A stretch of 64,000 nt of DNA, from positions 3,122,175 to 3,186,174 of the forward strand of contig NC_092031.1 in NCBI RefSeq assembly GCF_042242105.1, given 5' to 3'. The stretch comes from Pempheris klunzingeri (lineage: Eukaryota > Chordata > Actinopteri > Acropomatiformes > Pempheridae). Below the pieces are notes generated by a model. That model had not been told where the DNA came from, did not search any database, and saw only the letters and a list, made by a program, of their open reading frames with translations. The position numbers and the translations under genes were made by a program. Below, piece by piece: positions 1-64,000 of this stretch (position 1 is the first letter of the stretch; each line of letters starts with the position of its first letter).

Positions 1-813
1 TAAATAATGTTATACCCAGTGTTATTACTGAGTGGACATACTGTAGCTTGAGAAGGATAACTTCTACAATCATTATCATTATTACTATTACTATAAGTAA
101 ATAAGATGGAAAATACGCAGGAGTTACTACTAGGTTGTATTAGGCAGAACTTTGAGTCCATCCAAATAAGTCAGCACTGGGTCCCAGATGGAGAAGAATT
201 TTTAAGACCGTTCACTTTTTGTCAACATATCGCTGGAGTTGGACAATTTATTTCTACCAGCAATGTTTCCTTCACAATATTCCTCATATTTATATTTTGA
301 ATGTACGATGACAAATCAACAGTTCAAGCAACAACATGAGGAGATCAACAGCTAGTTAGTCTGAGCTGATTTCATCAAAGATTAAATGTTCAGGCATTTT
401 GTTCTTGGAGTGAACGTCAGACCAGAACAGAAAGTTTAAATCCTTAAATCTAAAACTATTAATGCTTTTTAAGGTATTTTATTAGTTAATATGATTGAGA
501 CCTGTTTTACTCTTAAAAAGCTGTTTGAATGCTGAAAACATCTGTGCATGATTGCAGATTTTCCTTGATTGTCCACATAGTTTTGGCCACACAGAAGGTT
601 TTTATTTCTTATTTCTGCATGTCTCTGTGAGGAAACGCTTTTCTCAGTTTGGTCTGGAAGAACTTCTGACCTGAACCCCATCCAGCAGCAAGTGGAGCGC
701 CGTCACATCAGCGTCAGACCTCACCGACGCTCCTGAGGCTGAATGAGGATCAAATCCCTGCAGCACCCTCCAACAATCACATCACGGTGCAACGTTTACA
801 CCAGAAATGTTCC
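1..813 (-). other. ARMC7 3' flank / likely 3' UTR
   Basis: No coding sequence is supported here. The stretch lies downstream of the ARMC7 stop codon, so the proximal part is probably its 3' UTR. On the minus strand, AATAAA signals are seen as TTTATT at 601-606 and 478-483, and either could end the transcript. The leftmost few hundred bases are AT-rich, and I see nothing else in them. Confidence 0.5.
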
Positions 814-2662
814 TCAGTCGTCGGGCAGCGGGATGCCGACCGCCGTCTGCTGTCCCTTCATCTGCTGCTCCGCCTGAGCCACCTGCTCCTGGGTGCAGCA
901 GTCCTGCAGGAACACGGCGGCCAGGTTGCGCAGGCGGGGGCTCTCTGAGAGGGAGAAGCGCAGCATGCACTGCAGGATGGCCGGATCGGTGATCTGAGAG
1001 CGCGACGCCGGCGTTTTGAGGTTCATTAACACGGTTATGGCCGACAGGACCGTCTCCTCCCTCCGGCTTGACAGACGGTTTGTGACTAAGCTGATCCCGC
1101 CGCCCTGCAGGATGATGTCCCGGCATTCAGGGTCCATACTCAGGTTACACAGCCCCCCTGAGAGCGTGACGGAGACGGCATTTTTAGAGCAGGAGACAGA
1201 AACAACAGAGGAGACATAATGATTTATACTTCCTAGATGTGATACTCACCCATCCCAAACTCCACAAAGTTCTCGTTCTCCTCCGTCAGCATGTCCAAGA
1301 AGAGGTCGCTCACTTGCAGCTCCCTCAGATAGTCCATGTTCTTCGGGTCGTACGCGAAGTTGGCCAGATTAGCCAGCACCTGCTCCCTCGCCTCTGATGT
1401 GGTGAAATGAGTTGTGTCAGCAACTTGAAGACAACGACTACTAGGACAAGTCCAGCTCATCACAAACATACTGGAAGCAGCACAGAAATGAGAAAGTGTG
1501 TGTGTGTGAGGTAATTTAGAAACAGTGATGTCATTACAGAGTTTGTCCACCAGAGAGCGCTGACGAGTTAAATTTTCAACTGTAAAATCTGGGATGAAAT
1601 AACTGCACCTTAATCCTAATCTATGAGTCAAGATATGATTTAAAAATCAGACAATAAATGTGAAGACTTACTGACACTAAGTGATCTTTAATTTAGATGA
1701 CAAATATCAATTCAGGATCATAAAATTATTAAACAGTTTCATTGTTAAAACTTTAACTTTTTAAATCCCTCTACAGATTTTCAAGGAAAGTGCTGGAAAA
1801 TAAAACCCTCAGGAAGGAAAATACTAATAAAACTATTAACAAATAATCATATTTACTCATTAAGTACTGAACAAAAGTACAAATTTGAAGTATTCATGCC
1901 ATTTATGCATTTCTTCTCCACTACAAATACATCAGATATACTTTTGACTTTAGGTACTTTCTACTCCACTACCTTATCTAACAGCTTTAATAACAGCTAA
2001 AATAATCAGTCCATTGATAAAAAATGAAGTGGCAACTATTATGATTATTGATCATGTAAAAATATTTCATTTTAAGCATTTTAAGCTGTTTCTACTTTAT
2101 TATTTACTGTTTTATTGAATGTTCTATTGACCACTGTGACACACCATGAGACTAATAAAGGAATATCTTTTATCTTTCATGTGACGATTAGCTGCTTTTC
2201 CATTGAACTGTTTTAATATTCTGAATGTATCATAATGAGTTTGAGGTTTGGACACAAGGAGAGACTTTATTTATCCCACAATTTACTTGTTACAGCAACA
2301 GAGGAGAAATAAAGTGTCGGTAAAAGAATTTGTTCAAAAACAAGGGATATAACAAAATATAAAGATGAATGCAAATATAGAAATATAGATTATATATCAA
2401 ATATATATAATCATGGGTGTATTGCATGAATGGTTTAATGGAGAAAATTATCAGATATTTAATCCAGAATCAAAATATATATATATTTTTTTATTCTTCA
2501 AAATCAAAATCTCTCTTGTGCAGGCTGGTAATTTTTCTAACTTGCTCAACTCCTTTTGGTTTTATTTGCCTATGATTCAGCTTTCCTTTTTATACATTTT
2601 ATTTTAGTTGTTACAGTACGTGAAGCACTTTCCAACCCTTCTTGAAAGCTCTATATAAGATT

Positions 2663-2703
<41 letters not shown>

Positions 2704-3269
2704 TAGCTGCAGTCTGATACTAAATTATTCAAAATAAGCTCCAACTCTAAGAGTAAAATCCTGTTTTTTCATGAATCCATGAACAATAATAACCTTCTGA
2801 TATCATATATGACAGTAAAACAGTCACAGGTGACATTTTACTAGTACTTCACTTTATTCTCTGATTATATTTGACAGACTTTTACTTGGGGAACACTTTA
2901 ATTGCAGCACAGAGTATCTTTACAGTGTGGTATTAGTACTTTTACTTAAATTAAGGATCTGAATACTTCCTCCAACACTGGACATGTGACTGAACTTGTC
3001 TTAATGGACAATAATACTGCTGTGTAACATACATAATAATTAGAAATCACTGCTGTTTATATTACAGATGGTGCCTTTAAAATATAAAATTAGCTCTTTG
3101 TGTTTCTCTCACACACCACCAGGTTTTTAGGTACTTTTAACCGACATAAATCATGAAAAATAAAAGTGTTCCTGTTCCCACCTTCGCTGTCGGTGTCCTG
3201 GAACTCGGTGACCAGAGTTTGGAGATATTCAAACCGGTCAGAGGTTTCAGAGGAGCCGCTCCTCCGCAT
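814..3269 (-). CDS. armc7: Armadillo repeat-containing protein 7 (3 exons)
   Basis: Three coding exons join in phase: 3182-3269, 1250-1393 and 814-1157, giving 191 residues (the human protein is about 198). The product starts at the ATG at 3267-3269; an upstream in-frame GTG is not needed. Recognisable ARMC7 blocks are [47 protein letters not shown] and [18 protein letters not shown], ending in AVGIPLPDD. These blocks form armadillo helices, a protein-interaction fold. ARMC7 is known as a small, mostly nuclear protein linked to the spliceosome, but nothing in this sequence shows that role. Introns are GT-AG. The 1.8-kb first intron carries old repeats. The gene is divergent from the microprotein gene at 3645. 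Identification is firm; the cellular role comes from family knowledge only. Confidence 0.93.
1850..1990. repeat. Dispersed 'aagtacaagtaaaagt' repeat, copy 1
   Basis: This AT-rich segment has the phrases AAGTACTGAACAAAAGTAC and TTTCTACTCCACTAC, typical of a short interspersed element common in teleost genomes. Related copies in this window lie near 2815, 5875, 15785, 20297, 22845 and 46283. It sits in ARMC7 intron 1. Confidence 0.55.
2262..2703 (+). repeat. SINE/LINE-like 3' tails and a (TCA)n tract
   Basis: At 2262-2300, GAGACTTTATTTATCCCACA resembles the 3' end of common fish retroposons. At 2620-2660, GTGAAGCACTTTCCAACC followed by a CTATATAA box resembles another retroposon 3' tail, and it runs straight into a TCA trinucleotide tract at 2662-2703. 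Simple repeats are the usual 3' terminus of such elements. All of this lies within ARMC7 intron 1. Confidence 0.5.
2815..2990. repeat. Dispersed 'aagtacaagtaaaagt' repeat, copy 2
   Basis: The segment has ACTAGTACTTCACTTTATTC, TAGTACTTTTACTTAAATTA and AATACTTCCTCCAACACTGG. The last is the reverse complement of the CAGTGGTGGA.. start seen in copies at 15785 and 20297, so this copy is inverted relative to them. Confidence 0.5.
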
Positions 3270-3644
3270 CTTTAGGGTTAGCTTAGCATTAGCGCCAGCC
3301 TTCACTCAAGTTATACTGAACTTCCGCTTTTTGGTCCGTTCCTGATATGTGTCCGTGCAACAGCGCGGTAGGAGAGAAGTTCCGCTTCAAACGTAAGCTT
3401 TTTAAAATAACTTATAATATTGAAAAACAAAAAATCAAACCAATTTTTGGACACATTTGATTATTTAACATATTCAGTGTGTGTGTGTGTGGTTTAGGTG
3501 TTACCATGACATTATAGGTGCGTGTTCAGGAAGCGGAAGTGGTTCCGAGTGTGGAGGCAGCAGTCACGTCGGTCCCATTAAAGGTCAGATTTAATGTAGG
3601 TTAGATTTCTCTCTATATTATCATTTATCACTACTTTATCAATA
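3270..3644. promoter_or_regulatory. Shared divergent promoter, ARMC7 / microprotein gene
   Basis: Only about 375 bp separates the ARMC7 start (minus strand) from the start of the plus-strand gene. ETS-type motifs occur in both orientations: GCGGAAGT at 3533-3540, ACTTCCGC at 3320-3327 and a further TTCCGC near 3380. A short GT run lies near 3478-3492. No TATA box is evident. This arrangement is typical of bidirectional housekeeping promoters. Both transcription starts are inferred, not seen. Confidence 0.6.
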
Positions 3645-5232
3645 ATGAAGCAACACCATCTGTCTGCTAAGAAGCGACTCGTGAAACCAGTTTTATTTGG
3701 GACGCTGTTTGTCGGACTTGCTGCTGTTTTCTTTAACAGGTGAGAATTATTACATCTGGTTAATAATAATAATAATAATAATCCCTTTAATCTGTAATCC
3801 ACAGTGTTTCATAATGCACTTTACTCTACTGGCCCAGCTCTTCATGCATACAGTTCATCTCCTATTAATCAGCTTTTTTAAACATTAAAATACAAACATT
3901 ATTCAGCAGCTACATACAAAGTGCATTACTGTGCATGATGATTTCTCTTCAAATCATGTAGAATATATGTAATCCTAGATAACTGTGCAGATCCACGCTG
4001 TATATTTAACAATTATGTCATATTAATGGCACCAAATGAACTACAAGTTGATTAATCTGCAAACAGATGTTGATGTTGTGCAGCACAGTTCTTTTCCCAG
4101 ATAAATAATACTGTAAACAAATGGCAGAAATTGTGAAAATGCATCCTATAAGTATCTGTAATTCAATGGGGCGTCTTCAGATGTTCTCTATTAGTTTGAC
4201 CAAAAGTCCAAAACCCCAAAATAACCAGTTAACCAGTAAATATTTGACGTTTTTGCTTAAATAAATGAAGTCAAACTAGTTGCAGGTTTACTTTCATATA
4301 TATACACTACTCACTAAAAGTTAGGGATATTCAGCTTTCGGGTGAAATTTCAGGATGAACCTAAAATGCATTCTAACCTTTCCAGGTGAACTTAATGTGA
4401 CCTTCTCTAAACTTTTGAATGCACATGTCCAACTGTTTAGTGTCTCAGTACTTTCTGCACCAGCTGCTGTTCTCTAACAAGAAGCTTAACAGCAACATTC
4501 ACAACAGGTTTGATCCATGAATCCACCAATACATTTCCTGCTTCAGTTAGAATTGGTATTTAAACAGTCCTCCTCATCCTGCTGTTCACATTCTGACATC
4601 ATGAGACCAAGACGACACCTAACAGTTGATCAGCAGCACCTCAACACTGGAGGCTTCAAACAGGAAGTCCTCAGACGGAGGTGTTCACTGAGCTTAGAGG
4701 GTCACAGAGTGTCATCAGGAGGTTGGAACAGTGATACAGAGACTGGAAGAGTCACAGAAAGGAGAGGAGTGGACGTCCTTTGGCCACGTCCCAATTTATT
4801 GAGACACTGAAATGTTTTGTTGTGGTTTACCTACCACTGTTGGTAGATTTTCTTTCTATAAATTGTTTAAGATGAAGAAATCACCAGTGCATGCTTCTAC
4901 TAAAATGTCCTACTTTCATGATATAATATCACTGTAGCATTCACTTTTTACATTTTCCATATATTTCACCTGAAAGTTGAATATCCCTAACTTTTTATGA
5001 GTAGTGTATAAACATGCATGCGTGTGTGTACTGTCAGTGGTTAGAGTGGTGGATACTGGATGCATTAAAACAGATGTGATTTATTCGCAGACACCGATTC
5101 TTCGAGGACGTGGAGGAGATGAGGGCTGAGGAGCGAGCGCACAACAGCGCCAAGAGGATGGAGGTCTTGGAGAGGAGGCAGCGGCAGCTGGAGGAGCTGG
5201 CGGAGAAGAAGAGAGGAGGCGGCAGCAGCTGA
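3645..5232 (+). CDS. Unrecognised 78-residue single-pass membrane microprotein (2 exons)
   Basis: Exon 1 (3645-3739, ending AACAG before GTGAGA) joins exon 2 (5091-5232, after TTATTCGCAG) in phase, giving 78 residues. The N-terminus is basic (residues 1-14, rich in K, H and R). A hydrophobic stretch follows at about residues 15-30 (PVLFGTLFVGLAAVFF), then a long charged segment (E/R/K-rich, predicted helix or coiled coil) and a short Gly-Ser end. This layout, with a shared promoter next to a housekeeping gene, resembles small inner-mitochondrial-membrane assembly factors, but I cannot match it to a named family. The ORF is short, but both splice sites, frame continuity and a canonical poly(A) signal at 5521 support a real gene. 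The intron contains a Tc1-like element. Confidence 0.7.
4303..5008. mobile_element. Decayed Tc1/mariner-like element, about 0.7 kb
   Basis: Terminal inverted repeats of about 50 bp bound the element. The left end reads TACACTACTCACTAAAAGTT and the right end is its near-exact reverse complement, with TA at both borders as expected for Tc1/mariner insertion. An internal plus-strand fragment at 4590-4800 holds TETGRVTERR, like the helix-turn-helix part of Tc1 transposases, but it is short and broken, with no catalytic triad. The element lies wholly within the intron of the microprotein gene. It is non-autonomous. Confidence 0.75.
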
Positions 5233-5520
5233 GCCACGGCCCGAACCGTCACTGACGCTGAGCAGGTCTACGGACGCGCCCACGCTGTTTGTCCAACTCA
5301 TCCACTCGTGTAAAGACGCTGTTAAATCAAATGCCTCACCCTGATTTATTCCAATAACCTTCGTGACCTCTGCTGGAGACGTCTGCCGAGCAGGAAGCCA
5401 AACCGCAGCATCGGTGGACGACAGCAGAGGGGATTTTGGATAATTCACACACACGAACGTGAAATATAATCTACGATTTTGTGTCTGTTTTGAGACACGA
5501 TTAGTTGTTGTTACATGACC

Positions 5521-5526
5521 AATAAA
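5521..5526 (+). terminator. Poly(A) signal AATAAA of the microprotein gene
   Basis: A canonical AATAAA hexamer lies about 290 bp after the stop codon, with a T/G-rich stretch (GAGTTGTTGATTTTTG) downstream. This is as expected for a cleavage site near 5545. Confidence 0.6.
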
Positions 5527-5874
5527 ATGAGCTCCTTTTTCATGAAGTCCTTCTTAGGAGTTGTTGATTTTTGCAAGTTTTAATGTTTAATTTCTCAGAC
5601 TGTTTTCAAACATAGATTTTCACGTCAGGCAGACAAATCATCCACTTTCTAGAGTCATATTTCTATTAATGCCAGTTACATTATTGATTTACATATTAAT
5701 CTGCAGTGACACTGCATTAACAAGAAATTAAAAACCAACGTTGACAACAACAAAAATGTTCGCTGTGATGGATTACACGACTCAGCAAGTTTCCAGAGGC
5801 TGATAATTGATCTGCACGTCGTTCTGGAAGTGTAAGAGGAGGAGAGACGTGTCTAAGAATCTGAAACCAGCAGC

Positions 5875-6170
5875 AGTGGTGGAAGAAGTAAAAGTACAAG
5901 TAAAAGTTCTGCATTACAAGTTAAGCTCAGAAATATAACCAGCAACATTTATCAACAGTAAAAGTATTCAGTTCATTACGCAGAAACACTTTGATTACAG
6001 TGTTATATTATTGATTACACATTGTATTATTGGTTCTTTATACTAATTTGTCCATGTGTGGCCAGTTTTAGGTACTTTATGAACTTTATGAATCACTAAA
6101 GAACCATCAACAGTTTAAAGTCATTTAAGGAGGAAAAATTAAAAGTTTGCTGCTTCAATCTTCTCAGATG
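5875..6170. repeat. Dispersed 'aagtacaagtaaaagt' repeat, copy 3
   Basis: The copy begins with GTGGTGGAAGAAGTAAAAGT, then AAAGTTCTGCATTACAAGTT and ACAGTAAAAGTATTCAG. The start is the same as in the copies at 15785 and 20297. Confidence 0.6.
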
Positions 6171-7505
6171 TAAAGATTTGCTGTTTTGAATGTCGTAAAT
6201 CGAGACACTAGACAGATATATTGATCTGAAAATAAGTGCAACAAATCATTATTTTACTTTATCAAATGTCAAAATAATTGTGGAATAAATGCTGCATATT
6301 ATTTCTCAGAGCCTGAAGTGACGTCTTTAAATTGCATATTTAGTCAAAAATATTCAATCTAAAGTTTTTGTTTGGCAAATTAGTAAAACGACTTCAGATT
6401 AATTTTGTTCTGAACTAAATGTTTCTTTAATAGAAACTAAATGAACTGAGAATAGTTGTTGGCTGTCGTCCGGATCATCTCCTCCACTGTAAGAACCAAT
6501 TTAAACAAATTGACAAATGTAGTAGATGGAGCATAATTACACATTTTATTAGAACATGCCATTAAAGAAATCTGAAATAAATTAAACCCACAAACTCTAA
6601 CAAAACCGGCGATATATTGCACTTGAATGAAAATGAAAAGTTCACACACAGTCAAAGTGCTTCTCTTATCGTGTACAGAACTCAAAGAAGTGAAAATGGG
6701 GCATAAATCGAACAAAATGTGGGTAAAACACTTCGACTACAGACGAGAAGAGTTTAACTGGTCTGAAGACTACGACAGCACCACTTAAATGGCCGCCTAT
6801 AAATAACGATCAATATGACCAATACTGTACACATCATGTCACATAGTTCAGAGGATAGATGGTGTGTTTGACTCACTACAATGACACAAAGACTCCCCTT
6901 CCTCTTGATTAGACAGCTTTGAAACCAGGAACTCAAATGTAATAAAAAAAAAGAGAGACACCGGGGATAATATTTAAAACGTCAGCCTGTTAAACTCGCA
7001 TGTTGGACATTTTTAAACATGAATAAATGATGGGAGACGTCGGCAGCGCGGCTCACGATTATCCAGGCCATCTGCACACGTGCCGACCCGTTAAATCTGT
7101 TATTTTCCATTCATGGTTTCAGCAGTGCTTGTGTGTGAGTGCACTTAGCTGAAGTTGTTGCTCTTAAAAGTGCTGATTAAAAGCAGTAGCCATTCATGTT
7201 CACTGAATCATGAACGTTTCCAGCTAAGAACATATTCTAATTGCATAATATTTCCCTTTTTTAAGAGGATATGGTGCACACAAAAGAGAAAAAGAGTAGC
7301 CGGGGCGACATCTTTGTATGATGCAGTGAGCAAACAGCAGATACAGTAACACAGAAAATACACGTGTAGACGCGGACTCATAATTACAGCAGGGGTAACA
7401 GTACATATAGTTTTACAGTGTCGTGTTCCCTCTTTTTAGGTGGGATTTCCCAATTGCAGGACGGGTGTGTTGGGTTGAGTTTAAGGGGGAAGGGGAGGGT
7501 TACCA

Positions 7506-18614
<11,109 letters not shown>

Positions 18615-19724
18615 GGCAAACAAATCTGGAGGGGAAGGAAAAAGGAAACAAGTGATTACAAGATAAAGATGGCGGATAAGAGGACAAAAGCTGATGGACC
18701 CACTAGAAACACCACCGAGTGAATCACATCAGAGCAAACTCTGCCATCTTACACCCCTCACAGCTCAGAGGAGCACAAAAAAGTGAGAAACAGAGTCACA
18801 GATCAGTGATTTAAAACCAGAGCAGGGAATTAATCCTCAAAAGCGTCCCAGAAGACTTCTCCTGACAGACTCTGCTTCCCCGAGTTTGAACAAAACAACT
18901 GCTCCTACAGAAAAAACAGCATTTTCAATTTCATTAATGCCCCTAAATAAGTTTAAACAACCCTTGGACTGGACTAAACCAAGAGCCTGCAGACAATACG
19001 GTTAAAAATACATTCACCTGCACCAGAATGAGTGCAGGAGCATCTCTTACTTTTCCACTTCAGCAGCAAAACAGTTTCCAGAGGTAACTTTTCTGGCAAG
19101 GAGCCTCATTCATCAGACTGACTCCTAATGAGAGTGAAAAGTGGAGTTAAACCCCAGAGCACCAAACTAGACGGGACCAGGAGCAGATGGGAACATGACC
19201 AACGCTTAAATTAGAAAGTAGGAGATTTTAGGAAAGCTGTTGTCATTTGTTTCAGCGCTCCCTCTGACTTAAATAGGCTGCAGACACAGAGAGGAGACAC
19301 AGCCCTCCAAAACAATAGGTTTGCACAGGACAAAGCTCTTTTGTCCCGTCTTTGAAACAGAGTTACTTTCACTGGCTTTTCATGCCGTGTCACCGGTTGA
19401 CTTAATGGGAAGCGGTGGTTCACTTGGACACCCAACATACAGTGAAGTAATGTCTGTGTTAATCTGCCAATTTGGTGGAAATTCAGCAACCAATGTTTCT
19501 TAAAGTGAGGAAGAATTTCACCTGTATTGGTAATCAAAAGCCCTGACACACTGATGAATAGAAGCATTGATCTTAATGTCAATTAACAAAAGATTACGAG
19601 AGGGGCTAATGCAACAGTGACGGTTACATAAATGAGCATAATGATTGATGCATGAACAGATAAAACGATGTGTGTTGCCGTTTTAAAAGGGAACATTTGA
19701 TTGTGAGATGAGAGGATTAACACC

Positions 19725-19960
19725 ACTTTTGTGTCTGGATGCTAAAGCTAAGTTAGCACTTAGCTTAGCCTGGCTCTAAGACTGGAAGCAGACAGAAACA
19801 GCTAGCATGGTTCTCTAAAGTTCAAGAATACACCAACAGAGCAATGCTAGCGATTTCCCCCTGCTTCCAGTCTTTATGCTAAGCTAAGCTAATGGTCTTC
19901 TGTACTCCCTACAGGAAAGGGAGTAAGGACGTTTGCCAAAATGTTGAACTGTTCCTTTAA
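19725..19960. repeat. Dispersed repeat with 'ttatgctaagctaagctaa'
   Basis: The copy is roughly palindromic. TAGCTTAGCCTGGCTCTAAG with ACTGGAAGCAG on the left faces CTGCTTCCAGTCTTTATGCT and AAGCTAAGCTAA on the right. A partial copy with CTTCCAGTCTTTATGCTAAG is at about 41530-41610. Such foldback repeats are common in fish and probably derive from a non-autonomous DNA transposon. Confidence 0.6.
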
Positions 19961-20296
19961 AGTTACCTTATCTACTTACAGACAGAAAAATTAGTGACAA
20001 ATTTCCTTATTTCAAAAGGAGTTTCACTAAAATACATCATGTAGAATTCGTGTCTCCATTTAAAAAACTGTCTAAAAATGAAGAAATACCTCTGGAAAGA
20101 GAATTTAAAGAAACACCAGAGGGAAAATATCATCAAGAATAATGAGAGGATGATAAGTTATGATATGAGAAAGAGACGGGAACAAGGTCAACAGATGCTT
20201 CTGTTGTATTTAGTGTCGCAGGAAACAATGCTGACCTCGAGCATCACGTTGGGGAGACATGAGTCCACTTGACATTCAATAAAAACACACAGAGGG

Positions 20297-20405
20297 ACAG
20301 TGGTGGAGGAGATATTCAGATCCTTTACGTAAGTTAATATACTAATACTGTACGCTGTGTATATTTATACATGTATTTATGTGTTTGGAAAGTATATAAG
20401 GAAAT
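20297..20405 (+). repeat. Dispersed 'agtggtgga' repeat, copy 5
   Basis: ACAGTGGTGGAGGAGATATT, then CAGATCCTTTACGTAAG and ACTAATACTGTAC, match the family start and the AGATCCTTCACTTCA phrase of the copy at 46283. Confidence 0.55.
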
Positions 20406-21423
20406 GACAGTGAAGGAATCTTGACTTTTGTAAAAAAAATACTCCAAAAAAAGCCTGTTTTTCAGAGTTTTTTGCTTATTTTAATGGTTTATTTTGCTTA
20501 ATTCACAATCACCTTAAACATTTTTCACTGGACAGGAGGAGCATGAAAATTTGTATTCTAGTCATTTTTAAATAAAGCTGGTGGACAAATATAGTGTGGT
20601 AGAAGTACAGCGTTGCATAAACTGGAAAAGTAAAGCAGAGATGCTTCTAATTCGAGGGATGAAGAAACACAAGTTAATCAGAAATCTTATTAAACCAGGA
20701 ATAAAGCTTAGCTGCTCTTGACTTCTACTGTACGTCGCCCTACACACACAAAAATCCCCTGAATAATTCATCTTCAGATTATATTAGACCAAGTCACCCA
20801 CAGCCCAGAGGGAAACTCAAATGTAATTACAGCAGAAAGAAAAATCAACACAAGCAGCATCATAAATATTCTTTTAAAAATAAAATAAATTGCTCAGAAA
20901 ACCATTTTTACCTTCATGTAAAGTGCATGAGTTTAATGATGGGATCTATTATATTATTTAAAATGTGGGATTAAGCATGTGTGTGAATTAAGGAAGGTCC
21001 TGAATACAAAGATGCACTATAAAATAAATAATAAATAATATTAAAACAGTGATATTAACCCCATACTGAGTGATCTGTGGCTTTAATCTGAAAGGAGAAA
21101 TGACCCTGTTGAGCACTGACATCTGATCAGATGATAATCTGGAACCAGCCACAACCATTTAACCACAATAAACAGAATACATCTAAATAAATGCACTGGA
21201 AACACCTAAAATATAAGAACTGGTTTGTGTCTATAACATGAAACCAGGCTGGAAAGGACACCAAAGATGATGCTGAGCTCAGCTGTCAAAACTGGGCGTG
21301 CAAACAAGCCATGAACCGAACAAATAATCAGCCAAACCACCATGTTGGCGCTTCTATTTCTATTTTATTGGATTTCCAACAAAGATTAAAAGAAAAAGGC
21401 ATGAATTGAGATGTTTGCAGTAC

Positions 21424-21557
21424 CTGAACATCGCCCCAAACGCTGATGTTTATCGGTCCATCCTGCTCGCTGGTGGAGCTGCTGAGGCCGACCGTCTCCT
21501 CCGCTGTCTGCTGCGCTCTGCCGCCTCCCAGCAGGGCTTTTAAAGGGGTGATGCACC
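21424..21557 (-). other. ndel1: Candidate NDEL1 5' UTR exon
   Basis: This is a 134-bp GC-richer segment bounded on the minus strand by an acceptor-like ATATTTAG and a donor, GTTCAG before GTACTG. It lies upstream of the first coding NDEL1 exon. It has no ATG in the frame that leads into the NDEL1 start, so it is probably untranslated. The acceptor-like left edge suggests a further upstream exon, or the true 5' end may lie nearby instead. The assignment is inferred from position and splice signals only. Confidence 0.4.
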
Positions 21558-22463
21558 CTAAATATGAATGTTGATTCACTTAACTGTGTGAGGTTCAGCT
21601 TTAATCTGACACACTGGACTGCAAGATGCAAGAAAAGTATGTTAATGCATGCACACATCTGCAAGTCCACGAATCATTTTGATTTAATTTATAAAAGAAA
21701 GTAGATGTAAAGTTAATATTAGATTAATACATTGATTTTTTTTAATAATTTTATGACGATATTATGATGAATTTTGCTTTATTTGTATATGATTACAATA
21801 AAACTCACCACAGTGAAAACAATCCGTTTTTAGGGTGGATTTTCTCTGCTTTTCCTCGCTCTGGTGTGTTCACGGACTTCACTGCTGCACACAGGTTGCG
21901 CAGCTACAACACGCAGTTATAAACACGCAGTTAATGTTAAATTAGCGCCACCTGCTGGTGATCCACTACAACAGCGATTGGTATCAATACATACAGTGTT
22001 TATATCTATGTATGTATATCTATATCAATGAACATGTTTAGAATTTTTTTAAGATAAATTGTAAGGATGCATGTAGATCATCTGTATGGAAGCACATCTC
22101 TACTGAAAAAGAAAGTGAGTCATGGTTTTAAAAAAAATATCCATAAAAAGTTGACGCACTAAAACCAAGTCAAAAAAATTGATAAAGCGAGTAAAAGCCT
22201 ATTAGAGAAGATCCAAATTATAAAATTATATACAAGCTAAGTTTTCAAATTTTAACATCTGACATCAAACTGTGAGACAGCAAATGAGAATTGTGATACA
22301 AGTTAAAAACATTTACCATTTACGTTGTGAGAAGATAACTTCCAAAGTCAAAATCATGAGATATTGATTCAAAATATTGACAATCTAGATTATCCTATTT
22401 TTTACCATGAGCCTTTTTTTGTTTATGTTTAAACGTAAATGTTTACGTAACAGAGACGTCCGA

Positions 22464-22495
22464 CACGTCATGACGCGCCTTGTCGCCATGGTAAC
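22464..22495 (+). promoter_or_regulatory. RFX X-box with adjacent CRE-like site
   Basis: GTCGCCATGGTAAC at 22482-22495 is a full match to the RFX X-box pattern (GTNRCC, short spacer, RGYAAC). Just upstream, ACGTCATGACG at 22465-22475 holds CRE-like half-sites. The X-box lies about 40 bp before the ATG at 22535, the usual place for an X-box in a ciliary gene promoter. Confidence 0.75.
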
Positions 22496-22534
22496 CCGCT
22501 AATAAACACCTAGCTAGCTAAAAGCGGGTTAAAA

Positions 22535-25500
22535 ATGGTTCCTTCACAGAAAGTCAGAAAGTCGTCGGACGACAAAGACTCAGAGGAGGAAGAGAGAGAA
22601 AGTGAGACACTGTTTGATGTGGTACACGGGACACGGAGAGAGGTTTGTGCTGCTGCAGCTGCTTGGTGCTGTGGTTTGCTAACTAACTAACTAACTAACT
22701 AGTGGCTAACTACTCGTGTTAGCTAACCTAGAAAAACCCAACAACAATTCAAGTAAACATTTTGATCACTTCAAATTCCTCTTTTATGATATATCAGTGT
22801 CCCTAAATCAGAATATCTGAAATACAGCATACTTAGTAATAATACCATAGTGTAGAAATACAAGTAAAAATCCTGCATTTTAAGTAAATATACCCAGAAT
22901 AATGTTTTATTCATAATATATAAAAAATATTTAAAAGATTTTTTTTTTTATTAATTTATTAGCTGATTTATATTTCAGATAAGTCATTTAAATTTGCAAA
23001 GTAACCAGTAAGTAAAGCTTTCAAATGTAGTCAAAAGTATAAAGCAGCATAGAAATGGAAATAATCAAGTAAAATAACTTACAAGTACCTCGATGTACCC
23101 TTGTATTGAATATATTATACTGAAATGGGTAAATATATATAGTAATATATATATATAGCATAAAGAAAAGCATGAAAAGTGTTCTAAATAAATGTGTTTT
23201 CAGTGGCACAACAGTGTTTTACCCTCACAAAGAGACTCCATATTTGAATGACATTTCTTTTCTAAAAGGATAATTAGTTTTCATGGAGTGATGAAATGTT
23301 GAGTTAACATGTAGGTAATGAGTGTAGGACAGGTTCACATACAACTTAAGGGTTGAATGACATTAAAACTTTTCCCCTTGAACTCTCATTAGCATCAGTC
23401 CTCTTATCATGGGGGGGGTTTGCCAGCTTTGGACTGAATAATGTTTATATGTACAGTTCCTCCTCCCACTGGCCTTCACCACCTGAAATACAAGGCCGTC
23501 CTGGCCGCTGATTGGCTCGTGTGTTTATCGTGTACATCTGTAATTGCCTCAGAGGGCAGCGGGGCTTTGTTTTATAGCGTCTCAGGAACAATGGGTTTCC
23601 AGGATGTAAGCTTTTATAAACACTGAGGACGAGGCTTCGCTCACTCAGCATCTTGAAGGAGACAGAGAAAGATGGAGGGAATTAAAGCAGAGGAAAAGAA
23701 AGATGATGAACCTGGGACTAGTTTATTTCACCATCTTATGGCACGGCGGAAGGATCTGGGAGAAGAAGTGGTTTGTATTAAATTACAGACAAGAGAAATG
23801 TAAAGTTTTGTAAAGCTTAATGTTGACTGTTTTACTGCTGAGCTCACCTTTAGATCATGACACCATTTGATATCTGACAAATATACAACTAATAGCTTAT
23901 TTTTGGTTTTGTTGCATCATGTGAAACAACCCATTATATTCTGAAACATATCCTAATAAATTACATTTACTTGTGATACTGATGCTCCTTTTGTGCCCAT
24001 AGATGCCGACCCGTGTGTATAATATGTGCTCAAGCACTCTGCAGGGGTTTTATTACCTCCTGTTGTCAGTCTGCAGGTTTCCTAAGACTTTTCTTCCGTC
24101 TCTCTGCAGAGGATCGTGCTACAGCGGCTCATAGTGATCGCTCGGCTTCCCCGCGGTCTTGCTGACAGGACTGTAGTGGGAGGTCAGTCGTTACAACAAT
24201 CCCCTTATTCTAGTCAATGAATTAATCATCTTATTCCAATTTAATCTAGTTTTCTTTTGGGGGAAAAGAAATTCCTGGGAAACATCAGTTTGCCTCTGTT
24301 TGATTTTGACCAATTTTCCACCTCTTTAAATCATAAAAACATGCTGCAGCTGCCCTTAGAGCAGCGAGAGGCCGTCCTGGTTGTGTGTTTTTATATCTTT
24401 CACTCCTCTGTACGTGAATGAGTCTGCAGGGTGTCTTTGCAAGAGCTTTTTGTGGTTGCTGCTCAAGGAATTCTTTGGCATAAATTAGAGTAGAAAGCCC
24501 ACAATCAAAGGCTGGACGCATGCATTGACAACAGAGCTGTGCATTCATGCTTCTCAGCACGTGTTGTTTGTTTCCACGCAGCTCATTATGAAAAACTCAC
24601 CTTCCAGTTAAACAAACAGTACAAATGGGATCATGTGACGGGCCTGCTGTTGATCTATCCGTCCTGTGTGCTGCACGTCGTTGAAGTAAGTTTCACCTTT
24701 ACCTTCATCTATGATGACGACGTGTAATGTCAGATGTTGTACTTGACGTCCTGTGTTTCTCTCTTCCAGTCGTCCGGAGAAGTTCTGGTTTCTGTGCTGA
24801 AAGACCTGAACGACATGCAGCGACAGGCGGACTGGTAATGTTCTCGCTCTGCCAGAGACTGAATGAACACCATGCAGCAGTGCCTCCCACTCCCGGTCCT
24901 CAGAGGCCCACTGCCCTGCTTGTTATAGATGTTTCCCTGCTCCAGCACACCTGATTCAAATGAATGGGTCGTTATCAGGCTTCAGCAGAGGTTTGGTGAC
25001 GAGCTGATCATTCGAATCGGGTGTGTTGGAGCAGGGAAACATCTATAACAAGCAGGGCAGAAGGCCTCCGAGGACCAGGAGTGGGAAACACTGCCATACA
25101 GTATAGGCTGTACTGCTGCCATATAATGAAATACAGTCTGCATCAAGATTTTCCTCTTTTATGTCAAAAAATAATCTCATATATGTTCTATATCTTCTTC
25201 CAGCTTTTTCTTATAGCTGTAAGATGTTTTCACCCCGAATATTTGTACGTCTCTGGGAACAACTTGCGTCTTACTTGTGCACAGATTATATAACAATAAT
25301 CATAATATAACACAAGTTACTCGTACAACCCTGTTCTTTTACAGGAAAAAGAAAAAAGCACACAATCAAATGCAAAGAACAATTTAGTTTTAGGAGCAAT
25401 AACAAGACAATTTTCATGTCGTATATTATTTTGTCATATGTAGTTTTGACAGTGATAGAAAGGATTAGTCCAACCACTGTCACAGACTTAGAAATAATAA

Positions 25501-27169
25501 AAGCTGGCTTATCATTTTCTTCTTTATTGTATCAATATTTGTCTGGTGTGCCGAGTATCACTGTCACCTGCTTTCTCAGACATGTAACTCCGTCCATATA
25601 CATCCTTATGGGGTCGTTGTAGAACATAGAAAAGTCTAAAAATCCCCCTCCTTCAGCCTGTTACTGTTATACTGTATATGGATTATTCTTACATCTCTTT
25701 TTAGTGCCTTGCTGGAAGCTCCCAAGGTTGTGTTCATGGCTCATAACCCCCAGAGCAGGCTGTTCCAACAGTGGAGCTACCAGGTTTGTTTTGGTTGCAC
25801 TAATATGAGGTAAATACAGATGGGTGACAAATTAGAGAGTAGCTTTCCATTTACATCATCTTCATCAGACGATTCAGTGACTCCCTCGTGCCCTGAATGG
25901 AGGCACCGGCGTTCATTAAGTCTCTGCACGCATTCACCCAGGCTCTACCCCTAATTAGTCACCCGTCTGTGCCTTCTCCTCGTGAATTATTATCTGTATG
26001 CATAAGTGTTGTGCGACTGAGTGTCTGATGTTGTTAACTGAAGGTGCTCGAAGCAGAGCCGGAGGCCAAGAGACTTGAGGAAGAGGAGAAGAGCACGGAG
26101 ACTCTGGTTTGTGTGGTCCTGTCAGCACTGCAGAAACTGGGTGAACACCTTGAACTATCCAAGGTGTGTTAACTTTTATGGGCTTGTCGTCTGTTTTTAC
26201 ATCCAGAAATAATCCCGTTACTGTCAAATGTTTATGAATGACATTTTCTCGGACTGTCTCAACGTACTCGAAGGCTCCTCCCGGGTCTGTGCTGACCGAG
26301 ACCCCCGAGCTGATCGTCCCTCAGAAGGTTATTAACAAGCTTTTGGCTCGAGATGAGCTCCAGACGCCACAGCAACACCTCCAGATGTACAACTCACCGT
26401 TAAACATCAGCACTGACCTCAGTAAGAGCCTATTTCCAGTCGATTTGGAAGTTATGGCGTGTCAAATCGTGTCAAAAGACCAGTGCCTTTATGATAACTG
26501 TGCTAATTTCTCATCAAGTCACTGATATGAAAGAAGCAAAAGCAGCACAAAGTCACTTTGCTGTGTTTTATATTCTGACCCCTCAGCAGGACAAGCTTTC
26601 CAAAGCAGCTGCCTCACCATGGTTTAACTTTTTGGACAGAAGGTCAAAGGTAAGGGCTCATCACACATGTGACATCTACACTCAATGTAAGACATTAAAT
26701 CCTACAATTTAAAGGACCAGTTCTTCCAAATTACAAAACAGTTGTAATAATAGAAGATAAGGTTTTATTCCCCAGGTTTTGAGATGCCTGTCTGATATTT
26801 CTGCTTTCACTGCAGCACAGTTGAGGTGGAATGGGAAATGGGTTTATGGTGGACCACACTGCCAGTTTTCTGCCAGAAAACAGTTAATAAAAGCGGATCA
26901 TTGATACTGGAAAGAAAGATTGCTTTTTAGTTTTTTTCAATAACTTCTGGATGGAGGACGACATTTATACTGTATGAATCCTACCTAACTGAGATTAACA
27001 TTTGTAGTGAAAATATGGGATGAATACATACAGATATCTTCCTTCTGATTCTGTTCATCCTCAAGCACCATCACAAGGTTGATTTGTGATTCTTTGTTTT
27101 GTCTTTGTAACAGTTTAGTTTTCTTTACAGCCCCGCACAGGATGGCTGAAGACTCTTAGTCCTGATTAA
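22535..27169 (+). CDS. tex47: TEX47-like protein with degenerate BLUF-type domain (about 9-10 exons)
   Basis: Exons supported by phase and splice sites: 23672-23770, 24110-24182, 24582-24685, 24770-24834, 25705-25783, 26044-26163 and 26274-26421. An upstream exon 22535-22642 (acidic, MVPSQKVRKSSDDKDSEEEE) joins in frame through acceptors at 23665 or 23671. Likely 3' exons are 26590-26649 and 27131-27169, but 26421 to 26590 breaks frame. About 229 residues are read from the ATG at 23672. VTGLLLIYPSCVLHVVES, then SRLFQQWSY, follow the BLUF blue-light-sensor pattern (ITGLLLY..G.F.QVLEG, R.F..WSM). The flavin-contacting Tyr, Gln and Met appear replaced, so light sensing is unlikely. Overall pattern best fits vertebrate TEX47/C7orf62, a testis-expressed protein of unknown biochemical role. 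The X-box upstream agrees with expression in ciliated or flagellated cells. The family call is by recall, moderate confidence. Confidence 0.65.
22679..22702. repeat. (CTAA)n tetranucleotide repeat
   Basis: About six units lie just inside the first intron of the TEX47-like gene. Confidence 0.9.
22845..23120. repeat. Dispersed 'aagtacaagtaaaagt' repeat, copy 6
   Basis: AATACCATAGTGTAGAAATA, AAGTAAAAATCCTGCATTTT and AAGTAAATATACCCAGAA are followed by AGTCAAAAGTATAAAGCAGC and AAGTACCTCGATG, the same phrase order as the copies near 5875 and 46283. Confidence 0.6.
23500..23671 (+). promoter_or_regulatory. Possible alternative promoter of the TEX47-like gene
   Basis: An inverted CCAAT box (GCTGATTGGCTCG, about 23506-23518) and a TATA-like TTTTATAAAC near 23608-23617 sit in order. 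A start would fall near 23640, about 30 bp before the ATG at 23672. The acceptor signals before that ATG are weak (purine-rich GAGACAGAGAAAG), which favours a transcription start here over splicing from 22642. Both remain possible. Confidence 0.4.
24878..25093. mobile_element. 216-bp hAT-like foldback MITE with 8-bp target duplication
   Basis: The ends are inverted repeats. The left end begins CAGTGCCTCCCACTCC and the right end reads, in reverse complement, CAGTGTTTCCCACTCC, each followed by GGTCCTC. The pairing continues inward (AACATCTATAACAAGCAGGG on the right pairs with CCCTGCTTGTTATAGATGTT on the left). The element is flanked by CCATGCAG (24870-24877) and CCATACAG (25094-25101), an 8-bp duplication with one mismatch, as hAT transposases make. 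There is no coding capacity. It sits in the intron after exon 24770-24834. Confidence 0.85.
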
Positions 27170-29039
27170 ACGTCTTTTTTTCATTGCACAAACACATTTT
27201 CACTCGCCTCCATAATCTGCACACTGACGCCCGTACATGCTTTGGTAACGTGGATGAACCAACCCTTTATTCCTCATTTTGCATAAACATAAACACAGAT
27301 AACTGGTTGGAGGGTTTAAGGCTGGCGTTGAGCTGTTTGCAGTAGTTTCCACACAGCACTGATTCTCTGGCCTTGCATGCTCGTTGCATTTCAGCGCTGT
27401 TACTGTCAGACACTTTTGATTTACCTCGCGACTCAAGAATTTAATCAAATATTTTATGCCTCTGCAGAATGTGTTTGGCCTTCACTAAAACACCTTGGAT
27501 GTGACTGGAGACTTCCCAGCAGAGAGAACACTGTGGAGTAACCAGACAGTTTTATATCAACATTTAATATACTGTAGCACTTCTCTGCGTTCTTTCTGTT
27601 CCAAATGTGTTTGTATTTGAAACATGTTTGAGTGAAATGGCATTGAACAGCGTTTGCAACAAAAGGCACAGAAAATCCAAGTATTACAAAAACATTTTTA
27701 ATAGTTTGAACATTCGGATGAGGTTAATTTTATTCTTATCTTACTGTACACTGTGTTCCACTTGGTGACCAGGAGATCGCATGTCCAAGAAAAGGCATTT
27801 CCTCTTTACTCCAAACGTTAAAGAGTCCACAGCGTCACTACGGTTTGACACAAAGATCTTTTAAGTCTAAAAAGATTCCTTGATCACTCATATGTTCCCT
27901 TTTTATTTTGGCCCCCTGTTAGTTGGAACTTAAACCCAAAGCAAAAAACAGAAAAGATGATCAGAGATGTACTTGCAATGGCTGCATGCACCACAGTGTA
28001 ATCTACAAACAAAAAAACAAATGTGTACGCAGCATGTTTTTCTTGTTGCTGTATGTTTTCAGTGTAAAATCACAGGAACTTCACAAGAGATTTTAGTCCT
28101 CTAAAAACACAGTCTTCTGGGCACAAACAGTCTTCTCTCCCATCATGTTTGCTTTTGATTTTCGTGACACTGGTCTCTGTTTTGAGCCGGATGTGCTTCC
28201 CTTATTTGCTATAGATATAAAAGGGTGGGACACACTGTATTAATGTGACACAGGAGACACGTGGTGAAAACAAACAGCAGATCATGAATGTTTCAGACAA
28301 ACTGTTGGCAGAATCAATGTAGAGTTTGACCAAAAGAGATCAAGGGCAGCGCTGAATCATTCTGCTTTTATAAAGGTCGATCTAATCACTTATAAAAAAT
28401 AAATACAAGCACATTTATATAGGACCAAAGATGAGACATATTTCATAGGCATGGGTAAAAAGCATGCTGCTGAGTTTCATACAGGACAATGTTGAATCCA
28501 ACGCCCCAAACCCCCCCTCCCTCCCAAAAAGTTGGTCATAACACACTTTTGATCAAATATCCCTCCACCCTCGTTTACTTGAAACTATGTCCACAACACA
28601 CACAATCCGCCTTTATCACTTTATCTAAGAGGTGAACATCATCTATCACCAGTACATTCCACCTATTCATGTATAAAAAAGGCCTTCGTATTTTAGCGCT
28701 CAAAGGGCATGCTTGAAAAAGCTGCGATACTGAAAACTGTGTCTGGGACCTGTCGCTGTTTTATTGTTAATAAAGTTGTGTTTGATGGACACTGTATGTA
28801 CAAGCCTTAATCTGAAACCCTTTAGTACAAAACGAAGAGCAGCACATTGTAACACAGAAATCCAGACAAAGACAGGACGGACCATTCACCTCAGCACAGC
28901 CAAATTGCAACAATAACTTTAAAAAAGGACTCTTTTTTGTGGTCAGCATCACGTTTTTTTCTTTAAATATTGAAATTATAAATACTGATGATAGCATTTC
29001 ATGCTAAAACTCAGCCGGAGGATTGAGACCAGTAACTGG

Positions 29040-29335
29040 TGCGGATTGTAGCAGAGCTGAAACAGTCTGTAGATTATTTCATTGGCACAAAATTAATCAG
29101 CAACTATTTTGATTATCGATTAATCATAAAAAAAAAAAGCCAAATATTTCATTATGTTTTTGTCCTGTGTTTATATAAACACTAACTAGAGATTTTAGTT
29201 AGTTAGTCGGACAAAACAAACCTTTTACTTCTGGAAATGGCAATTTTTCAATATTCTTCTGATATTTTACAAACATTTAAGAAAGTAATCAGCAGATTCA
29301 TTGATAAAGAAAGTGACTGCTAGTTGCAGCCCTAA
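29040..29335 (-). repeat. Dispersed 'gggctgcaactag..gattaat' repeat, copy A
   Basis: Read on the minus strand, it starts TTAGGGCTGCAACTAGCAGT and has AATCTGCTGATTACTTTC, then TTTTGTCCGACTAAC and GATTAATCGATAATC near its end. A copy in the opposite orientation begins near 46497. This is a common MITE-like family in fish. Confidence 0.65.
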
Positions 29336-31293
29336 ATTGTTGTTTTTCTTTTGCAGCTGCTGATTTTGTGGTTTTTCTGCCTGTGAAATCATTTTTTGCA
29401 CATTCCAGTTTTAAAATTGCGTTCTTTAACACGTTCCTTATATGGATGAAATAGCCGTGTAGGTCTTTTTCAGTTTTCAGTCAAGTTGTGGAACTGAGGA
29501 GATTCACTATCTGCTGTCAGTCAAACTAAGAAACAGTTTCCTTGCAGTCTCTTTTAACCTCTTAAACCCTGCTGGGTCCTGCGATTGATCCACCATTACA
29601 GCTGCAGGTTGTGTGGACAAACATTGTGCAATCCCACAGGAAATGACTTTAAATTCTTAACTAGATCCCAACACTTTGCATGCCAGGTTGAACTGTGGGA
29701 AAACGTATAAAACGATGCACAACACATCTTGAATTTTCCATTAAATGTAACAGGTGTAGCTGCAGTGGCGTGTTTGAACAAGCATATACAGAATAAAAAG
29801 GTTAGTCAACATTTTTTTCTTACTGTAAAGCGAGAATCAGGGTTCAAGAGGTTAATTTTTAGTCTGCAACACAAGCATTATCAGCAGTTTCTATTTAGAA
29901 AATCTACAAACTAGATTTAACCTTGAGCCTACGTCAGTGCCATGAGAGCTAATGTACCATATAAAGTTTGTACTGTGCGAAGTCTACTTGATGTTATTTT
30001 GTGTGAATGTGGAAATATTGTGCTAGAACCAGCAACATTATAATATTATATGTACAGTATAATGTTATAATGTTCATTGTCATTTATATTTTTCAATACA
30101 GTATTTGTATATATCTATCTATATATATATATTTCATATTTCTCCCCTGTCAGTATATACAGAACATGTATGTACAGAGGCTCCAGTATTTACAGACGTC
30201 CTGTGAATAATATCGCACTTCAAAGAAAGAGGATGGTCGAGCAGCACAGTGACTTTTGAGGCCATGTGTCGTGGATGTGCTCAGGACAAAAGGAAAAGTC
30301 TTACAAATCTGGATAGGTCACAACAAAACCCACCACAAGGCAAATAACAAACTGCTGCTGTCGTATGCAAACCTTGTTACTCCAGTTTCACTGATTTTCT
30401 CTTTAAACTGAACCTCTGATTCCTGAAAAGGTTTCGATGCGACAGCAGGGAAATTCTGGTCCCGTATTTGAACGCTTTTTTTTTTTTCTTTTGTTTTGTT
30501 TTGTTTTTTTTCGTCATGTGTAGTGGAAACAATCACAACTCTTCAGACCTAGTAAAAAGTATTCAGAAATATATCTGTATAAATACTCTCATCAAAATAA
30601 ACACATATACACATATCTTTGCACTTGCCTCTGGTTCACTAATATAGACCAAAAATATCAGCATCATCAGACAGGTTCCTGTAAGGTCGATGTGGAGGTG
30701 GTTGAAACTGAAAAAAGTGTGCTTATTTTGCCACTGGGCCTGCAGCTGGGTTCTTTTTTTTCCTATTTTTTGACAAAAGTAGCACCTTTTTTTCTGGGAG
30801 TGTGTCTGTTTTCAGTTCTTTGTTATGATATGATGGGATGTTATCATCGTGTGCCTGCATGCTGTCGCTCAGCTGTAAAAAGTCGTCACATACGGAGCCT
30901 GAAGTGTGCCATCGGGGTGATTATTATGATTTACCTGCTTAATTATCACCATTTAATAAATTGACGATTAAAACTAATGTTATGCATTTAAATTATACAT
31001 TATTATAAAACAACTATCTATAATTCATATTAGGTTTTAGCGTCTGTCAGCACATTGTTTTGGTTTTGAGGGCCACAACTTTTTTCAGGGAAAAAGCTTT
31101 AAATCCCACAGTTCACTACCACTACAAACAAAAGAGACAAATATTTCCTTCAGGAGTCGGTGGAGACCAAAAACAGAGCGAAAAGGAAAGTAAATTGGAC
31201 TCAACATTTATGATACATTTTTATAAAGTTGCAAATAGGCAACTGCTTGCCAAAAAGTTTGCGATATCTACTTTAAAAGAGGATATTACCGTC

Positions 31294-31778
31294 ATTGACC
31301 ACTTCATTAGGACTTCATTAACCCTCTTTTGCCTCCAGAACTGCCTTAAGTCTTCGTAACACCAGAAACTTTGACATGATAACGTCACACAGTCCATCCA
31401 TCATGTGAATCTGCCCTTCCACACTCGCTCTGTTAGAGGCCATCTGAATACAGTGAACTGAAACAGCTTGAGATGATTTAAGCTTTGTGACATGGAAGGA
31501 GCCATTAGAAGACATGTTGTCATTAAGGGATGGACATGATCACCAACACTGTGGTGTTTAAAGGATGTCCAGTTTGGGCACTAAAGGAGGCCGAAGTGTA
31601 CTAAGAAAACAACCATGTCATGTTCTTCCCAGTTCTGATGTTGGATGAGAACTTCAGCAGATCGTCTTGATCATGTCAACATGCCTAAATGCTTTGAGAT
31701 GCCGTCACATGATTGGCTGATTAGATATTTGCACTCATGAGCTGTTGAACAGGTGTACCTAATAAAGTGGCCAGTGAG
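31294..31778. mobile_element. Remnant with Tc1-type 'ctaataaagtggccagtgag' end
   Basis: The right edge, GTACCTAATAAAGTGGCCAG, is a very common Tc1-family terminus in vertebrates. The left edge, TTGACCACTTCATTAGGACT, is a decayed inverted copy of it. ACATGCCTAAATGCTTTGAG and GTCACATGATTGGCTGATTA in the right part are typical of the same family. There is no usable transposase ORF. Confidence 0.65.
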
Positions 31779-31977
31779 TTTATGCCAGTGAAAAACTTCT
31801 CATATCTTGTCTTTATATGTTAAGTTCATTATCCAAAACCTACAAAGATTAAATCTAAAAAGGCTCTTTTTGTGTCCTTTATCTAATTAAATCATTTCTT
31901 GCTTTGAAATTCCCAGTTTACATTTTGTAATGATCACTTAGTTTCAGCCTGGTTCTCTTTAACTGTTATTGAAGCAG

Positions 31978-32050
31978 TATGACACCCCAGGGTACCATTA
32001 ATGTGTCATTAATGGTACCCTGGGGTGTCATAATTAATGGTACCCTGTGG
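31978..32050. repeat. 25-bp perfect palindrome plus a third repeat unit
   Basis: Positions 31978-32002 and 32008-32032 are exact reverse complements, separated by GTGTC. The arms include GACACCCCAGGGTACC. The outer part of the right arm is then repeated in direct orientation at 32033-32050 (ATTAATGGTACCCTG). The structure could be a truncated foldback element or a hairpin in ARHGAP44 3' UTR RNA. Confidence 0.85.
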
Positions 32051-32387
32051 ACTTTTTGACCACTAGCAGCGCTACACACGTTTTTACGAGTGGTTTGCAC
32101 GAGAAAGAACGAGACACAAGCGGTGACATTTAGTCTCCCGGCTGATTTCATGCTGGTCTACTGATCCACACTTGGTGGGACAGAAGCTGAAGGCTGCGAG
32201 CTAACTAACTTAGATGCACACAATGCGAAATAGTTTTAAAAATCGGCTTTGCAAATGTTTTATGAGGAAGGATATGCATTCAGAGTCCTTTTTCTAGACA
32301 CAATGTGTTTTGGTGAGAAACAATGAATGTAAAAATAGCTTTTGTTTGTTTAAAGGAAACTCTGCAGGGCACCTTTAGATAAAGTCC

Positions 32388-32449
32388 GTCCCACAGAGCA
32401 GCAGGAGCCCCGACTGGCCGCGCTCCTGCTGCTGCTCTGTGGGTGGGAC
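32388..32449. repeat. GC-rich imperfect hairpin, 62 bp
   Basis: The left arm, GTCCCACAGAGCAGCAGGAG, pairs with the right arm, CTCCTGCTGCTGCTCTGTGG, apart from an extra triplet. The loop is about 13 nt (CCCGACTGGCCGC). It stands out against AT-rich surroundings. The size is in the range of a microRNA precursor, but there is no further support for that. Confidence 0.7.
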
Positions 32450-32992
32450 CTACTTTAATTATTGTGGTGGCACACTCCGCCTCTCTGTGGATTCAGCTCC
32501 TGGGTCTTTAAACTGAAATGACTCTTTTGTTGACATGGAAAAATGAAGAATCCCACCTGACTTATGCCAAAATAATTATATGGAATCACATGGAGTTTTT
32601 TATTCCCCAGCTTACGAGGCCTTTTGCATCTTGAATCTTCCTTTTTTTTATAAACTATGCATCTGTATATTTACCAGCTCCCTGACAACATCAACTATAT
32701 TTTATCTGGAGGAAATGGTGTCTTTATAGCTCTCTTGTAGATACAAAATATGATCTGCTTTGATTTATAGTGTTCATTGTATCATATATTCTGAAAATGT
32801 ACAGTATAAACAATAAATATTCAGTGATATCCTGATTGAATGGCATGTAAATATAGAGAAGAGTGAGATTGGGCATTTAACCTCTTTGCAAACCTGGTAG
32901 TTAATTTCCTAAACGTCTAAAACATGCATTCCTGTTTATGCTCCACGACACCAACAGTGCAACATCATATAGTACGATTACCAAACACATAC

Positions 32993-33018
32993 AAACACAC
33001 ACACACACACACACACAC
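32993..33018. repeat. (CA)n microsatellite
   Basis: About 13 CA units lie downstream of the ARHGAP44 stop codon. Confidence 0.9.
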
Positions 33019-33690
33019 TTTCCAAAACAACATACTGGCACACTCACAGTGAACGCTCAGGTGGGACAGAAATTCGAGGGGTTGTTGCCACCACATGCCA
33101 GAGCGAGGCATTTCAACTGACACCCCTGAGGAATGAGGGAGGAACGTGAGATGGGAGATAAACAGTGAGAGAAAGAAGGAGGAAGTGTCGGCGGGACAGA
33201 TGTACAGTACTGTGTTGTTCCTTCTTCCTTCTAAAATTCACTCATGAGAAGCAGCAGCAGCAGCAAAGAGCACTCATTCCTCCCGGCAGCCTGTTTCCAG
33301 TCTTGTGTGTGAAGTTAAAGGCAATATTGCAGGTGAATCAAATAAGGCCAAAAAAGAAACGTAAAGCATTAAATTAAAAAACATGTTTCCAGCCAACATA
33401 AAATGTCAAATTGTGATCAAACGTCCCCTGACAACATTGTCGCTAACACCTCATGTGAGTTTTGTGAGTATGGAGATTTCTTTTAGGTGCGTTCACCGTA
33501 TTTTTTTATCTTCTAAAACAGCTTGTTTGTACAAGGCGGCCGCTCTGGATCGAGTACAGGTGAGGCGGGACGATGAGATCCAGAGTGGGACTGAAGTAAT
33601 CCATCTGGAGAGGTGAAAGGTCAGCGAGCGAGCGAGTGAGGGGGGGCTTTGAGTTTCATTTTAATCAGCCGGCGGAGGAACTCAGTGGCG

Positions 33691-33848
33691 TCATAGCACT
33701 GTGCTCTCGGACTCTTCCTCCGACTCGCCTCTGTTGTTGGTCGACTCAAACAGCGCCACTGAGTTCCTGAAGGGAGAGATGTGGGCTAAGTCAAAAATAC
33801 CGTCCAGGTCCACGTTAATGATGGGGATGTCCAAGTTGCACAGAGAAT
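33691..33848 (-). CDS. arhgap44: ARHGAP44 last coding exon with PDZ ligand
   Basis: The exon follows CTCTGCCAG and begins in phase after MSTD. It holds LCNLDIPIINVDLDGIFDLA, then HISPFRNSVALFEST, an acidic GESEEESE stretch and the final ESTVL before TGA (33691-33693). T-V-L fits a class I PDZ ligand. The last intron is about 2.7 kb. Confidence 0.9.
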
Positions 33849-36800
33849 CTGGCAGAGCAGAAACACAGACAGAGTGAGAACAGAGTGAAACTCAATTCTG
33901 TTGATTTATGGGAGAAAAAAAAAAAGAAAAAAGGAGAGTAGAGTGAAACAGATCATTCCAGATGTGATTTCATCAATGCTGGATGATAAATGTCATCATA
34001 CGGTCAAACCATAGTTACAATATGAATAAAAAAAAAAAAAAAGAAAGCATGATAGGGGTGCACGATAATACTGGGCAATAAATAAAGTTTGATACACAGC
34101 ATTGTTGAGCAAACCCTGAACCGTCTGGATTATGAAACCAGGCTGCAGGGATTTGCTCCCATCCAGCCTGGATTTGGTCACCGGGGCATCGTCATGTTGA
34201 AACATCATCAGGGTCATTCCTTCAGACTTTGTGAAAAAAATACTATATAGATGTTTGCACAGGTTGAGTAGTCCTCTGCACGTTTATCAATCTAATCTTA
34301 AGTAAATCGTAAAATCCGTGGACTGCTCCTTTAATGTTAAATCAATACAGTCCACACAACTAAGCACATGGAGGTGCTGGGATTAAATGAAAAATATCTA
34401 TATCGATATCAATTGGATGGAATTTATTGGCAAAAATGTCACTACCGTGCATCCCTCATGCTGACACCTGATTCAGACATGATCAATGTCCACTGAAAAA
34501 CAAAGACTAGTCATTTCAGCTGGGTAGGGGTTCAGTTGGGCTAAGCCACAAGATCAATATAGTTAGCTATGCTCGTTTTTAAACTAATATATTGACCTCG
34601 GCTTGATGCAGGTAACAGGTACGTGTCTGGTGCCACTTGTGAGAATGAGGACGTCCACAGTGTGATGAACAACTGGACACTGCACAGACAGGGAGTGTGC
34701 TGACTGGGGAACAGGGGTGGAGTGGGAGTGAGTGTGTGGGTGAGTGTGTGAGTGTGTTCGGGTGGGGGGTGGGGGGGAGGCAGCAATTATGGGTGGGAGT
34801 CCTGAGGGCAGAACAGGTTGGAGCTTTTTGTCGCCCGCCCTCGCTTGTATGGACTAGTAAGCCATGCATCGTCTCAGCCACCATGCAAAGGCCAAAAAAC
34901 ACTGTGTTAGAGCTGGGCTGAGCAGCAGCTGCATGTCGGGATCAAAACAATGACAAGTCATGTATAAGTACATCAGGAGCGGCTCTAGAGTGAGGCTGCC
35001 GTAAAGCAGTGAATCAGATGGAGACCTGATCCAAAATCTGCGTCTGCTGGCAGCTTCACCCTACTGTGAGCGGGCTCCGTGTTTGGCCGAGATGGAGCAG
35101 GGATTGGAGGGGTGGTGGGGAGGTGAGGCTTTAGCACGGGAGCTCCAGCTTACCCTAAAAGTCCCTCTCACACATAGAATCACACTGAACCTCTCGGCTC
35201 ATACCGCTGTAAAGTGAGACAATAAGAGCAGTCGACAAGAGGGGACAATTAGACGAAAACATAGCGAGAACCTTCGGGTGATGCTGAGGTAGATAAATAG
35301 AGTGTTAAATGAAGAGACAGCTGACTTAAAATAAACATGTTTGAGTGCAGGTTTTTGTTTGTGTGACTCTGAAACAGGATAAGTCACATCCCAGGAAAAG
35401 ACCAAAACCAACACAAATCTTTTAAAAAGAGTTTCATATTAAAAAAAGGCTCAGTGAAACAAATGGACAGGACGTTTTATTAAACTACATCCTGTGAATA
35501 CGTTAAGGACCTTTGACCCCCCCGTCCAGCCTGATTACTGTATGATCTGTGACCACAGTTGCTTTTATTCCTTTTCTTCTGCTTATTTAGATTTATTTAT
35601 TTATTTATTCCTAATTATTTTGTATTTTGTCACTTCAGTAGCTATGACAATTATTTTATCTTTCCCTTATTTTCTCTGTAATTCCTCTTTTGAATGTTTT
35701 GTTAGATTATAATATAAATATAGAAAGAAATAATAATAAAAAAGGCTCAGTGATTACCCCAAACAGCTGATCACTGTAGTTTTTAATCAAATGTTGATCA
35801 AACAAAAGGAAATAATGAATTTGTTGGGGACTATTTTCAGCAGCGGAGTAATATACACATTTATTTGTAATCTTTATTCTCCAGTTTAATCTGTAGAATT
35901 CTATTTTAACTTATTATAACTTATCTAAATAGGTCTTTTTAGGTATACTGCCTTGTGCTTCTTTTGTATTTTATCTTTATACCTTTTGTGTCTTATGTAA
36001 CATGTTGAATTGCCTTGTTGTTGAAAAGTGCAGCACAGATAAACTCCTCCTTGCCTGTGACACAGGGGAGTAATACATCAGACTGGAGACACAGATAAAA
36101 AAAAAAGAAAGATGCATTAATTGTTGGTTTTGGTCTTTTTGTGGGATTTCTCCTCACCAAAACAAAAAAAGAATATTTCATTACTGTGACGTGTAATTAT
36201 TCATACAGTGCTAGAGTGAAACCTACAAACATATTTGTTATTCAAACTCTCTGGTAATTAAGTGATAAGAGTCTTAAACCTCTGATCCATTGGCCTGTTA
36301 ACAGTTTCTTTTAATAGCTGTGAGAACAAAGTACTGACTGTTGTCGACTGATATCTTATCATTCATAAAAAATACAAAACTATTCTTCAAAGTCAGCGGT
36401 GATTAATGGGCTCACATGAACGGGGTAAAATTCTGTAAAAATCTAATTAAGTGTAAGTACAAAATTAAATACAGCTGAATAAGAGCACTTAAATACAGTC
36501 CAGTCAATGATGTGTTGTGATCTGCTGTTTCATACCCCTTACCTGTGGACATGCTTTCCCCAGGAGACAAACCGTCCAGGAGGCCCGCCGAGTGATCCAG
36601 AGGCTGGGGACTGGAGCCGGGCGTGGTGGGGGGCTGAGGAGGAGGCAGGCTGGGCCTCTGCCGGGGCGGCTTGGGGGTCGGCCTGGCCTTGGTGAGGGTC
36701 CCAGCCAGCGAGGGCGGAGAGGACAGAGACGGGGTGGTGGTCGCCTGGATCTGTCCCGGGGAGCCGATGGTGGCGTATCCCTGCGGGTAGCTGAAGCCGT

Positions 36801-39800
36801 ACGGGGAGGGGGTGCTGGGGGGAGTGGGCGACAGGCTGACGGGAGACGGCTGACCCGTCGACTGGTCGGACATGGCTCCTGTCTGACAGTAAGGGCCTTT
36901 GGGCGGGATCGGGGCCAGCTTCTTTGCTGCAGAGAAACCGACAAGAGAAACAGATCTCAGATGTCACAGGACACATTAGAGGTGGATTTCTAAACTTATT
37001 TTGGATGTGAATGACTGTTTGTCTCTGTGGCTTCATTAAAACTGCAGTAGGAAACACACAGGACAGTCGCTATAACTGGCTCGCTGCATGCAAGCCAACC
37101 CTGAAAGTGAGTCTTTAAACATTTTTAAAGGAACTCTGCCTACTGCAGCTTTTAAGAGGAACTCCAGTGTTTGTGTTGCTGTGAAGCTGGATTTACAAAA
37201 AAAAAAACAAGTGATCCAAATCGCAGCAGCAGAGGCAGAGAGATCCTGACTTTTAGTCTTTAGTATCAGTCAACCCTCCGAAATGCTGCATCCTATAATT
37301 CCCATAGCAGGACATCATCAGGGGGGTTTTCTCAGCTCCATCCGAGGCCACAGAAGACATCATGGACAAACCATGACTGACTTTAATGTGCAGAATCAGG
37401 GGGAGCGCTCCTTTAATGATCGTCATAGTCACTGATCTAATCAACCCTGCATTCACTCATCAATTCCAGATAAATATATAACCCTGCTGCCAATTATTTA
37501 GCCGTCAGCAGAGTTAAAAATGTTAACTTGTGACTCTCATGTTGGATGTAAGGCATTTTGAAAGAAATACATTTTAATAGACTGATCTCCTCCATTCACT
37601 GTGTTTAATAATATTATAACTAAATTATATTAAATTTACTACATTGCTCTTAGATCATAATCTGTGTATTTACCATTGTTTTAAATGACAAACAGAAGCA
37701 CCAGTGCACCATGAATGGTTGATGTTTCACCACAGCTGTATTACCTCTCCTCAGGGTGTGCGGGCTGTGCTCGGGGTGCTGCAACTGTCCGCTAGAGGTC
37801 ATCGTTCCCTGGATCCCCTTCTGCCCGATCACTGGAGACAGCTCCTTGTTCTTCAGAGTACTGAGGAGGAAAACACACAGGAATCACCAGCCGACCCGTG
37901 AATCTAACGTTTCCCTCATAATATCTCAGCCCTGTGAATCTCCTGGCTTATTAAAGTAATATGAGAGCAGCCGTGGTTCAACGTCAAAGTGCCTGAGTGA
38001 CCGCTGCAGCAGACGGACATGTAGTTTATACTGCGCTGCAGCAGAAGCAGTCCAGAGATCCCAAATAAACCCTGATGGCTTAATGGATTTTCCTTACTTT
38101 TACAGCGCAGTGCAGCCAGAATGCCGATGAGAAGAGGGCCTGAAGGTCACAACGTAACCAGTTTATACTCTGACTCACTGTCGGCCTGCTCTCACTCCCA
38201 GCAGATGAGGCATGAATGGGTGATGGGACTTAAAAGTCGAGATGGAGCAACGCACATGAGCCTCTTTTGGGCTTCCATCAAACACTACAGTGCCATTAAT
38301 GATGTTCTCCTTCAGCGTACATCGCATGCTGTTGTTTTTGTTCGTCTCCAAGCTCTGATCTTGCAGTCTCACCACAGTCAGGGCGGACTGGGCCCACTGG
38401 TGTGACTCATAAACGCCCACTTTTATAATGGTATGCACTGAAAGCTTTGAATTTCCTTTGTTGCCTGGCAACCGGCTCCTGAATATCCTGGCAACATGGA
38501 AAGTTATGGATTGCATTCATGGCTTTTAAATTAAAGATGGATGTGATAACGACATTCCTAAAGAGTATTGTTTTTTTTTTTTTCATGACTGACAGAAAGC
38601 ACAGGCGAAGAACAGGTCTCTTAGTCCTCCTCTCTCCTCCTCACATCATCCCTCTCTCAGGCGTCTTTGTCCCCGTGCGGCCTCCCTTCATGTGTGTGTG
38701 AGCTGTGTTGGAAGTAGGAACGAGTTAAGCATGGTTCTGTATTTACCTAGTCGGCTTGACTCCTCTCTCCCGGCTACAGGCACAGGCTGCCCATGGAGGG
38801 GGAGCAGATAGGGGGGTGTTGGGAGGTTTGGGGGAGCCCAGGAAGAGATCGTGGCGAGTAAGAACGAGGGGGGGTTTGATGTAAAGGGTGGAGCCATTTG
38901 TTTCGGACAGGGTTGCATGCGAGGCGTCGGAAAGGGAGGCCTGTTTGGGCAGGTGCAAGGAACTGGGTTTGGGGTTGGAGTTGACGTCAAGCTGCTGAGG
39001 GGAGGGGCAAAGGGAGTGGGGGAGTGGGGGCGGGCTGTGGCCGGAGCGGCGTGGGGGAGGGGACGGGCCGGGAGGCACGGATTCGGGATGGGGAGCAACG
39101 GGACGCACGCTCGGAGGTGCTCGGGTGAAGAAATGGTGGTGAGGGAACGACTGGGAGGAGCAAGAGGAGGAGGAGGAGGAGGAGGAAGAGGGGTAAGGGG
39201 GAGGCAGCCTCTCCTCCTCAGGGGAGGGGTAGGCGTAACAGGAGTCCGACCAATTGGAGGATGCATCATCCGAGCTGCAATGATAAACATGTCAATGTCT
39301 CATAGGGAATTAAGCCGAGTCTCCAGAGGCTGAAAAGGTGTTAAAGTGGGTGAGGAGAAGGGGGACGTATCGATCTGGAAGTTTAAGTTCAGGCGCATAT
39401 TAATCACTGTGTCAGGGAGGAGAAGTGAGGGCTCCGGGGGGAACAACAGCACAGAGGAAATAAAGAATAGGTGCTCATGAAAATCTCTAGTGTTCAGATC
39501 AGGAAAATGAAGTAAAACAGAAGAAGAAGAAGAAGAAGAAGAAGAAGAATCACCTCATCCATTGCAGGGCCTTGCGACAATGGACTGTTATGCTGTTAAT
39601 GATGCTTGGACTAATGGCAAAAACAAAACAGATATATAATTCATGCACATGCAGCAATGAACCATTTCTACTGAACTACGGATGAACTTCCCCACATTTT
39701 CTAGCCGCTTAGAAAGAGAAAGCGCTCTGGCAGAAAATGAATTCTGACTGCACACATGGCTCCACGACTTAAGAAAACCAGGAACATTAAGAACTCAAAG

Positions 39801-40324
39801 AGCGGCTGTAAAGTGTGAAATGGCATGCTTCATTTGAGGTGAGACACAGAGGTGAGAGGATGAGTGTTTGGTGTGAGGTGGGGGGAGGTGGGGGAGACAG
39901 CAACAGACAAGAAGACGTGCGTAAGAGCAGACAGCGCTTTTCTGGTGTCGGTTGTGGGACGCAGCAGCACACGCGGCGAGGAGGGAGGAGCAGCAGCAGC
40001 AGGTGGGGGGTGTGTAAGGGGTTTGGTGGGAGAGGGGGGGGGGCGAGTGTTGGGTGAAACAGGAGGACGGGGGCACGACAGCCTTACCTGGCTCGGTCGC
40101 TGCTAGTGGGAGGAGGGGTGGGGGAGGGGGAGGCAGAGAAATCCCCGGTCTGCTCGGGGATGAGAGCGTCAGTGGGCGGGACAGGGGGATGCACGCTCGG
40201 AGGCGTGGAGGAGGATTTACGCGTGGAAGACGAGCCCCTGCGCGACACCCAAGAAGTGTCCATCACCCTGACACCCATGCTGCAGTGGGACAGAGATGCA
40301 CAGCCAATCAAATCAAGGGAGGGC

Positions 40325-40387
<63 letters not shown>

Positions 40388-41868
40388 TGTTTGTGTGTGT
40401 GTGTGTGTGGTTCAGGGGGTCAGGTTTCCACAGATCGTCAGGTGTGAAGCTGCTAAAAAGTGATGAGCTTCCCTGTCTGTCATTTACACCACCAGTGCAC
40501 CAAGGAGGCCTGACCCTGGATCTGCTTCTAGGGCCACTGTGCTCCACCCACATGAGCCTCAGCAAACAAGAACAGAGAACAACATTTTATCTACACAGTC
40601 CTCAAATGCAGAATTCCCCTTTTTTTATGGCACATTCTCCTGCAGGATGAGGACGTGCGAGTGGGTGAAATGTTACATCTTCTGATAAATGCAACACAAG
40701 ATGAGCCGTTTGGATGAAATGAACGAGGATAAGATAAGATGGCAGACATGTCGAGGTCCCTTTGGTGTGTTCAGGTCGAAACAAAGTCATTCTGGGAAAA
40801 ACTCTCATTTAGTTAAGAGCCAATTAGCTTAGCATAACAGTCCAGAGGTCACAAAATACAGCTTCCAGCACATTTAAAGCTCAATAACACATTATAGCGT
40901 ACTTCAAAATGACAAACATGATTTCGCCCATTTCTGGTTTTGTCTTTTAACTTCCAGTCACTAATGTCGGCACATATATTAGCACATAAGTCTAAACACT
41001 ACATCCACTGCAGCTCATATCATAAAACAGACTAACTTAACCAGCTCATTTTACACTGTAGGGGTACATTAGCTTGATGACACACAGCACCGACGCTTCA
41101 TTAATCAGTATGATGATGCAGATTATTAGGTTTTTAACATTATTCGTCACAAACGATCATTAAACCAGCTGATTTTTACTTTGTTGGTCTGGAAGCAGAT
41201 TAACAAATTGATTTAAAATACATTTTACACGCAGACTATTTTACCCAATTATGCAACTTAACTATAATCATGTCATTGTTATTCATTAATAAGCTCACGT
41301 GCAGAAAGAAATATTAGAAAACAAACACACTGACTGTTAACTATAATTATTATAAGAGTAAGATGAGACGTGATCTAACGAGCGCTGCCTCAAAGCCATT
41401 AATGCTGAGCTTGATAATTAAAAAGCTGGTTGGATTTTTGCTCAAATTAAAGTCCCACTTCTGGTGTAGATGAAAAGTTAAAAAACAAAATAACAAAGTT
41501 GGAGCTCTTCCTTATTGCTGACATGTTTATAATGCATGAATTATTGAGGCTAGCTGTTTCCCTCCACTTCCAGTCTTTATGCTAAGCTAGGCTAACTAGC
41601 CGCTGGCCGTAGCTTCATATTTAGGCGACGTACAGTAATAACTAACTAGAGGAACAACTATGTAGTTGGCTGAGACTAAACAAGGGGCTACTGTGCTCAC
41701 AGGCTCAACAAGTTTATCCAGTGCTGAAACTGCAAAGATGCTACTTATGTAAACACAGGAAGAAAGGCCTGCTTTGTCCATGTCAGCCATTTGTCACCCA
41801 ACTCTGGTGGAGACATTGAACTATAGGAGTCCAAGTGTGTCACTGCAGGCGGACCTGACTGGAGCATT

Positions 41869-41910
<42 letters not shown>

Positions 41911-43503
41911 CAAATGACGGACAGCTCCTGTCAGCGTGCAGCTGAGACGAACAGATGATGAACGGGCCAATGAGAGGATGGCTGGAGGAAAAGGATCTAT
42001 ACTGTACCTTTGTATCTTCCTAATGCTGCATAGTTAAGACAGAGACAAGCACAATGAGGACAGGAGAAAGGATCAAACCCCCCCAGGCTCATTAACAGCA
42101 TCGCTATCAAAGCAGCAGCAGCAGGAACTTTGGCAGAATCAACTTTTGAGACAAGATGCAGGAGCAAACAGGGAGGTCGGCCTGGTGGGGGGGGGGGGGG
42201 GGGGGGGGGGGGGCGCAAAGGAGGAGAGTCACGCCGAGTGTAATGAGGAGAGCGACTGGAGGGGTGAAACGTGCTCTCCCACGGCGTCAAAGCCCAGAGA
42301 GAAAACTAACGTTCCATTTGGTCCCTAATTAGGTCAAAGTTTCCCTCACGGATACAAGAAAACCCCCCCAAATAACTTTTTACGTGCTTTAAATTAACTG
42401 GCTTTTCTTCATGGTTTGGGCCGTGATTATGTTTTTAGACATTAGTGAGCTTTCAACTTTGTAGCAACAGTTCACGGACGACATGATGCCCCCTCACACA
42501 GAACCAGGCCCACAGAGAAAAGGTCAAACACCTTTGGGATGAAGTGGAACAGGCCCCCAGCAGCGCTCGGCTGCTTTGGTGTGGTGGCCACAGCCTGAAT
42601 ATAAATATAATAATAATAAAAATACAATGCAACACTCCCCACATGCAGTCATTACAAAAGAATAAATAAAAATAAACTATCGCACCTTGTATGTAACCTT
42701 ATATGAGGTCCTACCTATTATGAATTATTCTCCACATTAATGTAGAGGGAAGGTGCAGCGTGTGTCCTTCAGGGTGCAAAGCATGATGGGAAACTATGAC
42801 ATAACATTTTTATTCCTAACATGACGGGGCACAAATATTAGCATCTGAACATCACTGTAGTTATTATAGTTTTGTTCATTAGTTTTTAATCTTTATTTTT
42901 ACTTTTAGAGTGGGGTTCTTCATTTCAGTTTAGTTTTTACTGTTTAAAACGTTTAGTTTTAGTTTTTATAGTTTTTATACGTTTCAGTATTAGTTTGTTA
43001 TTGTGATGAGGGCAGGATTTGTCAGGGGCAGATTTAAAAACAGTTTGTGAAGGCAGTCTGTGTTTCCAGTCTCAATGAAGAGATGCACTAACGCCTCCTC
43101 GGGCTGGTTGTGTCGACAAATTTGACCAAATTGACTAAAAATAAAGATTTAATCAGTTTTAATAGCTTCAATTCAATAAAGGAATTTTATTTTGTTGTCT
43201 ATTATTTTGTCATCTGTCAGTTTTTGCCTTTTTCTGAAGTAAAATCGGACTAAAATAAAACTACAGACTTTCACACCTGCAGCAGTTTGAGTTTTTACTT
43301 CACTAACCTTAATGTTCACCAAGTAAAAATTTAAAAAGCAACTTTAAAGCCATGTTCAGACCTAAATCTAAAATCTTCTGTGCATAAAAACTAAGACAAC
43401 CACTTTTTCAAGCGAGCAGCAGCCTCTTTTTGTGCTGAGCCTGCTGCTTCTGACGACGGCTCTCTGTGTTTTTATTGAGAGTCGAGCTCTATTGATCAGA
43501 CCC

Positions 43504-43536
<33 letters not shown>

Positions 43537-46500
43537 GGCCCAGGTCTAATTAGCTGGGCTACTTGTGGTCCCAGGGCTGCAGGGCTCAGGCTACCCGCAG
43601 GCCCTGATAAGACCACGGGTGTGTTAAAGCATTAACGAAAGAGACACAGAGACGCACAGAGAAAGAGAAAGAAAGCAACTGGCTGGTTTTCAGCTAATCC
43701 TCCTCCAAAGCCAGAGGATTGTCAGATTCCTCATTTCACAGACTAAATGTCATCCCTCTGCCTCTTTTTCTCACCAGGCTGCATAAAAAGCTTGAAAGCA
43801 GGTGCAGAGTGATACAGTACTCCTCCTGCGCACCTCGCAGTAAACCAGGGTCACTTCTCACATGAAACTTGTGTAATCAGTGGGGAATTCTCTCGCTCCT
43901 ACTTCACATGTCCGACCCTGTCAAAAGGCAGTCATGCAGAGACTTTACGTGCCTCGAAGTGGCCTTGTCTAGAAAATATGTAAAGCCAACGTGTCAGCTC
44001 GGCTGTCGGTGAGCAGGAGCCACCCTGAGTGAAGCTGCACGACTGCTGATTGATTCAGAAGCAGAGTGACACGGTTGTGTGTGTTGGAATAGTTTGTTTG
44101 ACGTGGATATTGAACACATATTTGCAGCTCATTTAGATGTGGGAGTCGAGTGCTGTGCTACAACACGCTGTCTTGTCAGTATTTCCTGAAGCTGCAGGAC
44201 AACATCTCTGTGTCTGTGTCTCTTCCTCTCTTCCTCTCTTCCTCCCCCTCTCGCTCTTCTGAGTCATGCTAATGTGGCTCCAGGGCTGCAAATGTCGATC
44301 TGTTGGTCACTCAGTCCATCACGTCCGTCCAGACTGAAATATCTCAACTGCTGGATGGTTTGTGGAATTAAATTTGATTATCTTCCCCTTCAGGAAGATC
44401 CCTGACCTTTTCATTTAGCGCCATCATCAGGTGATATCTTCACTTTGCCCAGTACTGCTAACAAACCCAGCTAAGATGGTGATCATGGTAAACGCTGGCC
44501 GTCCGTCACATCAGCATCTCAGCTTTGTCACTGTTCGCAGGTTAGCATGCTGATGTTAGCACGGCTGCAGACTCCTTCTCCGTCTGTCTCGCTACTTACA
44601 AACAAGAAAAACTAGTTTTGCTGCAAGTAGTAAGTCAGTAACAACTGTAATCACCAATAGTAAATAAATAAAGGTAGTTATATGCAGGCAGAAGTGAATT
44701 TCATGCCTCAGTCACACAGCTGAGAAAAAAAAGTGAGACATAGTGCTAATTTTGTTTGATGAGAGAATCAATACAACTCTCATGTCTGTGACTTAAATAT
44801 GCAGCTAGAAGTCCCTGCTTCCAGTTTCTACGCCGAACAACTACTGTACATTTCCTCAAATAATGGCCTTTAATTACCTTTAATTCACTGTGTTTGATAC
44901 ATGAAGTATATTTGGTCATATTTTCCCTGTTTGTTATCATCATTATTATTCTGTTAATACAACAAAATACAGTTTAGTTGGGCCTGAAACTGCCTGAAAT
45001 GCATTAACACTTCAGATAAGTAACAGAAAAGTAGATAATATAATATGTATAATACTAACAAAATGTTGAAATGCAAGTTTATAATGTTGACTTTGATCAA
45101 TCAAAGTGATTTACAGACATTAATTTAATTTACATTATCTTTAACTGGCATGCACATTATGTAACAGGCTCCAGGAGTATTGACCCTTTATTAGGGGCCT
45201 CGTGGACAAAAACCACAGGCCATAATCAGAGGCAAACTAACCTTCTCCTGGCTTTAGCTCCATAGTTTACGCACAGACATTAGAGTGGTATCGATTTTTT
45301 CATCTAACTCTCTGCAAAAAAGCAAATAAGTGAATATCCCAGCATGTTTCTTTAACCTGCTTCTGTGACTGATCGATGCTCCGGGGGTCCGGTGCTTAAA
45401 CTGATCAATGAAAGACTCTCTCTAAAGTTAATGCAGTCGTCTCATGGAATAATAATATCAACCAAAAACCAAAACACACCTACCTGAAGTCCTCAACCTG
45501 TCTACTTATCTGTGAATGCTTTAAATTAGCCTTTTTTTATTGTCTGTTTCTCTTTTTAACTCTAACTTTAATCCCTGCAGAGACAGAAAAGTCGTACCCG
45601 TCCTTCTTATAGAACTCCAGCATCATGTTGTCCGTGGCGACGCTGAGCGGCCGTCGACTCTGGTCGTTCGGCTTGCGATCGATCTGGTCCATGTCCGGAG
45701 ACGGCATCGAGCTGTAGTTGGCGTTGTGGTTGGTGTGCACCGGGCTCCCGTAGTTCCCTGTGACGTTGAACTCGATTTCTGAGAAAGATGAAAGACGAGA
45801 CATGGAAACAAGTTTTTATTTTTTCATGTGAAGGAGTCATTCCCCCACGGTAGGAACTAAAATAAGCCAAATCCATGTCCTCTTGTATTGTCCCTCCTCA
45901 CCTCCGGGGAAGAACCAGTCGGCGTGCTGGATGATTGGTTCGATGATGCCGACGATCTGCAGGGAAACTGTGGTCATCATCTCTGTGATGTTGCTGCAGC
46001 GGACAGAGAGGAGGCTTTTATTATGGTGGGACGTCCAGGAAAAGTGGATCATAAGAATTTACTGTCAGCTGGTGATTAACACATTTTCATGATATCACCC
46101 AAGCGTTAAAAAAGGAGAAAATTAAAACCATTTCAACAATGTTGGCTATTAAAATACTAATTAAAAGTTAGAGGAGGATGAAGAGTTTGTGAGATTTACA
46201 CAGAGATATGAGGACGTGTCCTCCACCCTTCCCAAACTGCTTACTCATCATCATCATGATGAACATACCCGATTCTTACATGCAGTATTAGACGGAATAT
46301 TTAGATCCTTCACTTCAATAAAAGTACTAATACCACAATGTAAGATACAAGTACAAGTGCTTCAGTATAATCAGGAAAATGTACTTAAAGTATTAAAAGT
46401 AAAAGTGTCCCTCTGTGACTGTTGTACTATTTTATATTCTCTCATTAGATTATTATTCCTCAGCATTCATGAAAAAGCAGGATTTTACTGTTGGAGTTGA

Positions 46501-49500
46501 GGTGAAGCTCATTTTGCAGCTGATGATTATTTTCATTGTGGATTAATCTGCTGATTATTTTCTCCGTTAATCCGTTGGTTGTTTGGTTTGTAAAAAAAAT
46601 AGAGAGAAATGTCGTCACAATGACCCAAAGTGACTGTTTCACAAAGCTTGTTTCGTCCAAACCTCTAAATCATTAAAAACACGTTAAAATAATCAAAAAG
46701 AAAAGCAGCAAATCCTCACATTTGCAAAAATGACTGAAATTACCATCAAAATAATTGCCAATAAATGTTCAATCAATCATCTAATTGTTTTAGATGCACT
46801 TAGATTCACTTTTAACAACAATATTTTATAAGCTCTTGGTGTGTTTTAACATTTCCTGAAACAGCTGCTCACTGTGGTTTTCAACAAACGGGAGGAAACA
46901 GTGTGTTTGTTGGGGACTATTTTCAGCAGTGGATTAATACATGTTAGGTGTGTGTGATTCAGTCAAACTAAAGCACAGTGTGATGAAGGAAAACGTCACC
47001 CGGTGCAACAGTGAGGCTCACAGATGTGTTTTTCATAGCTTTTGGTCAATAATTGATCTCTGTGGCGCAGAGGAAGAAGATCAATCAGGCGGCTTCATAG
47101 GATTTATTCAAAATATGGGATTTTTATCTGCCGTCTCACCCTTCGTTGTTCATCCACAGCAGGTTCGGTCCGAGGACGATGGCGATGTTCCCAGGCGTCA
47201 TCTTATTCACATCCTGGTATTCAGTCAGTTTGGAGAGGAATTTGATTAAATACCTGTTAATATAGATACAGGAAGTAGGTCAGTCAATGAAAACATTACC
47301 TAAAATCACATGTGTTTACTATGTACAGCCCTTTTCTCAGCATAATGAAGATGAATTTTTTCAGCAAATCTGATGAGTTTTGACTGTTTTTTTGACGTTA
47401 CTGTAAAGGTAGTCAAGCTTATCTGAAAGTTCCTCCACAAAAGAGGCGATACAGCTTGTAAATACGCAAGATATTTCTGGAAATGCATGAAATTAGCAGG
47501 AATGCTGCCTCGTTAGTGAGGCACTTTCTAGGGGTCTGACTCTGACATGTTGTCAGAGGGTATATTTGTAAAATGAGACGCATTAAGTGAGAAATGTGGG
47601 AAATAACAGAACAATACCAGGTCAGGTTTCCTGCCTTCTATAGGTTTAAATACGGTAAAAACCAAGACTTGGTGAATTTTACAGTCAGGTTTAGAACAAC
47701 AACAGTGTGCTCCTTCAACAACATGCCTTCATGAAGCAAAGCTTATTATCACAGCCAACTATTATTACTGTTTTCCAGTCTCCTCGTGGATTTTTCTGAG
47801 ATATATAAAAATGGGCTAGTGTGTTTCTGTGGCTCTGCAGGAGCAGCCGAGCCGAGTGACTCATCTCGAGCTGAACAGTTGAATGAACATCAGGCAGCTC
47901 ATTCCAGCGAGCAGCGATCATCTGGACAGGTCTGACAGGTCTCCTCAGAGGACGACCGTCTAAAAATACGCCCTATTTGTGCAATTCGATTATGACACTG
48001 ACAAGTGCTGCAGTATCTCGCTCCCTCAGTTTCTCTCCCATCACTTTCTCTCTCCCTCTTCCTCGGTGTGTCTCTCCTCTCTTTTCTTTTGATCATCAAA
48101 TCTCTGCGGTTCTTTTTAATCAAGCGGCAAATACAGCAACACCTCAGCCATAAGGCCTCGTTCCCGTTTCACACAGATCAATGTTTTTTTCTGGCAGGTG
48201 TCGATTAGAAAGCGACGATGCAGCCTGATGGAGGCTTGGAGTCATTTTTTCTTCACTGAAGAGGAGGAGGGAGGGAGGGAGGGAGGGAAGAGGGAGAACA
48301 GGCCCATGTTTTATCTGCGTTGATTAGATTGTTGATGCTTTGACACAAGTCTTGATTTGTAACCAACACCTTTAGATCCACCTTTCAAAAGTGCAGCTAA
48401 TTCACAGTGAACTGGATCACATATCTTAAGGTGAACTCTCAAAATGATTATTCACATAACAGTAGTGGAAATGCACAATAAAGGATAACTCATGCTATTC
48501 AAACCCACCAGACTCCATTGACAAAAACAGTAATTTCACCTAACGGAACACAGGAGTTGCTGGTCAACTGCTGCCTTGATTAGTTAGTTTGTTTGTGTTA
48601 TTGTGTGTCACACAAATATTGTGTTTGATCCAAAGTAACCGTTTAAAACACCAAAATCGCACAATAACACAAACAGGACTTTCTGGTCCATCACTGTCTT
48701 GATCAGTTAGTTTGTGTAAAATTACTGTTTTTCTTAATGGAGTCTGGTGGCATTGAACTGAGCACTTTAACTAAATGGCCACAAAGGATCATATTACAGC
48801 CATTACAGCTCTGCGGAGGCGATCTAGTGGATCAGTTCCAAATACCTTCAAATCATTTTGAACCAAAAAATTGTAAAAATGAGGTGAGGTTTAAAAACAG
48901 TCGCTCACTTGAAGTTGTTAAAGTTGGCTGGCGGTAGTTTCTCACAGGCGTTGAGGAGAGCCTGCAGTCTCTTGTCTTGATCTTGAATGCTGCCGGAGGA
49001 CAGAAAAAAAACAAGTGAATGAAAACAGAGGCTGAACGTGGGGAAAAGCTCAAAAGAAAAAAAAACAACACTGATGCAACAAGAACATGAGAAGAAGTGA
49101 GAAGATTCGCACTTGGAGGCCTGAATCCAGTCGTTGTAGACTTCGTAGGTCATTAATGGTTCAGGGAGCTCCCGCAGGTACGACTTCAAGGCACCTGGAG
49201 AGAAAATGAGATAAACGGTCTGTTATTTCTGTAGTGCAGACCGTTACTATGGCAGCGAAAGCAATGAAATCATTTTTAAAATCAATATTTTATATCAAAT
49301 GATTGATTTATTTGGTTCTACTTCATCTTAATCCCATGTCCGACTCCCGACATCTGACCGCCATCACCATTTATTAACTCCCACGAGAGCCACGAGGATG
49401 GATAATATATGATAATATATATTTCTGTTTACTCAAACTGAATTCTTCTTTGCATGATTCTAATTTCATTCAGTTCATGTGCTTTTTCCTGCACACACGC

Positions 49501-52500
49501 TTTGTCCCATGACACACATTTATAACTCCATACGGACCTACTCTATTAAAACTAGCACTTCTAAACAATCCATAAGATCCTTAAAGTAAAACTATGGGGA
49601 TATAAAACAGACTAAATAAACAAGGACAGATTTCTGAACAGATTTCTGAGATCTGAAATCAACTCTTTCATAAAATACGGTCAGAACAGGTTAATCATAA
49701 TCTAGAACATGTTATTACATTATTAGAGTTGTTAAATTGTTTGAAACCAACCTTTTAATACCTAAAACACGCTATTTAAAATCAGCTAGTTGTGTCAGAG
49801 GTGTTAATCAGGCGTTACATGAGGACTTCTTGGGTTAAATTCAAGGATAAAGCCGTAAAGGGACATTTCCAGAATATTTAAGAGGTCTGTGTGTGTCACC
49901 GTGGGCTCTTATGGGATAAACTGTTTCTGAACTCCGTTTGATGGGACTCGTCGGTGGAGGTGTAACGTTCCAGTGCTGACGAGGAAGACGACGGCTGACT
50001 GCGCTTCTCTCTGACTCGTCTCCTTCTCGCTCTGGTCTGCTGCCTTCGTTTCCCCCCCGGGGAAGCGTGGGATGGATGACAAACAACAGAGTCAGGGCAT
50101 CCCTCGCTGGGAGGCAGCAGTTTGTATAGGAGCACGTCCGCCCGTCTGGATCAGTGTATGTACAGACACGCTGTCTGTGGTGCTAAATACACACATTAAA
50201 CGTGCATTAGATGATGTAGAAGCTCCTCTAGTCTGATGCACTTGCAAAGAAAGAAAAGCCTGCTGCTTTTCATTAAGGCCGGTGGAAGATGAGCCACTGC
50301 ACCCCCCATCACGCCCGCTGGGACAGACTCACAAATTAGATTTGCTGTTAGATCTAACCCACTTTAATATGGGATCATTACGGAGGTATAGGACTCATCT
50401 CGAAGCCCAGTCTTTCTCCACATGCTCCAGTGAACACAGCTGATTGACTTTGATATGATATTTAATAAAAGAACATATTGTCCCTGATGGGTGAAAACAC
50501 TGCATCTCCAGCTCTTGTGGCTCTTCGTGCTGAAAAATGACCTTCACGATGCACCGAGCAGCTTTTCAAGACGTTTGACGCGTTTAGAAAATGCACACAT
50601 TTGCATGAGATCAGGAGTGTTTTCGGTTTAACATCTGTTACTAACCAGTTTGGCCGCTCAGAGCTCAAATAAAGAGATGCTGCCCACGAGCCACGACTCC
50701 TACGACAGGTCTCAAATTCTCTTAAATCCTCATATGTTCCACTTAAGAATGAATCTGTTCAGTGGTTCTTGCATGAAACTCAATTAGTATCATATGGAAA
50801 TCACAGCATAAACCAGAAAAGTGTTTATTAAAAATGTGTCTGTACTGAAATAAATGTAAAAGTTTCCAGAATTTCTTCCAAAATCTAAATATTTTAGAAT
50901 TATTTCTGCACTTTTAAGCAACGTGGAGGAGCTCGTTGGTATTTCTGATAACTTTTGTGACACTTAAAAAGGTTTTTCTGTCTAAAGACGAGTTAAAAGC
51001 ACCTGAATGTCTCTTACTGCTTATCTAACTCTCTCATTTTTAAAGACAGATAGGCTGTATACATTTTTAATTATTATATATTTTTCCCTCATATTCTGTA
51101 TTGTAAATTTACCTCTATAATATATGTATATCTATATTTTTTTATTTTGTATTCAGGTTTCTTGATTATGTACAAATACCTCAAGTGTTCACAGTACGTC
51201 TCTTTTAAATGGCTGCTTTACTTATTCAGTATCAGATGAGGTAGTAAAGATGATCAGAAACATTCATTTATCCACAGATTTCCTCTTCACCTGATTCATA
51301 GACGAGTCCTGTTGTGAACTGGGTCGTGATAGTTTGTCGTTTTTTAAAAAAATAAGCCCTCAGTGTAGTCATATCAAGCCATCATCGCTGTTAAAGGGCT
51401 GTACGTGCCTTTTTATTGGCTATTTGTGTTTAGAGAATCATAATCAAAAGTATGTGAACACAAACAAGGAATTGCTCTTGTTCACTTAAACATAAAGCTG
51501 AACAAAGCAAACACAAATTTAACTTAATGATATATAAATACTTAGATGTAGATGTGACGAAGACAGAAAAAGCACGAGTACTCAGGCTGCCATCGTGGAT
51601 AATAAGAGAATCTTTTGTGTGTCCTATATGTGAAAATAATAACAAACTCTTGATGTTCTGTTCCTGGAGCAGCGATTATACTGGAGGCACCTGCAGATAT
51701 CTGAGGGCTTCTTCAGTGACGTGTCGCAAAAATGACAAATTTAAGAATGCGTTCTTCCCGAGCTAAAAATATTTCCCATAGCTCCCGAAAAAGTCGTTAT
51801 TTCAGAGATAGACGGTTTTCATCTGACAACGGCGTTATGCAGCAGTCAGCTCCGATAAAGACAAGCACCATCCTCAAAATAATAGTAATAAAGAATAAAA
51901 AAAAAATCAATAAACAGCATCTCAGAAGCTTCCGTTTCTTTTGTAGTCTGATTTAAAAGCAAATCAGTGACAGAAACAAGACGACACAGAAAGCAGATCT
52001 TGTTTTGTGTTGCAGCTCCTGCAGAGGATGAGCGATCAGTCTGACACTAATCTCAGTTATATTTGGAATTTATCACCACACATTCTTGGGATCCTTTTTT
52101 TTTTTTTTATTGTATATGTTGAATAAAAAAAAAGAAATACAGCTTTTCTTGCTGCCGAGCTGAATCCTAATCGAGTGGTAAAAGTAATCTTTAAACTCTC
52201 ATGTTGAAAATTACCTTTAAAAAGGAGGAATTTATTCTGCTGAGGGTGACGAATGACAGCAGCAGAATCTCTAATGTGTGCAGGAGAAACAAAACACAAA
52301 CAGTAAAAGGGATAAAAAATATATTTATGTTTAAATATATTAGGGATTTCTTTGGCTACCGGCAGATCATTTGGCAGCTTAATTGTTTTGTTCATTCTTT
52401 TCTCCTCCTCTTCATGGAAGTGAAGGAGGTTGGGTAGATGTCTCATTAACAACTCATGACTCTGCCTCTGCAAGACAAGCTTCCCCCCCCCGTTCTCTAG

Positions 52501-53903
52501 ACAGCGCTAACCAGTCGTCATGGCAACGGACGGGGGATGTGGCGGCGCTCACCTGCGATGGCGTGCGGGTCAGCCGAGTACTCCTGGACGTCGAGCACCC
52601 CGCAGTCCAGCGACGCCTTCAGCTTCTTCAGTTTGGAGGCCGACGGAGCGACTCGGAACAAACCCTGAGACACAAGACAACGGCGGCACGAGTCAGACGC
52701 CACTTCTCTCCTCCCACAGTCAGGAGATGAAGACTTTGACATTAAATATAAATATATTTGCAAAACATTTTGGACAACAGCAGCAGTTCTGGTATCAACA
52801 AGGTCAATATTACACACTACAGGTGAGTTAGGTCGGCTAGATATCAGCATGAAACCTCCCCAGTTGACTCACAATGAGAAAACTATTTTTTTTGTATAAC
52901 AAGTTCTCTGAAATTTTAGGTTTAAATATGCAAATGAGGAATCTTCAAATTAAATATGTGCACGTTTGCACACATTTCCATAACAAAAGTCTAACATTGT
53001 GTTTTTGTTCACATATTAGAGAGGAAATGTTGGATATCTTTTTCATCACTCCATAAATGTTTCAGGAATAAAATTTTCCGGCTCTGAATGATATGTGAAC
53101 AAACCCCTCTGTAAAAACCTTTAGAATAGATATATAATAGATATAAATATAAGTTTGGTGCTAATGAAGTGGAGATTTGTGGCTCAGAGTCTTATTTTGA
53201 GACAACAGCCTTTAAAAGGTGTTCAGTTAGGAGAAATCTGCAGACAAAAAGAGACAAAATGAAGTGAAACAAACACCTAAATGTGTGTTTTCAACGTTTT
53301 TGTTCCACTAGACTGAAAGAAGATGTGTCATGAATGTAAAATTGGCCAAAATCTCAAAATTGACCAGTGCATGACCAAACCATGGCGCTGCCTGTGGTGT
53401 CCCGCCACGCAGGAATCATTTACTTTCCACTGCCACACAAACTGCAACCTCTGAGTTCAGCACCAACAACTCATCTGATAATCAGCTTTAGATTAAACTG
53501 AACAAATCCTTCTCTGCAGCATAAAACATTATCCATAATGAACAACAAACGTCAAATTACAGTCCAATTACTGCAGAATGGAAATGAACTTATACATAAT
53601 GATGCATTTTTCTTTAAATCTCATAAAGAGTTGTTTACTGTAACCTCAACATGCCTCCATTAAACAATCGTTACATGCTGAGCGATTAAAGCTGCACGCT
53701 GGCCTGACGACATGATGAAATTAGAGCATTTCTTACCATCACACATTAATTAAAACAGCAAAGGGCTATTTATTTCAGGCTTTAGGCAAATTGCTTTGAG
53801 GAAACCAAACAGCTGCCTCTGTAGGACTCGTTAGACACCTTTCCCCTCCGTGGATTCATTTCGGCGGCGACATCTGCAACGTTTCTCACCAGTAAATTTG
53901 TTT

Positions 53904-53953
<50 letters not shown>

Positions 53954-56900
53954 GTGCAAAACAGATGCAGCGTGTTTGTCGTGCAGTCTGACCTCCTCCT
54001 GCATGCCGCACTCCAGCAGCATGGTGACACAGGCCTCGATGGGAAAGGCAATATCTCTCCCGCTGAGCGCTAAGTGTTCCTCTAATGGTTTCCCATAGCA
54101 CGGTTTCTCCACCCAGGTCTCTGTCAAACACACACAAACACACACACACACACAGTTTCAGGATGTTGTTACACTTGAATACAAATGCTTTTTCTCTACG
54201 GCTGCAGAAAGTCACCAAACCAAAGAGGAAATTTGCACTGAGCTGCTATTTCATCAGGTATCAGATAAAACTAATGCAGTCTTATAAACTAATGAATATA
54301 AAACCTGCCTTCATCAAGTTTACAGTTTTCTGTTTTTGCTAGTGTGTCTAATATATCACTCACTGTAATGGGATACAGTTCAACAGTACTGCAAACTACA
54401 GCCTCCACAAAGTGACCAAACAGTTGGATCAACACCACTCTAAAAACAGTTTCAACCAAACTTGACTTTTTAAGCCTTCATGACGTATTAAACTGTCAGT
54501 AAAACATTAGATACAGCTCAGAAATGTTAGTAGTACCACTAAAAACAGTGTGTAAAGTGACTGAGAACATAAAATGAAATAAAAATGGCCCAAAAAGCTC
54601 CTCATTAACGATCATATTGGCAGAACATGTCCTATTTGGAGAAGTCTTACTTATTACTCCTCCTCCAACTTCTAAAAGCACTTAAAGCACTATACAAGTG
54701 CAGTTACCACTCACCATGGCTAAGATATGGCCATTACCCCATTCCCCTATTTATACTGCTGGTAAATATAGGGTTGTATCATCTGCATAACATGACAGCT
54801 CTTAAACAGAATAGACAGAAAAGAAAACAACAGAATAGTGAATGAATGAAAGAAGGGAGGGACAGATAAGAAAAAAGCAAAGTTTAACTAACTAATATCA
54901 TAAAAACTCACCCTAACCAGGTAGTCAGACTAGTTCGTATTAGTTCACGTGATATGATTTGTCAGTTTAGTCCACATTGGTAAAGATCTGTGCATTTTTA
55001 TGAGAGTGGCGGCTTAACTTTGACTGCTGCTCATTTGCTCACAGATATGTGACATCATGGATGAAAACCTTAGACTTTAATCTATGTTTTCAGGTGCTTT
55101 ACCCTGCAGAAAAGCATACTGGCTGAGCAGGATAGTTGCTGAGATGATGTATGTAATTTCTCAGTTCAAGAGGTGCACTTTTCACCTGTGTTCCCACTGA
55201 TGCTGAGGACTTAAAGGCTCAGTATGTACCAGATGATTTTAGTGTCCACAGTGTTGAAGCTGTAATTAAAACAGCTAAACTCAAACAGCGGGACGCTGAA
55301 CTGATCATAAACACATGCAGGCCTAAGCACTGGCTGAGAGGAGGACGAGTGACAAAACAGACTGAAACATGAGTGTGTTGGTCTCAAACTCACCCTGATG
55401 GGCTTTGATCTGGGGCAAAACACTCTGCAGCAGCTCTAATGACTTCCTGTGGTACTCTGCCTGGACCTCTATCAGCTGGGCAGAGAGACAGAGAGAGACC
55501 AGAGAGTCTGTGATGGACAAGCAGAATATTTCCATCTCTTCACAAATGCCTGGAGAGTCTGGAGAGACGGTGTGCTTACCGTCTGGAAGTAGCTTGCATA
55601 GTCAATTTCTTTGGCCACAAAACTGTACATGTCTGCTGATAACTGATCCTGGTGAGAGACAAACATACTTATACATGAGCAACGAGGAGGCAGGAGACTC
55701 AGACAAACATAAAACATGTCTAACAGCATTTTGACTTAATTAACTACACTAATGATGGCTGTGGATTGTGTACGCTGGCTAACTGGGACACTTAATGTAG
55801 CTGAGTCTGTATTCATGTTATTAGTTATTTACACTGTATGTTTTTTTGTTGTTTAAAAGGTCAAAACATGTGAATACACAGTAAAATCTATGAAACTTAT
55901 ATTTATCCTGTCTATTGAGAAATTATAGAACTAGAAATCAGGCAGCGATATATCTAATCTGCATTTTGATGTGAAAACACTAAATTAATCCTTTTTTTTG
56001 CAGGACATCTACATTAAATCTTTGTGCAAGGATTAACTGTCCAAAGATTTGAAGTTACAGCTACAGTTTGTCACTGTAAGCAACTCCTTTCACATTACAC
56101 AGAGGCATATGAAGCATTGTTAATCTGGATGTCCAATCAGTGAATCAGTGTTTGTTGGTAAATGTAGTCACTTGAAGAACTGAATACCTCAGTTTGTGCT
56201 TTATTGATCTCTGTGGCAAAATCTGTTGTACTTCCTGGTCTCCAGCGGCGTCATCAGAGTCACTGGTGACCAGGAAGAACTACAGACTCGTTTTGGTTGA
56301 GTCTTTAGGGCCGTCTGTGGCCGATGCGGACCCGAGGAGAGTCGAGCAGGGAGGATTTTGGGGTTGGAAGTGAGAAATTCTCATAAAATGCATCATGGTG
56401 AATGTAGGCACTGCTGGCATGGCTCTGTGAGCAGGATAACTCAGCTTTCTCGGTCAATATAACACGCACCGAGGGATTTACTGCTAGTTTTTGGCTACTT
56501 TTACCATCAACACTGGTTGGAAATCAGCATAAAACGTAGCAAAGTTTTCCTTTAATATAGAAATATTGATTAGTGCAGCTTTAACTCTAATTCTAAGACA
56601 ATTAACTTATATCATTATGGAAATAAATCGTGAGTGAAGGTGAGCACTGACTCGACAGATCTCCATGCGGTTGGCTGCCTCCTCCATCTCTTCCCTGAGG
56701 TGGTCGGCCTTGGCTCCTGTTGGCTGCAGGTTGCTGGACAGTCCTGAGGACTTGGTGGACTGATAATACCTGATAATAACAACATGCTTTCTGTCAGCAT
56801 TACTATGGATTTGAGAATTGCGTTAGAATAAACAGACACTGATGAACTCGGCATGTTAAACTAAACAAAGACAGTTTTCATTTGCCTTCAGCAGCTTAAG

Positions 56901-59900
56901 GCATTTGCTCCTGAGAGAGATAATCAACAACAACAGCATCTGACAGCTTCTCTCACAAAATGAGTCACTGCAAACAAGTGAAACTTTTTTTTTTTTTTTT
57001 TTTTTTGAAAAGCCAGTGGATTACTTAAGTCTTCGGCTGACAAAATGCAAACACTTGACTGTCTATATATACCCTCAATTCATTCAACTTAAGCTGTTTT
57101 TCTCCCTTCCCCTCTCTGAGGCTTTCTGTCTGAGCTGTGTCTCTCTGGGTGGAGATAATATGTCGCGCTGCCAGAGGAGCTCAGCACACAGCGGCATGAT
57201 GGGAAAAATTGTCTCCGATTTGGGTCACTTAAAAAAAAAAAAAAAAAAAGTCTGACTGACTGGACTGCAGAAGAGAGGAGAATCACATTTCTCACAGTGG
57301 CATGGAAATGACAGAGAATCAGAAGAAAGAAAGTGTGGTGGTTCTGAGTTTCTGCGATCAGAAAACAGTTTGTGTTTGAACAGGAGAGAGAGAAATCTAC
57401 ACCGACATGACGATTACAGCAAATCTCCTGAAGTCAAAGTATCCACAATAACGACCTGTTGGACTCTGGAGGATGGACAAGTGACGAAAACACAAAGCCT
57501 CAACATATTCTTTTATCTACAGTATAATTAGACTCTTTACTTAAAGGAGTTACTTAAAACACAATGTATCCTTGAGCTGTGACAAAAAATGCTTTTCCCC
57601 TCATCATAAATAAGTATTTTGAAACCTCAGCGTCCACGTTTCTCTTCTTCTTCACTGTAAACTGGTTAAACAAAACGATGTCGTACTAGAGGTCAAAAAA
57701 TCATTACATGGACGACCAGATTCACCTTAAAAACAACGACCGTGATGGGGATCATTAGAGTAAACTAGTCATGAAGAGGACATCCCTTAAACTTGAATTA
57801 CTGCCTCAAGGTTGTTTGCCTCCACCAACCAGTCAAATGTGAAAAATGGTCCCAATCTCTCCTTCTGTTCCTGAGTTATGGCTTTGGATGATGGCCAGAA
57901 AAGTCTTTTTCAAGAACATTACGATGCCACGGTGAAGAGAATCTCCATTACTTCATCCCATTCATGTGAAATGATGTCATAATTAGCCAATGAATTCTTG
58001 AGTTGTGGCCAAAAATGGGTTTTATGTGACGTTCGAGCACCAAAATCTAATCAGTTCATCTTTGAATTCGAGTGGATGTTTGTTCCAGATTTGAAGAAAT
58101 TCATGAGAATTTGACAGAGTAGAAAACATAATGCCACCAGCACAGAGGCATAAAAAATATATATACATATAAATAAACATTTGGTGAGAAGTTAGCCATG
58201 CTAGCAGCATAGCTAATGTGAATCCAACTAAATAAAGAATAAATAATAAAGAAAATACCTGTTCTTTTTGCCCTTACTACTAGATTTCTAAATAATTCTT
58301 TAGGCTTTACAGGCTGATGAATAACAGGGAGCACAGAGGTGTGCATGATGCATGAATTTAAAGATTTAGAGAAGGAATTTAATTGAATTTAAAGAATTCT
58401 TTAAATGGTGCAGAAAGTTTTAAAGAGCAAAACCCACAATGACTTGATCGGACTAACATGTATTGTGTGCATCTCTTATTCCTCTGTTTGGGTGTTTTCA
58501 TGCGATCTGTTGACAATAACACAAATAAATAACATCACCAGGCTTATCCTTTAAGCAGAAAGGATTAAATTCACCAAAAGTGCCATTATCTAAGGTTTTC
58601 ACACTCTGACGGCAGACTGCGGTGTGAAACGTGTCGGCTGATCCACACGGACGTGGTCACAGCTTCACTGCCTGCAATCAAATCCCGGTGACATTCAGTG
58701 GGAAGCCTCAGGACCAGACTTTTCACAGGGGATGGAGTTTCTCAGATCACAGCCAAGACTCTTTCTCACACACAAGTCAGAAGTCCCACATAGTAACAGA
58801 CTCACCGTGTGCGCGCAGAGTCCATGTCCAGGACCAGTTTCGCTAAATGTTTCCTTTGTTTCTGGATATTTGGGATTTCCACCTGAGAGGACAGAGAGGT
58901 TTTTACTTCAGTCTGTTGTTTGTTGGTGTGAAAGAGCACGAGAAACACACTCAGTATTGTCGGAGGCTTTGCACCTGCAAAAACCAGCCCTGCGGCGCTG
59001 TTTCTCGGTCTCATGAAGATTAGTTTACTGGCTAATTTACAGAGAAATCAGCGTCTACTGCACAGCACATTCAGTATTAAGACACATGTGGGTGCTTTTC
59101 TGCATAGAAAGTGCAGGTTTCAAGTTCAGGGACTCTAAACTCTTAATTAAAGGGCACAAATTAAACATTTTCCTCCGATAATTTGATCAGTCTGGTTGAA
59201 ACATTTTGCAGCATGAGTTTATTTATTAAGTGAAAAACACAAGCTACATCCCTAATTAAGTCAGATGTGTTATCAACAAATAAGGAGCTGTATAAAAAGT
59301 CTGAGGATCATATTGAATTATATAAAATTATGCCAAACACAGTTCAGAATTATACACATATGTTATGTACATATATTGATTATCATAGTAAACCAGTTAG
59401 ACTTCAAAATGGGACTCATGGATGATAAAAGCTGCTGGAAGTCTAAAAATGACGCTGGTACTTTTACGGGAAGTAAATATTTCTTAATATATGGTATTTT
59501 ATTTACAGTTTTCCCCTCTTCACAGCTTATTTTACCTATATTAGCTACTTTTCTTTGGTTTTGTTACCTACTCGTCATTGAATTACTGTAATATGTTGTC
59601 TTGGGTTGCATCATGTTGTTTTATCTATTGAAAAAGTTTCTAAAATACTAATACATCAGATCACAGAGACTTCATATGGTTTTCTGCCTTTTTCTAATTA
59701 ATCAATTAATACCACGGTGTCGTTTCTGTACCTCTGCGAGGTCGTACAGGGGCTCGATGACGTCTCTCTCGATGGTGAGCTCGAAGAAGATGAGCTCCTG
59801 AGCGAGTTTGTCCTGCGTCTCGCCGCAGAGCTTCAGCATCTTCCTGCAGCAGACGACGGGCCCACGAAACATCAGTAAACATGACGATCAAACACTGAAA

Positions 59901-60598
59901 CGTGGCTCTCTGAGGGTGTCGCTGCCACAGCGCTCCTCGATAATACGATAACTCTTTTACATGTTTGACTTTCTGTCTGTGAGCGCTGTTAGAATTAATT
60001 ATTTTAATCTTATTGATGTGTTGGCCTGGGGCTCAACGCACAGCAACTTTAGACACAAACAGACAAAAACACAAGCGAATAACAATTAAAATCTGAAAGG
60101 TAAGAAAACAGCTTCTTAAATCTGACAACACACGAAGGCTGCAAAGTGAGAAAAATGATATTTTAGATTAGATTATTGTTGCAGTTGTTTAACTGGTATC
60201 CTTGTGTGAACCTTTTCCTGAAAACTAAAAAAAAACATATTAGTATTTCGGTAAAATGAACTCTTTTCCATTGTGCTCCGTGTGACCTTCAGTGTTTCTG
60301 TATGTTTGTGGAGATTATTTTCTAAATGTGGTGAATGTGACTTCAAACTCCTGAAGATTGATTTCTTCATTAGCTTGCATTTACTGCGTTGAACTCTCAG
60401 AGCTACTAGATAATAAGTCTTTCCTGGTTAAATGGAGGCGAAACTGGGGATTTAGGAATAGTTCACATTTACAGTGGAGGATAAGTTTGGTCCTCATCTG
60501 ACTGCATTTCTGGACCTGAATGGAAAATCAGTTCTGGGTCACTGGGTGATAAAAATTCTTGTCCATGTCGGGGACAGGCAATCAAAGATCATGTAAAT

Positions 60599-60653
<55 letters not shown>

Positions 60654-60771
60654 CACCCTAGTAGAGACTCGTCCCCGAGCACAGCCGCCCCCTCCACCAT
60701 ACATTGTGCTAAAGTTGTGAGAGGAAGCTTCTTCTGCACAAAAACAAACAAACACACACATACACACACAC

Positions 60772-60824
<53 letters not shown>

Positions 60825-60939
60825 AAGGATGAATCAGCCGTCACACTCTGCTGAACGTGTCGTGCTCCACACTGAAAACAAAAATCTGTAATTAACAAAT
60901 GAAATTAATCACACACAATCTGTAACACAAGCACGTTAC

Positions 60940-60997
<58 letters not shown>

Positions 60998-61967
60998 TGC
61001 ACACACACACAAAGACCTGGAGGAAGAATTCATCCTCTCAGACTGTTAGAAATCATCCATTTATTTACTGTTAATTGTGATCTAGGAGATATTTTGTAAC
61101 AAACCAACTGTTTTATTATCACATTTTATGTAATTAATCAAAACATTTGCCTCTCACTCCTCCTCAGCCAGCCTTATCGGCTCCAAACACTTCAGCAATG
61201 CTACTATCTAAGTGTTTTTGGGGTTGATTCCTCCCCCAGAGTCTGGGCTTCCTCTCACCGAGGGTGATCTGACAGACTTCTTGTCCACGTCCACGCCCTG
61301 CTGGCCCTGCAGACAGGCAGTCAGCTTCTTGTGTGTGCTGTGGGAAACCTGCTTGACCAGCTCCAGACGTTTCTCCACCTGTCAGATAAAAAAAAAAAAA
61401 GAAGACACAGGACTTAGTGAAGAGTGGGTAACAGGTGCACACATGCAACTGCTTACTCCACCTGTGTCTCACGCTTAAATACTATCAGTCCATCGGCAGG
61501 TAGAGGCATGCACACGCAGGCACTCAGAGCCTCGAGCTAGAATAGAGTCTGATTAAAGACGCCCAGGCTGTGCAGCCGCCTGTTTGTCTCTAAAAACACT
61601 GGCATCAAATCGAGCTTCTCCTCTGCCACCACGGCTGCTGTTTACCTGTCTTATTTTAACGCCTCTCATTTCATCATTAAACCAACACCGTGGAACTGAT
61701 GTCGCTGCCACTGAGGGCAGCATTATTCAGATCAATTACAGAGCTGCGCCCCGAGCCAATCGGTTCAGCCTTTTGTATCACCGAAGAGCTTCAATTTCAG
61801 CGCTCATTAATGTTGCCTGAAGACATTTGATAAAGTCATTTTATGCACAATGAATACTTCCCACCATTAGTGATTTTCTTTTTTCCTATATTACACACAC
61901 ACACAAACACACACGAGTCATTCATACCTGTAGCAGGTCTTCACTTAATACTTCTGTTTTTTCAGCC
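33691..61967 (-). CDS. arhgap44: Rho GTPase-activating protein 44 (RICH2), exons 2 to last; partial at 5' end
   Basis: Twenty-one coding exons join in phase: 61928-61967, 61259-61378, 60657-60733, 59732-59843, 58806-58882, 56652-56769, 55580-55648, 55394-55475, 53993-54120, 52553-52664, 49113-49194, 48909-48989, 47140-47253, 45902-45993, 45598-45778, 42008-42025, 40088-40279, 38747-39274, 37745-37860, 36543-36926 and 33691-33848. They give about 959 residues. The first codons (about 18 in relatives) lie beyond the window. RICH2 is a BAR-RhoGAP that inactivates Rac and Cdc42 at curved membranes, notably in neurons and dendritic spines. Order: BAR domain, RhoGAP domain with GLFR arginine finger, Pro/Ser-rich SH3-binding tail, C-terminal PDZ ligand ESTVL (mammals ESTAL, which binds Shank). 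The protein is longer than the mammalian one (about 818) mainly through the exon at 38747-39274. ARHGAP17 is excluded by the AEKTEVLSEDLLQ start and the tail. Confidence 0.95.
34110..34225 (-). mobile_element. Tc1-like transposase fragment, second locus
   Basis: Minus-strand FQHDDAPVTKS matches the FQHDNAPVH block around the middle catalytic acid of Tc1 transposases. The fragment shares a near-identical stretch with the remnant at 17740-17766 (GGATTTGCTCCCATCC in reverse). It is short and truncated, and lies in the last ARHGAP44 intron. Confidence 0.6.
35755..35862 (+). repeat. 'tttgttggggactattttcagc' repeat, copy 1
   Basis: AAACAGCTGATCACTGTAGT, then TTGTTGGGGACTATTTTCAG, are shared with copies at about 46855 and 62690, all in ARHGAP44 introns and in the same orientation. 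Confidence 0.65.
36543..40279 (-). CDS. arhgap44: ARHGAP44 proline/serine-rich tail exons
   Basis: Four exons (40088-40279, 38747-39274, 37745-37860, 36543-36926) encode the low-complexity tail. The first has MGVRVMDTSWVSRRGSS. The third has LKNKELSP and EHSPHTLRR. The fourth begins AKKLAPIPPKGPYCQTGAMS and carries PSPVSLSPTPPSTPSPYGFS and the SH3-ligand-like TPKPPRQRPSLPPPQPP. These match the RICH2 tail. The 528-nt second exon is the most divergent. Long ORFs in other frames here are composition artefacts. Confidence 0.88.
38747..39274 (-). CDS. arhgap44: ARHGAP44 528-nt tail exon with PPxY motif and Ser run
   Basis: After the acceptor ATCATTGCAG the frame reads SSDDASSNWSDSCYAYPSPE, then ERLPPPYPSS, a run of seven serines from a TCC repeat (about 39160-39186), then long Pro-rich and Ser-rich sequence ending GVKPT. 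The first and last codons complete correctly with neighbouring exons. PPPY is a potential WW-domain ligand. I do not recall an equivalent of this length in mammalian RICH2. Confidence 0.85.
39520..39549. repeat. (GAA)n tract
   Basis: About ten GAA units, next to the acceptor side of the exon ending at 39274, read as (TTC)n in the transcript. Confidence 0.9.
40325..40409. repeat. (GT)n microsatellite, 85 bp, interrupted
   Basis: A long GT tract with a few TT interruptions begins 46 bp from the acceptor of exon 40088-40279. In the ARHGAP44 transcript it reads (AC)n. Confidence 0.95.
41530..41612. repeat. Partial copy of the 'ttatgctaagctaagctaa' repeat
   Basis: CTTCCAGTCTTTATGCTAAG, followed by CTAGGCTAACTAGCCGCTGG, matches the right half of the repeat at 19725-19960. 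Confidence 0.55.
41870..41908. repeat. (CA)n microsatellite
   Basis: About 19 CA units lie 100 bp downstream (in the transcript) of the 18-nt microexon, where the RNA reads (UG)n. Confidence 0.95.
42008..42025 (-). CDS. arhgap44: ARHGAP44 18-nt microexon
   Basis: CATTAGGAAGATACAAAG is flanked by TATGCAG and GTACAG. It completes the glycine codon of KKDG, adds IRKIQ, and supplies two bases of the serine before MGVRVMD. Mammalian RICH2 has LRKIQS at the same place, so the exon is real. Its length is a multiple of three, so skipping keeps frame. Confidence 0.88.
42187..42213. repeat. 27-nt G homopolymer
   Basis: An uninterrupted run of 27 G sits 160 bp upstream (in the transcript) of the microexon, where the RNA reads poly-C. 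Its length is probably unreliable in any assembly. Confidence 0.95.
43505..43534. repeat. (CA)n microsatellite
   Basis: About 15 CA units lie in an ARHGAP44 intron. Confidence 0.95.
44290..44580 (+). repeat. Dispersed repeat 'ccatcac..tccagactgaaatatctcaac'
   Basis: CAGACTGAAATATCTCAACT, GATCCCTGACCTTTTCATTT, AGCGCCATCATCAGG and GGTTAGCATGCTGATGTTAG are in the standard order of a well-known teleost repeat. The copy at 9890-10165 is related. Confidence 0.6.
45598..54120 (-). CDS. arhgap44: ARHGAP44 RhoGAP domain exons
   Basis: Exons 53993-54120, 52553-52664, 49113-49194, 48909-48989, 47140-47253, 45902-45993 and the start of 45598-45778 encode the GAP fold at about residues 255-450. The arginine finger is in GLFRVAPSASKLKKLK. 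Other conserved blocks are YLRELPEPLM, YLIKFLSKLTEYQDVNKMTP, IVLGPNLLW and TEMMTTVSLQIVGIIEPIIQ. These residues stimulate GTP hydrolysis on Rac and Cdc42. The 45598-45778 exon then moves into the linker, GNYGSPVH and RRPLSVATDNMMLEFYKKDG. All catalytic positions look intact. Confidence 0.93.
46283..46470 (+). repeat. Dispersed 'aagtacaagtaaaagt' repeat, copy 7
   Basis: ATTTAGATCCTTCACTTCAA, AAAAGTACTAATACCACAAT, GTACAAGTGCTTCAG and AAAGTATTAAAAGTAAAAGT give the full phrase order of this family. Confidence 0.65.
46497..47110 (+). repeat. Compound repeat: 'gattaat' family plus 'ttggggactattttcagc' family
   Basis: From 46497 to about 46790 the sequence matches the family at 29040-29335 in opposite orientation (GATTATTTTCATTGTGGATT, AATCTGCTGATTATTTTCTC). 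From about 46855 to 47100 it matches the copy near 62690 (TTGTTGGGGACTATTTTCAG, then CACCCGGTGCAACAGTGAGG and ATCTCTGTGGCGCAGAGGAA). The pair may form one long element. Its right end comes within 40 bp of exon 47140-47253. Confidence 0.6.
48266..48290 (+). repeat. (GGGA)n tract, G-quadruplex-like
   Basis: Five or six GGGA units on the plus strand, the template strand of ARHGAP44, within an intron. Four or more GGG runs with one-base loops meet the usual G-quadruplex pattern. Confidence 0.85.
48505..48750. mobile_element. 246-bp foldback (MITE-like) element
   Basis: The ends are inverted repeats of about 30 bp: CCACCAGACTCCATTG with AAAAACAGTAATTT on the left, and AAATTACTGTTTTT with AATGGAGTCTGGTGG on the right. 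Inside are an inverted pair (TTTGTGTTATTGTG and CACAATAACACAAA) and a direct pair (CCTTGATTAGTTAGTTTGT and TCTTGATCAGTTAGTTTGTG). No ORF of note. It lies in an ARHGAP44 intron. Confidence 0.75.
53906..53952. repeat. (GT)n microsatellite
   Basis: About 23 GT units, 40 bp from the donor of exon 53993-54120. The RNA reads (AC)n downstream of the exon. Confidence 0.95.
54128..54154. repeat. (CA)n tract forming part of a splice acceptor
   Basis: About 13 CA units with one AAA interruption end 7 bp from exon 53993-54120. In the RNA this is (UG)n directly before UUUGACAG, so it replaces the usual pyrimidine tract. Confidence 0.9.
55394..61967 (-). CDS. arhgap44: ARHGAP44 N-BAR domain exons
   Basis: Eight exons, from 61928-61967 to 55394-55475, encode the BAR dimer that senses or makes membrane curvature, about residues 19-250. 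Blocks in order: AEKTEVLSEDLLQ, VEKRLELVKQVSHSTHKKLT, KKLPLTTLAQCMVEGAAVLG, MLKLCGETQDKLAQELIFFE, VEIPNIQKQRKHLAKLVLDM, ATGAKAD-like region with LREEMEEAANRMEICR, DQLSADMYSFVAKEIDYASY and EVQAEYHRKSLELLQSVLPQ. The segment before KKLPL reads DVDKKSVRSPS and is a few residues longer than in mammals. Introns carry many CA/GT tracts. Confidence 0.93.
56985..57249. repeat. T22 and A19 tracts 224 bp apart
   Basis: A run of 22 T at 56985-57006 and a run of 19 A at 57231-57249 lie in an ARHGAP44 intron. The tracts are complementary. I recognise no retroposon body between them. Confidence 0.8.
57800..58105 (+). repeat. Dispersed repeat 'caccaaaatctaatcagttcatc'
   Basis: CCTGAGTTATGGCTTTGGAT, GAGTTGTGGCCAAAAATGGG and CACCAAAATCTAATCAGTTC, followed by ATCTTTGAATTCGAGTGGAT and TCCAGATTTGAAGAAATTCA, are in the order of a very common teleost repeat. 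In an ARHGAP44 intron. Confidence 0.6.
60604..60650. repeat. (GT)n microsatellite abutting a splice donor
   Basis: About 23 GT units end only 6 bp from exon 60657-60733. In the RNA the donor GUGAGU runs straight into (AC)n. Confidence 0.95.
60752..60820. repeat. (CA)n microsatellite upstream of a splice acceptor
   Basis: About 30 CA units with few interruptions. In the RNA this is (UG)n followed by a short U-rich stretch and UGCAG, the acceptor of exon 60657-60733. Confidence 0.95.
60940..61011. repeat. (CA)n microsatellite
   Basis: A third CA tract in the same intron as the tract at 60752, with one GACATG interruption. Confidence 0.95.
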
Positions 61968-64000
61968 CTGGAAGAGAAGAGAGAATGGGAGGATGTTAGG
62001 GGAATGCTAAATGACAAAACTTGTGGGAACTTGGCAAACAAAAGTACACTCACACTGCTCAATCAGTGTAATTACATCATACGATAAATCATATTACAGT
62101 TGCAGCCTGGAGCGAATCATTTAACAGGAATGTTTATTTATCAGCAGTTTGAAGCGACTCAAGCTCATAAAGTATAACTGTATGTTGGGAATATCACTTT
62201 TTTTACTTGTGGTGCTTTTTCTTTTCCTGTTTCCAGTTTATGAAGCCATTTGTTTGTCTACTTGACTTGATTTGTACAGCAACAGTGTGGAAACACAAGC
62301 GTTACAGTTTCCACAGGCCCAGAATTACATATAATCCACCACATGACAGATAATCTCACTTCACACAACAATGCACATGAAGTTGCATCGACTGCTAAGC
62401 TAAACTTCCACATAATTACATGTTTAAAATGAATAAAACTCACTCTAAACTGGATTAAAAAACAGAGAAAAGCTTGTTTTTCCTGACATGATGCAACATG
62501 ACTAACAGTCTGCTAACAGCTTGTTGTGCTTTGAGCCAAATGCTAACATGCTAATATTTAGCAATGTTTACCATGTTCATCATCTTAATTTAGCATCTTA
62601 GCATGCTAACAGCTAATTATTAACTAATACTTAAGAAGCACTAAAACAGCTGGTCAGTAAATGTTACTCAAACCAGCGGTAGCGGTGCATTTGTTGGGGA
62701 CTATTTTCAGCGGTGGATTAATACACATCTGGCACTCCGGTGAGTGTTTGTGGCAGCAGGACGGTGTGTGTGTGTGAGACTGAGTCACAATAAACTAGAG
62801 TGTGTGTTCATAGTAATGCAGTAATGTGTCACCCAGTGCACCAGTGAGGCTTATTGATGTGTTTTTAATGGTTTTTGGACGTTAATGAAGCTCTATGGCA
62901 CCGAGGAGGAATATAAATCAAGCTCTGATACACAAACAATACTACGTCAATCCATTCAACGCTAATTCTGGTCTTATTATTTGATTTATTGACAATACTA
63001 AACATATAACATATACATAATATATGCATTTTTGATTTATTAGATTATCAGTTCCTTTAGGCCATTTTTTGAAAAGTCACAACATGTCTAGATATCGACT
63101 GTGAGTCATGTTCGGACCTTAAGGCGAGAGCGTGAGGTGTTACAACAACGGTGATCGACTCCATCACTGCCTCCGGCAACGCTCGAGATCGACAGCTAGA
63201 CCCAAAATCAATGTGGATATTAGAACATGTGAGGCTACAGGTTAATATTAAGGTATAAGACGTGTGAGTGTCGTGGCCTTTAGAGAACATTAAAGGACAC
63301 AACTCGACTTCTGCTCGGCCGCCACAGAAATATCTTTTTCTATTTCTTTCTTTTTTTGTAATTTGATCATTTTTAACATACGGGACTCCAACAAGAGCAA
63401 CTAGGCAGAAAAAAAAGAGAACAAACAGAAAAATCAGTTAATTAAAAAGCAGCTTATATCAGCCCTGCTAAGCATCAGGCAGACATTTGATGTGACCCAG
63501 AAAAAGCTTCTAGATTATATGAAAAGGTTTTAAGGAGCCTTTAGTGGAGCGTCTCATTTTCCTCAGCTTGCTGCAGCTCAGTGCATCCATGATCTCCAAA
63601 TTTAGAGGGCGAGGTATTCTTCCATTTCACCGCAATAAGACGCCCAGCCTGCAAAGTAGTGGAGGCCAAAAGTTTTTGCAAAGAGCCAGATTTCGATGGA
63701 TAAAGCCAAAAATCGACCGACATGGATTTGGAGTAATTGTCAGAAGTGTATTCTACTACTACTACTATCACTAAGACTACAGGACACAATAATATGTGCT
63801 GCAACGATAAGAAAACAAATAGACAACAAACTAATTTAAGTTTTTGAAATAGAAAAGAAAAAGAATATTTACAGGTACTTTATTCCAAACTTATTCCTTC
63901 AGGTCTCCTTTGTATCTAACGAGGATCTAGTCAGAGCGTCACTGGGAATAATTTGACATACAAGGAACAACAAATAGTTTTAGACAATAAGGATAATTAA
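61968..64000 (-). other. ARHGAP44 intron 1, partial
   Basis: The exon at 61928-61967 starts mid-codon after CTTCCAG, so an upstream exon must exist. I found no plausible MKKQF-type first exon up to 64000, so it lies further right. The stretch holds a decayed TTAGCATGCTAAC-type repeat (62470-62640), a copy of the GGGACTATTTTCAGC family (62640-62935) and AT-rich sequence. ORFs here are short and unconvincing. Confidence 0.6.
62640..62935 (+). repeat. 'tttgttggggactattttcagc' repeat, copy 3
   Basis: TTTGTTGGGGACTATTTTCA, then GTGTCACCCAGTGCACCAGT and GAAGCTCTATGGCACCGAGG, align phrase by phrase with the copy at 46855-47100. Confidence 0.65.

Follow-up and report, generated by a model that had tools for sequence, protein, structure and literature searches.

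The arhgap44-like gene and the repeats around exon 4

The window (the whole 64,000-nt stretch of DNA that was analyzed) carries an arhgap44-like gene that runs down its minus strand and includes exon 4, the exon under study. Sixteen exons (e2 to e17) were placed from the human ARHGAP44 protein together with splice sites. The numbering follows the human gene and counts an exon 1 that was not located: four short peptides matched neither the window nor the 10 kb next to it. The limits of exons 11-17 are provisional, and exons past e17 are unplaced. The joined exons encode a BAR domain (Pfam PF03114, E = 2.3e-53) followed by a RhoGAP domain (E = 1.1e-22), and the gene is probably the fish neuronal arhgap44. 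Open frames at window positions 12897-13778 (minus strand) presumably resemble NDEL1. ArhGAP44 is described in the available text of PMC4381785 as limiting neuronal filopodia via its N-BAR and Rac-GAP parts.

Exon 4 and its surroundings comprise the following features, all on the minus strand:

60604..60650, perfect (AC)23.5 tract of 47 nt (TG on the plus strand), in intron 4 from +7
60651..60659, exon 4 donor AGG/gugagu (CUAGG/gugagu), from the sequence
60657..60733, exon 4 (BAR domain, 77 nt), from tblastn, splice sites and Pfam
60734..60752, U-rich acceptor tract and AG, uuuguuuguuuuugugcag, from the sequence
60744..60824, near (UG)n array, imperfect (AC on the plus strand), before the acceptor of exon 4
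60825..60850, predicted distant branch-point region, from motif matches only
60941..61011, far (UG)n array in intron 3, perfect over up to 52 nt

The human ARHGAP44 protein matched positions 60733-60656 in tblastn, and this match, the splice sites and PF03114 confirmed the original prediction of a 77-nt BAR exon of ARHGAP44, in which the minus strand had been left unstated. Exon 4 is bounded by the acceptor uuuguuuguuuuugugcag/AAGAAG and the donor CUACUAGG/gugaguacacac. The frame break expected upon skipping was borne out as well: 77 mod 3 = 2, and in a translation of the joined exons the absence of exon 4 shifts the frame and leads to a stop in exon 8. When paired with U1, the exon 4 donor reaches -9.6 kcal/mol, against -11.6 for the consensus. 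It shares second place among the 14 listed donors, of which two had been read with a shift of one base.

The (AC)n tract begins directly after donor position +6, and the near UG array (89-92% matches to its unit, longest perfect run 42 nt) stops 10 nt short of the acceptor. The (UG)n before the acceptor and the (AC)n after the donor that had been reported are thus real (60824-60744 and 60650-60604), while a second UG array (61011-60941) and a second enclosed exon, exon 10, had been missed.

Within positions -160 to -1 of exon 4 there are just two yUnAy motifs, CUGAU with its A at -101 and UUCAU with its A at -97, and the sequence from the AG at -114 down to the acceptor is AG-free, an AG exclusion zone of at least 100 nt. 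The sequence predicts a distant branch point (at about -100), which would place the near UG array between branch point and acceptor. According to the accessible part of PMC1431707, such a long AG-free zone accompanies more frequent skipping in human exons (68 of 235 cassette exons vs. 47 expected). Exon 4 is like these distant-branch-point exons in its AG-free stretch of about 110 nt and its branch motifs at -97/-101, and unlike them in that a microsatellite occupies its zone; the lack of AG could be a simple by-product of this repeat filling.

At exon 3, 15 nt (VRSPS; 61273-61259, minus strand) before a gugaga donor are extra relative to the human protein. A shorter in-frame donor (gucaga) is possible there, and the second arhgap44 copy described below has VKSPS at the same site.

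Pairing across exons 4 and 10 and the repeat background

UG upstream together with AC downstream occurs at two of the 16 placed exons, namely exons 4 and 10. The features at exon 10, again on the minus strand, are:

53906..53956, (AC)n after the exon 10 donor, perfect run from +41
53993..54120, exon 10 (128 nt), enclosed by UG and AC, with the weak donor GAG/gucaga
54128..54154, (UG)n before the exon 10 acceptor, from TRF, longest perfect run 54153-54138

The duplexes across these exons (-99.8 kcal/mol at exon 4, -58.8 kcal/mol at exon 10) are the two strongest of the 14 exons tested. In a 281-nt fold that contains the near array only, the AC tract of exon 4 pairs with this array, and in a 501-nt fold it pairs with the far array (0.98) and hardly with the near one (0.02), being nearly fully paired in the folds. 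As exon 4 sits in a loop in both, the proposal that complementary tracts pair and loop it out agrees with the folding. The accompanying claim that the stem masks the donor does not: mean donor P(unpaired) was 0.36 for the 501 nt (0.49 for the 281 nt), and it fell to 0.24 +- 0.15 when the AC tract was replaced by random letters (20 versions, 501 nt), so that donor masking is not predicted. The U-rich acceptor tract was unpaired at 0.30 in the shorter fold and at 0.50 in the longer one, where the replacement control gave 0.49. Given the value of 0.30 in the short fold, the near array may mask the exon 4 acceptor in part.

The fold of the exon 10 region is more stable than those of all 100 shuffled versions (z = -4.77), and translation of the joined exons without exon 10 ends at a stop in exon 11. 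Its donor is weak (-5.5 kcal/mol with U1), as is its counterpart in the second copy (-6.6 kcal/mol), and UG and AC arms are both present at exon 10 in both gene copies. With this weak donor and the enclosure in both copies, exon 10 is a stronger candidate than exon 4 for regulated skipping.

Enclosure of two exons among the 16 placed is more than chance would give in both of our tests, which were chosen post hoc. The gene span tested holds nine tracts of at least 8 units. When these were placed uniformly and in random orientation, on provisional exon limits of which some are a few nt off, two enclosed exons arose in 0, 2, and 29 of 20,000 placements for distances of 50, 150, and 300 nt, respectively. 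When both UG..AC pairs were kept rigid, each enclosed an exon in 0.21% (0.0021) of placements.

The repeat background is dense. A stretch of 284 kb contains 40 perfect tracts of at least 8 units, with 7 neighboring tract pairs 51-400 nt apart (5 GT..AC, 2 AC..AC), and for the three GT..AC pairs outside exons 4 and 10 inspection of six frames by eye found no recognizable coding exon. In 334 kb (a small sample, with every pair counted and some pairs having a tract in common), pairs 121-500 nt apart were GT..AC in 8 cases, AC..GT in 0, and same-strand in 2 for tracts of at least 8 units, and 10, 0, and 6, respectively, for tracts of at least 5 units; pairs 61-120 nt apart (at least 8 units) comprised one AC..GT and no GT..AC. 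As GT..AC dominates these background pairs, the orientation may be partly a property of the genome.

Donors followed by AC recur in the genome (645.9 Mb scanned, 439 contigs). The sequence GGTGAGT(AC)8 occurs at no fewer than 5 places (backward control: 1). At all five an open frame reaches the donor, and four of the five presumably resemble known protein families. A UG tract of at least 5 units lies up to 400 nt upstream at one of the five, namely exon 4, and a GT tract lies farther downstream at one. The looser GTRAGTNNN(AC)9 was found at 87 places among the matches listed; its backward control gave 161, so the 87 sites represent no enrichment. We do not think this control fair, as the two flanks of a microsatellite differ. 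In the first 20 of these 87 listed places, no GT tract of at least 8 units was found up to 300 nt upstream, a region with GT runs of 4-7 units in three and an AC tract in one. Enclosure was thus seen at 1 of the 25 AC-behind-donor places read.

The second arhgap44 copy

Matches in the genome fall into two arhgap44-like copies and two weaker sets, one of each on contigs C17 and C20; the weaker sets are taken for arhgap17. The second arhgap44 copy lies at C17:18774920-18778481 (exon matches with 52-85% amino acid identity), and there too exon 4 measures 77 nt and exon 10 measures 128 nt. We read 2,921 nt of it (C17:18774880-18777800), from exon 3 to the start of exon 11. This stretch has two AC tracts of at least 4 units, one of 10 units at +25 after exon 4 and one of 15 units at +10 after exon 10. 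Random placement brought both within 41 nt (a limit derived from the window itself) of the donors of exons 4 and 10 in 158 of 200,000 trials; with any donors allowed, the count rose to 5,166. The exon 4 donor is as strong here as in the window (-9.8 kcal/mol with U1).

The UG side behaves differently at the two exons. In the C17 copy a UG tract before exon 4 is absent, and the best upstream pairing of the AC tract there amounts to -8.8 kcal/mol; the two arms are thus not both kept at exon 4 of the homologous gene. From this absence it follows that the AC tract is the common part and the exon 4 hairpin copy-specific. The stretch has one GT tract (15 units), in intron 9 just past the exon 9 donor and 379 nt upstream of exon 10, and it is with this UG tract that the AC tract of exon 10 pairs best (-58.5 kcal/mol). 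Since intron 9 makes up about one-fifth of the intronic positions of the second copy by our own arithmetic, a tract would fall there by chance about as often, which makes its location weak evidence.

The 3' flanks of the AC tracts, compared between the copies, did not align above shuffles (503 of 2000 as good at exon 4, 165 of 2000 at exon 10). With flanks that do not align and offsets that differ (+7 and +25), the AC tracts of exon 4 may be inherited or may have arisen more than once. In one arhgap17-like copy the corresponding exon lacks a tract.

Readings of the exon 4 repeats

The reading that we favor, though tentatively and at somewhat less than even chances, is a donor-proximal CA-repeat element on a normally included exon 4 of teleost arhgap44, and we rank it ahead of neutrality and of a loop-out switch. 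It is favored because the shared and recurrent part of the arrangement is AC behind the donor, while the UG side of exon 4 is private. Intronic CA-repeat elements bound by hnRNP L are known, e.g., in eNOS, and exon 4 is like them in having a CA repeat in the intron close downstream of its donor in both copies; unlike them, its repeat begins at +7, and binding here is putative. We infer that exon 4 is a coding exon that would normally be included, and that the AC tract after its donor would be the part likeliest to act, being of a kind that hnRNP L may bind and lying at a place that seems to permit AC. The UG arrays would have been added to the upstream intron in this copy only; their lack of AG and, for the near array, a position between the distant branch point and the U-rich tract would explain why they are tolerated. 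The UG-AC duplex could form around exon 4, yet it would be secondary and copy-specific and would at most tune inclusion.

The excerpt of PMC13174678 links hnRNP L with AC repeats and TDP-43 with GT repeats, and associates an AC repeat with skipping of SH3YL1 exon 9, while in the consulted part of PMC3796306 skipping of CHRNA1 exon P3A is promoted by hnRNP L from an exonic site. An AC tract near a donor might thus act in either direction and may, by analogy with these exons, repress instead. Further points count against the favored reading: the double enclosure in one gene is difficult to put down to chance and speaks for the pair having a role, both copies have exon 10 between UG and AC, and long AG-free zones go with more skipping in the exons treated in the available text of PMC1431707.

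The leading alternative, which we consider rather unlikely, is that the repeats are neutral microsatellites in a CA-rich genome, that AC after the donor and UG before the acceptor merely spare the splice sites, and that nothing is regulated. The density of perfect tracts in the 284 kb agrees with this, as do the prevalence of GT..AC pairs in the background (three of them lacking a recognizable coding exon) and the strength of the exon 4 donor. It is less easily reconciled with the AC tracts at the same two exons of the second copy (the 158 of 200,000 placements) and with the fact that both pairs of the gene enclose exons (0.0021). If the AC tracts are inert, the locus is a good example of how repeat-rich genomes yield convincing exon hairpins.

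Less probable again, and unlikely on the whole, is a switch in which the UG-AC duplex lowers exon 4 inclusion, the frame shift removes the protein, and repeat length sets its level. Complementarity across exons 4 and 10 is strong, as in exons with flanking inverted repeats, the AC tract is nearly fully paired, the acceptor U tract is 0.30 unpaired in the 281-nt fold, and skipping of either exon leads to a stop (in exon 8 and exon 11, respectively). RNA hairpins, for their part, compete with RNA-binding proteins and with fast exon recognition, which weighs against this switch, as do a second copy that lacks UG before its exon 4 and, in the window, an exon 4 donor that is both strong and unmasked in the folds. 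That complementary stretches on either flank can loop out an exon is well established according to section 12 of PMC7404189, and exon 4 is like the exons treated there in having complementary stretches on both sides; it differs from them in that its pair is not common to the second copy and its skipped form is hypothetical. In a CFTR exon 9 minigene described in section 26 of PMC11416411, an antisense (CA)8 oligo directed at the UG tract takes the place of TDP-43 in part, from which it follows that pairing of AC to a UG tract can change splicing. The loop-out switch stays alive because the AC tract could act in cis as the (CA)8 oligo of that section does. Taken together, looping and skipping at exon 4 is possible rather than likely.

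A broader version, which we regard as doubtful, is an old two-site device in which the AC tracts of exons 4 and 10 and the UG tracts upstream loop out frame-breaking exons, with repeat length as the dial. If it were true, loss of exon 4 would remove the protein, the stop lying within the BAR-coding part, loss of exon 10 would leave the membrane-binding BAR part without the GAP, and the arrangement would be an exon-enclosing counterpart of the AC/GU intron-bridging class of fish. The UG-exon-AC arrangement was absent from the titles and abstract beginnings of the literature on the splicing of this gene, and likewise from those on dinucleotide repeats with introns, circular RNA, and skipping in fish.

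Repression of the TDP-43 type through the (UG)nUn acceptor, on the model of CFTR exon 9 and independent of the AC tract, is very unlikely. The likeness to CFTR intron 8 (TG)mTn and exon 9 that had been drawn holds for the acceptor, where UG repeats and a U stretch precede AG, and fails at the donor, which is weak in CFTR exon 9 and strong here (-9.6 kcal/mol). Exon 4 further differs in its frame-breaking length, its cis AC tract, and its imperfect UG array. A usable U-rich tract follows that array, and the UG tract is missing at exon 4 of the second copy, both of which speak against such repression.

In a 2016 Genome Res study, Lin et al. reportedly found fish introns to be bridged by AC and GU at opposite ends, which aids splicing and reportedly makes it independent of U2AF2, and AC/GU intron-bridging introns of fish are reviewed in the accessible text of PMC7404189. 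We consider it highly improbable that such end-to-end pairing of AC with GU within an intron occurs here and helps splicing. Exon 4 fits this class, as it is reviewed there, by AC after the donor and GU before the acceptor, by their complementarity, and by its fish-like genome; it is unlike the class in that the strong partners flank an exon and not the two ends of one intron. No GU tract ends intron 4 and no AC tract starts intron 3, so complementary end tracts are absent from both introns, and the end-to-end energies (-31.9 kcal/mol for intron 3, -27.9 kcal/mol for intron 4) compare with the -99.8 kcal/mol across exon 4. Since no tract faces the AC tract within its own intron, bridging was dropped as the main explanation.

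Traces of such a partner were nevertheless found. The AC tract of intron 4 (60656-59844, minus strand) has a weak GU-rich partner at -20.2 kcal/mol, which beats 40 of 40 shuffled introns (best -17.8) but compares with -92.9 kcal/mol in intron 3. This partner does not amount to a tract, and its distance from the acceptor is 238 nt. The T-rich/GU-rich stretch that holds this partner aligns between the copies (2 of 300 shuffles as good). In intron 4 of the second copy the best own-intron partner lies in this aligned stretch, but at -7.4 kcal/mol, when 40 shuffles reach -9.2. At intron 10, the partner in the second copy (-17.1 kcal/mol) adjoins the acceptor and beats all 40 shuffles (best -11.6), whereas the own-intron partner in the window (-17.0 kcal/mol) stays within the shuffles.

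Back-splicing, in which the duplex of complementary flanks across exon 4 would promote a single-exon circular RNA, is scarcely credible, a 77-nt circle being short against known single-exon circles, which are longer as a rule.

To return to the favored CA-repeat element, if the AC tracts act, both gene copies have preserved or regained an ordinary microsatellite at the same pair of donors, and its length could tune a neuronal trait, in line with the role of ArhGAP44 in the available text of PMC4381785. The AC repeat beside the exon 4 donor is the part worth testing. Elsewhere in the gene, AC tracts also lie upstream of the exon 17 acceptor (40279), at 40408-40339 on the minus strand, in an orientation opposite to that at exons 4 and 10.
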